A stretch of DNA of 64,000 nucleotides, from positions 42,181 through 106,180 of the IMG/VR virus record IMGVR_UViG_3300027659_000014; one strand, given 5' to 3'. The translations under genes and the position numbers were made by a program. Positions 1 through 64,000 of the stretch are shown here, in pieces. The stretch comes from a virus. The notes below the pieces were generated by a model. It was given only the letters and a program-made list of their open reading frames with translations, had not been told where the DNA came from and did not search any database. The stretch's first letter is position 1. Every line of letters begins with the position of its first letter.

Positions 1-91
1 CAAATGGTTCAACATAAGTTTCAATGTTTTTTGGAATAAATGGTACAATCCATTTACCAATTCGAGCTTTTCCTCCGATGTAAGATATCAT
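1..91 (-). CDS. dam: DNA adenine methylase (Dam/D12 class), N-terminal fragment
   Basis: Only the first 30 codons are in the window; the gene runs off the left edge. The fragment reads M-I-S-Y-I-G-G-K-A-R then, at residues 25-30, TYVEPF. In D12-class N6-adenine methyltransferases the N-terminal F/Y-x-G-G-K motif binds S-adenosylmethionine and the VEPFGG strand follows about 20 residues later, so both spacing and sequence fit. Known family role: methylation of adenine in short DNA targets, in phages usually to protect against host restriction. The ATG at 89-91 is the first start in frame. Confidence is limited by the short length. Confidence 0.72.
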   Translation of the reverse strand, partial: MISYIGGKARIGKWIVPFIPKNIETYVEPF

Positions 92-109
92 ATATATATG
101 TTTTATATA

Positions 110-138
110 AAAATAATAATTTTATATTTATTTGTCAA
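110..138 (-). promoter_or_regulatory. candidate promoter for the dam-like gene
   Basis: On the minus strand TTGACA (133-138) is followed after 17 bases by TATTTT (110-115), about 20 bases before the methylase ATG. This is a sigma70-like layout, not the Bacteroidota TAnnTTTG layout. The region is very AT-rich, so chance is possible. Confidence 0.3.
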
Positions 139-171
139 ATATGTAACACTATATTTATTAAAAAAGAAAGT

Positions 172-327
172 ATGAAAACTGAAGCAACACAAGTAACCGG
201 ATGTAAAAAATGTGGACAATCGCCAAGTAAAACACAAAAATTTGTTTTTATTACTGGAGCAATAATGTTTTTATTGACAATATATGGTTTAGTTTCTTTA
301 ATATATGATATTAAATCACTATTTTAA
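172..327 (+). CDS. small zinc-knuckle/membrane protein (51 aa)
   Basis: An open frame can be read from 40, but the ATG at 172 follows an A-rich stretch (aaaaagaaag) and gives a sensible protein, so I chose it. The product has a CxxC pair (C11, C14) and a single hydrophobic segment at about residues 24-46, so it is probably a small inner-membrane protein with a cytoplasmic metal-binding tip. No function is recognised. It converges on the DnaJ gene and the two stop codons overlap by 4 bases, with no visible terminator between them. Confidence 0.5.
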   Translation: MKTEATQVTGCKKCGQSPSKTQKFVFITGAIMFLLTIYGLVSLIYDIKSLF

Positions 328-1250
328 CTTCTATTGTATTTAATATATTGATTTATTAATAAATCACCATTATGTTGGTTTTTATACCCTTTTCCTTTAA
401 CTCTTAATGGTGTTGATGTATCAACATTATTTGGGAATTTAACATTTATTTTTCCATCTGGATGTGGAACATCAAATGATCCTCTTTTTAAATCATCAAG
501 ATTTAAAAAAGCACTATATATAAGATTTGTTCCTAATTTTTCAAAGTTACCCTCATTAGTTGTTTTAACTCTAATAACCAAATTACCATATCCCCCGTTT
601 CTATAATCACCAAGTCCTTGTAATCTTAAAAACTGACCATCATCAATTCCATGTGGTAGTTGGATCTCGATTGTTTTAATCTCATTTTTTGTTCCTTGTC
701 CCCCACAAGCATAGCAAGCTGCTGTTGTTATTTTACCAACACCATTACAAGTATTACACGCTACTTGGACTATCTGTATAAACATTCCTGAACCCATTTG
801 TTTTACAACAAATCCTTTTCCATTACAAACATTACATGGTTTTTTCTCTCCCCCATTTCCATTACATGGAGGACATTTATCTTTTCTGTTATATGTTATA
901 CTTTTTTTACCCGCTAAGTATGATTCCAATACACCAATATTTATATCAATTATGGTGTCGTGAACTCTATTTTGTGAATTACGACCACCAAACATATTAT
1001 TCATAATGTCATTCATTGATTGACCTCCAAAACCGTTCATGTTAGAAAATGGGTTATTTCGTTGGTTGTTGTATTGTGATCTTTTATTTTCGTCTCCAAT
1101 AGTATCATATGCAGTTGAGATTTTTTTAAACTTTTCCTCATCCCCACCTTTATCGGGGTGATTTTCTTTAACTAAATTCCTATAAGCTTTTTTAATTTCG
1201 TCTTGAGTTGCACTTTCTGTAACTCCTAACACATTATAATAATCTTCCAT
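324..1250 (-). CDS. dnaJ: type I DnaJ-like co-chaperone
   Basis: 308 aa, shorter than the usual 370 or so. The J domain (residues 1-65) carries HPD at 31-33, the loop needed to stimulate DnaK ATPase. A short Gly/Phe-rich stretch follows (about 66-95), then four CxxCxGxG-type zinc repeats (C126/129, C139/142, C165/168, C179/182) and a substrate-binding beta domain to the end. Known role: delivers unfolded clients to Hsp70. No dnaK is seen in the window, so it presumably works with host DnaK, perhaps in capsid or replisome assembly (inference). A TATATTTG promoter element lies 33 bases upstream of the ATG. The 3' end overlaps the convergent small gene by 4 bases. Confidence 0.93.
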   Translation of the reverse strand: MEDYYNVLGVTESATQDEIKKAYRNLVKENHPDKGGDEEKFKKISTAYDTIGDENKRSQYNNQRNNPFSNMNGFGGQSMNDIMNNMFGGRNSQNRVHDTIIDINIGVLESYLAGKKSITYNRKDKCPPCNGNGGEKKPCNVCNGKGFVVKQMGSGMFIQIVQVACNTCNGVGKITTAACYACGGQGTKNEIKTIEIQLPHGIDDGQFLRLQGLGDYRNGGYGNLVIRVKTTNEGNFEKLGTNLIYSAFLNLDDLKRGSFDVPHPDGKINVKFPNNVDTSTPLRVKGKGYKNQHNGDLLINQYIKYNRS

Positions 1251-1282
1251 ATTTATTTTTACTAATTTATAATTATACTTAA

Positions 1283-1290
1283 CAAATATA
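1283..1290 (-). promoter_or_regulatory. Bacteroidota-type -7 element for dnaJ
   Basis: Minus-strand TATATTTG matches the TAnnTTTG -7 consensus of Bacteroidota sigma-A promoters and sits 33 bases before the dnaJ ATG. I do not see a well-placed TTG -33 element. Confidence 0.45.
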
Positions 1291-1300
1291 TCATAACCAA

Positions 1301-1939
1301 ATGAGTAACTTTATAATTGTTTTATTTAAAAATAAGATAAAAAAGAAAATAATAAAGAAATTTAAAACTTATAATAACGCAAAAAAATTTTATGATAAAA
1401 TTTTAAGTGAAAGTAATACAGTTATTTTTAATATGGAGACAGAAAATGGTAAGTATTGTGAATATGAACTTGGGTTTTTAGAAAGAGGTGTTGCTCACAG
1501 ACCTTATTTTGTTCGAGATAAATACGGAAGACAAATAAGGGTTGACCTTGAGGATCCTGATTTTAATTTAAAAATACTTAATGACTATAAAAAAGAAGAA
1601 TTATTATTTGATATAACAAAATCTAAAAGAATTACAGTTTTAACAATGATAAAAGAATATCTTCCAAAAGTAGGAATAAAAATGATTTCTAAACTGAATA
1701 ATAAAATTATTATTCAAAATAACGAAAAAATACATTTGTTTTCATTAAAGACTGAAGAGGATTCAAATAGACTAATAGACACTCTATCAGAATACATGAT
1801 TAACCAACAAAGGATTGATTGTATATTAATTAAAGATGGGTCAAAAGAACAAAAAAAGTACATGTATGATCTTTTAAATAAGAATGGTTATGATAAATCA
1901 ATTCTTTACCGTAAGTTTACCACTTATAAAAGATTTTAA
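1301..1939 (+). CDS. hypothetical protein (212 aa)
   Basis: No family recognised. The N-terminal 25 residues are strongly basic (runs of Lys), followed by a mixed alpha/beta protein containing a segment at about 50-80 with the look of a soluble globular domain. It is one of only a few plus-strand genes. It is transcribed divergently from dnaJ (50-base gap) and its last 42 bases overlap the 3' end of the convergent minus-strand gene 1898-2206. The ATG at 1301 is the first in frame. Confidence 0.6.
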   Translation: MSNFIIVLFKNKIKKKIIKKFKTYNNAKKFYDKILSESNTVIFNMETENGKYCEYELGFLERGVAHRPYFVRDKYGRQIRVDLEDPDFNLKILNDYKKEELLFDITKSKRITVLTMIKEYLPKVGIKMISKLNNKIIIQNNEKIHLFSLKTEEDSNRLIDTLSEYMINQQRIDCILIKDGSKEQKKYMYDLLNKNGYDKSILYRKFTTYKRF

Positions 1940-2206
1940 TTTACCAAAAATACTAATTTTTACAGGTTCTTCTATTTTAATTGTATTTTCTAAAATAAAA
2001 ACAACTTCAATTCCCGATAAATCAATTTTAAACTGATTAAATCCACTATCTATATGTCTAAAATTAGATTGTACTTTTTTAAAATCTTCATAATTTAATT
2101 CAAAAACAATAAACGATTTTCCATTTGGGAATAATGTTTGAATTCCATCGGTTATCAATGCCAATTTTTCTATTACCCCATCAACACTTTTTTGATTTTT
2201 TCCCAT
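1898..2206 (-). CDS. hypothetical protein (102 aa)
   Basis: Small soluble protein with no recognised family. It is last in a leftward run of small genes starting at about 3116. Its ATG lies inside the previous gene (34-base overlap with 2173-2379) and its 3' end overlaps the plus-strand gene 1301-1939 by 42 bases. No alternative in-frame ATG is available downstream, so the overlap appears real if the gene is. Confidence 0.55.
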   Translation of the reverse strand: MGKNQKSVDGVIEKLALITDGIQTLFPNGKSFIVFELNYEDFKKVQSNFRHIDSGFNQFKIDLSGIEVVFILENTIKIEEPVKISIFGKLKSFISGKLTVKN

Positions 2207-2379
2207 AATGTTAATTTTATTTCTTTTTGGTTTAAGACAATATCTTCTTTTTTTATTTTTTTAATCTGTTCAATAAACCGATTTTTTTCATGTTTTAAAT
2301 TAAGAATATCTTTTTCAATTTCATTATTTAACCACTGTTGGGTTTTCTCCGGATGGCTTAATAGTTTCTTCTTTGTCAT
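2173..2379 (-). CDS. small charged coiled-coil protein (68 aa)
   Basis: Almost entirely helical and Lys/Glu-rich, with heptad-like spacing over residues 14-60. It overlaps the gene before it by 56 bases and the gene after it by 34, which is more than elsewhere in the window, so the annotated start could be wrong. No function recognised. Confidence 0.45.
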   Translation of the reverse strand: MTKKKLLSHPEKTQQWLNNEIEKDILNLKHEKNRFIEQIKKIKKEDIVLNQKEIKLTLWEKIKKVLMG

Positions 2380-2761
2380 CTAATTCAATTTTATTTTCAG
2401 TAATTTCAAATTTTAATGCTTGTAAATTATTTAAATTTTCTTTTTCAAACATTTTTTTTAACTCATCAACTTTTATTTGGAATAATCTTTCTTTTTCTTC
2501 TCTTTCTTTATTATATGCAATAATATTTTTTATGTTAAAGATTGTTTCATCCACTAACTTTTCACTAAACTCAGAAACAAATGAAAAGGATCTATGTCCT
2601 GTGTTTGATTTCTGATTTTCAATTACTTTTTCTTCGTTAACAAATTTTTTGGGTAATTTCCATGTATCCGGAAACTCAATATCAAAAGATAAATATGATT
2701 TTAGTTTCCTAACTGATTGTAGATACGGAAAAAGTATTGTAAATTCTTTATATATGCTCAT
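2324..2761 (-). CDS. hypothetical protein with C-terminal coiled coil (145 aa)
   Basis: The N-terminal 70 residues look globular; residues 75-125 are highly charged and helical (Lys/Glu, heptad pattern), and the tail is acidic. It begins immediately after the stop of the membrane protein 2762-2950 (stop and start abut), so the two are probably translationally coupled. No family recognised. Confidence 0.6.
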   Translation of the reverse strand: MSIYKEFTILFPYLQSVRKLKSYLSFDIEFPDTWKLPKKFVNEEKVIENQKSNTGHRSFSFVSEFSEKLVDETIFNIKNIIAYNKEREEKERLFQIKVDELKKMFEKENLNNLQALKFEITENKIELDDKEETIKPSGENPTVVK

Positions 2762-2950
2762 TTATACTTGTATTAAATACGTTATTAAATAACTTAATGA
2801 TAAACCATTGAATAAAATTTCCCTATTACTTAAAACCATTTTTTCTGGTTTTGTTTGTAATAGGGAAATAATAAATTTTAATGCTGTTCTCACCAATAAA
2901 ATTGTTGAGAATATAAAAACAAATAAATATATTGTTTCTATATTAGTCAT
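2762..2950 (-). CDS. small membrane protein (62 aa)
   Basis: Two hydrophobic segments (about 6-28 and 46-61) joined by a short basic loop, so a small double-spanning inner-membrane protein. Its ATG overlaps the stop of the Hc1-like gene by 8 bases (ATGACTAA), a junction type that recurs in this genome. No function recognised. A phage membrane protein of this size could be a holin or a superinfection factor, but nothing in the sequence decides this. Confidence 0.6.
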   Translation of the reverse strand: MTNIETIYLFVFIFSTILLVRTALKFIISLLQTKPEKMVLSNREILFNGLSLSYLITYLIQV

Positions 2951-3116
2951 TTTTTTTTGTCTCTAAAATTTCTCCACGAAGAATTTGTAATAATGCCTTT
3001 AATTCTTGTGATGTTTTTCTAGCTCTTGTTCCAGCGCTTTTATTTCCACCAAAAAATTTAGTTACATTAAGATTTAGTTCTTCAGTTAGAGAATTGATTT
3101 TTTCTAAAGTTTTCAT
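2943..3116 (-). CDS. histone H1-like protein, Hc1 family (57 aa)
   Basis: Translated from the ATG at 3114-3116 this small gene gives a 57-aa protein starting MKTLEKINSLTEELN and containing GNKSAGTRARKTSQELKAL. This matches the bacterial Hc1-like family, whose members have a helical N-terminus followed by a G-N-K-A-A-G-x-R-A-R-K-x-S motif and are common in Bacteroidota. Family knowledge: small DNA-binding, nucleoid-condensing proteins. In a phage it might compact phage DNA or alter the host nucleoid (inference). It is less Lys-rich than chlamydial Hc1. It overlaps the next gene by 8 bases. Confidence 0.75.
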   Translation of the reverse strand: MKTLEKINSLTEELNLNVTKFFGGNKSAGTRARKTSQELKALLQILRGEILETKKND

Positions 3117-3183
3117 TTTTTAAATTAATAATAGTTTATTTTTATATATTTAAGTTTAATAAAAAAAATGTTGTTTGTAAATA

Positions 3184-3651
3184 CTACAGGACCATATTTT
3201 TATCTAATGACTTATAAATGTTTAATATTATATCTAAATCAGATTTGGTAAACGATTTTTTTTTATTAAATACATCATTAAAAAATGTTTCAATTGTTTT
3301 TCTCATTTTATCTTCTTTTTGATTATAAAACGTGTCTATAAAAAATTGATTAAAATAATCATAATGTTCTCCTTTATCTTTGAAGACTATGTTTTCTTTA
3401 TTGAAATTATTAATGGTTTTATCCCAACACCAATCAAAGTGTTTTTGTTTGTCTTCATTTGACATAACAATTTTAGTTTCATTTATATTATCATCTTCCC
3501 CCAAATAAGTTTCAAGTATTAAATAATATAAAGAAAATGAAAAGTCATAATATAATTCCATTTTTTCAGAAATTATATTATTTATCCTGAACCAGATGTC
3601 TACATCTTCAGGTTTAATTGGTTGGGTTATGTAGTTAAAAAAATTGTCCAT
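3184..3651 (-). CDS. hypothetical protein with start codon inside an inverted repeat (155 aa)
   Basis: Soluble, Asp/Asn/Phe-rich protein with no recognised family. The remarkable feature is the start: the ATG (3649-3651) lies in the 3' arm of a perfect 10-bp inverted repeat (3644-3671), so it could be hidden in an mRNA hairpin. It is flanked by the Hc1 gene cluster on one side and the virion-type operon on the other. Confidence 0.6.
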   Translation of the reverse strand: MDNFFNYITQPIKPEDVDIWFRINNIISEKMELYYDFSFSLYYLILETYLGEDDNINETKIVMSNEDKQKHFDWCWDKTINNFNKENIVFKDKGEHYDYFNQFFIDTFYNQKEDKMRKTIETFFNDVFNKKKSFTKSDLDIILNIYKSLDKNMVL

Positions 3652-3671
3652 AGATTAATACCTATGGACAA
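3644..3671 (-). promoter_or_regulatory. perfect inverted repeat covering a start codon
   Basis: Arms TTGTCCATAG (3644-3653) and CTATGGACAA (3662-3671) are perfectly complementary around an 8-base loop. On the minus-strand transcript the AUG of gene 3184-3651 lies in the 3' arm. It could be an RNA hairpin that blocks initiation, or a dyad operator for a dimeric protein. Confidence 0.6.
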
Positions 3672-3699
3672 ATAATAATATAGATTATTTATATGTAAA

Positions 3700-4914
3700 T
3701 TATTGAGTCTTTTCTTTGTATCCCATTAACGATTTCATTCTGTCAAACTCCTCTTTCAATTTACTTTTACCACCTTTTTTATTTTTTAATGGTATTTCAT
3801 CATATACTGGAGAAGGTACTCTTCCGTATGATTCATCTTTCCATTTTGCCAATTGGTCATCTTCAAAATATTTTGAAAATTTATCGTTAACTCCAGTATT
3901 TTCAGCATTTGCCCATTCTTGGTTGTTACCATTAGTAGAACTTCCTTTTATTTGTTTTTCAATTGTTTCTTTTTTAGGTGGTTTTCCGTCGTAATCAGGA
4001 ATATTCTGTCCCGCAACTTCCACATTAAAGTCAGTTCCTTCATCATCAATTTCATAAGCCATTTTATCCATTTTAGCCAATTGACCGTTACCTTTTGGAA
4101 AATGTTTTGGCTTGGTATTAAATTTCTCTTTAGATCCACTTTTAGTATAATCTAACATTTTTTTAGAAAATTCTTTCATGTAATTTTCATTTTCTTTACC
4201 AGATCCTTTATGTGCTTTTTCATAAGCTTCCAAACCTGCTGGTGTTTTTCCTTTTTTTATATTACTTTTTTCTTTTTCTTCAATAATAATATTTTCTATC
4301 AGATTAATAATCTCGTTCTCTGTAAACAATTCAGACCCATGACCAGAATTTAACCTATATAAAACATTATTATTTTCTTCCAAGGAAGAATTATCAGTAT
4401 ATTCTTTATTACCAAGTTTGAATTTTCCACCTTTTGGTGTTTGTCTTAATTTATTCGTGAATGAATTTCCTTCCGCAGTTTCATCTTCTTCCATGTAAGA
4501 TTTATCACCACACTCCATACATTCACCTTTATTCTCTTTTGTCTCTCTTTTCTTTCTTAAGAGTGTAAAATCTTCTTTATCAATTCTATTATTTTTATTT
4601 TTATCTATATTTTTTTGTTTACCAAATAATCTTTCGGTTATTTCTTCAATATCAGAATCACTTAATTTATTATTATTTCTATAACTCTTACGAGTTTCTA
4701 AAACCTCACTATTTTCTTTATATCCACATGATTCACACGCTTCTCCTTCTCTAATTTCTCCACCGCATGATTCACACATTTCTCCTTCAACATAGTCAAA
4801 TGAAGTTCCAGGTTTATTAAATTTTAATTTTTCCATTACTTCTTTTGCTTTATCCTCTAAAGTTTCATTAAGAATTTTTTTTAATAAAACATTATAATAA
4901 TTGTTATTTTTCAT
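3700..4914 (-). CDS. predicted virion-associated protein with zinc knuckles and an EF-hand-like loop (404 aa)
   Basis: Residues 1-30 form an amphipathic helix (LLKKILNETLEDKAKEV). A four-Cys zinc ribbon follows (C47/C50, C60/C63). D104-D115 fits the 12-residue EF-hand loop pattern (D1, N3, N5, I8, D9, D12), and another CxxC sits at 132-135. The middle is hydrophilic and repetitive, and the C-terminus ends in EEFDRMKSLMGY. Helical peptides of this type (E-x-x-R-M-x-x-L-M-G) recur at the ends of structural proteins of marine Bacteroidota T4-like phages as I know them. I infer a head- or core-associated role. TATTTATA precedes the gene by 13 bases. Confidence 0.75.
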   Translation of the reverse strand: MKNNNYYNVLLKKILNETLEDKAKEVMEKLKFNKPGTSFDYVEGEMCESCGGEIREGEACESCGYKENSEVLETRKSYRNNNKLSDSDIEEITERLFGKQKNIDKNKNNRIDKEDFTLLRKKRETKENKGECMECGDKSYMEEDETAEGNSFTNKLRQTPKGGKFKLGNKEYTDNSSLEENNNVLYRLNSGHGSELFTENEIINLIENIIIEEKEKSNIKKGKTPAGLEAYEKAHKGSGKENENYMKEFSKKMLDYTKSGSKEKFNTKPKHFPKGNGQLAKMDKMAYEIDDEGTDFNVEVAGQNIPDYDGKPPKKETIEKQIKGSSTNGNNQEWANAENTGVNDKFSKYFEDDQLAKWKDESYGRVPSPVYDEIPLKNKKGGKSKLKEEFDRMKSLMGYKEKTQ

Positions 4915-4935
4915 TTTCTTGTTTATATATAAATA

Positions 4936-5703
4936 TCAATGTTTATTCAATTTTTCCATTTCTAAATAAATTATATTTCTAACATAGTTTTCTGTTATTC
5001 CATAAGACTCACTTATATTTGTTATAACTCTTTTTAATCCTTTGTTTTCAAAAATTTTAAGTGCGTTAATATCCCCTTGATTACAATAAGGAAACTTTTT
5101 ACATTTTTTCTTAACTTGGACAAATTTACCTCCAGGAATTTGAGTGTTACGGCTTGGTCCCCAATCTTTTTTGTTGGTTGACTTTGCCCATATCGAGGGT
5201 CCTGAGTATTGACCTGATGATACGGTACTTGCGCCTTCTTTTGTTTCAAACTTTTTAGGTCTATTACAAGTACAATCTTTTTCTATGTTTTTACATTTTT
5301 CACAATATTTCTTTTCTTTAATTTCTTGAGATGAAAAAAGTGCTCCACCTGAATATGCTCCGGCAGATACCGATCCAGTTTCTTTAGTTTCTTCTTTTTT
5401 ACTTTTAGTTATTTCTAATAATGAATGTAGAAAATCGTTAATATCTTCAGGATTTTCTAACATTTTTTTTAATTCAGTTCTTGTTTTACTTACTGACATT
5501 TTGTTTTTAACTAATGTTAGTATGTCATTTAAATTAGTTTTTTTATCTTTTAAATAATCTTGTGGTTTTGTTTTTTTCTTTTTTTCTTTTTCTTCTTCCA
5601 TTGGTTGGAAGTTTTTTCTTTGTTTGGACAAGTCAACCCCATTTACCCCCAATCCGTTTGCGGCATTATTATATTCTTTATTAAACATGTTAATCATATC
5701 CAT
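4936..5703 (-). CDS. predicted virion protein with SGxYSGP repeats and C-terminal HTH-like segment (255 aa)
   Basis: Two related motifs, SAGAYSGGALF (about 113) and SSGQYSGPSIWAKS (about 163), are followed by WGPSRNTQIPGGKFVQVK and a Cys-containing segment (KKCKKFPYCNQGD). A CEKCKNIEKDCTC metal-binding cluster sits near 133-145. The last 35 residues (residues 220-253) look like a helix-turn-helix. I recall the SGxYxGPxxWAK/WRG module from virion proteins of other T4-like phages of Bacteroidota, but its exact role is not known to me. It abuts the neighbouring gene at 5703 (one shared base) and so is in the same operon as the spanin-like genes. Confidence 0.65.
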   Translation of the reverse strand: MDMINMFNKEYNNAANGLGVNGVDLSKQRKNFQPMEEEKEKKKKTKPQDYLKDKKTNLNDILTLVKNKMSVSKTRTELKKMLENPEDINDFLHSLLEITKSKKEETKETGSVSAGAYSGGALFSSQEIKEKKYCEKCKNIEKDCTCNRPKKFETKEGASTVSSGQYSGPSIWAKSTNKKDWGPSRNTQIPGGKFVQVKKKCKKFPYCNQGDINALKIFENKGLKRVITNISESYGITENYVRNIIYLEMEKLNKH

Positions 5704-5948
5704 TATGAACTTTTAAATTTAGATTCCCAAAAATTTCTTTGTTGGTACATTATAGTATAAAACTCCCTAAACGATTTAATTATTAATTCTTTAACATCTT
5801 TCTCTAATTTACCTCGTTTCATCTCTTTAGAAATTCTTTCTAATAATTTATCTTCAAATTGTTTAGCTGTTGCCGACCCTAAAAAGTCTTTTATTTCTTT
5901 TTTTATTAATGATTCAATTTCTCTTTTATCCGATTGTGTTAGTGCCAT
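5703..5948 (-). CDS. hypothetical helical protein (81 aa)
   Basis: Predominantly helical and charged, with no cysteine or membrane segment. Residues 5-60 show amphipathic periodicity. It shares one base with the following gene and is separated by one base from the preceding one, so it is firmly inside the operon. No family recognised. Confidence 0.6.
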   Translation of the reverse strand: MALTQSDKREIESLIKKEIKDFLGSATAKQFEDKLLERISKEMKRGKLEKDVKELIIKSFREFYTIMYQQRNFWESKFKSS

Positions 5949-5949
5949 T

Positions 5950-6363
5950 TTATTTTACTATTATCCCATATGTTAATCCTCCTATAATAGCTGAGGAAAT
6001 AATCTGAATTATTGTATTTTTTCTTTTTAATTTTCTATTGTCTGATGTAAGATCTTTATTAATATTATCAACAATTTGAAATTTATCATTTGTTTTTTGA
6101 ATAATTATTTCACTTGTTTTAAACTTTTCTTCCATTGTTATAATAATAGATTGTTGTACCTCAATTTTTTTATTTAACTCAACAACCTCATTTTTGGTTA
6201 ATTTTAAAATCGCGGAAGTAGAATCCAATTTATTTAGATCCATCATGATCTGTTTTCCTACTTTATAAGGAATACATATTTCAGTAGTATCTTCTTTTTT
6301 TGTTGTTTGGGATAAAATAGAAACCCCAAAAAACACAAATAATATTAGTATTAAATTTTTCAT
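5950..6363 (-). CDS. spanin-like envelope protein: signal peptide, coiled coil, C-terminal membrane segment (137 aa)
   Basis: An N-terminal signal peptide (MKNLILILFVFFGVSILSQ) leads into a periplasmic part with a conserved-looking CIPYKVGKQI segment (Cys30), then a long coiled coil (about 55-110) and a C-terminal hydrophobic helix (about 115-134). Proteins with this order are found beside lysis genes in Bacteroidota phages and prophages. By analogy with spanins it may link inner and outer membranes at lysis. No lipobox Cys is visible at the signal-peptide cleavage site, so it is not a classical o-spanin. Next to another membrane coiled-coil gene and an amidase-fold gene. Confidence 0.6.
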   Translation of the reverse strand: MKNLILILFVFFGVSILSQTTKKEDTTEICIPYKVGKQIMMDLNKLDSTSAILKLTKNEVVELNKKIEVQQSIIITMEEKFKTSEIIIQKTNDKFQIVDNINKDLTSDNRKLKRKNTIIQIISSAIIGGLTYGIIVK

Positions 6364-6366
6364 GTT

Positions 6367-6720
6367 TTAAAAATTATATCTTAATCGTAATAAACTATCA
6401 ATTTGTTTAGGGTTTGAGTTTTTAATTTCATTACCTTTTTGTTGGTAATAGTTATTAACAACTTCTTTTTTGATTTTAATATTAGATATTGTTGAATCAA
6501 TTTTATGTATATCTTCATTATATTTTGTTATTTTTTCATCTAATTTTTTTTGATAGTTAATCATACTATCAATATCTTTATTAAGTTGTTCAATTTGTTT
6601 TTTATCCTCTTTTGACATTCCATTATCAACTTTTGTCATATCGTAAATAATTAAACCAATTAATATAATAACAAATGTTAATATAATGTATTTGAAGTTT
6701 TCATTTAAAAAATTTTTCAT
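6367..6720 (-). CDS. i-spanin-like membrane coiled-coil protein (117 aa)
   Basis: A single N-terminal transmembrane helix (about 10-28) is followed by a long, charged coiled coil (35-95) and a conserved-looking tail IDSLLRLRYNF. This is the topology of an inner-membrane spanin with a periplasmic coil. Its ATG overlaps the previous stop by 4 bases (ATGA at 6717-6720), and the following gene (5950-6363) encodes a second envelope coil, giving a plausible two-component pair. Assignment rests on topology and neighbourhood only. Confidence 0.58.
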   Translation of the reverse strand: MKNFLNENFKYIILTFVIILIGLIIYDMTKVDNGMSKEDKKQIEQLNKDIDSMINYQKKLDEKITKYNEDIHKIDSTISNIKIKKEVVNNYYQQKGNEIKNSNPKQIDSLLRLRYNF

Positions 6721-7346
6721 GTCTCACTTGTTTTTTTTCTTGATGAAACAATTTTAGACCATTTGGTTTTAAATTTTTCATAATATGTTTTTAATTTTAA
6801 CGACATTTCACTAAATTCATCATCAAGTTTGGTCATAGTTCCATTTATATATACCCCATTTGTTTCTCCAATTGAAAAGAAAAAATCTAAATCTAATTCA
6901 GTTATTTTTCCTGACCATTCAACATTTGTTGGATATAAATTTAATTTATTAAAGTCAACGATTTCGGTAACATCTTGTTTAAACTCATCCATACTTTCTT
7001 GAAATGCGGACTTATCATCAGTTGTTAATTGTAAATCTGTTGTGTTTTTACTATGAATAACTAAAATCCCCCCCGATATTCTATATGCCTTTTTTTTATC
7101 TGATTTAACTTTATCAAATTCTTTATCTTCATCTTCATCTTTTTCCGCAGTTTCATACTTATCGTTTTGTATTTTATCCTCAATATCTGTCATTACATCT
7201 ATTTTATTGTCAGGATCTTCAACAGGTTGTTCAATTAATAAACCATAATTTTTTTTAATACTCTTAATATCCTCAGTTAATTGGTTACCCCCAAGTAATT
7301 TTCTTGATGCTGATAATAATTTTTTTATTTCTTCGTAATTAGTCAT
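6717..7346 (-). CDS. hypothetical, possibly virion-associated protein (209 aa)
   Basis: The first 40 residues are helical and end in YGLLIEQPVED, a pattern (helix, then L-I/L-E-Q before a disordered acidic stretch) shared with the 220-aa protein at 54938-55600. A Glu/Asp-rich linker (about 55-85) precedes a globular domain (90-195). The L-x-E context resembles a T4 gp21 protease site, so it may be a head-targeted protein that is processed (inference). Its ATG overlaps the amidase-fold gene by 8 bases (ATGACTAA). Confidence 0.55.
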   Translation of the reverse strand: MTNYEEIKKLLSASRKLLGGNQLTEDIKSIKKNYGLLIEQPVEDPDNKIDVMTDIEDKIQNDKYETAEKDEDEDKEFDKVKSDKKKAYRISGGILVIHSKNTTDLQLTTDDKSAFQESMDEFKQDVTEIVDFNKLNLYPTNVEWSGKITELDLDFFFSIGETNGVYINGTMTKLDDEFSEMSLKLKTYYEKFKTKWSKIVSSRKKTSET

Positions 7347-7938
7347 TTTTTAAATATTTATTAAAAATTTCAAAATTAAAGGCCGGACTAACATCAGTAA
7401 AATCACTATCAAAATTACTTTTAGTTACAATACCTTCAAATTTTTCTATACCGTTTATTTTTGTATTATGTTCCACACTTTTTAATGGGATATTAGTTTC
7501 TTTGGTTAACTTAACACACAATTTTGAGGTTAAAATAATTTGTTCCTCAGGATATGGTTGCCAAAAAAAATAATCTCTCCATGTTTTATTAAAAACCTTT
7601 TGTTTATAAATATCACCAATCCAATTAATGTGATAATTTTTTAATGGTTCTTTTTCTAACCAACCTAAATTTTCCAAACAAACAATTACAGAGTTTCTGT
7701 TTATAGATGATGTTGTGTTATAATTAGTATATTCATCATTGTCCAATAACTGAAGAACTTTACCATCTCTTGTTACAATATAGTTAGGAATTTTATCATA
7801 TTTACCATTATGTCTATATTTTAATGATTGTAAAAAATCATTTATGTTTCTAGACGTATTAGTGAGTATAATTTGTGTTTTGTTTTTATTTTTTTTCTCT
7901 GATCTAAAATTTCCGTATTTTATTATTTCATCAATCAT
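7339..7938 (-). CDS. amidase_2/T7-lysozyme-fold protein with missing zinc ligands (199 aa)
   Basis: The fold is recognisable against N-acetylmuramoyl-L-alanine amidases: residues 50-62 (IPNYIVTRDGKVL) match the Y-x-I-x-x-D-G strand, residues 80-89 (NRNSVIVCLE) match the NxxSIGV strand, and residues 182-192 match the C-terminal DPGPxFxW-like segment. The zinc ligands are not intact: the first His of the HxT strand is Thr26/Asn27 (LTNTS), His157 may match the second, and Ser184 stands where T7 lysozyme has Cys130. It therefore probably binds rather than cleaves peptidoglycan, or has been repurposed (inference). It is the obvious endolysin-like gene next to spanin-like genes. 8-base overlaps with both neighbours. 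Confidence 0.68.
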   Translation of the reverse strand: MIDEIIKYGNFRSEKKNKNKTQIILTNTSRNINDFLQSLKYRHNGKYDKIPNYIVTRDGKVLQLLDNDEYTNYNTTSSINRNSVIVCLENLGWLEKEPLKNYHINWIGDIYKQKVFNKTWRDYFFWQPYPEEQIILTSKLCVKLTKETNIPLKSVEHNTKINGIEKFEGIVTKSNFDSDFTDVSPAFNFEIFNKYLKND

Positions 7939-9028
7939 TTGTTTTAGTATATCTTAAAACTTTATTTTGTGTGGTTGTATTTACGGTGGTTAGTCCTGTA
8001 CTACCATATTCTATATTTGATAATTCAATAATTTCAGGTTCGACTTGGGGGGTGACTTGGGGGGTATAATGCGTGGTATGATGTGTTAAATAACTTTCAG
8101 GAATCTCAATCTCATCATGTATGGTATCATGTATGGTATCTTCTTTGTGAGGGACACCAGTGTCCCCCTCTAAATTTTCTGTGAATTTTAACAGAGGGAC
8201 ATCCGTGTCCCCCTGTGAATCTTCGTCTTTTCTTTTTCCTTTAAATGCTTGGTTTGTTGCAATAACTAACGTAATTGCTAATGGATCAAAAACAAAGATC
8301 AAAATTAAAATAAAAAGATTTGCGGTTCGTTTAATATCCCAATCAAGTAGTTCACTAACATACTTTAAAGCTCCCAACTCACTTCCCGAAATTTCTTTTG
8401 ATTCCATGTTTAAGATATTAATATCAAGTTGGGTGATACTATCATTCATACTATCAATTCTTTTTGCTATTGTGTCTCTCCTTACTTGTGCTTGTGATAG
8501 TTGAGATTCAAATAATTTTCTATTACCGTCGTTGGCTCTTGTAATTACCTGTCCAGTTCTTCTATCCACAGATTGTGTTGTTGTATTATTAGATACCCCG
8601 TCTCTTAACTTAGTAATGTCTCCGTCTAAAATGTTTTTTTCTTTTGTTAATTCGTCTTTAACTTCTTCAAACCTTTTCTTTTTTACCTCAATATTTTTGA
8701 CTTGTTTTTCGTTAATTTCAAGTTTTGCAATATTCCCTTGAAATCCTGTACTTAAAAGTCCGTATATTCCAAGTGAAGTTATTAAAGAAAGGGTCACAAG
8801 AGCAATGGACATATAAATTTTTAAAATTCCATATGTTTCTTTCCATTTGTCGTGAAGATATGTTGCAATTGCAATTTTAGATATCTCAAGAAATGATCCC
8901 ATAATAATAACGGGTAATGCCACACCAACAAATACGATTGATAAACCAACAACACTATAATATGCTGCGGTTCCTGACAAACCCAAAGCACAAAATAATA
9001 AAAACCAAGGTAAAAATTTTTCTTTCAT
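7931..9028 (-). CDS. multi-pass membrane protein with periplasmic or cytoplasmic coiled coil (365 aa)
   Basis: Hydrophobic helices at about 5-27, 29-50, 68-92 and 235-258 flank a long coiled coil (about 105-225) that contains a conserved-looking TGQVITRANDGNR patch. The C-terminal 100 residues are polar and low-complexity, with short repeats (GDTDVPLL/GDTGVPHK; HDTIHDEI; TPQVTPQV). I know this architecture, with N-terminal SGTAAYYSVVGL-type and ITSLGIYGLLS-type motifs, from large marine phages, where its role is undefined. It heads the operon that carries the amidase-fold gene (8-base ATGATTGA overlap), so a role in membrane disruption or envelope anchoring is possible. Confidence 0.65.
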   Translation of the reverse strand: MKEKFLPWFLLFCALGLSGTAAYYSVVGLSIVFVGVALPVIIMGSFLEISKIAIATYLHDKWKETYGILKIYMSIALVTLSLITSLGIYGLLSTGFQGNIAKLEINEKQVKNIEVKKKRFEEVKDELTKEKNILDGDITKLRDGVSNNTTTQSVDRRTGQVITRANDGNRKLFESQLSQAQVRRDTIAKRIDSMNDSITQLDINILNMESKEISGSELGALKYVSELLDWDIKRTANLFILILIFVFDPLAITLVIATNQAFKGKRKDEDSQGDTDVPLLKFTENLEGDTGVPHKEDTIHDTIHDEIEIPESYLTHHTTHYTPQVTPQVEPEIIELSNIEYGSTGLTTVNTTTQNKVLRYTKTND

Positions 9029-9077
9029 AATAATTCTAATATATTTATAAATACTAATATAAGGTATTTATATAATT

Positions 9078-9497
9078 ATGTCACTACTTAGAGAAACAAT
9101 ACGTAAAGTTTTAATCTTAGAAAAGAAGATTGCTGAGATCCAAGCAAAACTTACTGTTACCATGAATTTAAGATACCAACAGGTAAATGTACCTGGAATG
9201 AAGACCCACGCTGAAATACGAAAAAAAAGAGATTTTTCAAAAAGTGGTGATATAATTAGAGATTATGATATCTTAAATTCAGTAAAAAAAGTAAAGGATG
9301 ATATAGTACAATATATTGTCATTGGTGAGTTATATGATGGTGTTGAGTTTGTAATTAAAGATGAATCAAGCTTACTTAGTATTGCAATTAGAATAGAAGA
9401 AGTTAATCCTTACGAATTTAATCTTTTTATTAAAACCGTTATGAGGGATGCTAATTTTTATGTTGGTAGAAATCAACTAGTTATTACCGCAAAATAA
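9078..9497 (+). CDS. hypothetical protein with amphipathic N-terminal peptide (139 aa)
   Basis: The N-terminus (LLRETIRKVLILEKK) resembles the helical leader peptides of other predicted virion proteins here, including an L-x-E. The rest is a compact alpha/beta domain ending in a strand-rich segment (about 95-139). No family can be named with confidence. It is an isolated plus-strand gene, divergent from 7931-9028 across a 49-base gap with TATTTATA boxes on both strands, and it is followed by a structured non-coding region and a terminator. Confidence 0.6.
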   Translation: MSLLRETIRKVLILEKKIAEIQAKLTVTMNLRYQQVNVPGMKTHAEIRKKRDFSKSGDIIRDYDILNSVKKVKDDIVQYIVIGELYDGVEFVIKDESSLLSIAIRIEEVNPYEFNLFIKTVMRDANFYVGRNQLVITAK

Positions 9498-9520
9498 ACC
9501 CCCACTGGTACCAATGGGGG
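9491..9520 (-). terminator. terminator for the minus-strand transcript
   Basis: On the minus strand an imperfect hairpin with CCCCC/GGGGG arms (9499-9503 and 9516-9520) and a TGGTACCA core is followed by TTTATTTT. It would stop transcription coming from 9631-10077 before it runs into the convergent plus-strand gene. Confidence 0.6.
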
Positions 9521-9626
9521 AGTGTAATTTCATCTTACATCACGAGTAAGATTGAGGATTTTCACCTAGAGAACATCGTGTCTCATTCCGCCGAGTTGTA
9601 AGGGTAATCTCGGTTCAACCCTTTTT
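9521..9626. ncRNA. compact structured RNA region of unknown class
   Basis: This spacer between convergent genes is about 47% G+C by my count, against roughly 30% around it, and has dense complementarity: ATCTTAC (9532-9538) with GTAAGAT (9546-9552), GAG-ACA with TGT-CTC (9569-9584, one bulge), CCGAG (9591-9595) with CTCGG (9609-9613), and AAGGGT (9600-9605) with ACCCTT (9618-9623). The loop CACGA (9541-9545) can pair with TCGTG (9576-9580), a possible kissing interaction. The orientation is not certain. No tRNA cloverleaf fits. Confidence 0.4.
9600..9626 (+). terminator. terminator for the plus-strand transcript
   Basis: AAGGGT (9600-9605) pairs with ACCCTT (9618-9623), leading into TTTTT (9622-9626) on the plus strand. 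This is a plausible intrinsic terminator for 9078-9497, placed beyond the structured region. The stem competes with the CCGAG/CTCGG pairing. Confidence 0.5.
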
Positions 9627-9630
9627 GTAA

Positions 9631-10077
9631 TTAACGATCCTCTATTGTAAATCCTTGAGAATCAACCTCAGGTCCATTATCAATTAACATTTCAACTTTG
9701 ATTTCTCCATCAACAAATCTTGACACAGAACAGAATTCAATTTCAACATCCTCATTAAGATTCATTTTAAACTCGTTATACTGTTCCTCAGTTTCAAATG
9801 ACCCAACTTGACTTGCCGGTGATTGGTAAACTTTTAGACGATACGAACCAAATGGATTTTTAAGTTCAGAAACTTCCATAATAAGATTATCAAACTTATA
9901 ATTATCAGTACCATCTTCGGTTACAAATTTCCCATCATTATCCCTTTTTAATGTTTGAGAATAATGGTACCCACAATTACCACAATTTATATAATCTTCA
10001 CCTGTTTTGTAATAGAAATCGCTAAACGCTTCTTGTTTACAATTTGGACATTCAATATAATCAATTACACTTCCCAT
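9631..10077 (-). CDS. zinc-ribbon protein (148 aa)
   Basis: The N-terminus holds a four-Cys zinc ribbon (C10xxC13 and C32xxC35, in IECPNCKQEA and INCGNCGYHY); the remaining 100 residues form a beta-rich domain with an acidic tail. Related small zinc-ribbon proteins occur in other phages of this type, without a defined role to my knowledge; nucleic-acid binding is a guess from the ribbon. It has its own Bacteroidota-type promoter (10093-10123) and a terminator downstream, so it appears to be a single-gene transcript. Confidence 0.65.
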   Translation of the reverse strand: MGSVIDYIECPNCKQEAFSDFYYKTGEDYINCGNCGYHYSQTLKRDNDGKFVTEDGTDNYKFDNLIMEVSELKNPFGSYRLKVYQSPASQVGSFETEEQYNEFKMNLNEDVEIEFCSVSRFVDGEIKVEMLIDNGPEVDSQGFTIEDR

Positions 10078-10092
10078 TTTTTTATTTTTTTA

Positions 10093-10123
10093 CAAAGATA
10101 TATAACTTATTTTAATTTGCCAA
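10093..10123 (-). promoter_or_regulatory. Bacteroidota-type promoter for the zinc-ribbon gene
   Basis: On the minus strand TTG (10121-10123), a 20-base spacer and TATCTTTG (10093-10100) match the TTG-N19-23-TAnnTTTG consensus of Bacteroidota. The -7 box is 15 bases from the ATG at 10077, giving a leader of about 10 bases. Confidence 0.7.
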
Positions 10124-10130
10124 ATTTTTA

Positions 10131-10931
10131 TTATAAATAGTCAAATAATTCTGAACTATCGTTTCTTAATCTTCTTAACGCCTTTTCTTTTATTTGTCTA
10201 ACTCTTTCTTTTGTTAATCCAAAATCACTCCCAATATCTTCCAAAGTTCTTGGTGTTCCTGTGATCCCAAAATAATCGCCAATAATTGATTTTTCACGAT
10301 CATCTAAATTATTTAATAAATTTAACATTTTTTCTTTTAAAATATCGTTTGTATTAAAAATGGCATCAGGAGCTTCAGCCTCTTGATTAACAATCATATC
10401 AATAAGGGTATCACCGTCTTCATTTATTTTCATGTCTAAATCAACAATAGATGGTAATCCAGTAAACTTATCATCCATTTTATTTCCAGATTGTTCAACT
10501 TCTTTTTTCGCCCTATGTAAATCTTGTACAACATTAACTGGTAATCTTATTGTTCTCGAATTATCATTTAATGATTGTAAAATTGATTGTTTAACCCACC
10601 ATACTGCGTATGAAATAAATCTAAGATCTTTATTCCAATCAAAATTTTTAATTGCTTTCAGTAAACCATGATTACCCTCAGCAATTAGATCTTGTAAATC
10701 TAATCCTTGGTTTTGATATTGTTTTGCAACTGTTATAACAAACCTTAAGTTACCCACAAGTAATTCTTCTTCAATTTGTTTTTTTTCAATTTCAGAAATA
10801 TTATCTGATTTCATTTTTATCGCCAAAGTTTTTTCCCTTTCTGGTGACATAACTTTAATTTTTCTAATATCTTTAAGATAGTAATATACTTCTTCTTGAT
10901 TAATTGGGATTCCTAAATTTTTACTTTTCAT
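10131..10931 (-). CDS. RNA polymerase sigma factor, sigma70 family (RpoD-like)
   Basis: 266 aa. Region 2 is complete (NLRFVITVAKQYQNQGL at 61-77, DLIAEGNHGLLKAI at 81-94, FISYAVWWVKQSILQSL at 105-121), followed by a shortened region 3 and a canonical region 4 helix-turn-helix (TLEDIGSDFGLTKERVRQIK at 229-248). It resembles the primary sigma factor of Bacteroidota more than the minimal T4 gp55. Role: binds host core RNA polymerase and directs it to phage promoters. It lacks region 1.1. A short N-terminal NQEEVYYYLKDIRKIKVMS segment corresponds to region 1.2. The gene starts 6 bases after the stop of 10938-11435, so it is probably cotranscribed with that gene from the promoter at 11459-11491. 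Confidence 0.93.
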   Translation of the reverse strand: MKSKNLGIPINQEEVYYYLKDIRKIKVMSPEREKTLAIKMKSDNISEIEKKQIEEELLVGNLRFVITVAKQYQNQGLDLQDLIAEGNHGLLKAIKNFDWNKDLRFISYAVWWVKQSILQSLNDNSRTIRLPVNVVQDLHRAKKEVEQSGNKMDDKFTGLPSIVDLDMKINEDGDTLIDMIVNQEAEAPDAIFNTNDILKEKMLNLLNNLDDREKSIIGDYFGITGTPRTLEDIGSDFGLTKERVRQIKEKALRRLRNDSSELFDYL

Positions 10932-10937
10932 TTTTTT

Positions 10938-11435
10938 TTAATTTAATTGTGAATATTCGTCTAATTTTTGTTTTTCTAAATCTGTTAAAGATTCTAAACC
11001 ACTATCTATAATTTTATCCAACAATTCATCTAATGTTAGATTACAACGTTGATTAAAGTTCTTAATTAAATTAAGAAAATCAAATGGGTCATTGTCAAAA
11101 AAATTAAGTTCTTTTTTTTGTTTTGGTTTTCTTGTTTTTTTCAAAGATAAAAGATAATCAAGATGCTCTTTTGGTATATTAGAAGAGGTTTTATTTGGTT
11201 TTGGTATTAAAAAATATTGAGTACTGCCCAAGTTGATAAAAATAAAATTAACCCATTCTGACACATATTCAATATGTAAGTCTGATGAAAAATGGATAAT
11301 TGCATTTTTTTCACCAGAAATTAATTTGGCTTCGTTTGATGTCATTTCTTTTGATACTTCAAATGCGATCTCTTTTGTTTTTTCTTCTGAGTTTTCTATG
11401 GTTTCATCGTAGAAAATAAAAAGTAAGTAATTCAT
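10938..11435 (-). CDS. hypothetical protein upstream of the sigma factor (165 aa)
   Basis: An open frame reaches back to a GTG at 11489, but a promoter (-7 box TATATTTG at 11459-11466) lies between it and the ATG at 11433-11435, so I take the ATG (MNYLLFIFYDET). The product has an N-terminal beta/alpha domain (about 1-95) and a Lys-rich linker followed by a helical, acidic C-terminus (FFDNDPFDFL). It is just before the sigma gene and probably cotranscribed; whether it works with the sigma factor is unknown. Confidence 0.6.
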   Translation of the reverse strand: MNYLLFIFYDETIENSEEKTKEIAFEVSKEMTSNEAKLISGEKNAIIHFSSDLHIEYVSEWVNFIFINLGSTQYFLIPKPNKTSSNIPKEHLDYLLSLKKTRKPKQKKELNFFDNDPFDFLNLIKNFNQRCNLTLDELLDKIIDSGLESLTDLEKQKLDEYSQLN

Positions 11436-11458
11436 ATGTGTGTTTTTAATTGTTTTTA

Positions 11459-11491
11459 CAAATATAGGAATAAAATTATAATAAATCACAA
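11459..11491 (-). promoter_or_regulatory. Bacteroidota-type promoter for the sigma-factor operon
   Basis: Minus-strand TTG (11489-11491), a 22-base spacer and TATATTTG (11459-11466). The ATG of 10938-11435 lies 23 bases below the box. It sits at the very end of the gp46-like gene, giving the sigma operon its own start. Confidence 0.65.
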
Positions 11492-13816
11492 AACTTTTGA
11501 AAAATTATTTTCTTTTTTAATTTTAACCACATGATCCCCCCATGTACCCACAATACTATTGTGACTAATAACAAAAATCTTTTCAAAGTAATCCTTGATC
11601 TTTGTAAAGAACTCATATACCATCTCTAAGTTGTCATTGGCAATTTTTCCAAACACCTCATCTAAAACCACAAGATTTGGTTTTGGTAAACTTGAGATCT
11701 TGGTAAGAACAGATCTTAAAGCTAAAGATGAAATTGTCTTTTCAAATCCTGAACCTGAAGTCATTAATTTTTCAATACCCGTTTCATTATCGGTCATAAT
11801 AAACTCGACTTCATTTTTATCGTTGATTCGAACTTCCAATTTAAAGTAACAAGAATCTTCCATTAATCTTTGTAGTTCAGAGTTTATTAGTGGCATCATG
11901 GTTTTCATAATCATTTTAGATATACCATTCTTACCATAAATTTCTAAGTAAATCTTATATATTTTATCTTTTTTCTCTTCTTCTTTTATTGTTTCAATTT
12001 TATTTTTATTAAGATCAATTTTTTCTTCAAGTGATTTAATTGATGATTCACTTGTAGTAATTGAATTACTAATTGTTCTTCTTTGGATTTCCAAATCATC
12101 TAATCTAATGTCAGCTTTTATTAATAATGAATCAATCTTTTGGTTTTCTTGAATTTTATCTTGTATCTCTTCCCACCTTTTAATCTTATCGTTTAATGAT
12201 TCAATTTTTAAATCACAACTTTCAATACTTAATTCATACTTTTCTTTAATGAGTTTGTTTTTTTCATACTCATCAAATTCTTTTTTAAGTTGTACAAAAC
12301 TTTGTTCTTTGCTTGATAAAACATGCATAAGTGTCGTTTTTGTGTTTTTTTGCACAATTAACCCATCAAGTTCTGTAATTTTTGCGTTGGTGATCGATGC
12401 GTTCATTAACTCAATTCCACAATGAGAACATTTAATTCCTCCCTCTACTTCTGATTTTAATTTAGTTATTGATTCAATTTCAGTGTCAAGTTTAATTGTC
12501 TCTTTATAAACTTCATTATATTGTTCTTTAACCTCGTCATGTTTATTTTCATAATAAAACTCAGATGGTTCAACAACTTTGATTTCGGATATTTTTAATA
12601 AAAAACCATTCTTATCTCTTTCAATTTCTTGTATCTCAACTCTTGTTTTATCAGGTTTTAACAAACTTAACTCATGATTAATATTTGTATGTTTTTTCTT
12701 TAACATATCATCACGATATGATTTACCCTTTGTAATTGCATCATTAACATTAAACAAACTTTGTTCATTAGTTTTAATTTGAACCTTTAATTCTAAAATT
12801 GATTCTTGATGTGTTTCAATCTCACTTTTTAATTGTTCTGAAGAATAAATGTTTGATATCTTTTGTTTTGAGAAATCCCCATATATTTCTTTGGCAACTT
12901 CTTCTTTTCTTTTTAAAAATTCAAGACCCATAAATCTTGACAATACTTGTCCTCTTGATGTTGGTTTTGCTTCTAACAAATCTTCAAGATTTGATCCTGT
13001 TGTTAGAATTGTAGTTAAAAAATCTTCTTTTGTTCCAATTGAGTTTTTAATAAAAGATTCAGTTTCTCTTCTTTGTTCTCCAGTAAAGTTTAATAATGTT
13101 CCATCTGATAATTTTTTAAAAAAATCCAACTCTGTTTTAACATTCGATTCATTTTTTTTGGATATTTTTCTTTCAATGTTTCTAACAATAACATAATCCT
13201 CACCGTCAATTGTAATTTCACCTTTAACATGAACCTTGTCTTTGTTTGAATACCTGTTAAATATTTCTTCGGCTTTTGTGGTCTTGGTTGTTTCATTAAA
13301 AAACAAGAACATTAATAAATCTACAGTAAGAACTGTTTTACCACCAAAATTTGGTGGATCAGACTCAACAACCACAATACCATTTAATTTATCAAAATCT
13401 AATTTTTGATTTTCACCATATGATAAAAAGTTTGAAAATTCAATGTTTCTAATATACCACTTTTTAAATTGAGATTGATTTTCTTCATCACCAGACATTT
13501 TGTTTTCAACCATATTATTAATTGATAACACATCTTCTGTCATATGATTATAATCTTTTGAAACAAGAAAGTTTTTTATAAGATCCAACTGATAGTTTTT
13601 ATCAGTAATATTAACGGAAACGTCAATACTTTGTGTTATATCAGTTTCAAATATTTTTGATTTAGTCAGGACATTAACATTAGTTGTGTTATATTTTTTT
13701 TGAAAGTAATATTTAACACTTTTGATCTTGTCTTGTGTAAAGTTTTCTGGTAAATCCTCCCAAACAACTTGAACTGTTGGGTTTTCAAATACAGAAAAGT
13801 CTAAATTTTTTATCAT
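11486..13816 (-). CDS. 46: recombination endonuclease ATPase subunit, gp46/SbcC/Rad50-like
   Basis: About 776 aa from the ATG at 13816 (a GTG at 13858 would add 14 residues; the ATG start, MIKNLDFSVF, looks better). A 120-residue N-terminal extension precedes the ATPase: the Walker A region reads ESDPPNFGGKTV, followed by long coiled coils either side of a zinc hook (CSHC, about 476 from the GTG), the signature MTSGSGFEKTISSLALRS and Walker B LVVLDEVFG near the end. With gp47 it resects DNA ends for recombination-dependent replication. The usual first Gly of Walker A is absent. Three small genes separate it from gp47. Confidence 0.93.
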   Translation of the reverse strand: MIKNLDFSVFENPTVQVVWEDLPENFTQDKIKSVKYYFQKKYNTTNVNVLTKSKIFETDITQSIDVSVNITDKNYQLDLIKNFLVSKDYNHMTEDVLSINNMVENKMSGDEENQSQFKKWYIRNIEFSNFLSYGENQKLDFDKLNGIVVVESDPPNFGGKTVLTVDLLMFLFFNETTKTTKAEEIFNRYSNKDKVHVKGEITIDGEDYVIVRNIERKISKKNESNVKTELDFFKKLSDGTLLNFTGEQRRETESFIKNSIGTKEDFLTTILTTGSNLEDLLEAKPTSRGQVLSRFMGLEFLKRKEEVAKEIYGDFSKQKISNIYSSEQLKSEIETHQESILELKVQIKTNEQSLFNVNDAITKGKSYRDDMLKKKHTNINHELSLLKPDKTRVEIQEIERDKNGFLLKISEIKVVEPSEFYYENKHDEVKEQYNEVYKETIKLDTEIESITKLKSEVEGGIKCSHCGIELMNASITNAKITELDGLIVQKNTKTTLMHVLSSKEQSFVQLKKEFDEYEKNKLIKEKYELSIESCDLKIESLNDKIKRWEEIQDKIQENQKIDSLLIKADIRLDDLEIQRRTISNSITTSESSIKSLEEKIDLNKNKIETIKEEEKKDKIYKIYLEIYGKNGISKMIMKTMMPLINSELQRLMEDSCYFKLEVRINDKNEVEFIMTDNETGIEKLMTSGSGFEKTISSLALRSVLTKISSLPKPNLVVLDEVFGKIANDNLEMVYEFFTKIKDYFEKIFVISHNSIVGTWGDHVVKIKKENNFSKVL

Positions 13817-13862
13817 TATATTATAATTAAATAATTTTGGGGGATTAAATAAATCCACTTTT

Positions 13863-14099
13863 TTATTTTTCTATGTTAATATTTTTTTCGTCTATAACTA
13901 TATTATTTTTTACCTCTTCAACAACTTCAAAACCTAAATCTTGACCATTCAATTCAACATTTAAGTTTTTAGTTTCTGACATCATTTTTTGAGCCTCAAA
14001 CATTTTTTCAATTGCCTTTTTCATTGCGTATTTTTCTACTGTAATTTTTTGGTTTCTTTTTTCTACTTTTGCTCTATGAGCTTTTGACGACTTTCCCAT
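13863..14099 (-). CDS. hypothetical small protein, basic N-terminus (78 aa)
   Basis: Residues 1-20 are very basic (Lys/Arg/His), residues 25-45 form an amphipathic helix, and the C-terminus is acidic. No family recognised. It lies directly upstream of gp46 with a short gap, so it is likely cotranscribed with the recombination genes. Confidence 0.55.
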   Translation of the reverse strand: MGKSSKAHRAKVEKRNQKITVEKYAMKKAIEKMFEAQKMMSETKNLNVELNGQDLGFEVVEEVKNNIVIDEKNINIEK

Positions 14100-14122
14100 T
14101 TTTATTTATTTTATTTTATTTA

Positions 14123-14485
14123 TTACTCTTCAATGTTGGTGTTTGGTCTATTTTCTTCAAACCATTCAATTATTGCGTTAATCCCCCAAACTGATCCAGC
14201 GGATAACATTCCATCAAAAAATACGGAATAATATTGGTTAAGTCCAATAAAATGTGAAATAGGTGAAAAAAAACATAAGGATAAGAAAAAACCAACCCAT
14301 GTGCTTGTACACAATATACATTTTATTAATTCAGACACAAAAGAAAACACAGGTGTAAATAAAACCCACCCAGTGTTTGGTTGTGCGTTTTTGTGTATCC
14401 ATTTTCTCAACCCATTAAAGATTGACCCGTAAACAAGTATTGTTGTCATACCATATGCAACAATCATAAAAATTAAAACTTCCAT
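14123..14485 (-). CDS. small membrane protein with KCxxCxxxWVG motif (120 aa)
   Basis: Hydrophobic segments at about 3-22, 40-52, 60-80 and 88-106 indicate an inner-membrane protein. The segment KCILCTSTWVGF (55-66) is the hallmark of a small membrane family found in many T4-like and other phages (DUF1360-like in appearance); its function is unknown. It shares one base with the preceding gene and lies between gp47 and gp46. Confidence 0.6.
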   Translation of the reverse strand: MEVLIFMIVAYGMTTILVYGSIFNGLRKWIHKNAQPNTGWVLFTPVFSFVSELIKCILCTSTWVGFFLSLCFFSPISHFIGLNQYYSVFFDGMLSAGSVWGINAIIEWFEENRPNTNIEE

Positions 14486-15123
14486 TATATTCTATTATTT
14501 AAATTTGATCCCCTAAGATAAACAGCTCCTTTATTTGAACTGAGATTCTCAAGATCTCGGTTTATTTTTTCTAATTCTTTTATTCTTTCGTTTTTTGTTT
14601 GAAGTTCTTTCCTGAGAGATATTAATGTTTCTTGTAACATTTCCACCCTATCATTTGGTTTCTCAACTTCTTTGATGACTTCAACTATTTTTTCCACCTC
14701 TTTGATTATTTCAACTGGTGGTTCGTCTAAAGTAATGTCTAAAATAATGTCTAAATTACGTCTAAGTTCGTCTAATTTTTCATCCTTTTTAGACATTTCT
14801 TCTTCCAACTGTTTGATTTTTAATAACAGTTCATTTTCACCACTTTTGTCACAAATGTATTCTATTTTTGTGACAATTTTCTCAACCTCCCTTATAACTT
14901 CAACGGGTACTTCCACCCGTATTTCCTCAATCTCACCTGTTTTTAAGTCTTTTTCTCCTTCATTAAGTGTTTCCCCCAAAAGGCCAAACTTCTTAATGTC
15001 AAAACCTTGTTTGAAACAAAGGTAGATAAAATTGTCTTTATCCTCAATATTGTTTGCATCACAAAATGAAGACACCGACTGCATTATTGTTTTATTAAAT
15101 ATTTTGGAGTCTTTCTGTTCCAT
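14485..15123 (-). CDS. coiled-coil protein between gp47 and gp46 (212 aa)
   Basis: Residues 1-60 include a small globular domain (SSFCDANNIEDKDNFIYLCFKQGFDIKKFGLLG), a pattern I associate with proteins encoded near gp47 in related phages. The rest is a long coiled coil broken by two similar stretches rich in EVIxEVEK and Val (about 70-90 and 140-160). I chose the ATG at 15123 (MEQKDSK), which overlaps the gp47 gene by 29 bases; an ATG at 15138 is also possible. Perhaps a structural partner of gp46/47 (guess from position only). Confidence 0.6.
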   Translation of the reverse strand: MEQKDSKIFNKTIMQSVSSFCDANNIEDKDNFIYLCFKQGFDIKKFGLLGETLNEGEKDLKTGEIEEIRVEVPVEVIREVEKIVTKIEYICDKSGENELLLKIKQLEEEMSKKDEKLDELRRNLDIILDITLDEPPVEIIKEVEKIVEVIKEVEKPNDRVEMLQETLISLRKELQTKNERIKELEKINRDLENLSSNKGAVYLRGSNLNNRI

Positions 15124-15874
15124 TCTCAATATCTTCAAATGATTTTATGGTGAACTTTAAAAATGGTTTTGGATTTGGTAGATCAACATAATCATAACCT
15201 TTTGTCACAACATCGTATATACCATATCCGTGTTTACCAATACTTTCACCAATATTTTGTTGTATTGGACTTCCAATCATATAACCTTTACCCGTCTTAA
15301 ACTTAAATTCTTGTCTTTTATGAATGTCCCCACATAATACGGATTCAAGTCCATTAAACTTTTCTACGTCATAAGCCTCCTCACCAAAATCAAATCCAAG
15401 ATCCGTTTTCATTCCTTGAATTGGACCGTGAAACAACCCAATTCTTTTTCCTTTAGCATCTGTTAAATCAGGAGGAATATTTCCTTGATACTGTGAATAC
15501 ACACACCAACTAATGTTTTCATCTTCGTAAACACCTCTATCTTTATAGTAAACAATATTATTACTATTTAAAGAATTTATAATCGGAGATAGTGCGTCTA
15601 ACCTTTCTGTATTATTTACTAAAAAATCATGATTTCCAGGAATTATAATTATTTTACAAATGTTAGAACATTCAGTTAATAACCATGAAACAATATCTAT
15701 TAGTTCCGGTGTGAGTTGATTTTTAGAATGAACAAGGTCACCCGTAAAAATAATCCTATCAGGTTTTAATTCTTTCCATTGATCAATCGCCGTTTCTAAT
15801 ATTGATCGATACAAATCGTGGTCTTTGAAAAGACGGATGTGTAAGTCAGAAAAGTGTACTAAAGTTTTAATCAT
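15095..15874 (-). CDS. 47: recombination nuclease subunit, gp47/SbcD/Mre11-like
   Basis: 259 aa from the ATG at 15874, which overlaps the previous stop by 8 bases (ATGATTAA), the junction type used elsewhere here; an upstream start at 15928 would overlap more. All metallophosphoesterase motifs are visible: DLH (D10, H12), GDLVH (D46), GNHD (80-83), a His in GLFHGP and GDIH in the last motif. It is the nuclease partner of gp46 and processes DNA ends for strand invasion. It is short for SbcD, as phage versions usually are, lacking a long C-terminal cap. Confidence 0.94.
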   Translation of the reverse strand: MIKTLVHFSDLHIRLFKDHDLYRSILETAIDQWKELKPDRIIFTGDLVHSKNQLTPELIDIVSWLLTECSNICKIIIIPGNHDFLVNNTERLDALSPIINSLNSNNIVYYKDRGVYEDENISWCVYSQYQGNIPPDLTDAKGKRIGLFHGPIQGMKTDLGFDFGEEAYDVEKFNGLESVLCGDIHKRQEFKFKTGKGYMIGSPIQQNIGESIGKHGYGIYDVVTKGYDYVDLPNPKPFLKFTIKSFEDIENGTERLQNI

Positions 15875-16049
15875 TTTTACTTCTATTAAATGGTTCTTTC
15901 TTAAAGAAATATCCGGAGATATCAACATACCTTAATAGTTCAATATTACCTTCAACAGTTGTTGTTCCTTTTGATGATTTAAGCATTGCAATTTTGTATC
16001 CAAATCGGTTCGATAACCATTTAATAAATAATGCGGGGTATCTTTTCAT
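15867..16049 (-). CDS. hypothetical small protein (60 aa)
   Basis: Basic small protein, mostly hydrophilic, with no recognised family. Its last codons (AAT GAT TAA) overlap the gp47 start, so translation of the two is probably coupled. The 112 bases upstream (16050-16161) are very AT-rich with no further gene visible. Confidence 0.55.
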   Translation of the reverse strand: MKRYPALFIKWLSNRFGYKIAMLKSSKGTTTVEGNIELLRYVDISGYFFKKEPFNRSKND

Positions 16050-16161
16050 ATTTTATATTGTTTTATTTTTATATCTTCAACACACAAAAAAAATTTTGGT
16101 TATCTAAGTTTTCTTAAAATATATTTTAATAATTTGTATCTTAATTTATATATCATATTAT

Positions 16162-16611
16162 TTAATTGTTCGGTTTAACCGTTATCGTATATTTTCTAGT
16201 ATAACTAGAATCCTCATTTTTTACTAACACACCTAACACAGGTGTAAACCCATCTGGGTCATACATAACTGGCGTAATAACAACATTTATGTTAGAGTTT
16301 TCTAATTGGGTTTTAATTTGTTGGGTTATTAACATCTCATTAATTTCTGTAATTACATACTTATCCTTTAACGGTGGTTTGTAACCATATTCCGTTTCTT
16401 GTCTCCGCTTCAACCAATTGTTTGCGGTCAAGTATAAACTTTTATAATTAGTATTCTTTTTAAAATTTTCGATGTTATTTAGAATGTCGTCAATTTGTTG
16501 TTTAGAATATTCCAACCTTAATTTATTAAATTCATCGACGCTTAAACTTAAATGTGCGAATGCCCTATATGTATTTTCTTTATTATTCTTGTTTGTTGTT
16601 ATTTTTTTCAT
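16162..16611 (-). CDS. protein with replisome-organiser-like helical segment (149 aa)
   Basis: Residues 15-72 contain [14 protein letters not shown] and then [18 protein letters not shown] followed by [15 protein letters not shown]. The IENxKKNxxYKSLYLTxxxWLK pattern is known to me from the C-terminal ends of phage replication-initiator (DnaD/replisome-organiser-like) proteins of Bacteroidota and Firmicutes. The C-terminal half (95-149) is a separate beta-rich segment. A role in replication or DNA binding is inferred, not shown. Confidence 0.5.
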
Positions 16612-16629
16612 TTTTAATTATTTGTTTGT

Positions 16630-16962
16630 TTATTCTATTATTTTTTCAACATAAGTTGATGTCTCACCTTCAGTAAATCCTTTTTCAATTAATAATGGTA
16701 ATGAACCTGGTTTACACCAAGCATATACTGTATACCCACTATAACGAGTTTTAACATATTCCCATCTAGTATCCCATAACTTTCTAAAAATACCTTTTAG
16801 TCTATGTTCCTCATGTACCCAAGCATCTAAGAATTTTATTTTATTACTCTCTTCTCGTTCCATATATATGTGTCCCACAATCTCACCATTTAACATGGCA
16901 ATCCATGTTTCAAGTTGTTGAGCATTACTCTTAAGATGAATAATTTTAATATCTTCAATCAT
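16630..16962 (-). CDS. GNAT-family acetyltransferase-like protein (110 aa)
   Basis: Strand motif at residues 22-34 (LNGEIVGHIYMER), then WVHEEHRLKGIFRKLWD (48-64), which fits GNAT motif A with R-x-x-G-x-x acetyl-CoA pyrophosphate loop, then YTVYAWCKPGSLPLLIEKGF (77-96), the motif B region ending in the typical E-K-G-F. It is shorter than usual (about 140-150), lacking part of the N-terminus. The substrate is unknown; phage GNATs may modify host proteins or a toxin-like target. Confidence 0.72.
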   Translation of the reverse strand: MIEDIKIIHLKSNAQQLETWIAMLNGEIVGHIYMEREESNKIKFLDAWVHEEHRLKGIFRKLWDTRWEYVKTRYSGYTVYAWCKPGSLPLLIEKGFTEGETSTYVEKIIE

Positions 16963-16964
16963 AA

Positions 16965-17183
16965 CTACATTACTATTTTTGGTGGATATCCCAAATCATT
17001 ATCTATTGGGAATGGATTAATAGGTATTGGTATTGACCTATATGGTTCCGCAATACCAAATTTACTTTCTTCTTTTACTTGACCCATTTTTTCAACAATA
17101 GGTAAAATTTCTATGTGTTTGTTTTCAAGTTTACCATAAAGATAACCTTCTAACCAAATATAAAATTCTTTGTGTGTTAACAT
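16965..17183 (-). CDS. hypothetical small protein, xEFYxWLEG family (72 aa)
   Basis: The N-terminal KEFYIWLEGYLYG motif followed by a helix belongs to a small-protein type I recognise in many tailed phages, function unknown. The C-terminus is Pro/Ile-rich (SIPIPINPFPID). Its ATG overlaps the small upstream gene 17177-17323 by 7 bases. Confidence 0.58.
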   Translation of the reverse strand: MLTHKEFYIWLEGYLYGKLENKHIEILPIVEKMGQVKEESKFGIAEPYRSIPIPINPFPIDNDLGYPPKIVM

Positions 17184-17323
17184 AATTCTCTACTATAAAG
17201 ATTTACTAAAATAATTCTTGCAAACTTAAAATCTTTTGCTCTGTTTAATTTTAAACCATACGCCAACGCCACACTATTAAGGTGTGGATATGCTTCAGTT
17301 AATGTCATTTTACCAATTTCCAT
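17177..17323 (-). CDS. small hypothetical protein (48 aa)
   Basis: Starting at the ATG at 17321-17323 the frame gives a 48-aa product beginning MEIGKMTLTEAYPHLNSVA. The start overlaps the previous stop by one base (TAATG) and its stop overlaps the next start by 7 bases, so it is firmly packed between two genes, which supports it being real. No family recognised. Confidence 0.6.
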   Translation of the reverse strand: MEIGKMTLTEAYPHLNSVALAYGLKLNRAKDFKFARIILVNLYSRELC

Positions 17324-17541
17324 TATTCAAAAATTAAAAATTCTTCATTTACAAATCCACAACTATTACACATATATGTAGGAAACGGAACAATTGTATC
17401 TTCGTGACTTCCTGTTAATAATTTAGGTACTTTTTTTAACATACTTACTTCTTTAAAAAACTTTGAACCACACTCTTCACAGATTATAGTTGGTTGTATT
17501 CTAAGATCAATTTTAGGTTTTATACTGTTATCTTCTCCCAT
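17323..17541 (-). CDS. small zinc-ribbon protein (72 aa)
   Basis: Two Cys pairs, CEECG (C21, C24) and CNSCG (C58, C61), flank a conserved-looking stretch KEVSMLKKVPKLLTGSHEDT and PFPTYMCN. This QPTIxCEECG...KKVPKLLTG...CG arrangement is a small zinc-ribbon type I recognise in many large phages; role unknown, probably a nucleic-acid or polymerase-binding adaptor. It heads a coupled run of three small genes. Confidence 0.68.
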   Translation of the reverse strand: MGEDNSIKPKIDLRIQPTIICEECGSKFFKEVSMLKKVPKLLTGSHEDTIVPFPTYMCNSCGFVNEEFLIFE

Positions 17542-17649
17542 TTTATAATATAATTTATATTTATTTTAATTGTTGTATTGTCCCAACTTGTGTTGGTGAA
17601 CCAAACTGGTGTAATTATAGTTTTCATACTCAATAATAGTTTATTTTTA

Positions 17650-18504
17650 TTATTTTGTCAAATACTTTTTCATATCCATTTCAAGAATTGTGTTAATCGT
17701 TTTCTTTAAGACTCTATGTTCAACATATTCTCTTTCTTCCGTTAATAAAACAACAATACAACCCATCAATTTAATGTTCTCATATTTCGTACCCTCTAAC
17801 ATCTTCAATAATAACTTACCGTAAAATGGTAATTGAGTGTTGTAGTGACCAAGAGCGTTATCAGGTAAATCTTCAAATGGTTTCTTCATTGGTTTTGTAA
17901 ACTTATTCTTTTCAAAGTTTTTAGGTTTGTTTGTTTTCCAATCCGTAATTAAAATACCAAGATCACCATTTGTACCAATAATTAACCATACCTTATCGGG
18001 TTGCCCTGTATAACCCAATTCAGGGTGACCCAAAACCATTTCCGTATCAAGTAAAATACAATTACGTTCTTTAAGTAAATCAATGTATTGTTTACCCGCA
18101 ACAACCATAGTATCTCCTTTTACAATCTGTTCGGCATCACATTCATAAATTGGTTGTCTAACTTCTTTACTAATACCAAATTCTTCTAAGGTATGTTTTT
18201 CTAATAAGAAGTGAACACGAGAACCCATGTTTGTGGAATATGTTCCAGCGGCAGCCCATTCCTCCAATAATCGTTGTTGTTCATAAGGATCACCATTCGC
18301 CTTTCTAAATGAAATTCCTTCAGAATCAAATTCCGTATAGAAATATTTCATCAATTTAGAAACAGAAGGGAAATCGTCTCTTAATTTACCACTAACATCC
18401 AACATTGTGTACTTGTGAGCATCTTCTTCAAATGTTAATTGAAACTCTTTTTGTTTTTCTGATATAATTTCTCTGATCTCTTCAGATATTTTTTTTAAAT
18501 CCAT
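17650..18504 (-). CDS. PD-(D/E)XK nuclease, RecB/Cas4-like exonuclease fold (284 aa)
   Basis: Core residues are visible in order: GSRVHFLLE (His98), E155 in DTEMVLGHPEL, D170 in GYTGQPDKVWLI, and the catalytic D188-W-K190 in ILITDWKTNKP, followed by NTQLPFYGKLL (motif IV Q-x-x-x-Y). This is the RecB-type exonuclease layout. It likely degrades or trims DNA in recombination, host genome breakdown or packaging preparation. It has its own TATCTTTG promoter element upstream (18525-18532), and sits downstream of the primase gene. Confidence 0.85.
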   Translation of the reverse strand: MDLKKISEEIREIISEKQKEFQLTFEEDAHKYTMLDVSGKLRDDFPSVSKLMKYFYTEFDSEGISFRKANGDPYEQQRLLEEWAAAGTYSTNMGSRVHFLLEKHTLEEFGISKEVRQPIYECDAEQIVKGDTMVVAGKQYIDLLKERNCILLDTEMVLGHPELGYTGQPDKVWLIIGTNGDLGILITDWKTNKPKNFEKNKFTKPMKKPFEDLPDNALGHYNTQLPFYGKLLLKMLEGTKYENIKLMGCIVVLLTEEREYVEHRVLKKTINTILEMDMKKYLTK

Positions 18505-18524
18505 GTTTTTTTTGTTTTATTTTA

Positions 18525-18532
18525 CAAAGATA
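18525..18532 (-). promoter_or_regulatory. Bacteroidota-type -7 element for the nuclease gene
   Basis: Minus-strand TATCTTTG, identical to the box at 10093-10100, lies 20 bases before the ATG of the nuclease. No TTG at the usual distance is apparent, so the call rests on the -7 box alone. Confidence 0.5.
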
Positions 18533-18546
18533 ATACTTTTTTTTTA

Positions 18547-19446
18547 TTAATCCCTAATTTTTACAAAAAAATCTTCAATGTTTCCTTTTAAGTCACAAAC
18601 ATCTTGATCCATAGGTAATCTAACAATTTTTATTCTATCATATAGTTCACCCCCATTTAACTCTCGATATAATTTAACCGCATTATTAAAAGCGTCACCA
18701 TCAAGGGATATAATTATATCTCTTTTAGCTTTATTATATATTTTTTCAAATAAAAGTTCTGACATATGTTTACCTAACATTGGAATTGAGTTGTCCAAGA
18801 AAAACCCATCAAAAACCCCTTCGACTAAGTAAATGTCTTTTTCCCAATCTATTAATCTTTCGTTAAATATAATCTTATCTTTTTCTTCCTCAGGGTTTTT
18901 ATATTTAAATTTACTTTTTGTGTCCCAACTGCGAGCAACATAGTAATTTAATTCCCCATTAATATTATATGATGGGACCACAATACGTCCTATATGACTA
19001 CCACGATCACAAAAACCAATATTATATTTGGTAATGATTTCATCCGTTATTCCCCTACTTTTTAAATAATTATACGCTTGTCTTCTTACTGGGTATACCG
19101 GACTTGAATCCGTAAATAAAGTGAAACCCTCAGGAAGTGTTAATTTTTTTGTTCGTTTTTGTTTTGGCTGTACCGTCTCAGGTTTTAAGATATTATATAA
19201 TTTCTTTAATTTTTTGTTTCCGTACTTATCAAAAAGTTTTCCCAAAGATCCGTGAGTTCCATTAGTGTCCCCACACGACCAACATTTGTACACATTATTT
19301 ATATAGTTAATCTCTAAATTGTGTTTATTTTTATCGTCATCACAAACCGGACAATTAAATGAAATTTGACCACGATTATGGTAATGTAATCCGTGATCCC
19401 CTAAAAGTCCCTCTAATAATTCAACAATTGCATCACTTTCTTCCAT
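18547..19446 (-). CDS. DNA primase, DnaG/gp61-like
   Basis: 299 aa from the ATG at 19446 (MEESDAIVEL); an open frame extends to 19479 but those residues are hydrophobic and unlike primases. The zinc domain is CPVC (C32, C35), H42 and CWSCG (C55, C58). A catalytic core follows with the TOPRIM motifs IYLVEGVFD (205-213, Glu209) and ISLDGDAFN (246-254, DGD). Synthesises RNA primers for lagging-strand replication with the helicase at 49761-51146. No helicase domain is fused and the C-terminus is short. Divergent from the fibre gene at 19522. Confidence 0.92.
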   Translation of the reverse strand: MEESDAIVELLEGLLGDHGLHYHNRGQISFNCPVCDDDKNKHNLEINYINNVYKCWSCGDTNGTHGSLGKLFDKYGNKKLKKLYNILKPETVQPKQKRTKKLTLPEGFTLFTDSSPVYPVRRQAYNYLKSRGITDEIITKYNIGFCDRGSHIGRIVVPSYNINGELNYYVARSWDTKSKFKYKNPEEEKDKIIFNERLIDWEKDIYLVEGVFDGFFLDNSIPMLGKHMSELLFEKIYNKAKRDIIISLDGDAFNNAVKLYRELNGGELYDRIKIVRLPMDQDVCDLKGNIEDFFVKIRD

Positions 19447-19521
19447 TGTTTTAAAAATATAAATAAAATAAAAGAACATATCAACTACACAAGTTTTTAA
19501 TAAGTTCTATATTTATAAGAT

Positions 19522-19767
19522 ATGCCAACAAATATAACAATTAATAACGTTACGGGAGCACAACCATTTGATATCTATGTTTGTGATTCACCAATTACTA
19601 CTTGTATTTATGTCTCAACTATTAATACGGTTGACACCTCCAGTCCCTATTATCAGACCCTACCATATAGTTTTGATATTCCTTTAGTTTATTCAAGTTT
19701 AACTGAATTTGTTGTTAAAGTGGTTGATAATAATGATTGTATCGTTACAGATACTTTAAATATATAA
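19522..19767 (+). CDS. small beta-structured virion/adhesin protein (81 aa)
   Basis: Sequence pattern is alternating hydrophobic/polar beta strands rich in Thr, Asn and Val, ending in VVKVVDNNDCIVTDTLNI, which resembles the final strands of a SprB-type or Ig-like module. It is followed after one base by the Thr-Pro-rich protein in the same direction, so the two form a plus-strand fibre pair. TATTTATA lies 4 bases before the ATG. Confidence 0.6.
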   Translation: MPTNITINNVTGAQPFDIYVCDSPITTCIYVSTINTVDTSSPYYQTLPYSFDIPLVYSSLTEFVVKVVDNNDCIVTDTLNI

Positions 19768-19768
19768 T

Positions 19769-21379
19769 ATGAGTTGTAGTACAGATATTTGTGTTGTTAA
19801 TTCCGGAATATATAATGATAATTATACATTCAGTGGTCAATATGGTGGTATAGATTATTTTGAAAATTCAACCTCATCATATTACATTTTTTATTCTCAA
19901 ACAGAATTAAGGTGGTGTTTATCGTCATACATAGGGGATCCGTGTATTTTATTTGGTCCAACAAATTCCGTTGATCCATGTCCTGATTTTTATTCTGGAA
20001 TAATAGTTAACGGTTTATGTCCAACCCCAACTCCTACCCCAACATTAGCTTGTGCTATTGATTTTGACGCAATGTTTGATTGTGATGTATTTGTAACTCC
20101 AACTCCAACTCCAACTAAAACAAAAACCCCAACACCAACACCAACACCAACAGTAACTAATGTTTGTGGGGGTGTTTCTTTATCTGTTACAGGAAACACA
20201 TATTCACCAACACCAACTACAACACCAACTTTAACTCCAACACCTTCAATTCCAATTGATAGACCATGTAATTTTGATGGTATTGCCAAATTTAATAGTG
20301 TTGATGGGTTTATTGTATGTGCAACCAGTAAAAAATTTGAGGATTGTTTTACTGGTATAGAATACTATACAACACAAACATTATTTGATTCTTTAGGTAA
20401 TTTATTAGTTGTTGGTGACGTTTATGGTGGAACAATAAACAGAATATCTTCATGTTTTATTTTTCAAACAATTGTAGATAACATAAGTGGTGGTGACAAA
20501 GTTGTTATTACCACAGAATATGGACCTTCTAGTCAAGGTAGTTGTTTAAATTGTTTCCCAATTAGTAATACTCCTACATTAACACCTACTATAACACCAA
20601 CCCCAACAACACCTTGTTTATGTTTGTCATATAGAATTTCAAATATAACTGGAAATCCCAACAGTGGTGGTATAGAATTTATGAGTTGTGATAATAAAGA
20701 TGTTTTATTAAGACCTGGTTCTATGGGTTGGGATGATTGGTTAAATCATGTTCTAATTATTTGTTCTAAAGATATACCGACACTTAATTCAGGATCTGCA
20801 ACTATTACAAATATTGGTGATTGTTGTAATGGAAATTGTATTCAATACTTATTATTTAATACATCCACAACAGTTCAATCATATGTTTATACAAATTTAT
20901 TAGGTGTTGTTATAAACCAAACATTAAATTCTAACACAAGTATTTTAATTAATTCATTTTCAACACCATATTCTATATATGGTGGAATAAATGTAAACCC
21001 CACAGGAAGAGATTGTTTTTCAACACCGGGATTGACTCCTACCCCAACTAATACACCAACAAAAACTCCAACGCCAACTCCAACGCCAGCTAATCTTCCT
21101 TATATAAGTAGTCTTTATTTTCCTATGAATACCGGTATTATGGTAAATATCTGCATAAATATTAATAACGATGGTGGAAGCCCAATAACACAATGTGGTG
21201 TGGTTTACAATACAACAGGAAACCCAACAACAGCAGATAATATAATTCCATATAATATTCAAATAGGGATTCAATGTCAGAATTTTATTAGACCAATACT
21301 AAACCAACCATATTATTTTAGTGCGTTTGCTACAAATTCTGTAGGAACATTTTATCGTATTTACCCAAATCCAGTATAG
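19769..21379 (+). CDS. Thr-Pro-rich fibre/adhesin-like protein (536 aa)
   Basis: Globular beta-rich segments alternate with low-complexity linkers of T-P-T-P type at about residues 86-95, 111-130, 150-165, 270-285 and 425-440. Many Cys residues occur in pairs within the globular parts. The final 95 residues look like a beta-sandwich (GGSPITQCGVVYNTTGNPTT), reminiscent of an Ig-like or Fn3-like cap. Such proline/threonine linkers space adhesive domains in tail fibres. The same linker type occurs in the minus-strand genes at 22164 and 27889. Role as a receptor-binding or decoration protein is inferred. Confidence 0.7.
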   Translation: MSCSTDICVVNSGIYNDNYTFSGQYGGIDYFENSTSSYYIFYSQTELRWCLSSYIGDPCILFGPTNSVDPCPDFYSGIIVNGLCPTPTPTPTLACAIDFDAMFDCDVFVTPTPTPTKTKTPTPTPTPTVTNVCGGVSLSVTGNTYSPTPTTTPTLTPTPSIPIDRPCNFDGIAKFNSVDGFIVCATSKKFEDCFTGIEYYTTQTLFDSLGNLLVVGDVYGGTINRISSCFIFQTIVDNISGGDKVVITTEYGPSSQGSCLNCFPISNTPTLTPTITPTPTTPCLCLSYRISNITGNPNSGGIEFMSCDNKDVLLRPGSMGWDDWLNHVLIICSKDIPTLNSGSATITNIGDCCNGNCIQYLLFNTSTTVQSYVYTNLLGVVINQTLNSNTSILINSFSTPYSIYGGINVNPTGRDCFSTPGLTPTPTNTPTKTPTPTPTPANLPYISSLYFPMNTGIMVNICININNDGGSPITQCGVVYNTTGNPTTADNIIPYNIQIGIQCQNFIRPILNQPYYFSAFATNSVGTFYRIYPNPV

Positions 21380-21444
21380 CGGTATTACTAAATTATTTAG
21401 TCCTTCAACAGTTTTATGTGTATTTGTAATTAAAAATATAAGAC

Positions 21445-21477
21445 AAAAAAAAATATCACCTAAAAAGACGATATTTT
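21445..21477 (-). terminator. bidirectional intrinsic terminator
   Basis: AAAATATC (21450-21457) pairs perfectly with GATATTTT (21470-21477) around a 12-base loop. On the minus strand it is followed by a long T run (from plus-strand 21445-21453). It lies between the convergent fibre gene and the RuvC-like gene and could serve both. Confidence 0.65.
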
Positions 21478-21501
21478 CAATTATCGGTTATTTAGACGAT
21501 A

Positions 21502-22110
21502 TTAATCCCAAATTTTTTTACTTCTCATATAACCTAAAACACAAGCATAAGCATCTGTTTGGTCAAAATTTTCTTTCTTTAAAGTATTGTTTTTAGTGTA
21601 ATGCCATTGTATTTGTGGTTCTTTTTTTGCAACTAAATCCCAAATAATCATTTTTTTGTCTATATCTTTAGGAAGTCCTCCAAATAAAACATGTTTTTTT
21701 TTATCGTTTTCTTTTACTAATTCAGGAAACGCAAATTTTCTTGAGTTATATGTAGATATGAATTCAGGAACAATACCTATCATATCATAAATTGTTTTAC
21801 ATATTAATGTATTAAATCTTAGTAAAGTTTGGATAGTATAAACATTGTTTGAATTTAATAGTGGTTCTTCAATTATAACACTAACAATCCCTAAATTTTT
21901 ATATCCTTCCAATTTAGTTTTAAATACTTCAGATTTTAATATTAATTCTAACATTTTATTTTCTTCCGTATCTTTATTTTTTGGTCTCGGGGATACATGA
22001 GTTAATTCTAGTAATTCTTGTGATTTAATATCAAAAAGTGCCCAACCTATTGTTTTAGTGGAAATGTCTAACCCTAAGACTTTAGGTGAATTTTTAATTG
22101 ATGTTCGCAT
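21502..22110 (-). CDS. RuvC-like Holliday junction resolvase
   Basis: 202 aa, RNase H fold: GLDISTKTIGWALFD (Asp15) is strand 1, VSVIIEEPLL (Glu81/82) the second acidic site, and NFDQTDAYACVLGY (Asp183, Asp186) the C-terminal acidic helix, matching RuvC catalytic carboxylates. It would resolve branched recombination intermediates before packaging, the job done by endonuclease VII (gp49) in T4. It lies inside the fibre region and is bounded by a terminator downstream. Confidence 0.85.
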   Translation of the reverse strand: MRTSIKNSPKVLGLDISTKTIGWALFDIKSQELLELTHVSPRPKNKDTEENKMLELILKSEVFKTKLEGYKNLGIVSVIIEEPLLNSNNVYTIQTLLRFNTLICKTIYDMIGIVPEFISTYNSRKFAFPELVKENDKKKHVLFGGLPKDIDKKMIIWDLVAKKEPQIQWHYTKNNTLKKENFDQTDAYACVLGYMRSKKIWD

Positions 22111-22163
22111 AAACTTATTTTTAATTATAATATAACTATATCGTTGTAAAACTAAAGTTTTTG

Positions 22164-24731
22164 TTATAAATCAAACTTAACTAAGAATTGTTGAATTCCT
22201 TGTCTTAAAACAGGAGATTGTAACTTTGAGACAACTAATACGTCTTTTTTATCATCTAACAACGCTATTTCAGTAATATAAGAATTAGTTCCTGATTTCC
22301 AAGTTGGATTTGATGTTTTTTGAAATTCAGTATAATTTAAATTAATCTTATACATCATTTCATATATTGTTGCTTGTATATCAGTTTCAATACCTCCGTA
22401 GAAATAATATTCATCACCAAAATTTAATTTTGGTCCAACATTACCAATAGGGGTTAAATCAATATATTGGTTTAAATCGTAAAATGGTGCGGAATTATAT
22501 AAGGATTCGGTAACAATAAATGTAGTTCCTGTTAATGAATCTTCAGTAATATAACCATTTATTGTTTGTCCACTTATATTATTAGTAAAATCAATTAATT
22601 TCCATTTTGAGGAATCTGGTCTTGTTCCTGTAGGTACTTTTTGTGCTAACACTTCAAATTTAGTCCCATAAAATCCATTTGGAATATCACATGTAGGACA
22701 TAGTGTTGTAGTTGTTGTAACAATAGGATTAAGTGTTGTAGTTGTTGTAACAATAGGATTAAGTGTTGTAGTTGTTGTAATAATAGGATTAAGTGTTGTA
22801 GTTGTTGTTGTTGGGTTATACCCAGGAACAACCAAACACCCAAATTCACCCGCAAATCTTATTGCAACATTTTTAGATGTATCAGGAAAACAATCATTAT
22901 TATTACCCACAATTTTAACGTAATAATTACAATGTAATGAATTTGTAAATCCATAATCATTACTAATTCTATATGTAATATACATAGTCTCATTGTTTCC
23001 TGTTAATATACCATTAATTGTTGATGAGGTTGTATCACAAATATTTGGAGTTATTAAAGAAACTTGTGGTGCAGGTAATGTCCAATTTCTATTTGATTTA
23101 TAAGATAACGCAGCAACAATTTCTTCATCATCAATAATAATTGTTTGACTATCCGGAAATACTTTACCAATTCGACTTGGTAATCCATTATTATTTGGGT
23201 GTGTATCCCATAAATGATAGTATCTTAATCCAGGATTATTCATATTATTATTTTGGTTTGATTCCATATAATGAACTTCAAATAAGTTTTCATTGTCAAA
23301 TCCAGGTGGGTCAACCCAAAAGGTAGATCCAAAGCAACATTGTGGATTTTTATGCCACATAATCCATGGTATATATAATTTAAAATTTCTAGCTTGACCT
23401 GTTGTATTATTAGTATTAACCGGATCATATGGTTCTAATGCAAATTTTTCACCATAAAAGAAATCAATTGTTTGGTTTGTATAATGAATAATTGCAATTG
23501 TTTTTTGTTCTTCAGGTTCAACCTTAATAACCTCATCAAATGAATTATAATAATAAGTGTCAGTAGTTTCAGCACTTAATACTGAATTTACGTAAAATGT
23601 CTGTCCTAAATTTGAATTATAACCAAAATACTCTTTACTCCCAATATAATTAACAGACCCAAAATAAGTATAATCTTCATATTGTGTTGGTAATAATCCA
23701 GCGGGATTTTCGGTCCAAGGAATATTCATGTTCCAAATTTTAACGTCAAAGTTATCAACATCACATAATGTTTCATAATTAATAACACCATCACCCCAAT
23801 GTGGACTTGGTGTTACACTATCATATAGTTCTGTCATACTTTTAGGATAAACTAAAGCTCTAAAACAACATTTATTATTTATTAATCCAAAATCTGGTGT
23901 TGTTCTATCTAACGTTATTTTATTTTCACAAATTCCAATAATTCTATAAGTTAAAATTGGGTAACAACTATATAATGACATCAAACAAACGGGTTCAGGT
24001 GGTGCGGGACACTGTCTACTTGGTGTTGGCGTTAAACATTCTGTTTTTGTAGGGGTTGGCGTTGGGGTTGGACTTACACAATTAATATGACCACTACTTA
24101 CTGATGGTGTGAGTGTAGGTGTAGGTGTGGTTCCTTGTGATGTTGTTGGTGTTGGTGTTGGTAAATTGGTGCATGAACAATTTTCACATCCTAAACCATC
24201 AAAATAAATAGTAATAAAATCACCAACCTCGTAACCTCCAAATGAAGATGTGTTACATCCTGAATAAATTAAAGTTATTTCATTAGTACCATTTAATGAT
24301 AATGGATTTACCAAATAATTAGAAGTTTTAACATAATTATTACTTGTTAACGCACTCCAATTAATTGTACTTGCGGTTGTGTTACCACTAAAAAATCCCC
24401 TTAAAGGAGCCCGATTAAATACAGACTCAACTGTTGAGTCCATGTATGGGATTCCGTACGTATTTTTCCCAATATTATCCACATAATACGGGTATTTAAC
24501 ATTTTGTTTATTTGATTGTGGTATTCCGTCACTATTTTGACTTCCAAACGGTGGAGTTAAGACAAAACTATTAACTTGATTATAATTAACAGAAACTTTA
24601 TCATAAGAAACTTCACTATCCCCTACCTGAAAATAACTTACATTAAAATTTCCTTGTGACATCTTTAACCTACCAGTATCCGTTATTCTGGTGTTAATAA
24701 GTCCTGATGTATTTTTTATTATATATGACAT
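22164..24731 (-). CDS. large modular tail/fibre protein with Thr-Pro and Thr repeats (855 aa)
   Basis: The N-terminus (YIIKNTSGLINTRITDTGR) and the C-terminus (PVLRQGIQQFLVKFDL) form the two ends of a virion protein type I know from large T4-like phages; between them lie insertions. Residues about 190-245 are T-P repeats with Cys, and residues about 640-680 are four T6-L-N-P-I blocks encoded by a 30-bp tandem repeat (22702-22810). The middle contains a beta-rich, aromatic domain. It is probably a baseplate-attached fibre or adhesin with variable spacer length. TATTTATA lies 6 bases upstream of the ATG. Confidence 0.75.
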   Translation of the reverse strand: MSYIIKNTSGLINTRITDTGRLKMSQGNFNVSYFQVGDSEVSYDKVSVNYNQVNSFVLTPPFGSQNSDGIPQSNKQNVKYPYYVDNIGKNTYGIPYMDSTVESVFNRAPLRGFFSGNTTASTINWSALTSNNYVKTSNYLVNPLSLNGTNEITLIYSGCNTSSFGGYEVGDFITIYFDGLGCENCSCTNLPTPTPTTSQGTTPTPTLTPSVSSGHINCVSPTPTPTPTKTECLTPTPSRQCPAPPEPVCLMSLYSCYPILTYRIIGICENKITLDRTTPDFGLINNKCCFRALVYPKSMTELYDSVTPSPHWGDGVINYETLCDVDNFDVKIWNMNIPWTENPAGLLPTQYEDYTYFGSVNYIGSKEYFGYNSNLGQTFYVNSVLSAETTDTYYYNSFDEVIKVEPEEQKTIAIIHYTNQTIDFFYGEKFALEPYDPVNTNNTTGQARNFKLYIPWIMWHKNPQCCFGSTFWVDPPGFDNENLFEVHYMESNQNNNMNNPGLRYYHLWDTHPNNNGLPSRIGKVFPDSQTIIIDDEEIVAALSYKSNRNWTLPAPQVSLITPNICDTTSSTINGILTGNNETMYITYRISNDYGFTNSLHCNYYVKIVGNNNDCFPDTSKNVAIRFAGEFGCLVVPGYNPTTTTTTLNPIITTTTTLNPIVTTTTTLNPIVTTTTTLCPTCDIPNGFYGTKFEVLAQKVPTGTRPDSSKWKLIDFTNNISGQTINGYITEDSLTGTTFIVTESLYNSAPFYDLNQYIDLTPIGNVGPKLNFGDEYYFYGGIETDIQATIYEMMYKINLNYTEFQKTSNPTWKSGTNSYITEIALLDDKKDVLVVSKLQSPVLRQGIQQFLVKFDL
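22702..22810 (-). repeat. 30-bp tandem repeat, about 3.6 copies
   Basis: Unit AGTGTTGTAGTTGTTGTAAC plus AATAGGATTA, perfect except one C-to-T change in the third copy. It encodes the 10-residue block NPIVTTTTTL in the 855-aa fibre protein. A single version of the same block (NPIVTTTTTF) is found in the next gene upstream. Confidence 0.9.
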
Positions 24732-24754
24732 TTTATGTATAAATATTTATTTAT

Positions 24755-26818
24755 TTATTTTTTTATCCCCACACCTAAAGGATTAACTACCCTTACCGTA
24801 TCGCAATTATTATTTATTTTTACATTATTTAAATAAATGTGATAGTATCTGTACGCAATAAAACAATGCGGGGTTGGTAAAATAGGTGATATTGTATCAG
24901 TATAAGAACCGTTTATAATAGTTCCTGATGTCATAGATAAATTAATCCAATTATATTGTCTTGTTGTGGTATATTTAAAAAAGTCCTTACAAGGATCTGG
25001 TTGTGGAATTGGTAAGAATGGAGTTATTGTTTGATTAGTGTTGGATACAGGTAACCCATTAACATTTAATGTTACTATGTTGTTATAAGTGGCAGCTGCC
25101 GCTGATGGTCCAACGTTAAATGTGTTAGTATGAATTACATCAAAAGTAATTGTTGTTCCAATTGGTAATGAAGGTGAGACATTTATATTAAACACATTAG
25201 TACCAAATATAGTAGAAGCGTAAGACATAGTAACAATATAGTTTATACTTGAAGTTGGAGGAGGTAAAACAACCGTTTGGGTACTTGTAAATCCTGAAGA
25301 ATCTCTAACATAAACAATATATGATCCTTGACATAAGTTATTATATATTGTTGTAGGTTGGTAAGTTGTTCCCCCGTTGATTGAATAGTCATATGGTGGT
25401 GTTCCCCCAAAAGGAGTTAATATTATACTTCCATCACAACCACATTCGGGTCTATTAGTATTTATTGTTAAGTTAGGGGTACTAAGTTCATTACATGGTC
25501 CTAAATTTGCGGTTATTGATAATATTTGATTAGGTAATGATGATCCAACCGAATTCCACCCAGATAATGGTGGGCTACCACTATTTAAATTAATTATTTG
25601 TCCCGCTGTCCAACCCGATACTTGCCATTGATTACCATTAAGATTCCATACAATATCTAAACTATTTGTTGTATCTTCCCAAGTTGGGTAATCCCCAATG
25701 TACCCATTATATTGAAATTCATAATATTCAGCAAAAGATTGTGTTAGTTTTCTTCTTATAATTGTAAGACAGATATCTTCATATGTTGGTAAAGGATTAA
25801 AAGTTGTTGTACTTGTTGTAATTGGTATTTCAACCCCTAAAACACAAGTGGTATATGCTGTAAAATCCCCGTAATAATCAGTAACGATTGAATCATAATT
25901 TCCAGCCCCAAGATTACTTAAAGATTGTGAGAGGGAACCATTTTCCCAAATAACCTCATAAGGAGGGGTTCCTCCTGTTATACCCAAAGTAATTAACCCG
26001 TCAAAAGAATTTGGGGTTGATGGATCAACTGTAAAACATTCAACACCGAGAGGAAAAATTGTTATAACATCACATTCGTTTTTAGGTTCAATTGGTGGAT
26101 TTGGTGGGGCAAAAGTTGTTGTAGTTGTAACAATCGGGTTAGTCGTAGTTGTTATTGTACAAGGGGTACATTTACCATTGTTAATAATTTGTATCTCTCC
26201 CGATAAAACTTTTACTCCTGTTGAGCTACATATGGAAACCGATGTTTGGAAACCCAAATCATAAGGTGATTTTTTTTCCTCATCACAACATGGGGTGAAC
26301 TCTATTCTTGTTTTAACATTTTGTGAAGATTGATTAGTTACATAATAATTATTACAACAACTATTATCTATAACACAGGTATCACAATTATTATACTCAT
26401 TAACATTAAACTGAACTAAAGTAACACTTTCAGATCCAACTATATTACAGTCATATGTGGCGGAGAGACCACGACCTACTAATTCATAACAACCAGATTT
26501 ATAATTATTAGGGTTTGAAGATAGTAAAGCCGCATTAAAATAAATTATAACACCATTTAAATAATTTCCAAAAACTGAATTAACTGGTCCGTCAAAATAA
26601 AAAGAATCATCATTACAACAACTTTGAAAACAATATCTGATTGTTGCTTTTGCAAGTGAGTTAAGATAAAAATTTGTAGGTTGTGGTGGAGTTACTAAGG
26701 TGTTAATATAATAAGAAACACCAGGTAATAAATCAACTACTTTAATAACGTTATTGTCGTCAGTAAACGTATAGTTATTATATATTACTGAACTATTATT
26801 TATTACTTCAAAAACCAT
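24755..26818 (-). CDS. fibre/adhesin protein with SprB-like modules (687 aa)
   Basis: Residues about 1-215 form a Cys-rich N-terminal domain. Then a Thr-rich linker (TTTTNPIVTTTTTF), followed by a SprB-type module (DGLITLGITGGTPPYEVIWE, then LGAGNYDSIVTDYYGD) and a second at about 460-520 (GCDGSIILTPFGGTPPYDYS, then LCQGSYIVYVRDSSG). SprB repeats are the building blocks of the flavobacterial gliding adhesin SprB. The C-terminal 160 residues are beta-rich with Cys. Probably a receptor-binding or surface-adhesion fibre. Confidence 0.75.
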   Translation of the reverse strand: MVFEVINNSSVIYNNYTFTDDNNVIKVVDLLPGVSYYINTLVTPPQPTNFYLNSLAKATIRYCFQSCCNDDSFYFDGPVNSVFGNYLNGVIIYFNAALLSSNPNNYKSGCYELVGRGLSATYDCNIVGSESVTLVQFNVNEYNNCDTCVIDNSCCNNYYVTNQSSQNVKTRIEFTPCCDEEKKSPYDLGFQTSVSICSSTGVKVLSGEIQIINNGKCTPCTITTTTNPIVTTTTTFAPPNPPIEPKNECDVITIFPLGVECFTVDPSTPNSFDGLITLGITGGTPPYEVIWENGSLSQSLSNLGAGNYDSIVTDYYGDFTAYTTCVLGVEIPITTSTTTFNPLPTYEDICLTIIRRKLTQSFAEYYEFQYNGYIGDYPTWEDTTNSLDIVWNLNGNQWQVSGWTAGQIINLNSGSPPLSGWNSVGSSLPNQILSITANLGPCNELSTPNLTINTNRPECGCDGSIILTPFGGTPPYDYSINGGTTYQPTTIYNNLCQGSYIVYVRDSSGFTSTQTVVLPPPTSSINYIVTMSYASTIFGTNVFNINVSPSLPIGTTITFDVIHTNTFNVGPSAAAATYNNIVTLNVNGLPVSNTNQTITPFLPIPQPDPCKDFFKYTTTRQYNWINLSMTSGTIINGSYTDTISPILPTPHCFIAYRYYHIYLNNVKINNNCDTVRVVNPLGVGIKK

Positions 26819-26846
26819 TTAAGTTATTTCTTTACTATATAAATAA

Positions 26847-27827
26847 TCAGTTTATTGTTTTTTGAATAAATGATTTCATTACTTCAATATATTTTATTGT
26901 TGTACTATTAATTTCAATATAATCAAAGTGTGTCGGATTTTCTTTAAGTTTTAAAATAGGGTCAATTGTTATATATTCTCCTTTATAAAATTTATTACTT
27001 TTTAAATTATCTGTAACTCCAGCCATATGTAAAATAGTCCTTTCTTCATATACTTTTAAATTATCTGTTGCCCAAGAAAAATTGAGATCCTCAACAACTT
27101 TAGTATCATAATTTAATAACCATAAATTCCACAATAAAGACCACATTTCTGCCGTCCAAAATTGTATTTCACCAGGACTTATTGGGTGTCTTTTGTGATA
27201 ACTATGCATTTGCGTATAAAGAGGATAACAATCCAAATATATTTTTTCCCAAAGACTATATGTCATGTTTTTTAACAAATATTGACCCCCACCTGAGTTT
27301 TCTTGGTTATCTTTAATTATGTCAACGTTTATTCCAACAATATTTGCCATTTCTTTTAATAATTGACCTTTTTCTGAATTTGGGTGTGCCTTTTCATATC
27401 TGTCACAACAATCCACAATATAGTTGTATCCGATATAACCAATTGTGTCTGATAAATAACAAATATCATCATTCATTAATTTATTAAAATCGGGTAATAC
27501 TCTAAAAATAATATCCGCATCATGTAAGAAAAAAGTTTTACCATATTCAGGATATTCAAATAACCATCTTGATATTAAATATGGTTTGATACTTGGAATA
27601 TAATTTTTACTTATTCTATCGTCAATGTAAAAATGTACATTAAACCCGTAATCACATAGTTCTAACGCTCCTTTAGAAGGTTCTGTTTGTCCATTAGTTA
27701 ATCCAAAAATAACATGAATTTGACAAGGATTAATTCCATTTTCAATAAAGTTATGAGTATAAAGTTTTATTTGCCAATGAAAATAAGGTACGTCAGGTTG
27801 AGCGGACACAAAAATAATATCTTCCAT
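26847..27827 (-). CDS. glycosyltransferase, GT-A-like with DxD motif (326 aa)
   Basis: The N-terminus has a Rossmann-like start (DIIFVSAQPDVPYFHWQIK), and FLHDADIIF (DAD at 103-105) is the metal/nucleotide-sugar binding motif. A later EIQFWTAEMWSLLW segment, with its acidic pair, fits the acceptor side of the hydroxyproline arabinosyltransferase/serine galactosyltransferase-like group. No signal peptide. It is embedded among Thr/Ser/Pro-rich fibre genes, so glycosylation of those fibres during assembly is an attractive inference; modification of host glycans or DNA bases is the alternative. Confidence 0.72.
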   Translation of the reverse strand: MEDIIFVSAQPDVPYFHWQIKLYTHNFIENGINPCQIHVIFGLTNGQTEPSKGALELCDYGFNVHFYIDDRISKNYIPSIKPYLISRWLFEYPEYGKTFFLHDADIIFRVLPDFNKLMNDDICYLSDTIGYIGYNYIVDCCDRYEKAHPNSEKGQLLKEMANIVGINVDIIKDNQENSGGGQYLLKNMTYSLWEKIYLDCYPLYTQMHSYHKRHPISPGEIQFWTAEMWSLLWNLWLLNYDTKVVEDLNFSWATDNLKVYEERTILHMAGVTDNLKSNKFYKGEYITIDPILKLKENPTHFDYIEINSTTIKYIEVMKSFIQKTIN

Positions 27828-27888
27828 ATAACTAAAATATGGTATATGTGTAATAAGTCAATATTGTTAATTAATATAAAAACTTATA

Positions 27889-30435
27889 TTACGAATTACA
27901 TCCATATGTTGCCATACAACTATTACAAGTTGTACCAACAGGTAATAATGTACCAACAAATGATGGTGTCCCATTAAATGTATTAACTACTCGATAACAT
28001 TGTCCACCAACTAAAACTATTTGATTAATTACTGCGGATGGTAGTATTACAAACTTTTGAATCAAAGGGTCACAACAAGATACCGCAACATAAACAACTC
28101 CTGGAGTTCTTGTTGGAGTTGGACTTGGGGTTGCTTTTGGTGTTGAAGTTAATGTTTGAGTAGGTGTAGGAGTAGGTGGTGGATTTGTTGAAGTTGGTGT
28201 TTGAGTAGGAGTAGGAGTTGGTGGTGGATTTGTTGACGTTGGTGTTGGTGTTGGTGTAGGAGTAACAACATCACATTCAACACAAGAAATATCATAATTT
28301 ATTATTAAATTAATTATAACTTTTGCATCAGATAATGTATTAAATTTAGTTGGTACACAACTTTTATTAATATCTTTACAATCATTCACAATTGTTATTT
28401 TGTTTTTAACAATATCTATATCAACTTCACCAATATCCGGATAAGTTAATAACATTAATTTTATTACATTAATCCATTCAATATCTGTTGGATAATCATA
28501 AATTCCTATTGAGTTATAAAAAAGAAATTGTTTTATTACACCATTTACACTTGTTTCAATAATAAATTCAGCACCATTAATTACGCACCCTAAATCATTG
28601 TATGTTAAATCAAAAAATCCCTCATTATACATTTGACCTATCCCTCTTCTACCATCAATTCCAGTATTAACAAAATTAGTGTCACTTATATTATAAACTT
28701 GATAATTCCCTAAAAGTGTGGTCCCCGATAAAAGAATTGTTTTACTATATGTACATCCAGAACTATCAACAACTTGTAATGTGTATGTTCCTGCACTTAA
28801 ATTAGTTACTGTTGCTCCAGTTTGTGAGTTTACATTTGAACTCCAATTGTAAGTAAATGGTGGGTAACCACTACTCAAAAGAGTAGTTATTTGACCATCA
28901 TTCCCATTAACAGGTTGTGTTGATAATAAATTAAAGAATACAGAATTTGATGGTCCAACATATGCTGTTGTTATTTGTGAACAACCATTTGCGTCGGTAA
29001 CCGTAACATTATAAGACCCAAAAGGTAAATTATTATAAAAATTAATTGGAGATATTGCGTATCCAGTAATTTGATAAGTATATGGTAATGTACCCCCACT
29101 AGTTGTTAATATCTGTAAGGTACCATTATTTAATCCACATGTGGTATTAGTTGTAACCGCAGTTATTGTAAACAAATTAACATTTGTAACTGTTGTTGTT
29201 CCAGTATAAACACATCCTGAATTATTATCAATCAAAATTGTATATGTGTCTGATTGTAAATTATTAAAAGTTGTGTTAGTACCAACAGTTGTTGTATTAA
29301 CCGTATTTCCGGAAGAATTCAGTAACGTATAGGTAAATGTTCCCGTAGGGGATCCAGTATTAACAACTATTGTTATTGACCCATTATTACCACAATTAGA
29401 ATTTGTTGTGTTAATTGATGAAATAGTAAATCCATTGGGTGTTGTTAACGAAGTTGATTGAGTATCACTACATAATCCAGCATCTTTAACAGTAACGGTT
29501 AAAATTCCTGAAGGTAAATTTTGAAATGTATATGTGTTTGAAAATGTAACTATTGTATCCCCATTAGACCCTGAAAAAAAGAATGGAGCTGTCCCACCAG
29601 TAACGGTAACTTCAACCACACCATCACTATTAAAACAAGTACTTCCTGTTGTTAAAAAAGAAGATATTCCAATTGGTGGAACATTATTAACAGAAACACT
29701 ATTAGGAACAACACATCCTGTAGAATCTGTTACGGTAACAGTATAATACCCAACTGTTAATCCAGTTGCCGTAGACCCTGTTTGTCCATCATTCCAAACA
29801 TATGTATAAGGAGCAACCCCTGTTTGTCCAGTAACAAATATTTTTCCTGAACCAAAAGCAACATTACAACTTGCATCGTCAACAACATAAAACCCATAAG
29901 AAAAAGTTGTTGATGGTAAAATTGGTACGCTCGCACTTACCCCATTACATCCTGCACCATCATCACCAACAATATAATAAGTTCCTCCCGATAAATTTGA
30001 AAAGGTTATTCCACTAGTTGGAGTTGACCCACTATTTATATACCCGTTTGTTGTTTCATAAAGCAATGCAGATCCAAACCCATAAAAAGGATTAAACCCA
30101 AATGTTATTTCTCCATTATCATTACCACAAGTTGTATTTATTACATTTTCAACACTTATAGATGTTCCCGATGATATTGGTATGTTTAAGTATATTGGAT
30201 CAAAGGGTGGATTTATACACGAGTCTTGGATTGCCAAACTATATGTACCGGCAGACATACCACTAAAATAATAAGTTGTTGTGGATGCTGATGTTGGTAA
30301 TAAACCTGTTGAGGAAATTTCATATACAGTGTAGGGTGAAGTACCACCAGTTATCTCAATGTAAATTTCTCCAACATTAGTATTAGTACAATCACCAGAG
30401 ATATAAAGATTATATATTATTTGTCCACAACTCAT
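27889..30435 (-). CDS. SprB-repeat adhesin-like tail protein (848 aa)
   Basis: About seven consecutive modules of 75-90 residues, each with a G-x-I-x-V/T-x-x-x-G-G-T-x-P-Y-x-Y core and an L-x-x-G-x-Y-x-V-x-V-x-D-x-x-G-C end (for example VTGQTGVAPYTYVWNDGQTG and LTVGYYTVTVTDSTGC). These are SprB repeats. After residue 555 comes a domain (about 560-700) and a T-P-S-N-P linker containing a 45-bp tandem repeat, then a Cys-rich C-terminal cap. Its ATG overlaps the previous stop by 4 bases, coupling it to the tail gene 30432-33449. Probable host-binding fibre. Confidence 0.82.
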   Translation of the reverse strand: MSCGQIIYNLYISGDCTNTNVGEIYIEITGGTSPYTVYEISSTGLLPTSASTTTYYFSGMSAGTYSLAIQDSCINPPFDPIYLNIPISSGTSISVENVINTTCGNDNGEITFGFNPFYGFGSALLYETTNGYINSGSTPTSGITFSNLSGGTYYIVGDDGAGCNGVSASVPILPSTTFSYGFYVVDDASCNVAFGSGKIFVTGQTGVAPYTYVWNDGQTGSTATGLTVGYYTVTVTDSTGCVVPNSVSVNNVPPIGISSFLTTGSTCFNSDGVVEVTVTGGTAPFFFSGSNGDTIVTFSNTYTFQNLPSGILTVTVKDAGLCSDTQSTSLTTPNGFTISSINTTNSNCGNNGSITIVVNTGSPTGTFTYTLLNSSGNTVNTTTVGTNTTFNNLQSDTYTILIDNNSGCVYTGTTTVTNVNLFTITAVTTNTTCGLNNGTLQILTTSGGTLPYTYQITGYAISPINFYNNLPFGSYNVTVTDANGCSQITTAYVGPSNSVFFNLLSTQPVNGNDGQITTLLSSGYPPFTYNWSSNVNSQTGATVTNLSAGTYTLQVVDSSGCTYSKTILLSGTTLLGNYQVYNISDTNFVNTGIDGRRGIGQMYNEGFFDLTYNDLGCVINGAEFIIETSVNGVIKQFLFYNSIGIYDYPTDIEWINVIKLMLLTYPDIGEVDIDIVKNKITIVNDCKDINKSCVPTKFNTLSDAKVIINLIINYDISCVECDVVTPTPTPTPTSTNPPPTPTPTQTPTSTNPPPTPTPTQTLTSTPKATPSPTPTRTPGVVYVAVSCCDPLIQKFVILPSAVINQIVLVGGQCYRVVNTFNGTPSFVGTLLPVGTTCNSCMATYGCNS
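28154..28243 (-). repeat. 45-bp tandem repeat, two copies
   Basis: Two near-identical 45-base units (28154-28198 and 28199-28243) encode the 15-residue linker unit TPTQTPTSTNPPPTP within the Thr-Pro spacer of the SprB-repeat protein. Confidence 0.75.
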
Positions 30436-33400
30436 GGGTTACATAGGATAGTAAAGTTTATTCCCACATTCAATTCAAAAATTTGGGTGGTATTTAATGG
30501 TAAACAATTATTATTATATATTGTTATAGTTTGATCATCAGTATTAATAATATAAGATAAACCATAATCAAGTAAATTAGTAAACGCATCATATAAACCA
30601 TCAACCCAATTATTTGCTGTTGGAGTACTTAAAGTTGGGTTTGAGAATCCAACCCCATTAAAAAATGGGTATATTATTATTGGTAACCCATCAATTCTAA
30701 TATCAATATACCAATCAGACTCTAATGTATTTAATAAACAATCATTGTTAATATCCACATTATTATCATTTCCGTATGTAGTTAATGAACTACCCAATAA
30801 TGCTCCAAATGAAGTTATTGTTGGGTTTGTATCCCAAGGGTATAAACCAATAACAGTTTGTTGTATAGGACAATCATATGAAAATATTTGTGTTATTAAT
30901 TTACAAGGTTTACAAGGTACTGGTATAATTTCACATCCTTTTTGTCTTCTCCACACAAATTTTTGTCTATGAAAAATTGAGTTTTCATATTTTACTCCCG
31001 TATTCCATATTGTTGTTGCCGGAATCATTTGTTCAACCAATCTTATCCAATAATCTCCCATACCATTAACATAGTCAATCATTGTTTGATAGTTAAAATT
31101 ATCATTAGGAATATTTATTGCCATTCCAGATTCCAAATATTTCCAATAAATTGAAGATAGTGTTGGATATCCACTTGTCTTTCCATCGGTATTAAATTGT
31201 CTACTTCTCACATTTATCATATTTTTCCAAAAAGTTTGGGCAAATTCAAAAAATGTTTTTTCTTTTGGTTTTGGTATAATTTGGGTCCAATCAATACCCC
31301 CTTTATTTGGATATTCAACATTTGGGTATGGATTACAATATGTTGGATCTATATAACTTAAACCTTGTTCTGGAATTGGGTAATTATATTTTCTAGACAT
31401 TGTCCATACATCATACACCAATCCTTGTGATGGATTCATAAATAAATCAACATTTTTAACATTTATAACCAATCTATCATCAGATACTTTGTAATAAGCA
31501 TTAAAATTACCATCAAAGTTTTTTCTTAAAAATTTTTCATTATTTATCCAACTTTTTTTATTGTCAACCGTTTTTTTAAGATTAAACCCTAAATTCATAT
31601 ATGGAAAACTACGATATCTTTCTAAATATTCTTGCCCATAATTAAATGGTAATAATTTTGTTTGATAATTAGGGTTGGAACCAGTAAATGTACTATTTGT
31701 TAAATCAACTTTTTCGGGCATTCTGTGTTGTGGTGTTGATTCAAACCAACCTCCCCCAATTTGAAAAAAATATGTGTCGTTTGGAACTGGCATACTTGGG
31801 AAACCGTAACTATCTATAGGATAATCATTAACCGTTAAACTAATATCTTGAGTAATTGTGGTTGTTGTAAATCCAGTATATTGTACCCCCATAATTGAAA
31901 ACAAGTCATTTGTATCCAAAACAGGTAATTCCTGTGAGTATGTTCCTCCAGATATTTGTGCGTACTGAATATCAAATTGTCTCAAATTTATTTTTTGATC
32001 GGCAAGGTAAATATATTCATTAAATTCTGTTAATGCTTCAGGAGCCCCAACCATTCTTAATAATATTTCAATTGATTTTCTTGTTCCTTTAGATTTAAAT
32101 AAAAAAGCGGAATTTAAAATTAAATTTCTGAAATATTGATAATTTAACTCTTCAGGTGTTTGACCTATTGGTAAACCCGTAAATGAATTACTCCCGTTAC
32201 TAAAAACTGAACTTAATAATTGATCGTTTGTTATTGGAGAGATGTTTGTATTCCACCCAAGTGTTTGTGACAAATTTTTAAGTAATTGTGATGGAATATC
32301 ATTTTTAATATTGTAATTAACAGAATTCATGTTAGCAAGAGCCGTAATAAATTTTCTTGTTTCGTCAAAACTTCTACCGTATATCTGTAATACTTTTTGT
32401 ATTTTTTGGTCAGAAGTATCAAATTCTTTTATAGCGTCAGCAGTTAAAAATCTCGTTATTAAGTTTGTTTTATATAAATCAATACTTTCCGATAAAGAAT
32501 TTAATTTTGTTAAATAATTTGTAAATTTGGGGGTTATAATATCTAAATTCCACAATCCATTTAACGGAAATATCGCAACTTCTTGTGTGTAATAAAATTG
32601 TCCGTCATCATTTTCTTTTGGTATATTAAAATATGAACTATATATTGGAACCATATTTCTATTCAACAAAAAGTTTTCAACTTGATCTAAATTTTCATTA
32701 AATACTTTATTAACATATAACTGTTTTGGTCTTATTATAAAATTACTATTTGTTGTTGTATTACCAGAAAACGGATCACCATTAACATAAACTTTAAAAA
32801 CAGTGTCTGTTACTTGTGCGGGGATAAAATCAGATATAGGGTATTCAATATCATTTAAAAACAGTGAATATTTTAAATACTGTGTCGTAAAATTTCTTAA
32901 ATATGAAACAGATATTTCCCTTAATTCAATATTTCTAGTAGCATTAACAGTATAATCAATACTAAACGGATTTCTAATAACAGATATTGGTATTTCAAAA
33001 TATGTTTCATCTTCAACACTATTATAAATAATGTTTTGTGCTGTTAAAGATATAACAAAATTAGTTTGTATATTGTTTATGTCTAATGCCGCAGGAAAAT
33101 AATTAATAATGTTTGTAACTGAAGTTGACATCCTTTTGGTTAAAGACCCAAACATAGTAAAATTAGTAACTTGACTTAAATCAAAATTGGGATATACTCT
33201 AAAATTATCGGCAATTAATTTTTTTGATTCTTCTACATTAGATATATTTAACGTATCTAAAGATATTGGTTCAGAAAACGATCCAATCGAAAATGTCCTT
33301 TCTTGTTTTTCACTAATGCTTGTTGTAAACTCAAAATTTCCCTGCGTAAAACCTCCACCGTCAACTAGTTGGAATCCAACTAAGTTGTCTGAAAAAGTAC

Positions 33401-33449
33401 CCTGACCACTGGCAGGTTGAGGGGGACATTTATATTTGTTTGTCGCCAT
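30432..33449 (-). CDS. tail/baseplate structural protein, tail protein I-like region (1005 aa)
   Basis: N-terminal 300 residues are beta-rich. The central part (about 440-520) reads FRNLILNSAFLFKSKGTRKS then IEILLRMVGAPEALTEFNEY, a pattern typical of the P2 gpI/baseplate wedge family, in which a K-G-T-x-K-S/G helix precedes a domain with the A-P/G-x-P turn. The C-terminal 250 residues carry Cys pairs (IIPVPCKPCKLI) and end in a repeat-like domain similar to the one in the 848-aa protein. It sits between fibre genes and baseplate genes, so it probably links the baseplate wedge to the fibres. Confidence 0.72.
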   Translation of the reverse strand: MATNKYKCPPQPASGQGTFSDNLVGFQLVDGGGFTQGNFEFTTSISEKQERTFSIGSFSEPISLDTLNISNVEESKKLIADNFRVYPNFDLSQVTNFTMFGSLTKRMSTSVTNIINYFPAALDINNIQTNFVISLTAQNIIYNSVEDETYFEIPISVIRNPFSIDYTVNATRNIELREISVSYLRNFTTQYLKYSLFLNDIEYPISDFIPAQVTDTVFKVYVNGDPFSGNTTTNSNFIIRPKQLYVNKVFNENLDQVENFLLNRNMVPIYSSYFNIPKENDDGQFYYTQEVAIFPLNGLWNLDIITPKFTNYLTKLNSLSESIDLYKTNLITRFLTADAIKEFDTSDQKIQKVLQIYGRSFDETRKFITALANMNSVNYNIKNDIPSQLLKNLSQTLGWNTNISPITNDQLLSSVFSNGSNSFTGLPIGQTPEELNYQYFRNLILNSAFLFKSKGTRKSIEILLRMVGAPEALTEFNEYIYLADQKINLRQFDIQYAQISGGTYSQELPVLDTNDLFSIMGVQYTGFTTTTITQDISLTVNDYPIDSYGFPSMPVPNDTYFFQIGGGWFESTPQHRMPEKVDLTNSTFTGSNPNYQTKLLPFNYGQEYLERYRSFPYMNLGFNLKKTVDNKKSWINNEKFLRKNFDGNFNAYYKVSDDRLVINVKNVDLFMNPSQGLVYDVWTMSRKYNYPIPEQGLSYIDPTYCNPYPNVEYPNKGGIDWTQIIPKPKEKTFFEFAQTFWKNMINVRSRQFNTDGKTSGYPTLSSIYWKYLESGMAINIPNDNFNYQTMIDYVNGMGDYWIRLVEQMIPATTIWNTGVKYENSIFHRQKFVWRRQKGCEIIPVPCKPCKLITQIFSYDCPIQQTVIGLYPWDTNPTITSFGALLGSSLTTYGNDNNVDINNDCLLNTLESDWYIDIRIDGLPIIIYPFFNGVGFSNPTLSTPTANNWVDGLYDAFTNLLDYGLSYIINTDDQTITIYNNNCLPLNTTQIFELNVGINFTILCNP

Positions 33450-34357
33450 TATGAAGTTATATTTGAGAAGTTTTTACTAAAATCAATATTAATACCCCTA
33501 TCTTGTCTTACCTCATATAATAAGTTATTAAATTGATCTCTAATTTCATAAAGATTGTATTGTTTATAAATATTGTTGTTACTGTCATATATGGTATATA
33601 TACCATCATCCATAGATTTAGTTTGATTACCATATAACGCAATTGCTAGTGTTGAAATATCGTGTTCAACAATTTCAATTTCAACTGTTGTTGGATTAAA
33701 ATATGTGTTAGATATTATTATGTTTTGATCCGGTTGTCCAATAAATGGGGTCGCATTTGGTTTATTTGTTGGAGATGACGATGGAGATAAAGTACAAAAT
33801 ATTAAATTTGTTGATGATTCAACATACCTATATCTAATAGACTTTTGATTGGTATTCGTTAAATTTTCAACAACAGGTTCACAATAGAATGATGAGGTTA
33901 TAATTCTAAAAAAATTAGGAATTTTAGTTCCATCAGAATTTAAATATTCAACCCTAAAACCAACTAAACCTTGATTAATAAATTTATTTTTAAAATTAGA
34001 AGGAACATTATTTATATCAACAACAATACCTTTAACATTGGGTAAAGCGGACAATATTCCACAATCTAAAATTTTAGTTCTTATTTCTGCTGGTCTTATA
34101 TATAACGTATATATACCAAGTTGATTGAATTGATTTGTGGGCAATTTTAAATTATATAAACCCCCAAGTATTTCAACATTATTATTTCCTCCAGTGGTTC
34201 CGTTATGGAAATATGGTCTCAATATTGTACTAGCGTTTAATTTTGTTAATACAAAATTGTCTGTTTCGTCTCTTGATGGTGTATAATTTAAAATTATTTC
34301 TACGTCATCAGGGCTTACATCCGAGCTTCTTATTGTTCCGTAATTACCTGTAGCCAC
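33449..34357 (-). CDS. tail/baseplate structural protein (302 aa)
   Basis: Starts with GTG (34355-34357), giving MATGNYGTIRSSDVSPDDVE. The protein is beta-rich, with a conserved-looking GLYNLKLPTNQFNQLGIYTL and IRPAEIRTKILDCGIL. I know this N-terminal type from structural genes of related Bacteroidota phages, but not its exact place in the tail. It abuts the 1005-aa gene by one shared base, so the two are coupled. A TATTTATA box lies 35 bases upstream. Confidence 0.65.
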   Translation of the reverse strand: MATGNYGTIRSSDVSPDDVEIILNYTPSRDETDNFVLTKLNASTILRPYFHNGTTGGNNNVEILGGLYNLKLPTNQFNQLGIYTLYIRPAEIRTKILDCGILSALPNVKGIVVDINNVPSNFKNKFINQGLVGFRVEYLNSDGTKIPNFFRIITSSFYCEPVVENLTNTNQKSIRYRYVESSTNLIFCTLSPSSSPTNKPNATPFIGQPDQNIIISNTYFNPTTVEIEIVEHDISTLAIALYGNQTKSMDDGIYTIYDSNNNIYKQYNLYEIRDQFNNLLYEVRQDRGINIDFSKNFSNITS

Positions 34358-34407
34358 AATTATTAGTTTTTAAAATTTGTTTATTGTTTAAATATAAATA
34401 CTTAAAA

Positions 34408-35580
34408 TCATTGTTTTTCAACATTAAAAAATCCATACCCGTATTTTTCTAAATCTCCCACATTATCAACTTCCCCAAGTCTTTCTATACTTTCTAATCC
34501 CGAATTTTTACCTCTCTCAATATACACATCAGTTTGTATTTCTGGTTGGTCAATTACATTAAGTAACGCTTCATTTTTTGTTATTGCAGATAAAATTAAA
34601 TCGTTTTGTGTAAATCCTGACGACTCAATAATGTATAATGTGGTACCATCATTATAATCATAGTAAAGAATATCATTAATTGTATATGCTGTATATGTGT
34701 TTGTTGGATCCGGTCCCCAATAAGTTCCAACAGATTCTGATGTTCCGGTAACTTGTATCCCTATTTTAAATTTACCACCATATAAATTATATGTTGGACC
34801 ATATGATGTTAAATCATTTACATTTGATTGTGTGTATCCTGTTATGATAAATGGTACAGTAGTATAATTTGAACTTATATAATCATTTATGTTGGTATTT
34901 GAATCACCAGTAAAAATATAATCATAATTAAATGATGTATTTGCCCAACTACCTCCCGCAGGGGTGAATGTTGCAACGCCATTAGGATTAAAAATAACCA
35001 CATTAGTAAATGGAACGGTAACAGTTTTTGTTATGATTGATATTCCCCATGGTGATATAGATTTAAGGGTAATTGTGTATGTTTGATTAACAACAGGATA
35101 AACATGGGTATATTGAATTGGTGAAGTTACTGTTTGAATTGGGGATCCATCCCCCCAATCAACAGTATAAGTTGATACGGATAAAAACTTTTTGAATTCA
35201 GTGTCTGAAGTATTATAGAAATAAAAAGTATATGGATTACCTGTTGTTGCGGAAAATAAAAAGTTAGTAATAACTTCTTTTTGTATTATTGCCCCGTCAA
35301 ATATAGAGTAATAACCAATATCGGTAGCCACTTCTGTTAATAGAATTGGTACCGTTAGTCCTGTTAATAATGAAAATCCATTTGTTCCTCCTGACAATAT
35401 TTGTGACATACCTGAGTACACACCAGTAAATCCAGTTAATGTTGTTGGAGTTACTGAGGTAATTGAACAACACGGATCAGTAAAATAAGAGTATTCAGTA
35501 TTACCCAAGTAGGTAATACCAACGATATCCCTCTTAATATTTTCGGGAGATATTTTAAAATAATATTTTTGTTCTTCCAT
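34408..35580 (-). CDS. structural protein with PKD-like domain (390 aa)
   Basis: Residues about 130-190 contain YTVDWGDGSPIQTV and PIQYTHVYPVVNQTYTITL, the W-x-D-G-x...H-x-Y pattern of a PKD domain (Ig-like fold found in surface and phage tail proteins). The rest is Thr/Ser/Gly-rich beta structure with a C-terminal amphipathic stretch (ESIERLGEVDNVGDLEKYGYGF). One base separates it from the gene before it (35582-36403), so it is in the baseplate operon. Confidence 0.68.
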   Translation of the reverse strand: MEEQKYYFKISPENIKRDIVGITYLGNTEYSYFTDPCCSITSVTPTTLTGFTGVYSGMSQILSGGTNGFSLLTGLTVPILLTEVATDIGYYSIFDGAIIQKEVITNFLFSATTGNPYTFYFYNTSDTEFKKFLSVSTYTVDWGDGSPIQTVTSPIQYTHVYPVVNQTYTITLKSISPWGISIITKTVTVPFTNVVIFNPNGVATFTPAGGSWANTSFNYDYIFTGDSNTNINDYISSNYTTVPFIITGYTQSNVNDLTSYGPTYNLYGGKFKIGIQVTGTSESVGTYWGPDPTNTYTAYTINDILYYDYNDGTTLYIIESSGFTQNDLILSAITKNEALLNVIDQPEIQTDVYIERGKNSGLESIERLGEVDNVGDLEKYGYGFFNVEKQ

Positions 35581-35581
35581 A

Positions 35582-36403
35582 TTAAGGGTTTACATATTCA
35601 TACCATTGAATTGGAAATCCGTCTATTCCAACTCTTTGTGTTAAATTTGAAGTTGCATAAACTTCATAAGTTTTATTTGTGTAATCTAACTTAAGTTTAT
35701 AATAAAAATAATCATTTGGATTAAAAGTAAATTTATTTCCGATGTTTGGTTGTGAGGTATTTGTCATTTTAACGTAAACCCCCAATCTTGCATCAAAAAA
35801 TTTAGCTCCCATATAAAAATCAGAAATATTAATATAATCTTGTTTTCTTAACCAATATATATGAAAACCTTCTTTATCTCCAATATAATCTAAACTAAAT
35901 TTTGGAATTTTAATATCAACATTTGATAATAATGTTGATAGTGTTGCCGGTTGGGTAAACCCTTGTTGTACAGGCAATATTATTGTTAAATAAAGATTTT
36001 GAGTTTTTTCGTCGGTAGTGTCATATAAATCCAATTTAAAAAATGATTTAGTAAATGGTTTTTGGTAAAAATAAATTTCGTCCACAGTAAACCCTTCGTC
36101 TAAATAACTATTACTCCAATTGGTATTATTTACTACCGGTGATGTTATTGGTAAAACATTGTCATAAAAATAAAAATCATAGTTTATATTTGTTTTTATA
36201 AAATTTAAATTATCAACATATTCATTGTGAGAAAATCTTAAAATCTCAAAATCATTTACCCCACCAATAACTTCTTTAACCATTTTTTCCTGATACTCAT
36301 CAATACTATCGTCCCTACCAATAAAATCCCAATTCATTTCTAATGGAATATTTAAATGCTGATCATTTTCAGGTAAAACTATTTTATATTTATTCACACT
36401 CAT
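35582..36403 (-). CDS. baseplate/tail structural protein (273 aa)
   Basis: A mixed beta protein rich in aromatic residues (Tyr/Phe/Trp) that begins MSVNKYKIVLPENDQHLNIP and ends TQRVGIDGFPIQWYEYVNP. No family identified by sequence. Its start overlaps the 589-aa gene by 14 bases and its stop abuts the PKD gene, fitting one long late transcript of baseplate genes. Confidence 0.62.
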   Translation of the reverse strand: MSVNKYKIVLPENDQHLNIPLEMNWDFIGRDDSIDEYQEKMVKEVIGGVNDFEILRFSHNEYVDNLNFIKTNINYDFYFYDNVLPITSPVVNNTNWSNSYLDEGFTVDEIYFYQKPFTKSFFKLDLYDTTDEKTQNLYLTIILPVQQGFTQPATLSTLLSNVDIKIPKFSLDYIGDKEGFHIYWLRKQDYINISDFYMGAKFFDARLGVYVKMTNTSQPNIGNKFTFNPNDYFYYKLKLDYTNKTYEVYATSNLTQRVGIDGFPIQWYEYVNP

Positions 36404-38159
36404 CTGTAGTTGGTTCTGCTATTACTGTTATGTTCTGAACTCCAATATTACTTCCTTCTGGTGTTATTCTAAAAACGGTATTTACAAAAGGATAGTGTTT
36501 TCCATTTATAAACGGATAATCAACCCCCACCCCATCATTATCAATAAAACCATACGGATATAAATCTCTCCATCTAAAACTATTTGATAAATTAGAATAA
36601 AATGAATAGTCAGGAATGTTAGATACTTTTAATGGATCTCCCTCTTCAACATATGTTGAATATTTTCTTAAAACAATTGGGTTATGTGGTTTGTAAAAAT
36701 AACCAAATTGATTCGTTTGTGGTGCATTAGTGTCTATACTAAAATAAGATTGGTTGAAGGTTATTTTATGGTTGTACCTGGCAATCACTCTTTCAGTTTG
36801 TTCATAATCATTCCATTCACAATGATCACCATCAATTAAATCTTCAGATTTAAGATTTTCATTATATAAAAACGGACCCACTATTGGTGTTGTTAAACTA
36901 TTATATGTGTTAGTTAAAATTGAAGTATTCGATAAAGGATTAAAAAAATCCCACCAAGAATTTGGTAGTGAGTTATTTAAATATAAATTAAAGTCCCAAC
37001 CTTGTTTTAATGATTTTGTCCACCCAAAATACCCTTTCCATATAGTTGTAAAAAATAATTCACTTACTGGTCTATTTTGATTATCTCTTAAAGGGTTAAT
37101 ATCTATATCAACATTAAAGGATAATGAATACGACTGACTTCCTTCTAAAATTGATGTTCTTGAAACATTGTTTGGTGTTAACACCGCATTTTCAAATTTA
37201 CTTTTTGCGTTATATATATTTTGTTCAAACCCAGCTTTAACCATTACAGCATCTTCTGAATTTGTTAATATTTTATGAACCCTAACATAATATTTTGAAG
37301 TAGTTTCAATTTCATTACTTTTATTTATTACTCTTTTAAATGTTCCTGTATTTCCGTTATTAAATGTTGTACCAACATAACCAATATTATAAATGTTAAA
37401 TATAAATTCTTCACTACCAAAAGCGTTGTCTCCTAAACTATTAATTTGGAATATGTTTGTTCCATTGTATGTTAACGATAATTTTACAAACTCCCCAACA
37501 TTTAACCCATGTTTCATAGGACATCTAAATTCAATGTTTGGTCCAAAATTATTATTACCAACATTAATTATAAATGGAATTCCATCTGAAACCATCCAAG
37601 CCCAACTTGCTGTTGTTTTTGTATCAATAGCATACATTTGTTTAGTATAGTTATTTTTATAACCATAACTAACATAATGTGTCCAATTATATGTACTAGC
37701 ACTTTTATTTACAAAATTAATATGGTTATTTGGTGGAGAAGTATATCCAACATTATTATTATCCGTTCTAATAAAATCAAATTCAAAGTATTGTGGACAC
37801 CCCTCCCAAGGAACATTTGGTGTAGGAATTGATCCTGGTTGGTTTCCACCTGGAAATGTTAATATAGTATTTTCTATAGAGTTAGTGTAATATAAATTAT
37901 TTTTAAATGGACTATAATTTGTTTTCCCTATATAACCATTTTTAAAAATAATAGAATATTTTGTTACAGGTCTAAAAATTGTACTTGATTCTCTTTCATC
38001 AATAAAAACTTGTTGTAAACCTAAGTCCACATTTCTATCAAATTCAATAATTTCTTTTTCATTTTGATTTAAATCAACATTTACCGATAATACGGAATTT
38101 GGTGAAGACTTATATCTTAACGAACCTAAAACTATTTTTGTTGTGTCATTTACTCCCAT
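36390..38159 (-). CDS. baseplate/tail structural protein (589 aa)
   Basis: Beta-rich throughout. The N-terminus (DTTKIVLGSLRYKSSPNSVL) is followed by a repeated YSxxxxxN pattern; the middle shows segments with T/N/G-rich turns typical of tail proteins. No enzyme motif. It overlaps the following gene by 14 bases and shares one base with the 1906-aa gene before it. Position between the giant protein and the gpI-like protein suggests a baseplate wedge or periphery component. Confidence 0.62.
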   Translation of the reverse strand: MGVNDTTKIVLGSLRYKSSPNSVLSVNVDLNQNEKEIIEFDRNVDLGLQQVFIDERESSTIFRPVTKYSIIFKNGYIGKTNYSPFKNNLYYTNSIENTILTFPGGNQPGSIPTPNVPWEGCPQYFEFDFIRTDNNNVGYTSPPNNHINFVNKSASTYNWTHYVSYGYKNNYTKQMYAIDTKTTASWAWMVSDGIPFIINVGNNNFGPNIEFRCPMKHGLNVGEFVKLSLTYNGTNIFQINSLGDNAFGSEEFIFNIYNIGYVGTTFNNGNTGTFKRVINKSNEIETTSKYYVRVHKILTNSEDAVMVKAGFEQNIYNAKSKFENAVLTPNNVSRTSILEGSQSYSLSFNVDIDINPLRDNQNRPVSELFFTTIWKGYFGWTKSLKQGWDFNLYLNNSLPNSWWDFFNPLSNTSILTNTYNSLTTPIVGPFLYNENLKSEDLIDGDHCEWNDYEQTERVIARYNHKITFNQSYFSIDTNAPQTNQFGYFYKPHNPIVLRKYSTYVEEGDPLKVSNIPDYSFYSNLSNSFRWRDLYPYGFIDNDGVGVDYPFINGKHYPFVNTVFRITPEGSNIGVQNITVIAEPTTDECE

Positions 38160-41100
38160 TATATATCAGTAAAATTAACATATTTTTTTATGAATCTATT
38201 CAATGCGGTATTTCCATTATTTAACCCAAAATAAAAATGACTAGGTGCTCCAACCAAATAAAGATTACCGTTTACCGCAAGGGGTTGACCAGGTATTGTT
38301 GGTGACGGAAGTCCTGTTGACGCATTAAAATTAGTTATAAACCCTTGGGGTAATAGTGGTAAATTATTTCCAGGTATTAATGAAGGTGTTGTAAAATACG
38401 GATCAACACTATAATCTAAATCTTGGTATCCTTTCTTAAAGAATCCTACCCCACCACTTTGATTAGGGGTTGTGTGCCAATTGTTTTGTTCCGAACCAAA
38501 AATTACACTAGATGATCGTAAATTCCATTTATAATGGGGTACCACTTGGGTTTTAGGATACCCATAAGCATCTTGTAATAAAGGTGAAATATTGTAAAGA
38601 TCAATACCAGGTGTTAATTTTCTTCTGTAAGAATAATCAATTGGTGCTGATCTATAAAATATACCAAAAACAGATCTGCTTGGTGAGGGAGCCTGACCAT
38701 CATCACCAATAAAAATATCTGAATTACCATAATTTTCATCAATAAATGGATTAATTTTATGTTCTGAATTAATTGATAATGCTTGAGCAAAATCACCGTC
38801 AATTCTATCACCACCACGCCCACTATTAAAAAACTGACTTATACCTTGACCTTCAGAATCATTTGAATCAGTACTAATAGGTATTAGTGCTTGTCTAAAA
38901 TTTTCGTTTAGTATTCTAGATAAAAAACCTATTTGTATAATGTCACCACCTTCATTATAACTTGTTGATTTAAACTGATCACCCATATATCCCTTAAAAT
39001 TATCACTATTACAAATTTCACTTATATATGAATCCCTTGGCCCCATATCTAATATTGTGGTTGGAAACATTATATTTTTTTGGTTATATCCTGCATTAAC
39101 ACCAAAAATATTCCAACTTGCTGGTTGTGATATTTCTTTACCAATAAATTCTTGTGAAATATCGTTCCATGGAGAACTTCTATAAAAGAAATTATTATTA
39201 TTATTGTTATAAACAACAATATCTTTACAATAAACATAAGTAGGTGATACTATATTAGTAAGGTTGTTTGTTGGGTATAACGATCTTTTGTTAAAACTTG
39301 GCATGTATAGTGTACCATTTATCCAGTTATTTTGAAAAGTTTGAGCAAATACCCCCCTACAAATAGCAAACACTAATGTCATTCTTGTTTTCCATTCCAT
39401 AAACAATCTACGATCGTCTCTAAACGCATTTCTTATTAAATAATAATGTTTATTATTATCACTATTATCTTTATTTAATAAACAATAACAACCTTTAGTT
39501 ACTCTATTTTCAGGAATAGAACATTGGTTAGCAGGGATTACCCCTACATTAGTACCACTACCCGAATAACAATCTAAAGCAACCAATCCATCACAAGTAA
39601 GTGTTTGAGTTAATCCAGTATTACCACTATATTGATCTAAAAATTCAGAAACATCATAAATACTAGCAAATGATGATGTCTGTTGACTATTAACACCGTT
39701 AGTTTTATAATAACAGAACTTATTGTTTTGGTGTAAAGCATATCCAGTTCTATCTCCAGGTGCGGGATCAATACAAGTGGATGTAGGTAATCTGTCACTT
39801 CTCATAACAATATTAGCTGAGTTACTAAAATCAACACCTAACAAGGAAGTGTCTTTAAAATAAGCTGGTGAATATAACGCAAAATAATTGTTTACATTGG
39901 TTGGCCAACCATAGTCCTCTTTTTCACTAACTTCACCCACAAAAACTCCATTTATAGAGTACGAATAATTAAAAGACGCAGCAATAAAAGGACCTCCACC
40001 TATATAGTCTGTTTGATTTCTAGGTAAAGTATAATTACTAATTGGTGATAATAAATAAGGATTTATATCTAAAGCTTGTTTTGTTTGAAATCCTGATACT
40101 GGAACATATGTGTTTACAAATGACGATGTCTCATCTGTTGATAAATAGTAATACGGTAATGTAGACGTGAAACCTGTATAATTATTAGGATTAACCGAAG
40201 GTGGCGTAATTGTAAACGTAAATGAAGGGAAATATAAATTGGTGAACGTATTTGTTGGTGTATTATGTGTCAATGGTGTTTGACCAACAGGTTTTATTGG
40301 TTGATTTAAATAATATTTACCTCTTATTTTTAAATTTGCTTGTGGTGTTGTATATCCTAATATTTTTGATATATCATATTCTATTGTTTGTTTTTCGGTA
40401 TGTGGATCAACACCTCTAACAAACATTAATACCTCATAATTTGCCGAATTAGATAATGAATCAAGACAATCATAATCATTTGCCCGTATAGAAGCCACCC
40501 CACTTTCATTATTATAAGTTTGTCCATTAACAAAAGGGGGTGGGGTAATAGGGCTGGAGTTATTAAAACTATTAAAGACCCCGAAAAGAAACGGTACAAA
40601 ATAAGTTAATTCACAAGGATCGGTAATAACATATTGAATTTGGTGTCTTAAATATTTTTTTGGAAATAAATTTAGATTTGTAGTATTAGCTAATAAATTA
40701 AAATTAGAAATGGAAATTCCTGTTATTACTTGAAAATATTCAACATCTGTTGGATATTTTAAATAATCATCTTTACTTAGATCAGTTATTGTGTCACCAG
40801 TTTGAAGTATGTTGATAGTTGAAAAAAGTGGCATACTTGGGTTGGTTGGGTTAGCATATGTAATAGTTGTTGAGATTGGAGCAATATTAGATGTAGTATT
40901 TGGTGCTGCAGATAATGATGTTGTTCCTGTTACCGAGTTATTACCAAATGCGTTTTCCGTTGCACCAGTTAAATTTATATTTCTTGGGATTAGTTGTCCA
41001 TTGTTAAAATTATTATCCTGAAATGTTACAAGTTCTCCAATCCCTAAAGTTTGTGCTGTTCCGGCATTTGCCAAAACAACAATTATTTGATCTGTAAATG

Positions 41101-43879
41101 AGTCCTGAGTCCCTAAATTATAAGGCGCCACCTCCAACTGAGGGTTTACCGTAGTGGTTATTATATTTGGTCCTCCACCGGGACCAGTAGTATCAAAATA
41201 TTTATCTCTAGTGTTAAACTCATTTAATTTTTGTGGGTAGGTTTCTTTTGTTGGGTATCCAAACCATCTTTGGTCATTATTTCCACCCCCAGAAATTCTT
41301 TCAGCAGCAAATAAGAATGGTTGTGGTGCGTGGTATTTTTTAAAATCCAAAGTTCCTGGTGTTATTATATCAGTACCTGAAAATAATCTTCTAAAATCAA
41401 TTACCGCATTTATAACAACATCACCATCTATCTGTTGATCCACAACTCGATTTATTAATGATTTATATTGGCACTGTCCTAAACCAAAACCAATACTTGT
41501 TGGGCAATAAAAATATCCCTTAGAATTTGCATCCGAGTCTTCCTCCGGAAAGTTGTCAAAATTTGGGTGTGGTACGTTATATGACGCCGATAAATTTACA
41601 GGAGCAATAAATGATGATGACTGTGCATATGTTATTCCACTATCATCTAACCCACTTTGTTGTGCAGCAATATCAGCATTAACAGAGTTGGCATCAATAT
41701 CATCATCAATTTCTGCGTTTCCACAATCACAATCACAACTTGTACATTCTGGATAAGACAACATTGGTAATCCAAATCTTGGGAAATCTGTTATTCTTAT
41801 TAAATAAATTAGAGTAAATGCTGCAAAAGATAACCCTAACGCTAGTTTAAAAAGAAGTTTTGCATAATACAAAGCAATTTGTAATATGTCACCCGCACTA
41901 AATACAGGTCCTCCAGGAACGGCAACAGTGGAAGTCGATGAAATAATCCAATTTGTTAATTGAATCCCATCCGATATCGCTTCATAAGCAAAATAAAGTC
42001 CTAAAACAATTAATAAATATTTTAAAACAGGCCAAATAAATGCAATAAAATGCATAAGCCATAATATGATTATAAAAGGTATTGCCAATATATTGATTAA
42101 TAGATTAAATATAAAAAACAAACTATCAAAATTTTTAATTATATCATTAACCGGAAATGTGTTAGTTGTGGACTTACATTGTCTATCATCAATTTCTTTA
42201 ATTCCTAAGTGTTTTGCTCTTCCAACTCCTCTTTTATACCTATCCAAAAACATTGATGTGGTATAAACTTTATTATAATTAAATTCATAGAACTTATCTT
42301 CACAATTAATCGCGTCTTGTATTATTTGTTGACCTGCGGTTGTAGTATTATCTCCATAATCATTCCAATCCACACTAAAAGCATAAGACCTTAAAGCATC
42401 AAAAGTTGGTTGTTGGTAAAACGTATAATTAATTTGGGTTAGGGTTCCAGGATTTATAGGAACTACATTTATTATTATAATTGTATTAATAACGGTAATT
42501 GGAATACTTTCTAAATCACCAAAATATAGGACATTATTTAATAAAATTGAAAAACTTTCAACGTTAGTTTTAAAATCTAAAGCTAAACCACCTGTTGATG
42601 TATTATTTAGAGGATATGTAAAAGTAACCGTACCATTTGGTATTGTAATTAGATGTGGCGTAGTTGGGAAATTTATCAATGGGTCAAAGTTTGATAATAT
42701 CCATCCGTGTTCTTTAATATTTGGAACAAGAAAATGTCCTCTTTGAAATGGATTTTGCAAACCTTGTTCATTTTGCCATTTAAATTTAAATCTATATTTT
42801 CCTTTTGTTGGTAGACCTTTATTAGGGTCATCAGATAAAACTTGTTCCCCAAATTCATTGGTTATAATATAATTTAAATTCATTGGGACATTTACTAAAA
42901 ATGTACCATCCGAATCAATAACTTTTCCTCCTTCAATTAACGAATAAGATTCAAGAATTGGTCTACCAACTGTATCAAGATTAATGGTTTGTCTAATCGC
43001 AACTATTTCTCCGGGTCCTGCAACTAATTCACATAAATTTCCAGTATTATTTCTTGGTGAGCAACTAACTCTAACCGCATCATCGTTTGTAGTCGAAATT
43101 AATGACCCCATAAATACTGCTGTTGGTTGTATATTAATATTTAGATTTGCCGTCAAATCAAAGTCAGATCTAGTTATTCCTAATAAACAAATTTCAGGTT
43201 CACCCCATAATGGTGATACCTCAATAATTTTATTTAAACTAACAATTTGTGGTAACTCATTTAAATTTGTTGATTTTTTAAATCTAGACCCATCAACCTG
43301 TGAATCAACAGCAATACCAATATCTAATAAATCTTGTGGTGATAACGAAAAACAACCAATATCAGATAAATCAACGTCCATTAATATTGTTTGAGTACCT
43401 GTTGGTACTCCAAATATCATGTAATCACCACTTTCATTTGTTCTTACTGAGAATTTATAGTATTTATCGTATACCTCAACATATGATTGATCTGTAAGGA
43501 TTTCTGTTTTTGATGGAAAATTTCCTGTTGCACTGTGTCCATTATATGATGGTTCTTTCGGTAATAGGTTATATCTATACCCATCTTCATTTATGTCAGA
43601 AATTGTTTTATAAGGGTATAATTCAGAAATTATTGGGTTTTCTAAATCTAAATCACTAATAGGAATAAAAACAGATACCCGAGCATTTGGGACTCCAAAT
43701 CCATTATTAACAATAACTCTACCAACAACTACCCCATAATCGGAGCACATTCTATTATAGATTTCGCCTTGGTTAATTTTTAAAGATAATATCTCTAAAA
43801 ACTCAAAGTCCTGTTCTAATTGAATGTTGATAGTTTTTTCACTACCAGGGGTAGTTCGTATTCTATATGATTTTGGCAT
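38159..43879 (-). CDS. giant baseplate/tail protein with hydrophobic helix block (1906 aa)
   Basis: Residues about 45-115 (GVVVGRVIVNNGFGVPNARV, then ISDINEDGYRYNLLP) match the carboxypeptidase-regulatory/transthyretin-like beta domain used in many virion proteins. Residues about 583-694 hold several strongly hydrophobic helices (for example FIFNLLINILAIPFIIILWL and KLLFKLALGLSFAAFTLIYL), odd for a virion protein. A Cys-rich turn (ECTSCDCDCGN) follows. The long C-terminal part is beta-rich and contains a CxC/CYCLLNK segment. No enzymatic motif seen. Probably a large wedge or periphery protein of the contractile-tail baseplate, perhaps with a membrane-active segment. Confidence 0.72.
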   Translation of the reverse strand: MPKSYRIRTTPGSEKTINIQLEQDFEFLEILSLKINQGEIYNRMCSDYGVVVGRVIVNNGFGVPNARVSVFIPISDLDLENPIISELYPYKTISDINEDGYRYNLLPKEPSYNGHSATGNFPSKTEILTDQSYVEVYDKYYKFSVRTNESGDYMIFGVPTGTQTILMDVDLSDIGCFSLSPQDLLDIGIAVDSQVDGSRFKKSTNLNELPQIVSLNKIIEVSPLWGEPEICLLGITRSDFDLTANLNINIQPTAVFMGSLISTTNDDAVRVSCSPRNNTGNLCELVAGPGEIVAIRQTINLDTVGRPILESYSLIEGGKVIDSDGTFLVNVPMNLNYIITNEFGEQVLSDDPNKGLPTKGKYRFKFKWQNEQGLQNPFQRGHFLVPNIKEHGWILSNFDPLINFPTTPHLITIPNGTVTFTYPLNNTSTGGLALDFKTNVESFSILLNNVLYFGDLESIPITVINTIIIINVVPINPGTLTQINYTFYQQPTFDALRSYAFSVDWNDYGDNTTTAGQQIIQDAINCEDKFYEFNYNKVYTTSMFLDRYKRGVGRAKHLGIKEIDDRQCKSTTNTFPVNDIIKNFDSLFFIFNLLINILAIPFIIILWLMHFIAFIWPVLKYLLIVLGLYFAYEAISDGIQLTNWIISSTSTVAVPGGPVFSAGDILQIALYYAKLLFKLALGLSFAAFTLIYLIRITDFPRFGLPMLSYPECTSCDCDCGNAEIDDDIDANSVNADIAAQQSGLDDSGITYAQSSSFIAPVNLSASYNVPHPNFDNFPEEDSDANSKGYFYCPTSIGFGLGQCQYKSLINRVVDQQIDGDVVINAVIDFRRLFSGTDIITPGTLDFKKYHAPQPFLFAAERISGGGNNDQRWFGYPTKETYPQKLNEFNTRDKYFDTTGPGGGPNIITTTVNPQLEVAPYNLGTQDSFTDQIIVVLANAGTAQTLGIGELVTFQDNNFNNGQLIPRNINLTGATENAFGNNSVTGTTSLSAAPNTTSNIAPISTTITYANPTNPSMPLFSTINILQTGDTITDLSKDDYLKYPTDVEYFQVITGISISNFNLLANTTNLNLFPKKYLRHQIQYVITDPCELTYFVPFLFGVFNSFNNSSPITPPPFVNGQTYNNESGVASIRANDYDCLDSLSNSANYEVLMFVRGVDPHTEKQTIEYDISKILGYTTPQANLKIRGKYYLNQPIKPVGQTPLTHNTPTNTFTNLYFPSFTFTITPPSVNPNNYTGFTSTLPYYYLSTDETSSFVNTYVPVSGFQTKQALDINPYLLSPISNYTLPRNQTDYIGGGPFIAASFNYSYSINGVFVGEVSEKEDYGWPTNVNNYFALYSPAYFKDTSLLGVDFSNSANIVMRSDRLPTSTCIDPAPGDRTGYALHQNNKFCYYKTNGVNSQQTSSFASIYDVSEFLDQYSGNTGLTQTLTCDGLVALDCYSGSGTNVGVIPANQCSIPENRVTKGCYCLLNKDNSDNNKHYYLIRNAFRDDRRLFMEWKTRMTLVFAICRGVFAQTFQNNWINGTLYMPSFNKRSLYPTNNLTNIVSPTYVYCKDIVVYNNNNNNFFYRSSPWNDISQEFIGKEISQPASWNIFGVNAGYNQKNIMFPTTILDMGPRDSYISEICNSDNFKGYMGDQFKSTSYNEGGDIIQIGFLSRILNENFRQALIPISTDSNDSEGQGISQFFNSGRGGDRIDGDFAQALSINSEHKINPFIDENYGNSDIFIGDDGQAPSPSRSVFGIFYRSAPIDYSYRRKLTPGIDLYNISPLLQDAYGYPKTQVVPHYKWNLRSSSVIFGSEQNNWHTTPNQSGGVGFFKKGYQDLDYSVDPYFTTPSLIPGNNLPLLPQGFITNFNASTGLPSPTIPGQPLAVNGNLYLVGAPSHFYFGLNNGNTALNRFIKKYVNFTDI

Positions 43880-43916
43880 TAATTACTCTTTTTTGATAAA
43901 TAGTTTATTTCCTATT

Positions 43917-43948
43917 TTCAAAAAATAATTCTTTTATTCAAAAAATAA
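43917..43948. repeat. direct repeat upstream of the 1906-aa gene
   Basis: TTCAAAAAATAA occurs at 43917-43928 and again at 43937-43948, 20 bases apart (about two helical turns), in the 73-base gap between the gp6-like and giant tail genes. Possibly a binding site; AT-rich enough that chance is not excluded. Confidence 0.35.
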
Positions 43949-43952
43949 ATTA

Positions 43953-45791
43953 TCAAGAGAAATTAATTGTTTTTAAATTAAGAACATTAACGGTAATGTC
44001 TTTGTTTGGATACCTAATTTGATATATTTGAGTTGGTTCTGCAAATATTGTATCGGCAATTAATTTAATCATATTTGTTGATGGATCTTCATATGCTTGT
44101 GAAGTTTGGGAAGATGAATATTGTCCCCCAACTTTATTATAAATGAATATTCCCGAAACAGAAATAATACCATTTTCACTCTGTATTAATCTTCTAATTT
44201 CAGAAACATAAACATTTTGACCTAACCCCCTAACAGTTGGACTAAAATATTGTGTAACAATATTAATAATTTTAGCAACAACTGACCCTTGATTTTGACT
44301 TGAGTCTAAAACAACATCTACATCAACACTTAAATCTATTACATTAGCCGTCTCAACGGATATGTAATCGTTTATCATCCTATAATTTGATAGATAGTTT
44401 GCAACATTACTTTTAAGTGTGTTAGAAATAACTTCTGTTAGATTACCATTAGTGTCGTAGGATAACATTTTAATTTTTATTTTATTATTTTCTTCAACAA
44501 TAGATACTTTACCCGGTGCACCAAATTGAGACGGCATAGTTCTTAATACCGACTCATAATCATTTATTGTAACCGCTCTGTTTTGTGCGGAAAAATTATA
44601 AGATACATATTGCCTTACTTCCTCAGTTGTTGGTGGATTAGCTCCCCCAATTGCTGCGGTAACATTATTAACTCTAAGTGAATTAACTACCGTTGAGTTA
44701 ATTGATTCTGAGGGTCCGTTAACAAAAAACGAAACTGTTCCAATCTGTGTAATAATGTTAACACCTAAATTGGTTGATTGTCCTCCCCCAACACGATATT
44801 GTATAAATAATGTTGAATTTGGCTTTAATGTACTACCTAAAGCTAAATTATTAACATATTTGTTAAGATCAAATCCAACACCGTCTCTTGCAAATTCTCT
44901 CAATTGTTCATCAGCTGAAACATTTCCACCACCAAAAGTCATTTTAGTATAACCTTCTGGAGTATACTCACTAATAAATTTAGTATTTGTAACAATGTAT
45001 TTACCAACTTTAATTCCAGGTTGATCTGATGGTTTTGTCGGGTCTTCAACAAAAACTCTGTCTTCCGCCAATGCCTTTACTTCATACCATCTATTTAATA
45101 ACGACATAAATTCTTGTGTTTCCGGTGGAGAAGTATATTGTGTCCCGTCTTTAAGTAAGACACTGGTTATACCTAAAACATTTTTTTCAGGTAAAAATAA
45201 TTCAAAAAATGGTTTTACATCATTTGGTGTAATAACTCTTTTAAAAACTTTTGTTATACCATTAACAATAACCTCTCTTTTTGTTATTGTGTAATTAGTA
45301 ATATTATTATTTGCGTCAAAATTTGGAATTTTTAATCTGTTTGGTGATCCTTCGGCATTTGTTGGTGATGAAAAATCAATATCATATACTGTTTCAAATG
45401 GTTGTCCAGCTCCATTAACCTGAGACCCTCTTCTTAAAACTCCACAATATCTTAAATCTTCTCTATCTCCAAAAGCTGGAACTGTTATTGAAAAGTCTAC
45501 TAATGCAACCGAAGGTCTTGATCCAGGTATTTTTAAACCATAAGTTTTGGCAATATTATAAATAGATGACTTTTGTTGTGCGTATTGTAATACTGTTTCT
45601 TGTATACTTCTATCAATCTGAAATTGTAAGTTATCAGTTACCGCAGCGTTTAAATCCAATAATACCGAAAATACTCCAGCATCATTAAAATTTTGTACTA
45701 AGTCGGGATAATAAGATCTTGTAAAGTTTATTAATTCAGTTCTTATTCCTGCGAAGTCTCTAGTTGTGTAAGATATTTTTTTATTTGCCAT
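43953..45791 (-). CDS. 6: baseplate wedge protein, T4 gp6/baseplate_J-like
   Basis: 612 aa. N-terminus SYTTRDFAGIRTELINFTRS and LNAAVTDNLQFQIDRSIQE match the gp6/Baseplate_J start, followed by AKTYGLKIPGSRPSVALVDF. The C-terminal portion (VNDYESVLRTMPSQFGAPGK-like region at about 400-430, here TINDYESVLRTMP) and a late beta domain match the wedge fold that dimerises around the baseplate. In T4 gp6 is the core of the wedge. It sits next to gp25, as in T4-like gene orders. Confidence 0.88.
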   Translation of the reverse strand: MANKKISYTTRDFAGIRTELINFTRSYYPDLVQNFNDAGVFSVLLDLNAAVTDNLQFQIDRSIQETVLQYAQQKSSIYNIAKTYGLKIPGSRPSVALVDFSITVPAFGDREDLRYCGVLRRGSQVNGAGQPFETVYDIDFSSPTNAEGSPNRLKIPNFDANNNITNYTITKREVIVNGITKVFKRVITPNDVKPFFELFLPEKNVLGITSVLLKDGTQYTSPPETQEFMSLLNRWYEVKALAEDRVFVEDPTKPSDQPGIKVGKYIVTNTKFISEYTPEGYTKMTFGGGNVSADEQLREFARDGVGFDLNKYVNNLALGSTLKPNSTLFIQYRVGGGQSTNLGVNIITQIGTVSFFVNGPSESINSTVVNSLRVNNVTAAIGGANPPTTEEVRQYVSYNFSAQNRAVTINDYESVLRTMPSQFGAPGKVSIVEENNKIKIKMLSYDTNGNLTEVISNTLKSNVANYLSNYRMINDYISVETANVIDLSVDVDVVLDSSQNQGSVVAKIINIVTQYFSPTVRGLGQNVYVSEIRRLIQSENGIISVSGIFIYNKVGGQYSSSQTSQAYEDPSTNMIKLIADTIFAEPTQIYQIRYPNKDITVNVLNLKTINFS

Positions 45792-45797
45792 ATACTA

Positions 45798-46256
45798 TTA
45801 AATATTAATAATTAAAAAATCACTTGAGTTAAATGCATTATTAGTATTTTTGTAATCAATTCTAACTTTTGCGGTATGTTCTAACTGTGATATATTTGGT
45901 ACCGTAAATTCTTTTTCCCCATATTGATTTACATATGTTCCTTGATTTTGGTCTTCTTTTGATGCATCTGTTATCTTAATGTTTGTTATTAAGATCCCTG
46001 GCATATATTTACTAACAGAATCCCTTATTTCATTTTCAATTTCACTAAATGTTGGTCCGTCTAAAGGTTCAAAAAGATATTCGTATAATCTAGATCCAAA
46101 ATCAGGTAAAAAATATCTTGTTCCCTTTTTACTTAATAATAAGTGTACAAGATTACTTCTTATTTCTTCATCACTATCATTAGAGGTATCTAAATATCTA
46201 CCAACGAACGAATCCCTAAACGGGAAACTTAAACCATATGTTATTCCATTTGCCAT
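45798..46256 (-). CDS. 25: baseplate wedge protein gp25-like
   Basis: 152 aa; GPW/gp25 family. Residues 40-70 (LLLSKKGTRYFLPDFGSRLY then EYLFEPLD) contain the conserved G-x-R-x-x-x-P-x-F-G-S-x-L and the E-P-L core, and the IENEIRDSV helix follows. The C-terminus has a strand with a short insert (QNQGTYVNQYG). gp25 joins the inner wedge to the sheath. Six bases separate it from gp6. Confidence 0.92.
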   Translation of the reverse strand: MANGITYGLSFPFRDSFVGRYLDTSNDSDEEIRSNLVHLLLSKKGTRYFLPDFGSRLYEYLFEPLDGPTFSEIENEIRDSVSKYMPGILITNIKITDASKEDQNQGTYVNQYGEKEFTVPNISQLEHTAKVRIDYKNTNNAFNSSDFLIINI

Positions 46257-46304
46257 ATCTAATAAATATAAGGTTAAGAATTTTTGATTAAATAGATATA
46301 AAAT

Positions 46305-46335
46305 AAAAAATCACGACTTTTGCCGTGATTTTTTT
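46305..46335 (-). terminator. intrinsic terminator after nrdA
   Basis: AAAAAATCACG (46305-46315) pairs with CGTGATTTTTT (46324-46334) around an 8-base loop. In the minus direction it ends the nrdA transcript just past its stop codon, before the gp25 gene, separating metabolism genes from baseplate genes. Confidence 0.75.
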
Positions 46336-46350
46336 AAATAGTGATTTATT

Positions 46351-48780
46351 TTAAGATGAACAACCAAAACATTCAAACTCTGAACTATCCGGTTTTAATG
46401 GTAAACCTTCATTTACATGTTCAAATTTTGGTACTTCTGAGTTAAAATTTATTTTTTCTTTTTTACTTGTGTCCAACGCCAAATGTTTAGCCCCCGTTGA
46501 GATTGCCTTTGTTCTTACATAATAACAAAGGGTTTTTAAACCTTTTTCCCAAGAATGGAAATGTGATGAGGTAATTTTAGATAATGTAGGACTTGACATA
46601 TAAATGTTCATTGATTGTGATTGATCAATAAATGGGGCTCTATCTGCCGCCATATTAATTAATTCTTTTTGTGATATCTCCCAAATTGTTTTGTATTTAG
46701 GTATTAAATGTTCAATTCTTTTAACTTTTTTATTATAATTTTTGTCATCAGGATCTAAATAGTTATTAAAATTAATATTTTTAATTGATCCTTCATTCAT
46801 AATAATTTCATTTTTTAAATCTTCAGACCATATCCCAATTTTTTCAAAATCAGTAATTAAGTATTTGTTTACAATCATTATTTCACCACCAACAACTCGT
46901 CGATTAAATAATGCCGAATGTGCGGGTTCTGTCATTTCAAATGAACCTGTAATCTTAGCTGAAGACGCTACAGGCATTTGTGCGGTAAATAATGAATTAC
47001 ATACACCATACTGTTTTACATCATCTTTTAATGTGTTCCAATCCCAATATCCTGATAAATTATCATCAGTTAATCCCCACATGTCAAATTGAAATATTCT
47101 TTTCGACATTGGTGATCCTTTAAAGAATTTATATGGTTTATATTTATTTTTTTTACATAAATCATTACTCTCGTATATTGCACCATAATATATCGTTTCA
47201 AAAATTTGTTTGTTTAATAATTTTGCCTCTTCTTCAGTAAAAATCAAATCAAGTAAATAAAAAACATCTGCCAAACCTTGTGTTCCAATAGCAATTGATC
47301 TTTGTTCTAACCCCCCTTTTAATCCTTTTTTAGTTGAGTAACTATTTATATCGATAACTTTGTTTAAAGTTCTCACAACTTTTCTAACTTCATTAAATAA
47401 TAATTGAAAATCAAATTTATTTCCAATAATAAAGTTTTTAAGTACAATAGACGATAGGGTACAAATTGCAGTAGTTTCTTCATCCGTATACTGATATATC
47501 TCATTACAAAGATTAGATTGTTTAATTACTCCAATATTTTGATGATTAGTTTTTCTGTTTGCATTATCTTTGGAACATAGATAAGGAATTCCAGTTTCAA
47601 TTTGTGATTCAATTATTTTAGACCATATATCTTGTGCCTTAACTTTCTTACCTAACCCTAAAGAAACAGCTTTATTATAATTTTCCTCATATTCATTACC
47701 AAATGATTCTTGTAATGGTTTAATCCCCGCTTTAATTATATCGTTAGGACATAACAAATACCAATCTTCATTATTTTTAACTGATCTCATAAAGTTGTCA
47801 GGAATCCAAAGTGCCGTAAATAAATCACGAGCTCTTAATTCTTCAGCACCAGTATTTTTTTTAATTTCCAATAAGTCTATAATATCTTTATGCCAAGGTT
47901 CCAAATAAATTGCTGCGGATCCAGGTCTACGACCTTGTTGGTTAAAAAACCTTAATGATTCGTTAACAATTTTTAAATACTTCAACAACCCACCAGAGTG
48001 TCCACCTGATGTAGATATTCTACTTTCCTTACTTCTAATGTTAGACATAGATAATCCAATTCCCGCAGCATCTGAAGAGTAAGTTGAAATATCGTTTAAT
48101 GTGTCCAATAATCCTTGTCTTGAATCCGAATTATTATAATGTAAAACACAAGAAGCCAATTGAGGTACTTTTGTACCAGAATTAATCATTATTGGTGTTG
48201 CTTTAGAAATAAGTTGATTTGATAATGATTTATAATATTCAATTGCATCTTCAAAAGTATCTGTAACCCATAAGGCAACCCTCATATACATATGCTGTGG
48301 TCTTTCAATTACTTTTCCTTGTGGTGTTTTTAGTAAATACATCTCTTGTAATGATCTCCAAGCAAAATAGTCAAAATTATAATCGTTATTATGGTTTATA
48401 ATTTCATCAATATTTTTTTCTCCGTATTTTTGAATTGTTTCCACTAACACATCATTAATAATTCCATGTGAATGTAACTCTGACATTGTTTCTGAAAAAC
48501 TTGGGTTAGTTTCTTTATGGTATGAAGAAATTGCAATTGAAGATGCTAATCTTGAGTAATCATGATGACTTCCAGTGTAAGACGCAGCTATCTCATAAAT
48601 TAATTTATCTAATTCTTTTGTTGTTATATCACCTTCAGTTGGTACTGAAGTGATAACCTTGATAAAAATCTCATCTGAATTGACACTCAAACCTTTTGCG
48701 GATTTTTTAACACGATTGTAAATTTTTTGTGGGTTAAATGTTACATTATCCCCATCTCTTTTTATTATTTTAAGTGACAT
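46351..48780 (-). CDS. nrdA: ribonucleotide reductase class Ia, large subunit
   Basis: 809 aa. N-terminal ATP-cone (KIIKRDGDNVTFNPQKIYNR) for allosteric control. Catalytic elements: SCVLHYN (about 207), the redox Cys region, and NLCNEI (about 420) with the radical-site Cys and the flanking Asn/Glu. TSGGHSGG-type and RPGSAAIYLEPWH loops line the active site, and the tail ends in FECFGCSS, the CxxC thiol shuttle. Makes dNDPs from NDPs with NrdB, feeding phage replication. Followed (transcriptionally preceded) by nrdB with a 16-base gap and ended by a terminator. Confidence 0.97.
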   Translation of the reverse strand: MSLKIIKRDGDNVTFNPQKIYNRVKKSAKGLSVNSDEIFIKVITSVPTEGDITTKELDKLIYEIAASYTGSHHDYSRLASSIAISSYHKETNPSFSETMSELHSHGIINDVLVETIQKYGEKNIDEIINHNNDYNFDYFAWRSLQEMYLLKTPQGKVIERPQHMYMRVALWVTDTFEDAIEYYKSLSNQLISKATPIMINSGTKVPQLASCVLHYNNSDSRQGLLDTLNDISTYSSDAAGIGLSMSNIRSKESRISTSGGHSGGLLKYLKIVNESLRFFNQQGRRPGSAAIYLEPWHKDIIDLLEIKKNTGAEELRARDLFTALWIPDNFMRSVKNNEDWYLLCPNDIIKAGIKPLQESFGNEYEENYNKAVSLGLGKKVKAQDIWSKIIESQIETGIPYLCSKDNANRKTNHQNIGVIKQSNLCNEIYQYTDEETTAICTLSSIVLKNFIIGNKFDFQLLFNEVRKVVRTLNKVIDINSYSTKKGLKGGLEQRSIAIGTQGLADVFYLLDLIFTEEEAKLLNKQIFETIYYGAIYESNDLCKKNKYKPYKFFKGSPMSKRIFQFDMWGLTDDNLSGYWDWNTLKDDVKQYGVCNSLFTAQMPVASSAKITGSFEMTEPAHSALFNRRVVGGEIMIVNKYLITDFEKIGIWSEDLKNEIIMNEGSIKNINFNNYLDPDDKNYNKKVKRIEHLIPKYKTIWEISQKELINMAADRAPFIDQSQSMNIYMSSPTLSKITSSHFHSWEKGLKTLCYYVRTKAISTGAKHLALDTSKKEKINFNSEVPKFEHVNEGLPLKPDSSEFECFGCSS

Positions 48781-48796
48781 AGTATTTTTTTAATTT

Positions 48797-49744
48797 TTAA
48801 AAATCTTCTTCAAACGTAATTTTTTCATTTAATTTTGCTTTTTGATATTCCATTGTTCTTGACTCAAAGAAATTACCTTTTGTTTCAACAGCAATTTGTT
48901 CCATAAATTTAAATGGTTGGTCAACATTAAATTCTTTATTACAACCAAATTTTACCAAAAGACCATCTACAACAAATTCCAAATATTGTTTCATTAAATT
49001 TGAGTTCATTCCAATCAATGAAACTGGTAAGGATTCGGTAATAAATTCTTTTTCAATCTCAAGTGCGGATAATAAAATTTCTTTAATTCTTTTTTCTGAT
49101 GGTTTATTTTCACAATGGTTATTTAACAAATGAATTGCAAAATCACAATGTAGATTTTCATCTTTAAAAATTAGAGAATTAGCGTTACATAGTCCTTGCA
49201 TAATTCCTCTTGACTTTAACCAAAAAATAGAACAGAATGAACCTGAAAAGAATATTCCTTCAACTGCCGCAAAAGCAATTAACCTTTCTTGGAAAGATGA
49301 ATTATCAATCCAGTTTAATGCCCATTTTGCCTTCTTCTGTACCGCAGGTAGTCTATCAATCGCATTAAAACATTCGTCTTTTTCTTTAGTATCACTAATA
49401 TATGTGTCAATCAATAATGAATACATCAATGAGTGAATGTTTTCCATTGCTAATTGGAATCCGTAAAAGAATTTTGCTTCAGGATATTGTACCTCACGAT
49501 AAAAATTTTCCGCTAAGTTTTCATTAACAATACCATCAGATGCTGCGAAAAATGATAATAAATTTTTAACAAAGTATTTTTCATTATCCGTTAGTTTTTC
49601 CCAATCACGAATATCATTTGTTAAATCTACCTCTTCTGCCGTCCAAAATGCTGCTTGATGTTGTTTATAAAATTCCCATATGTCATTATGTTCAATTGGG
49701 AATATGACGAATCTTGAGGGGTTTTCAATTAATATTTTTTCCAT
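48797..49744 (-). CDS. nrdB: ribonucleotide reductase class Ia, small (radical) subunit
   Basis: 315 aa. Di-iron ligands are visible in [19 protein letters not shown] (Asp), [17 protein letters not shown] (Glu, His), [14 protein letters not shown] (Glu) and [10 protein letters not shown] (Glu, His). The Tyr radical residue lies in the helix after the second Glu ([12 protein letters not shown] region). Length is slightly shorter than cellular NrdB, as in other phages. It generates the radical used by NrdA. Transcribed just before nrdA. Confidence 0.96.
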
Positions 49745-49760
49745 TTTATTTAATTATTTT

Positions 49761-51146
49761 TTAATTTTTTTGTTTTTCTTGTCTTTCTTGTCTTTTTTCT
49801 AACAATTCTGTTACTCTTTGTCTTTGTCTTTCTTCTTGTTTTTCTTCTAAACCTAAGAAAGTCATAGAACTCTCGGTGTCAATGTCTAACATTGCATTAT
49901 CAAATTTACAATTTTCAAATATTACACCGTCATCTCCAACCCTTGATTTTGTAATTGCTATTGTCGCTAATTTCATCTCTTTCTGTTGAAGTGTTTTTGC
50001 AACCGTAATAATAACGTGACCAACTTGTGCCTTTTTAATTGACCCACCCATTTGATCAGTTGTTACAACCTCAGAAGAAATAGAACTTCTATTACCTTGT
50101 GTTGCAGTCCAACCAACTAAATTAAGTTCATGACACATAGCTTCAAACCCTCTCATAACAGAACCTTCGCTTTTCCATTCATCACCCAAATTTTTTTCAG
50201 GAACAACACAGTCAATATAATCTAATAATACCATATCAATCTTTGTTCCTTCAGCAACCATTTTTCTAATTTGATTTTTAATTTGTAAAATAGTTACAGT
50301 GTCAGAAGGTAATTTATTCATTATTAACTTATTTGGCATTGACTCTTCGATAGTTTTAACTTTTTCTATTACCTCATCCCTTTTTTCAGATAATTCGTCA
50401 GGATGAATTTTTGTCCAAAGAGTAAAATGTTTTCTTTGAATTACCTTTGGGTTATCTTCAAAAAAGATCTGAAGTACGTTGTTTCCTAAGTTAAATGCGT
50501 GGTTAGCAATTTTAGTTAAGATTGTAGATTTACCCACTCCTGTTGGAGCTAAAATAACTCCAATTTCACCTCTAGCTAAACCACCTTTTAATAGTTTATC
50601 GATACCTGGAATTCCCATTGGTATTGGATGTCTGTAATCATCATCAAGTACTTGATAAATATTAGAAAAAACATCCATAGCATTAGTATTTTTTTCTCCT
50701 ACTTGTAATGCTCCTCTAACTAACTCTTCAAGAGTGTCATAATTTTCAAATTCACCTCCATCAATTATTTTTTGAGCTTTAGTCATGACTTTTTGAAGTT
50801 CTTGTTGTTTACAGAATTTCAAAGCCTTTTCTTGTACAAAATTAACACCGTCAATAGGTGAATCCTTAATTTTTTTAATTGTGTCCAAAACTATTTTAGA
50901 TGCAATTTCTTGTTGTAATTCAGATTTAGTAATCTGTTCCAATGTTTCAAATGATGGGGTATGTTCGTATTTTACATAATACTCCTTAATCATTTGAACA
51001 ATTATTTTAAAGTATTTATTTTCAAAATAATTGTTTTCTATTACATCAATAATTGACTGTGAAAAGTCTTTATCTAATATGATTTGGTTTAATAATTGTA
51101 GTTGAAATACATTACCTAAGTACTCAAAGTTTTTGTTTGTCGCCAT
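49761..51146 (-). CDS. 41: replicative DNA helicase, DnaB/gp41-like
   Basis: 461 aa. N-terminal helical domain (about 1-165), then the RecA-like core: GGLARGEIGVILAPTGVGKS is the start of the core with Walker A APTGVGKS (about 200), MVLLDYIDCV is Walker B, and a TQGNRSS-type sensor and SRVGDDGV arginine-finger region follow. The C-terminus is a charged helix (EERQRQRVTELLEKRQER). Unwinds the fork 5'-3' with the primase. GTATTTATCA precedes the gene. Confidence 0.94.
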   Translation of the reverse strand: MATNKNFEYLGNVFQLQLLNQIILDKDFSQSIIDVIENNYFENKYFKIIVQMIKEYYVKYEHTPSFETLEQITKSELQQEIASKIVLDTIKKIKDSPIDGVNFVQEKALKFCKQQELQKVMTKAQKIIDGGEFENYDTLEELVRGALQVGEKNTNAMDVFSNIYQVLDDDYRHPIPMGIPGIDKLLKGGLARGEIGVILAPTGVGKSTILTKIANHAFNLGNNVLQIFFEDNPKVIQRKHFTLWTKIHPDELSEKRDEVIEKVKTIEESMPNKLIMNKLPSDTVTILQIKNQIRKMVAEGTKIDMVLLDYIDCVVPEKNLGDEWKSEGSVMRGFEAMCHELNLVGWTATQGNRSSISSEVVTTDQMGGSIKKAQVGHVIITVAKTLQQKEMKLATIAITKSRVGDDGVIFENCKFDNAMLDIDTESSMTFLGLEEKQEERQRQRVTELLEKRQERQEKQKN

Positions 51147-51176
51147 GTTTTTTTGTTTTGTTAGTAATGATAAATA

Positions 51177-51629
51177 CTATTGGTTTTGATTAAAATTCGG
51201 GTAATAATAATTAAAATTTTTACCTGAAAAAATGTCAGTAAGATCGTTAAGTACACTTTTTAATTGTGGTCGTAGATCTACTGTATACCTTATTTTTGGC
51301 GGGTAATGTTTTGCGTTAAATGTTCTCTGACATATTGTCATATCACCAATTTTAACATAAACATTAAAATTTTCAGGTCCATCAGTAATTGATGTGTTTA
51401 ACATATCAGGATTTACACCTATTTCGTATTGGTTATCTAACATATAGATAACACTCCTCATTTTTAAATTATTTTTTAATTTATCCGTAAATAAACGAAA
51501 ATAATCATAAAATTCAACTGATTTGTGAGAGTTTTTGTTTAAACCTTTCACATTAAAAAATCTTTGTACGACAATATTGTCATTACACATTAATAAAAAT
51601 TCTACTTTTGTTACATCTTGATCTTTCAT
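51177..51629 (-). CDS. conserved-looking hypothetical protein in the replication block (150 aa)
   Basis: Soluble alpha/beta protein with no recognised domain; begins KDQDVTKVEFLLMCNDNIVV and includes a Cys-containing strand (GDMTICQRTFNAKHYPPK). It is packed between the helicase and RNase H genes. By position it may be a replication accessory or helicase loader analogue (gp59 position), but there is no sequence support for that. Confidence 0.6.
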   Translation of the reverse strand: MKDQDVTKVEFLLMCNDNIVVQRFFNVKGLNKNSHKSVEFYDYFRLFTDKLKNNLKMRSVIYMLDNQYEIGVNPDMLNTSITDGPENFNVYVKIGDMTICQRTFNAKHYPPKIRYTVDLRPQLKSVLNDLTDIFSGKNFNYYYPNFNQNQ

Positions 51630-51638
51630 ACTTTTTTT

Positions 51639-52649
51639 TTAATTTTTGTTTCTAAATTTTGTTTTTTCTTTTCTTGATAATTTTAAAAATGGTTTTAAAA
51701 AATTAATCCACACATCATCTCCTTTTGGGAGGTACTTGAAGAACCCGTCGGTCATCATCATTCTAATTAGGTTTCTATGTCCTCTTCCATCAGGATCCAT
51801 TGACTCAGAGTAATATTCTCTAACCATTTTTTTACCATCTTCATCAATTAAAGGTTCTGATAAATCTACGAGTTTTTTATTGATTCTAAAAAAATCATCA
51901 CCCATAATACCTTCTTTTGTTTTTCCAATGATTAAATTTCCTAAAACAACATTTTTTTGTTGTTCTTTTAATAGTTGTTCACCTTTTGTTAAAATATCGG
52001 TTAAATATATCTTTGAATCAAGTATTTCAGGAAAAAATTTAATTAAAGTTTTCTCACCCATTAAACTTATTCCATCAATATTATCCGAAGTATCACCAGC
52101 AAGGATCTTAAATGTCATAACATTATAATGAGGAATCGAACAATTTTTAAATTTAATGTTGTCACCAAATTTATAATACGACTTTAAGTTTGGTGAATAA
52201 ATTAATACCTTTTCTGAAATTAATTGAGTTAAGTCTTTATCACTTGAGAATATCGTTTTCTCTTCATCTAAAGAGATTTGACAGTAATACGCAATAAGAT
52301 CATCGGCTTCCGAATTTTCAATCTCTAATTGTCTAATAAACATCTCTTCAAGATATTGTTTAACTCTTGTTTTTTGTTTGTTAAATGAATCTGTCTTCTC
52401 CACATCATTAGGAGAAGATTTACGATTCATCTTATATTTTGGATATATTAATTTTCTTTGAGATGAGTTTGTGTCACTATCCCAAAAGACCATAACTTTA
52501 TTAAAATTGGTTTCTTCTAAGAATTTACGAATTGTGTTAATAAAATGCCAAGTTCCACCAATGTGTTCCCCATTATTATAAAAATCTTTAACTCCGTGAA
52601 ATCCTATTTTTAATAAATTGTTACCATCAACAATTAATGTTTTGACCAT
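51639..52649 (-). CDS. rnh: RNase H/5'-3' exonuclease, FEN family (T4 Rnh-like)
   Basis: 336 aa. Metal-binding acidic residues in order: LIVDGNN (Asp8), VFWDSDTNSSQRKLIYPKYK (Asp57, Asp59), NSEADDLIAYY (Glu114, Asp116/117), SSDKDLTQL (Asp137/139), AGDTSDNIDGISLMGEKT (Asp pair and helix-hairpin-helix-like start). This is the flap endonuclease/RNase H layout; removes RNA primers of Okazaki fragments. Sits with the helicase and UvsX genes. Confidence 0.93.
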   Translation of the reverse strand: MVKTLIVDGNNLLKIGFHGVKDFYNNGEHIGGTWHFINTIRKFLEETNFNKVMVFWDSDTNSSQRKLIYPKYKMNRKSSPNDVEKTDSFNKQKTRVKQYLEEMFIRQLEIENSEADDLIAYYCQISLDEEKTIFSSDKDLTQLISEKVLIYSPNLKSYYKFGDNIKFKNCSIPHYNVMTFKILAGDTSDNIDGISLMGEKTLIKFFPEILDSKIYLTDILTKGEQLLKEQQKNVVLGNLIIGKTKEGIMGDDFFRINKKLVDLSEPLIDEDGKKMVREYYSESMDPDGRGHRNLIRMMMTDGFFKYLPKGDDVWINFLKPFLKLSRKEKTKFRNKN

Positions 52650-52680
52650 TTAAATTTTTTAAGTCGTTTGAAAATACTTT

Positions 52681-53664
52681 TTACTCGTCAGAGTCATCAT
52701 CAGATTCGGCTAAAGAATAATCAGAATATCCTAATTTTGTTTCCCAATAATCAGAATAGTCTTTCTTATAATTATCCAAAGATTCTTTTGTGTCTGCAAT
52801 ATAACCTTGTGGTACTGCAATTATCTTACCATCTTTATACCCAAGACCATTAACGTGATTCTTTAATATCGAAATCTTAGTTCTAATTGCAAAAGACACT
52901 TTTCTACCATTCTTAGTTGCATCAATGTGACTAATACCTGCCTTTTTCTGATTACCAAATAAAAACACTAATGATGATGCCAACCATACCGCTTCGCCAC
53001 CTTTGGCCTTGATTTCAGGTTGTCCAAATGGATTATCAGGAAGTAACACCCAAGGTTGATTTAAGATCACTAAAGTATTGTAATATGGGTAGTCTTCTTT
53101 TTTAGATTTTGAGATTCTTGAATGAATTCCCATACCAATTTTATCCGCTAATACTTTTGCGTTGTGCATTCCACCACCTTTACCATCAAAAGTCATCTGA
53201 CAAGGTATACTTCCAATACTGTCCCACAAAAATAATAAACTATAAGGAATATCTCCCTTTTCTTGAGCGTCAAGAATGTTATTAATAAATTCAGTTGCTT
53301 GTTCAATTACATCAAATGAATCGTTAAAAATAAACATACCATCATACTCACCAAGTTCGTTTTTTTCCGCCTGTAATCCCAATTCAATAGCATGTTCCCA
53401 AGACCATTTTTTCTCAGTAATAATAAGAATAGGTAAATGACCTTTTTTCTGAGCGTCAGCTGCTGCAAGGATCATTGCCGTTGTTTTTGAGGTATTTGAA
53501 TGTCCTAAAAACATATTTATACCACCCATAATAGGGCCAGGTAATCCACATGATCCCATAAAAGCTTCTCCACAATTATAGAAACTTTCTGGTTTGTATT
53601 TTGTTTTTGTCGAATATTTACCTTTAATTGTTTCTAAAGATATTTCTCTTTTTCTTATCGCCAT
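52681..53664 (-). CDS. uvsX: RecA-like recombinase, UvsX family
   Basis: 327 aa. Walker A is GHSNTSKTT (54-62), with the S/K-T form seen in UvsX instead of cellular GxxxxGKT. Walker B is LLFLWDSIGS, and the L2/core region reads VILNQPWVLLPDNPFGQPEI, with KAKGGEAVWLASSLVFLFG following. C-terminus is acidic (ESDDDSDE). It forms filaments on ssDNA coated by the gp32-like protein and drives strand invasion. Next gene upstream (53669-53896) is a small helical partner candidate. Confidence 0.93.
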   Translation of the reverse strand: MAIRKREISLETIKGKYSTKTKYKPESFYNCGEAFMGSCGLPGPIMGGINMFLGHSNTSKTTAMILAAADAQKKGHLPILIITEKKWSWEHAIELGLQAEKNELGEYDGMFIFNDSFDVIEQATEFINNILDAQEKGDIPYSLLFLWDSIGSIPCQMTFDGKGGGMHNAKVLADKIGMGIHSRISKSKKEDYPYYNTLVILNQPWVLLPDNPFGQPEIKAKGGEAVWLASSLVFLFGNQKKAGISHIDATKNGRKVSFAIRTKISILKNHVNGLGYKDGKIIAVPQGYIADTKESLDNYKKDYSDYWETKLGYSDYSLAESDDDSDE

Positions 53665-53668
53665 TTTA

Positions 53669-53896
53669 TTATAAAATTTCTGAATTATATTTACGAATTT
53701 TTTCTAATGACTCAAGTTTATCTTGTGCGTTTGCGAATTTTTCAACTAACTTATCCATTTCTTCTAAATGTTGTGGATGTTCACCAATACCAACAGATGA
53801 AGTTAAATAAACTAATAACGTCGCTTCTGATTCTGCCATTTCACTGCGATATTTTAAGGACAATGCCTCATACATTTTTTCTGCTATTTTACTCAT
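53669..53896 (-). CDS. small helical protein next to UvsX (75 aa)
   Basis: All-helical and acidic, with a repeated-hydrophobic pattern (LVYLTSSVGIGEHPQHLEEMD). It lies between the recombinase and SSB genes, 4 bases before UvsX, so it is likely a cofactor position (UvsY-like in place), but there is no sequence similarity that I can point to. Confidence 0.6.
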   Translation of the reverse strand: MSKIAEKMYEALSLKYRSEMAESEATLLVYLTSSVGIGEHPQHLEEMDKLVEKFANAQDKLESLEKIRKYNSEIL

Positions 53897-53918
53897 TTTT
53901 TTTGATTTTTTTTGATTT

Positions 53919-53953
53919 TAAAAAATATGGACACTCAGTATTTCCAAGTGCCC
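53919..53953 (-). terminator. terminator after the SSB gene
   Basis: On the minus strand GGGCACT (from 53953) and AGTGTCC form a 7-bp stem with one G-U pair around an 11-base loop, followed by ATATTTTTT. It sits just downstream of the SSB gene and before the small gene at 53669-53896, so it could make an abundant short SSB transcript while allowing some readthrough. Confidence 0.6.
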
Positions 53954-53967
53954 ATGTCGAACTTTAA

Positions 53968-54828
53968 TTAGAATGGTAATTCCTCATCAACGTTATTATT
54001 TGTTTGAGGGTCTTCAACTTGATTAATTGATTTTGATCCACCCAAAGAAATTTCAGATACACTACTGTTGGAATAAATGTATTTTCCCGCATCAGTATCC
54101 CATCTTGGGGTTTCTCCTTTAGCAATTGATTCAAGATACTCAACAGGTTTTTTGGAATATACATCCTCCCAAGTTAACTCATTATTAATCCAATCATTAG
54201 ATGTATCAGTATCAGTATGTGTTGGTGATGGATCATCATACATAACCGTTTGAATTACGGTATATGTTGCTCCTTTTGGAGTCTTTGCCTTTGTAAGTTC
54301 AAGGATTAAGTCACGACCATTATCAGAGTCGGTAACATCACCTTTTGCCTTCCAAATTGGAATAATTTTATCAAGTATTCCTTCTTGTTTGTAATTGTGT
54401 TTAAATCTCCAAAATTTAACACCGTCAGATTCGTTATCACGATCAATTACTTTAACAATATAAAACTTACGTGATTTGTATTGTGTTGCTAATTGTTTGT
54501 CGGATTCACGACCTGTTGAAATCAACTCTTCATAAACCTCATTTAAAGGTGAACGTTCGTTGTCATTTTTTCCTGGATCATAGAACTTTTGCCATTTACC
54601 ATCAACATTAATTTCGTGGAACCATACCTCTTTAAAAGGTGATGACCCATCTGTTGTAGGTAAAATACGGATTATTCTCTGACCTTGTTTTTCGGTATCC
54701 TTAAGGATTGCTGCGAAATACTTTTTCATTCTTTCTTCTTGTGTAAATTTTGAAGTGGAAGAAGAACCACTTTGTTTTGAACTCTCATACTGAGCCAAAA
54801 CCGCATCAAAGGAATTGTTTGTCGCCAT
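53968..54828 (-). CDS. 32: single-stranded DNA-binding protein, gp32-like
   Basis: 286 aa. The gp32 core is visible (KWQKFYDPGKNDN, SPLNEVYEELISTGRES, QYKSRKFYIVKVIDRDN, GVKFWRFKHNYKQEG). In T4 gp32 this core holds a zinc site (His/Cys); here no Cys occurs in the whole protein, so the zinc is missing. The C-terminus is acidic and ends DEELPF, resembling the DDDIPF tip of bacterial SSB, which docks partner proteins. A basic/Ser-rich N-terminus replaces the usual cooperativity domain. Preceded by its own strong-looking promoter and followed by a terminator. Confidence 0.88.
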   Translation of the reverse strand: MATNNSFDAVLAQYESSKQSGSSSTSKFTQEERMKKYFAAILKDTEKQGQRIIRILPTTDGSSPFKEVWFHEINVDGKWQKFYDPGKNDNERSPLNEVYEELISTGRESDKQLATQYKSRKFYIVKVIDRDNESDGVKFWRFKHNYKQEGILDKIIPIWKAKGDVTDSDNGRDLILELTKAKTPKGATYTVIQTVMYDDPSPTHTDTDTSNDWINNELTWEDVYSKKPVEYLESIAKGETPRWDTDAGKYIYSNSSVSEISLGGSKSINQVEDPQTNNNVDEELPF

Positions 54829-54861
54829 TGTTTGTATATTTTTTAAAAGTTTATAATAGAA

Positions 54862-54890
54862 AGTATAAGTTAAATAAAAATAGTAGTCAA
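54862..54890 (-). promoter_or_regulatory. sigma70-like promoter for the SSB gene
   Basis: Minus-strand TTGACT (54885-54890), exactly 17 bases, TATACT (54862-54867). The start is predicted at about 54855, giving a leader of about 27 bases before the ATG at 54828. Confidence 0.55.
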
Positions 54891-54937
54891 TAAGGTAAGT
54901 AAAAATATATAGAGATTTTTATTAAATAATTAATATA

Positions 54938-55600
54938 TTACATCATTTCATCTTGGTCTTCGTAGTCATTAAAACTACCTTTAATTTCATTTGGGGAAAA
55001 TTCTTCAACATCATTAGTTGTTAAAACATATTCATTTTTTCCAGATTTTTCCATTTCTCCCATTTTGTCATCAAAAAAATCACTTAATTTTTGATTAAAC
55101 GGTCCAGAATCTAAACTTCTTAATTCCAATTTTTCTTCAGGAGTTTTTGGTCTTATTTTTTCAATTTTTGATTCCAAACTATTTACCGTATTAACTAAAT
55201 TATCCATTTCACCTAATTTAGTCTCAAGAGTATTTAATTGATTAAATAAATTATTGAAATATTCTTCTTGTTTGTCAGCAAATGTTTTTTGTGTATCAAT
55301 TAAATCGGTAATATCAAGTTCTTCGGTTTCATTTCCAACTTCTTCCACATCAGGATCATTTTTAATATCAACTGGCTGAGGTGTTGGTTCGGTTGGAGGT
55401 GGAGGAGCAACCTCTCCACCCGGAGGTGGTGGTAATTCTCCACCCGGAGGTGGTGGTAATTCTCCTCCCGGAGGTGGTGGTAATTCTCCACCCGGAAGTG
55501 GAGGTAATTCTCCACCCGGAGGTGTTTCTTGTTCTAAGATATATTTATTGATATTTTTATATCTTCTAATTTCTTCTAATATTTTTTTATCTATTGACAT
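54938..55600 (-). CDS. virion-associated protein with PPGGEL repeats (220 aa)
   Basis: A helical N-terminus (DKKILEEIRRYKNINKYILE) ends in LEQ at residue 24, the same E-x-x-R...L-E-Q type of leader seen in other predicted head proteins here. Then come about five PPGGELPP repeats (25-65), a Pro-rich linker, and a coiled coil (about 110-155) with an acidic tail. It probably projects from or lies inside the virion. The 24-bp repeats at 55413-55524 encode the repeat block. It starts one base after the stop of 55602-55826. Confidence 0.65.
   Translation of the reverse strand: MSIDKKILEEIRRYKNINKYILEQETPPGGELPPLPGGELPPPPGGELPPPPGGELPPPPGGEVAPPPPTEPTPQPVDIKNDPDVEEVGNETEELDITDLIDTQKTFADKQEEYFNNLFNQLNTLETKLGEMDNLVNTVNSLESKIEKIRPKTPEEKLELRSLDSGPFNQKLSDFFDDKMGEMEKSGKNEYVLTTNDVEEFSPNEIKGSFNDYEDQDEMM
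55413..55524 (-). repeat. 24-bp tandem repeat, about 4.6 copies
   Basis: Plus-strand unit TCTCCACCCGGAGGTGGTGG plus TAAT with a few substitutions; G/C-rich in an A/T-rich genome. It encodes the 8-residue block PPGGELPP in the 220-aa protein. Confidence 0.9.
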
Positions 55601-55601
55601 A

Positions 55602-55826
55602 TTAACCGTTTAATAATTGTTTTATTCCAGATTTTGTTTCAACTTGGATTTTTTTATGTGTATTTAATGTATTGTCCACACGTTCAATCAGTCCATCCTT
55701 CATTCTTATTGTGTAACAATCTCCGGTATCTAAATCACACACCTCTTTAAATCCATTACCATTATCTTTTTCTGTTACTCTTGTGTTTTTACCAAGATAG
55801 TTATCTAAAATTAATTTTGTGTTCAT
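55602..55826 (-). CDS. hypothetical small protein (74 aa)
   Basis: Small basic/acidic protein with a beta-hairpin look (GDCYTIRMKDGLIERVDN) and a helix. It lies between the giant hub-like gene and the 220-aa gene, one base from the latter, and has a TATTTATA box 11 bases upstream. No family recognised. Confidence 0.58.
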   Translation of the reverse strand: MNTKLILDNYLGKNTRVTEKDNGNGFKEVCDLDTGDCYTIRMKDGLIERVDNTLNTHKKIQVETKSGIKQLLNG

Positions 55827-55868
55827 AGTTTTTTTATTATAAATATCTAATAAAACAAAAAAAACATT

Positions 55869-58800
55869 TTAAGGTATTGATTTAACAATATTAAATGACT
55901 CTCTAAATTTATTTTCAATTGTTTTTTTATTTTGTTCAGTCATTTTATCATAAACACTGTCAGGTTGGTTAACCGGCCATCTTAATATAAATGCTTTACT
56001 AAGAGCTGTTATTTGTTCGTCAGTAGTTGTTAATGGTTGATTTGAAATAAATGATAGTTTTTCTTTAAATTTACTTATTACAAATTTTACGAAGAACTCA
56101 TCGCTCCTAAATATTGCAAGTGGTATATTTTGTGTTGATCCTTGGTTTACACAATAATATTTGTTTTCCATCAAAAATGATGACCCCCCATAAGCAACAT
56201 CTAACCTTATTGATCCATAATTATGACCATATGCCTCAAATTTATCAGATTTATAAGAATTGATATACATCACAGAAAATATAAATGCCAACATTAAAGT
56301 TTGATTTTCTGTCGTGATGTTAGCACTTATCATTTCCTTTTTAATTAATTCAATAGAATTTTTTAATGTTATTTTAGTAATAGTAGGGGTTTCAATTGTA
56401 TAGTTTGTATAAGAACTATTTAAATTATCCGAACAATTTTGATTTGGGGTTAAAGAACCATTACCATTATTTGTATTGTTAATAATATCATTTTGTTCTT
56501 GTAATATATTTTCGGGAGAATCTAGTTTAGCGGTTTCATCTTTTTCTATTTGTTCTTTAATTGATAATAATATTGTGGTACTTAACGATTGTAAAAATTT
56601 ATCTATTGCCGGAATACTATAAAATGGTTGTCTTTGTCCTTCAAACTCAGTATCAAAACCATTGTCACTTATTCTATGACTAACTTTCGTAATCATATAT
56701 GGACCACTAAACATAGGTACGTTTCTTAAGTTAAAATACATCATTGGTTGAATCATTGCATTACCTAACATATCAATACTACACTTATAACTTCTATTTC
56801 TATATAAGTTATAAAGAGATACGCTCTGTGTTGATTCACTTCTGTTTCTATTTAAATTAGCCATCTGATTTAATACTTCTAAACTTTCTGTTGTTGGAAG
56901 TCCAGGGTCTTGACTTATATCAAATTGTTTGAATATTTGTTGATTTTGAGGTCCAATATCAACATTAAAACCAACAACCTTATTTGATTTATCCCAATCT
57001 GTTTTTCCGTTTAAATTGTCAAGTAATGGATTATCACTTGATCTTCTTAAATCAAAAGCATCATCTCTAAAACGATAATCCACATTATCATTTAATGCTA
57101 AATGTTCACTAGGTTTATTGGCATATAAACATAAAAATTTTGATGTTGTATCCCGATAATCTAATGTTAAAAATGTTCCAAATAAGGAATTTGCAAACTC
57201 TAATGTCCCTTCCGGATTTGGTGTTGGGTTTTTACTAACGTTTTGTACATTATAAAAATTAGCGTACGCCGGCATAGTAAAGTATGTAAAATTATTTTGA
57301 GTTAAAATAGTTGTTACCGTATCCACCATTTTATTACCATGGTCACCATATTCTATTAATTCTTTTACTTTAAAAATGTCGGCATATATTTTTTGACCAA
57401 CATCTCTACTTGCTCTATCGAACAATAAAATGTCTTCAAATAGTGTTTTTGTTTTATAGTCATTACCTGAAATAAATTTGTCATTTATAGATTTAAATGT
57501 GTCCCATATTTCATATCTTGTTTGTTCTCCCTGTAAATTAGATTTAACACTATTTCTATCAGGAGTAACTATTACGTTTGGTAATTTATTTCTTAATCTT
57601 GTTAATTCTAAATCAAGTACTGTATCAATATAATCTTCATTTTTGTTTAAATAATCATTCATTAAAGTATAAAACTCAATTTTAGTTATATTATTTTTTT
57701 TAAGTTTCTGTGTTGCATAAATTTTTATTATCGGAGCAAACTGAATAACATTTTTTTCATTAAATTGAACATCTAAATCAATAAAAAAATCTGTAATATA
57801 TGATCCATTATTTTTATATTTTAATTCGGGTATTTCTGAAAACCCAACATAAGTCTCTAAAGCTTTCCAAGTAACCGGATTATTTGTTTTTGATTGTAAT
57901 AAAGTAACAGGACTTAATAATCCATTTGGTAAAGTGTTTGGTGATGATTGTTTATATCCTTGATATGTATATGGATTCTCAATATATTTATTTGAAAAAG
58001 TATAAAATAATTTTTTATCAAAGTTTGACGGGTTACCATATTTCATCACAACCTCATAATCCATAAATTTAGTTAAATAAGATTTAAATGCGGTAATTTG
58101 ACTATTTTGTATTTCTGAAACAATGGAGTCACCATTTGTTGCTGTTGGTACCGGAATTTTCATCATTGTTCTCATTAACAATTGGAAATTTTTACACATT
58201 TTTTCACTTTCTGTCTCTTCATCTGTTACAGATGTAATTAATGTGTCATAATCATATACCGATCTACCAAAATTTAAAAACTCTATCTCTAAAATGTCCA
58301 AAATATTTTTATCAAACGATGTAAACATTTCATCCAATTTAGAGTAATCACCTATATCCCCATTTATTGAAAAATTTTGTTGTGTTGTACCACTATTATA
58401 AATTTCTTTTAAATAACTGTCAGGACTTGGGGGAACGACTTTATTATTATTGAAATACCCATAATTTGGTGCTTTCCAAAATAATCTTACAGAACCATTA
58501 TACATTGAATTATTACCTGAAACCTCTGTTTTAATAGTTCCATTTATTCTAAAACACTCATCTTTAGTTTGATTTATTATTCCCCCAAATGAAGGAAGGG
58601 GATAAATAGAAGTTTGATCTGTTGTTTTTACATAACAAGACCAAGGTGTTAATGTTAATGAACGTGTAACATTAGGAAAATCAAACCCATTAGATTTATT
58701 AATTAAAGAACCAGTTGTTTTAACCATTCCTAAGTTTGTATTTAAGGCAGATTGTATTTCCGAACTAACATATCCAACAGAATTAACATTACTCAAATTA

Positions 58801-61800
58801 AAATTAAATGTTGGACCAAAAAGACCTACAGTAATTGTTGTACCATTTGGTAATTGATTAGGGGTTATTATATATCTACCAACACCGCCAGTTGTTCCAC
58901 TTATCTGAGAAACTATTGTTGTACCATATTGTAATGAAGCACCAGATAGTGTCATTCCACTAATAATTTCGTTTCCGTTTATTGTTAATACTTCTAATTG
59001 ATTATCATTAACTATTGCACAAGTACCCCCAATTGGTATTACACTATCAAAAACAACTTTTCCTTGATAAAAAACATTAAAATCATCTATTGTTTTTGGG
59101 TAAAAACCATTATTAATAATTGTTTTTACATAATTGATTCCAAGAACATTTGTTGTTATATTACCCTCTAATATAATTTCTTGTGGTGAACCATCAATAG
59201 TAACGTTATAAGATTTTGTTGTTGCACTATTAACGGGGTCGTAATTATATGAATAATTAAAATTGTTCCAAACTTCGGTTAAAATATCATTTCCAGTTTC
59301 AACCCAAGTTTTGTATCTATGCCAAAGTGATCCATATTTTAAAATCCAAGCGTGTGGTAATCTATGTATTGCACCAAATTTTTTAATTGTTGATATAATA
59401 TAACTTAATTCATTTGTGGAATTATTAGTATCATCAAGTAATTTGTATTTTTCTTTTAATGTTGCTAAAGGTAAACTATTTAAAAATAGATAAGCCGCCA
59501 ATTTATATGGGGAAGAATCTCCACTATTATATCTAAAATTATAAACTCCTTTTTGAATTGCATTTATAAAATAGGGGGTGTTCAACATTGAAGTTGTTTG
59601 TTCGTCTATTAAATTGTCAGTATAATTTTTATAAAAAACATTTCCTTCTGTTATATATTGATTTTTAATTTGTCTATTTTTATAAAATAGTTTTAAATTA
59701 CCATTTATAATTGATTGATTAAAAATGTCATCAGTATAATTAAAATTAGTTATTGGTTTTATAATTTTATTTTCAGTAAAATTAACAATTGATTTATTAT
59801 TTAAATCATATTTTAAAACATCAGAAGTCTTATATACTAATTCTGTATTTTTTATTGTCGTACCGTTTGCTAAATAATTGTTGTCCCAAGATAAATTAGT
59901 TATTGGGTACAAATCACATATGTCATATTTTTCAATTACATTGTCAATCCCAACATATTTTTCAACTAATTCCGTATTTTCTATTCCAACATTTGGTTGG
60001 GATATTTCATTAATTAATATCTTAGCATCTAAAAGATTGAATGAGCTTAATGTTTCATTTTTAATATATGGTGTATTAAATTCTCCTCTAATAAAATTTT
60101 GCCAAGATATTCCCTCTCCTTGATTTGAGATATGTCTTAAAAATCCTCCATAGACTCCTGAATTAATATTATATTCTTTTAATTTTTTAGTTAGATATGG
60201 GTTGTCATCACCTAACGCTTTTATAATGTTAATAACTTCTGACTCGGCAGAATAAAACTCCATATTATATAATTTTGAAGAGTCTCTAGACATTAAACTA
60301 TAAAATGAATTTAACATTAATCTTTCATATATTTCATAAAAAAATTTTACTTCTTCTGTATTTTGAAATACTTGATTATTAATTGGAAATTCAATAGCAT
60401 TAAAACTTAATCTTTCAGGTTTTGTTAATCCATTATTAATATATTCAGGATCCGGAATTGGGGTTTCTCTTTCTGTATATGCCTTTATAAATTCTTCAAC
60501 AAACTCGACTTCAGGCCATATTTCAGGTATAAAAGCGTTTATTTTTCCCGATAAAACCGGATCACCAGGATATTTTAATTCATATTTTTCCCCACCATCG
60601 TTTTTTGTATTTTCAACAATTAATTGTGGCCAAGGATATATTGGGGTATTTTCTTCACCATCGTTTTTTACGTCAACACTAGGGACCGTTGAATTACTAC
60701 CAAATACGGCATCTTTTCTATATTTATCTTCCCTTAAATTCCAAGCCTTTGTATGTACATCATCCATCAGACGTAAAAAAGCTTCCCCTTGAGCAAAAAA
60801 TACTGCTAAAATATTCCTCATTGTTGGTTCAAAACCAATACCAGTTGACGTATTACTCATTTGATCCGCTAATTGTGCGGTTAAAGATTCTTCAATTTTT
60901 TGTCTGTTTATTTGATATTTTTGTTGCATTACTTTTGTTTGATTTAAAAAGTAACCTTTACCATCAAATTGAAAATTTTTATTTTTCTGAAATTCGATTT
61001 CTAATGTTTTTGTAAAAGCGGAAACTTCGGATGGAATTCCGGGTAATTCTTTATTTGTTCTTAACAAATATGTTTTATTAATGTTAACATCAATAAACTT
61101 TGATTTAGTGTAACAAGTATTTAATTCAATTTTGTTCGGAATATAATTTGGTTGATTTAAACCTAATGTTTTATTCTTTTCAAGTGCAAGATTAAATTTT
61201 TTGATTATTCCATCAAGTTCATTTAGTGGCGCGGATTGTTTTGTAATATCGTCCCTGTATTCTTTTTTCCATTGGTATATTATTTCTTCACTATCTTTAA
61301 GTACAAAAATATTATTCACATCTAAATATTGTTTTACCCAAGAATCAGGAGTATAATAAAAAACATACCCATCATATTCGGTTAGTTGGGTTGTGTAATC
61401 TGTTAAATCATTTAAAACATTTAAGTTAGTTTTTTTAAAACTATCTATTATATTTTTAATAAACCTATCTAACCTATACTTTAATTGTTGTATTGTTATT
61501 TCAGGGAAATTATCATTAATTAATCCTTTTGATTTATATTCAGAATATAATTCTTTCATTTTTTGATATCCCTCACTTGCAAATGTTTTTTTAACGGGTA
61601 TTGAATTATTAGTACTATTATTTGGTTGGATTTGTTTTGTTGTAACAATTGACTTGTACATTAATGGTGTTCCCATCATGGCTCCAAAAGTAACATGAGA
61701 CATAATTGTGTATTTATATGTTTTCAGTTCTAATTTTACCCTAAAGTTACCAGAACTTGGATCAAATGAAGATCCAAATTTTTCTAACATTAATGGTATT

Positions 61801-62414
61801 CTAATTGCTTTACCCAAATATCCTTTTATGGTTAAATGAAAAAGTGGGTATGGGAATTGAAAAAATGCTGCGTATGGAGAATTATTACCACCTTCAAACA
61901 ACGATCTTCCTTTTACGTCTTCAAGAGTAATATCGATCGTAGGTACAAAATCTAAACCACAACTATAATTTATTTGTGTTATACCTAATAATCCATTATC
62001 AACAGCGCCAGGTACCCCATTTGATATTAAACTTTGACTATAATAAAAGTCTTCTGAATTATCAGGATTTACACTAACCGATTTTTTTGGTTGGTTAACA
62101 CCTTTTCCAGTTAAAGTATTTTTTCCTGTTATTTCATCTGACCATCCATTGTCTAAAAATTTTTTAAACCCTGGATTTAAAAAATTAATTTTACCAACAG
62201 ATATAGTTTTAACTGATTCGTTTAGTGAAACACCTAAAGCTAATTTAGTTCTTGGTAATACAGAACATTCTAAATTAGCGTAGAACACAAGATTTTCGTG
62301 ATCTATAAGTCTTTCTTTTGGTCTACCTTCTTCATCAATTATTTTATTTGGGTCAATTACTGATATGTTTTGGTAATCAAATTCTACTAATATATTTTCT
62401 CCGTTATTTACCAT
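55869..62414 (-). CDS. giant baseplate hub-like protein (2181 aa)
   Basis: The N-terminus (LVFYANLECSVLPRTKLALG) and a downstream tail-hub region (about 60-230, with KLELKTYKYTIMSHVTFGAM) look like a large hub protein. Residues about 1120-1190 contain SGMTLSGASLQYGTTIVSQI then GTTGGVGRYIIT, an Ig-like insertion common in phage tail proteins. Residues about 1890-1960 (LGNAMIQPMMYFNLRNVPMF, SGPYMITKVSHRISDNGFDT) match the gp27/gpD-type hub end. The last 150 residues (YGHNYGSIRL, IFRSDEFFVKF) resemble a glucosaminidase/lysozyme fold without an obvious catalytic Glu. It starts 11 bases inside the gp53-like gene. Confidence 0.75.
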   Translation of the reverse strand: MVNNGENILVEFDYQNISVIDPNKIIDEEGRPKERLIDHENLVFYANLECSVLPRTKLALGVSLNESVKTISVGKINFLNPGFKKFLDNGWSDEITGKNTLTGKGVNQPKKSVSVNPDNSEDFYYSQSLISNGVPGAVDNGLLGITQINYSCGLDFVPTIDITLEDVKGRSLFEGGNNSPYAAFFQFPYPLFHLTIKGYLGKAIRIPLMLEKFGSSFDPSSGNFRVKLELKTYKYTIMSHVTFGAMMGTPLMYKSIVTTKQIQPNNSTNNSIPVKKTFASEGYQKMKELYSEYKSKGLINDNFPEITIQQLKYRLDRFIKNIIDSFKKTNLNVLNDLTDYTTQLTEYDGYVFYYTPDSWVKQYLDVNNIFVLKDSEEIIYQWKKEYRDDITKQSAPLNELDGIIKKFNLALEKNKTLGLNQPNYIPNKIELNTCYTKSKFIDVNINKTYLLRTNKELPGIPSEVSAFTKTLEIEFQKNKNFQFDGKGYFLNQTKVMQQKYQINRQKIEESLTAQLADQMSNTSTGIGFEPTMRNILAVFFAQGEAFLRLMDDVHTKAWNLREDKYRKDAVFGSNSTVPSVDVKNDGEENTPIYPWPQLIVENTKNDGGEKYELKYPGDPVLSGKINAFIPEIWPEVEFVEEFIKAYTERETPIPDPEYINNGLTKPERLSFNAIEFPINNQVFQNTEEVKFFYEIYERLMLNSFYSLMSRDSSKLYNMEFYSAESEVINIIKALGDDNPYLTKKLKEYNINSGVYGGFLRHISNQGEGISWQNFIRGEFNTPYIKNETLSSFNLLDAKILINEISQPNVGIENTELVEKYVGIDNVIEKYDICDLYPITNLSWDNNYLANGTTIKNTELVYKTSDVLKYDLNNKSIVNFTENKIIKPITNFNYTDDIFNQSIINGNLKLFYKNRQIKNQYITEGNVFYKNYTDNLIDEQTTSMLNTPYFINAIQKGVYNFRYNSGDSSPYKLAAYLFLNSLPLATLKEKYKLLDDTNNSTNELSYIISTIKKFGAIHRLPHAWILKYGSLWHRYKTWVETGNDILTEVWNNFNYSYNYDPVNSATTKSYNVTIDGSPQEIILEGNITTNVLGINYVKTIINNGFYPKTIDDFNVFYQGKVVFDSVIPIGGTCAIVNDNQLEVLTINGNEIISGMTLSGASLQYGTTIVSQISGTTGGVGRYIITPNQLPNGTTITVGLFGPTFNFNLSNVNSVGYVSSEIQSALNTNLGMVKTTGSLINKSNGFDFPNVTRSLTLTPWSCYVKTTDQTSIYPLPSFGGIINQTKDECFRINGTIKTEVSGNNSMYNGSVRLFWKAPNYGYFNNNKVVPPSPDSYLKEIYNSGTTQQNFSINGDIGDYSKLDEMFTSFDKNILDILEIEFLNFGRSVYDYDTLITSVTDEETESEKMCKNFQLLMRTMMKIPVPTATNGDSIVSEIQNSQITAFKSYLTKFMDYEVVMKYGNPSNFDKKLFYTFSNKYIENPYTYQGYKQSSPNTLPNGLLSPVTLLQSKTNNPVTWKALETYVGFSEIPELKYKNNGSYITDFFIDLDVQFNEKNVIQFAPIIKIYATQKLKKNNITKIEFYTLMNDYLNKNEDYIDTVLDLELTRLRNKLPNVIVTPDRNSVKSNLQGEQTRYEIWDTFKSINDKFISGNDYKTKTLFEDILLFDRASRDVGQKIYADIFKVKELIEYGDHGNKMVDTVTTILTQNNFTYFTMPAYANFYNVQNVSKNPTPNPEGTLEFANSLFGTFLTLDYRDTTSKFLCLYANKPSEHLALNDNVDYRFRDDAFDLRRSSDNPLLDNLNGKTDWDKSNKVVGFNVDIGPQNQQIFKQFDISQDPGLPTTESLEVLNQMANLNRNRSESTQSVSLYNLYRNRSYKCSIDMLGNAMIQPMMYFNLRNVPMFSGPYMITKVSHRISDNGFDTEFEGQRQPFYSIPAIDKFLQSLSTTILLSIKEQIEKDETAKLDSPENILQEQNDIINNTNNGNGSLTPNQNCSDNLNSSYTNYTIETPTITKITLKNSIELIKKEMISANITTENQTLMLAFIFSVMYINSYKSDKFEAYGHNYGSIRLDVAYGGSSFLMENKYYCVNQGSTQNIPLAIFRSDEFFVKFVISKFKEKLSFISNQPLTTTDEQITALSKAFILRWPVNQPDSVYDKMTEQNKKTIENKFRESFNIVKSIP

Positions 62415-62727
62415 AATAGAATATGTGATTATCTAATTCGTTTTTATAATCCTGTAATGAAGTTAACAACGGATATGGAATTGTCAATACCGCACCATCA
62501 GGAATATTAAATTCAAGTCCAGTATATTGTGGGTTTGATTGTAAAATTAACCAACCAAAAAATGGTGAATTGTAATGTTGTTGAGACACTTTATCTAATC
62601 TAGACGTACCAACCTTATAAATATATCTTTTATCTGATGATTTTGACGGCAAATTAATATACGGAACAACGGTTTGTTTTCCGTTAAGTAAAAATGAATT
62701 ATATCTATTATAATACTGTAACTGCAT
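62404..62727 (-). CDS. 53: LysM-like baseplate wedge protein, gp53-like (107 aa)
   Basis: VGTSRLDKVSQQHYNSPFFG and LILQSNPQYTGLEFNIPDGA are the two halves of a LysM-like fold as found in T4 gp53 and P2 gpX baseplate proteins; the TSLQDY tail is also typical. It overlaps the hub gene by 11 bases and is followed by it in the transcript, a usual position for a hub/wedge connector. Confidence 0.8.
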   Translation of the reverse strand: MQLQYYNRYNSFLLNGKQTVVPYINLPSKSSDKRYIYKVGTSRLDKVSQQHYNSPFFGWLILQSNPQYTGLEFNIPDGAVLTIPYPLLTSLQDYKNELDNHIFYYGK

Positions 62728-62728
62728 A

Positions 62729-64000
62729 TTAATTAAATTTTATTTTACCATTATATTTATCATTAGTATTTAAGTTTTGTTTACTATATAGGTCCGATAT
62801 TCTTTTTTCATACATTGAGTAATTTGGGTCATTTTTGTCTGTAGTATACCCTACTTTAACATCAAAAGGGGGTATTTCAAAATTTTGAAACTTTTCATAT
62901 TCAGGACTTTTTTCATAATCATTAAATATTGTATTTTCATTTTCTTTTTCTGTTTTACATTGTTTTCTATAGTCGTCAAATCTATTTTTTAAATCAGATA
63001 CTAATTTTGGGTTAGATTTTATTTTTTCTAATGAGGTTAAACTTTCTATAAAAGAAGTATATTTGTTATCATCTAACATTACATCAGACATTACCATATA
63101 AAATCTTTTTTCTTCATCATTTCCAAATGGTCTAAATCCTGGAACAGAATTTGGAAAGTTCATTACGTTAATACTTTCACTATATATGGGCGAATCTATT
63201 ATATATCTATTTAACATAACACCAAAAAATTCGGTGATTCCTGATGCAACATTAGTCTTATATACATTAAGTATTGAATCAGATACAGTTGTTGCACTAG
63301 ATCCTGTAAAAATATAAACTTTTGGTTTACCAGTCTCTAATAATATTCCATCAATTTTTGATATAACCACATCAGTTTTTCTAAAAGTATAGTTTAAATT
63401 TTCTTGATAACTTGTGAGTTCATTAATTGACCCAATAACAAAATTGTTTATTTCACCTTCTCTATTTTTTAAAATATCCTCTAATTTGTTTTTGACTTGT
63501 CTTTGTGCAGCATTAGTGTATTCAGTATCGTTAACAATATCTTTAATAACGGGAGATAAGTCATTTTTACAATCGTTTACCGCATTGTCAACAAGATTTT
63601 TTATTAATTTTTCAACATCATCAGGTTTACCATAAATTTTTAATGGAGCCGGGCTTCCAAATTCACTAATGTTTCCATCAAAATATTTTCTTTTAAAATT
63701 AACAAGTTGTAATATTCCGTAATTAGAAATGTCATTGATACTTTTTAACTTGTTATATATTGTTGAAAAGAAATCTTTAGTTGATGTTGATAACTCACTA
63801 ATAAGTCCACTATAATCTAATTCACCCGTCTCTATAGTACCATCATCGTTGGAACTTGCTCCAAGTATTTTTCCAATTGTTTCTCCTCCTTTTTGAGGTA
63901 TATTGTTTGGTATGTCACCAACAGTTGGAGGAGAGGATGAATTAGGGACAAGTTTACCAACAATAGCGTTATCCCTTTCCGATGTGTCTTCTGTTGCAAC
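62729..64000 (-). CDS. virion structural protein, 5' part outside the window (at least 423 aa)
   Basis: The frame is open from 62729 to the right edge: a GTG at 63370 could start a 213-residue product, but the codons upstream of it continue open without a stop to 64000 and read as normal protein (for example DYSGLISELSTSTKDFFSTI and NNFVIGSINELTSYQENLNY). The true start is therefore outside the window. The visible part is helical and coiled in the N-terminal half and beta-rich afterwards (KPKVYIFTGSSATTVSDSIL). It directly precedes the gp53-like gene. Probably a tail or baseplate protein. Confidence 0.72.
   Translation of the reverse strand, partial: VATEDTSERDNAIVGKLVPNSSSPPTVGDIPNNIPQKGGETIGKILGASSNDDGTIETGELDYSGLISELSTSTKDFFSTIYNKLKSINDISNYGILQLVNFKRKYFDGNISEFGSPAPLKIYGKPDDVEKLIKNLVDNAVNDCKNDLSPVIKDIVNDTEYTNAAQRQVKNKLEDILKNREGEINNFVIGSINELTSYQENLNYTFRKTDVVISKIDGILLETGKPKVYIFTGSSATTVSDSILNVYKTNVASGITEFFGVMLNRYIIDSPIYSESINVMNFPNSVPGFRPFGNDEEKRFYMVMSDVMLDDNKYTSFIESLTSLEKIKSNPKLVSDLKNRFDDYRKQCKTEKENENTIFNDYEKSPEYEKFQNFEIPPFDVKVGYTTDKNDPNYSMYEKRISDLYSKQNLNTNDKYNGKIKFN

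What the first reader, a model, noticed from the sequence alone, without database searches (positions are those of the whole stretch)
9491..9626. Compact structured RNA between convergent genes with a possible kissing loop
A spacer of about 110 bases between 9078-9497 (+) and 9631-10077 (-) is roughly 47% G+C in a genome of about 30%, and contains at least four complementary arm pairs (9532-9538/9546-9552; 9569-9584; 9591-9595/9609-9613; 9600-9605/9618-9623) plus complementary loops CACGA (9541-9545) and TCGTG (9576-9580). Only about 55 bases are needed for two ordinary terminators, so the middle looks like an extra, folded RNA element: a phage sRNA, a 3'UTR regulator or an exonuclease-resistant element.
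Basis: partly seen in the sequence, partly recalled or inferred. Interest (0 to 1): 0.62.

Follow-up and report, generated by a model that had tools for sequence, protein, structure and literature searches.

The report
Conserved pseudoknotted small RNA of phages
A gap between two genes of an uncultured T4-like phage, probably one that infects Bacteroidota, encodes a small folded RNA of an apparently undescribed family; its knotted core is almost unchanged in more than 90 related virus sequences, so it must do something important, but what it does is not known.

Summary
The spacer encodes a ~131-nt structured RNA on the MINUS strand (9624→9494), ending in one intrinsic terminator. The same RNA occurs in at least 91 IMG/VR stretches, one copy per contig searched, in four gene contexts. 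It was not found in GenBank phages, PLSDB plasmids, 85,000 bacterial/archaeal genomes (exact-pattern scans) or Rfam. On 51 distinct sequences 94% of proposed pairs form and 11 pairs show changes on both sides (140 double-change cells against 48 in shuffles). The RNA starts either ≤6 nt after a stop codon with no promoter in sight, or just behind a Bacteroidota-type promoter (p=5e-9). So it is most likely a free small RNA, made from its own promoter or cut from an mRNA 3′ end. Its target is unknown; binding a protein is my best inference. A predicted RelE/RegB-fold protein often lies tail-to-tail with it but is not an obligatory partner.

The parts
9494..9624 (-). whole structured RNA as aligned in relatives (5' pseudoknot to terminator U-tract)
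   Evidence: 24 distinct close relatives aligned, 51 distinct wider set for the core, models R1 and R2
9600..9623 (-). P1, 5' strand 9623-9618 with 9605-9600; first helix of the pseudoknot
   Evidence: pair col 3/25 switches A-U to U-A in 18 of 51 sequences; inner four pairs invariant
9591..9613 (-). P2, 9613-9609 (CCGAG) with 9595-9591 (CUCGG); crosses P1, so an H-type pseudoknot
   Evidence: present in all 51 distinct sequences, never varies, hence no covariation for or against
9569..9584 (-). P3 hairpin, loop ACGAn with one bulge
   Evidence: all five pairs show changes on both sides; GAGAC/GUUCUC replaced by GGUGC/GUCACC and others
9555..9567 (-). P4 hairpin GG-UGAAAnU-CC; 7-nt loop resembles a T-loop (my reading)
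   Evidence: outer pair covaries A-U/G-U/G-C; in L194/L200 the stem-loop is GGGGC-GGAA-GCCUC
9532..9552 (-). P5 hairpin, variable loop
   Evidence: four pairs with changes on both sides
9490..9520 (-). intrinsic terminator CCCCCAUUGGUACCAGUGGGGG + UUUAUUUU with self-complementary GUAC tetraloop; the U-tract overlaps the end of the opposite-strand gene
   Evidence: scan; five pairs covary; palindromic loop 16/19 against 1/31 control terminators
9631..10077 (-). upstream 148-aa gene; its stop codon lies 6 nt before the RNA in this phage
   Evidence: ORF list; spacing table; only a sub-threshold Lar match in Pfam
10131..10931 (-). sigma-70-like factor (regions 2 and 4), usual upstream neighbour of the RNA in relatives
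   Evidence: Pfam PF04542/PF04545; neighbourhoods
9078..9497 (+). c10, 139 aa, tail-to-tail with the RNA; predicted RelE/RegB-like fold; accessory
   Evidence: profile family, model and fold comparison, co-occurrence
7931..9028 (-). membrane protein (c1), next gene on the RNA's strand in relatives
   Evidence: neighbourhoods; relatives

Best explanation
It is a free-standing, phage-encoded structured small RNA of about 130-140 nt that acts in trans. SHOWN by comparison: the minus-strand fold; the strong selection on its 5' pseudoknot sequence; the single terminator; and two alternative arrangements at the 5' end (abutting a stop codon, or just behind a promoter). INFERRED: where the promoter is present it is a primary transcript of the host's main RNA polymerase. 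In phages like this one it is released from the 3' end of the upstream mRNA (sigma factor or cargo gene) by trimming or cleavage, and the pseudoknot marks and protects the new 5' end. An invariant core (GGGUUGAACCGAGAUUACCC..ACAACUCGGCGGAA) with exchangeable hairpins around it looks like a binding platform for a protein or RNP rather than an antisense seed. The most likely job is to bind and occupy or steer a host or phage RNA-binding protein or RNase during infection, perhaps as a dimer through the palindromic terminator loop.
For: At least 91 stretches in IMG/VR, one strong copy per contig, four gene contexts. Covariation: 94.4% of cells paired, 11 pairs and 140 cells with double changes, 0/500 shuffles reach the cell count. 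G-U pairs, U-tract and promoters all fit the minus strand. Pseudoknot 97% identical against 53% at third codon positions of the sigma gene. 5' ends bimodal: 31 loci with a stop codon <=6 nt upstream and no promoter; 19 of the other 28 with TAnnTTTG, the Bacteroidota promoter box (PMC7366714). No conserved reading frame. Palindromic terminator loop.
Against: No transcript data. P2 of the pseudoknot never varies, so it rests on complementarity alone; RNAalifold offers an alternative pairing of G5-U8 with A96-U99. In 31 of 59 distinct loci no promoter of its own is seen, so a cis role there is not excluded. Protein binding is inferred from the conservation pattern only. Dimer formation is inferred, and the most distant members lack the palindromic loop.
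Confidence: 0.6

Rival explanations
1. Cis-acting 3'UTR element: pseudoknot plus terminator that stabilises the sigma-factor (or cargo) mRNA against exonucleases and ends transcription.
For: In 31 of 59 distinct loci P1 starts within 6 nt of a stop codon with no promoter seen; the sigma gene is the usual neighbour. A structured 3'UTR domain has a bacterial precedent in the L17 downstream element (PMC2864571).
Against: 19 loci have a promoter directly in front of the RNA, where it would stabilise nothing else; the upstream gene changes freely and can be kilobases of methyltransferase genes; sequence, not just structure, of the core is fixed.
Confidence: 0.17
2. Counter-defence decoy: the pseudoknot imitates an RNA antitoxin or another RNA ligand and silences a host defence RNase, as the pseudo-ToxI RNA selected in phage TE does.
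For: H-type pseudoknot as in ToxI, and a documented phage precedent (PMC5086642); presence varies among close relatives as for accessory counter-defence genes.
Against: Single copy, no tandem repeats; no similarity to any Rfam family down to E = 10; no toxin model among neighbours; no bacterial genome with a similar sequence found. This is a special case of the main explanation.
Confidence: 0.1
3. Riboswitch or attenuator that controls the downstream membrane/lysis genes through its terminator.
For: Conserved compact domain followed by an intrinsic terminator, and in part of the phages the membrane-protein gene follows about 40-70 nt later on the same strand.
Against: Here and in most relatives the opposite-strand c10 gene lies between; elsewhere the next gene is unrelated; no conserved anti-terminator pairing was seen; Rfam negative.
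Confidence: 0.06
4. Self-cleaving ribozyme that frees its own 5' end from the upstream mRNA.
For: Invariant pseudoknot starting just behind the stop codon; P1/P2 order as in the outer helices of HDV-like ribozymes (my comparison).
Against: The inner helices that HDV-like ribozymes need between the pseudoknot strands are absent (3 and about 4 nt); nucleotides at the presumed cleavage end vary; no Rfam ribozyme match; loci with a promoter would not need it.
Confidence: 0.04
5. DNA-level recombination anchor at a gene-exchange hot spot, with no function as RNA.
For: Cargo genes come and go on both sides; the terminator is a near-perfect DNA palindrome.
Against: Compensatory base changes in P1, P3, P5 and the terminator keep pairing while losing DNA identity; an anchor needs the opposite.
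Confidence: 0.02

Closest known systems
Type III antitoxin RNAs (ToxI, CptI) and phage pseudo-ToxI
   Same: H-type pseudoknot; a phage-encoded version that blocks a host RNase is documented (PMC5086642).
   Different: Those antitoxins are tandem repeats of one short pseudoknot next to a toxin gene; here one pseudoknot is fused to three hairpins, in single copy, with no toxin model next to it.
L17 downstream element (RF01708)
   Same: Conserved structured RNA domain in a 3'UTR, which is unusual in bacteria (PMC2864571).
   Different: Found in Lactobacillales and Listeria with another structure; this RNA changes its upstream gene and often has its own promoter.
manA and wcaG motifs of T4-like cyanophages
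   Same: Structured RNAs found in T4-like phages and metagenomes (PMC2864571).
   Different: Those are proposed regulators of adjacent metabolic genes; here the element is a separate unit that ends in its own terminator.
GOLLD, ROOL and OLE RNAs
   Same: Ornate structured RNAs that form homo-oligomers (PMC12286853).
   Different: They are several times larger; oligomer formation here is only suggested by a palindromic loop.
T4 RegB / RelE-superfamily RNases (for the neighbour c10, not for the RNA)
   Same: c10's predicted fold ranks RelE, ParE, HigB and T4 RegB above other chains.
   Different: Z at most 5.6, no sequence match in Pfam or PDB for the window protein; activity unknown.

Membership tests
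Any Rfam 15 family | score at or above the family's gathering threshold | tested here: not met
   no hit in the window or in six divergent loci; with E up to 10 only chance-level hits far below gathering
Type III antitoxin RNA (ToxI/CptI kind) | H-type pseudoknot | tested here: inconclusive
   P1 covaries at one pair; P2 complementary in 51/51 but invariant
Type III antitoxin RNA (ToxI/CptI kind) | tandem repeats of the pseudoknot | tested here: not met
   one strong copy per contig
Type III antitoxin RNA (ToxI/CptI kind) | adjacent ToxN/AbiQ/CptN toxin gene | tested here: not met
   no such Pfam, PADLOC or NCBIfam match among the neighbours tested
HDV-like self-cleaving ribozyme | nested double pseudoknot with a helix between the P2 5' and P1 3' strands | tested here: not met
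   only 3 nt there in all aligned sequences; longer connector between P1 3' and P2 3' strands not found
HDV-like self-cleaving ribozyme | self-cleavage | not testable with these tools
   needs an in-vitro assay
Riboswitch controlling the following gene | lies in the 5'UTR of a same-strand gene in all members | tested here: not met
   opposite-strand c10 follows in this window and in most relatives
Intrinsic terminator | G+C-rich hairpin followed by a U-tract | tested here: met
   9520-9499 minus strand; conserved pairs
Small RNA gene with a Bacteroidota promoter | TAnnTTTG box just upstream of the RNA | tested here: inconclusive
   present in 19 of 59 distinct loci, 10 of them also with a spaced TTTG box; absent in this window, whose copy follows a stop codon
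Small RNA gene | discrete transcript of the predicted size | not testable with these tools
   no transcriptome available
RelE/RegB-fold RNase (neighbour c10) | RelE/RegB fold with catalytic residues and RNase activity | tested here: inconclusive
   model pLDDT 80; top rows RelE/ParE/HigB/RegB at Z 4.6-5.6, below the tool's caution level of 8; conserved H and R; activity untested

The most novel reading that the evidence does not exclude
A new class of phage RNA whose invariant pseudoknot captures or inhibits a specific host factor (a defence RNase, the RNA polymerase or the ribosome), working as a dimer or RNP: a counter-defence or takeover RNA of T4-like phages of Bacteroidota, released either from its own promoter or from the sigma-factor mRNA.
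Probability: 0.25. Interest if true: 0.85.

Novelty: new variant of a known kind. Interest (0 to 1): 0.62.

Why it matters
Well-supported structured RNAs of lytic phages are few, and none was found for T4-like phages of Bacteroidota in Rfam or in the papers searched here. This one has a fold backed by many compensatory changes, a near-invariant core, presence/absence variation among close relatives, and defined ends, so expression, deletion and pull-down tests are straightforward once a phage and host are in culture. The two 5' arrangements offer a natural case of one RNA moving between 3'UTR-derived and promoter-driven expression.

Tried and rejected
tRNA/tmRNA: ARAGORN none. Rfam: none. GenBank phages by DNA: none for the locus, one 23-nt chance hit for the element. 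Plasmids: none. Bacterial/archaeal genomes: two patterns, none; these were exact-pattern scans, so diverged copies would be missed. Nearest relatives in GenBank (Flavobacterium phage immuto, Microcystis phage Mel-JY01, an uncultured 484-kb phage): no credible model hit. A weak model hit in G063 has no pseudoknot and was judged chance. A longer connector between the pseudoknot strands: none found. c10 as an obligatory protein partner: not supported (control 112). L055 is a chance pattern match and was left out.

Full report
WHAT IS THERE.

RELATIVES. Searching with the 148-aa neighbour gave 47 viral loci, ten of which carry the element just behind that gene on the minus strand. Pattern scans raised this to about 33 contigs and, with the 5' pseudoknot alone, to 91 stretches in IMG/VR (87 with a differently relaxed pattern). 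There was no match in GenBank phages, plasmids, or two exact-pattern scans of 84,980 bacterial and archaeal genomes. Covariance models R1 and R2 find one strong copy per contig and none at this site in about half of the loci that share the downstream gene; there a plain terminator or another gene takes its place. The element is therefore accessory.

STRUCTURE. On 24 close sequences 97.3% of proposed pair cells form and 12 pairs show changes on both sides. On 51 distinct sequences spanning divergent phages the figures are 94.4% and 11, with 140 double-change cells against 48±10 in shuffles, and 31-50% paired when partners are slid. P3 covaries at all five pairs, P5 at four, P1 at one, the terminator at five. 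P2 is present in every sequence but never varies; it crosses P1, giving an H-type pseudoknot with short connectors. RNAalifold, which cannot draw pseudoknots, keeps P2 and pairs G5-U8 with A96-U99, so P1 and that pairing may alternate.

STRAND AND ENDS. The U-tract, G-U pairs at varying positions and upstream promoters place the RNA on the minus strand. Its 5' side is bimodal. In 31 of 59 distinct loci the upstream ORF stops within 6 nt of P1 (often the sigma gene, otherwise the 148-aa gene or other genes) and no promoter is seen. In 19 of the remaining 28 a TAnnTTTG box lies 8-35 nt upstream, in 10 of them with a TTTG box at a suitable distance (Fisher 5e-9, not corrected for shared ancestry). 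That box is the Bacteroidota primary promoter (PMC7366714). Either way the pseudoknot is at or near the start of the RNA. This window's copy belongs to the stop-codon class (6 nt).

SELECTION. Across 171 pairs of phages the pseudoknot is 97% identical and the 95-nt core 87%, against 53% at third codon positions and 77% amino-acid identity of the nearby sigma factor. No reading frame is conserved in the core.

TERMINATOR LOOP. The tetraloop is GUAC, GCGC or AUAU, all self-complementary, in 16 of 19 distinct element terminators, against 1 of 31 other tetraloop terminators in the same loci (Fisher 3e-9, same caveat). Three different palindromes argue for maintained self-complementarity. A kissing homodimer is the simplest reading; it is inferred, and distant members (L204, L207, L197) lack it.

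CONTEXT. The phages are distant relatives of T4-like phages: baseplate, helicase, UvsX-like and single-strand binding proteins match PHROGs, and the closest named cultured relative is Flavobacterium phage immuto at 28% baseplate identity. The host is thus only inferred to be Bacteroidota, from this relative and the promoter type. The usual order is sigma factor, optional cargo genes, RNA, optional opposite-strand gene c10, membrane protein, amidase. Three further contexts exist: L194/L200, L204/L220/L222/L240, and L100; in the first two c10 again lies tail-to-tail with the RNA. c10 is predicted to have a RelE/RegB-like fold. But c10 and RNA do not depend on each other: 22 both, 11 RNA only, 11 c10 only, 14 neither among 58 distinct loci (p=0.11), and RNA-bearing contigs up to 292 kb have no c10 (controls 11 of 11 positive). 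Contigs may be incomplete.

INTERPRETATION. The strongest statement is that this is a real, apparently undescribed family of structured phage RNA (my confidence above 0.9). That it works in trans as a free RNA is likely (about 0.6-0.7), because a promoter in front of nothing but the RNA makes little sense for a cis element. What it binds is not known; the conservation pattern suggests a protein or RNP platform. Rivals and their tests are listed in their sections. Literature searches found no description; the library holds open-licence papers only, so this is not proof of novelty.

Noticed in passing
window 9078-9497 (+) and relatives in alignment A4: Unannotated 125-151-aa phage protein family (c10) with conserved H-x3-R, predicted RelE/RegB-like fold: a candidate phage mRNA endonuclease with no Pfam family for most members.
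   Followed up: partly
window 9078-9497, 3700-4914; L100, L204, L220 neighbours: Many proteins of these phages start with an amphipathic helix ending in a '(L/I)xE' motif (e.g. MSLLRETIRKVLILE, LLKKILNETLE), which from my own knowledge resembles capsid-targeting/prohead-protease signals of T4 internal proteins.
   Followed up: no
L095-L114, region between sigma gene and RNA: Hot spot of gene gain and loss: up to four DNA-methyltransferase-like genes in a row, or other cargo, inserted between the sigma gene and the RNA.
   Followed up: partly
window 9029-9080 and upstream of the c1 gene in relatives: TATAAATA-like sequence upstream of the membrane-protein gene, resembling the T4 late promoter box (my own comparison), next to a sigma-70-like phage factor.
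   Followed up: no
window 22702-22808, 28141-28264, 55413-55524: Short tandem repeats of 30, 45 and 24 bp (all multiples of three), in large tail/structural ORFs and in a GGELPPPP-repeat protein.
   Followed up: no
window 324-1250 (-): Phage-encoded DnaJ with J domain, zinc-finger and C-terminal domains.
   Followed up: no
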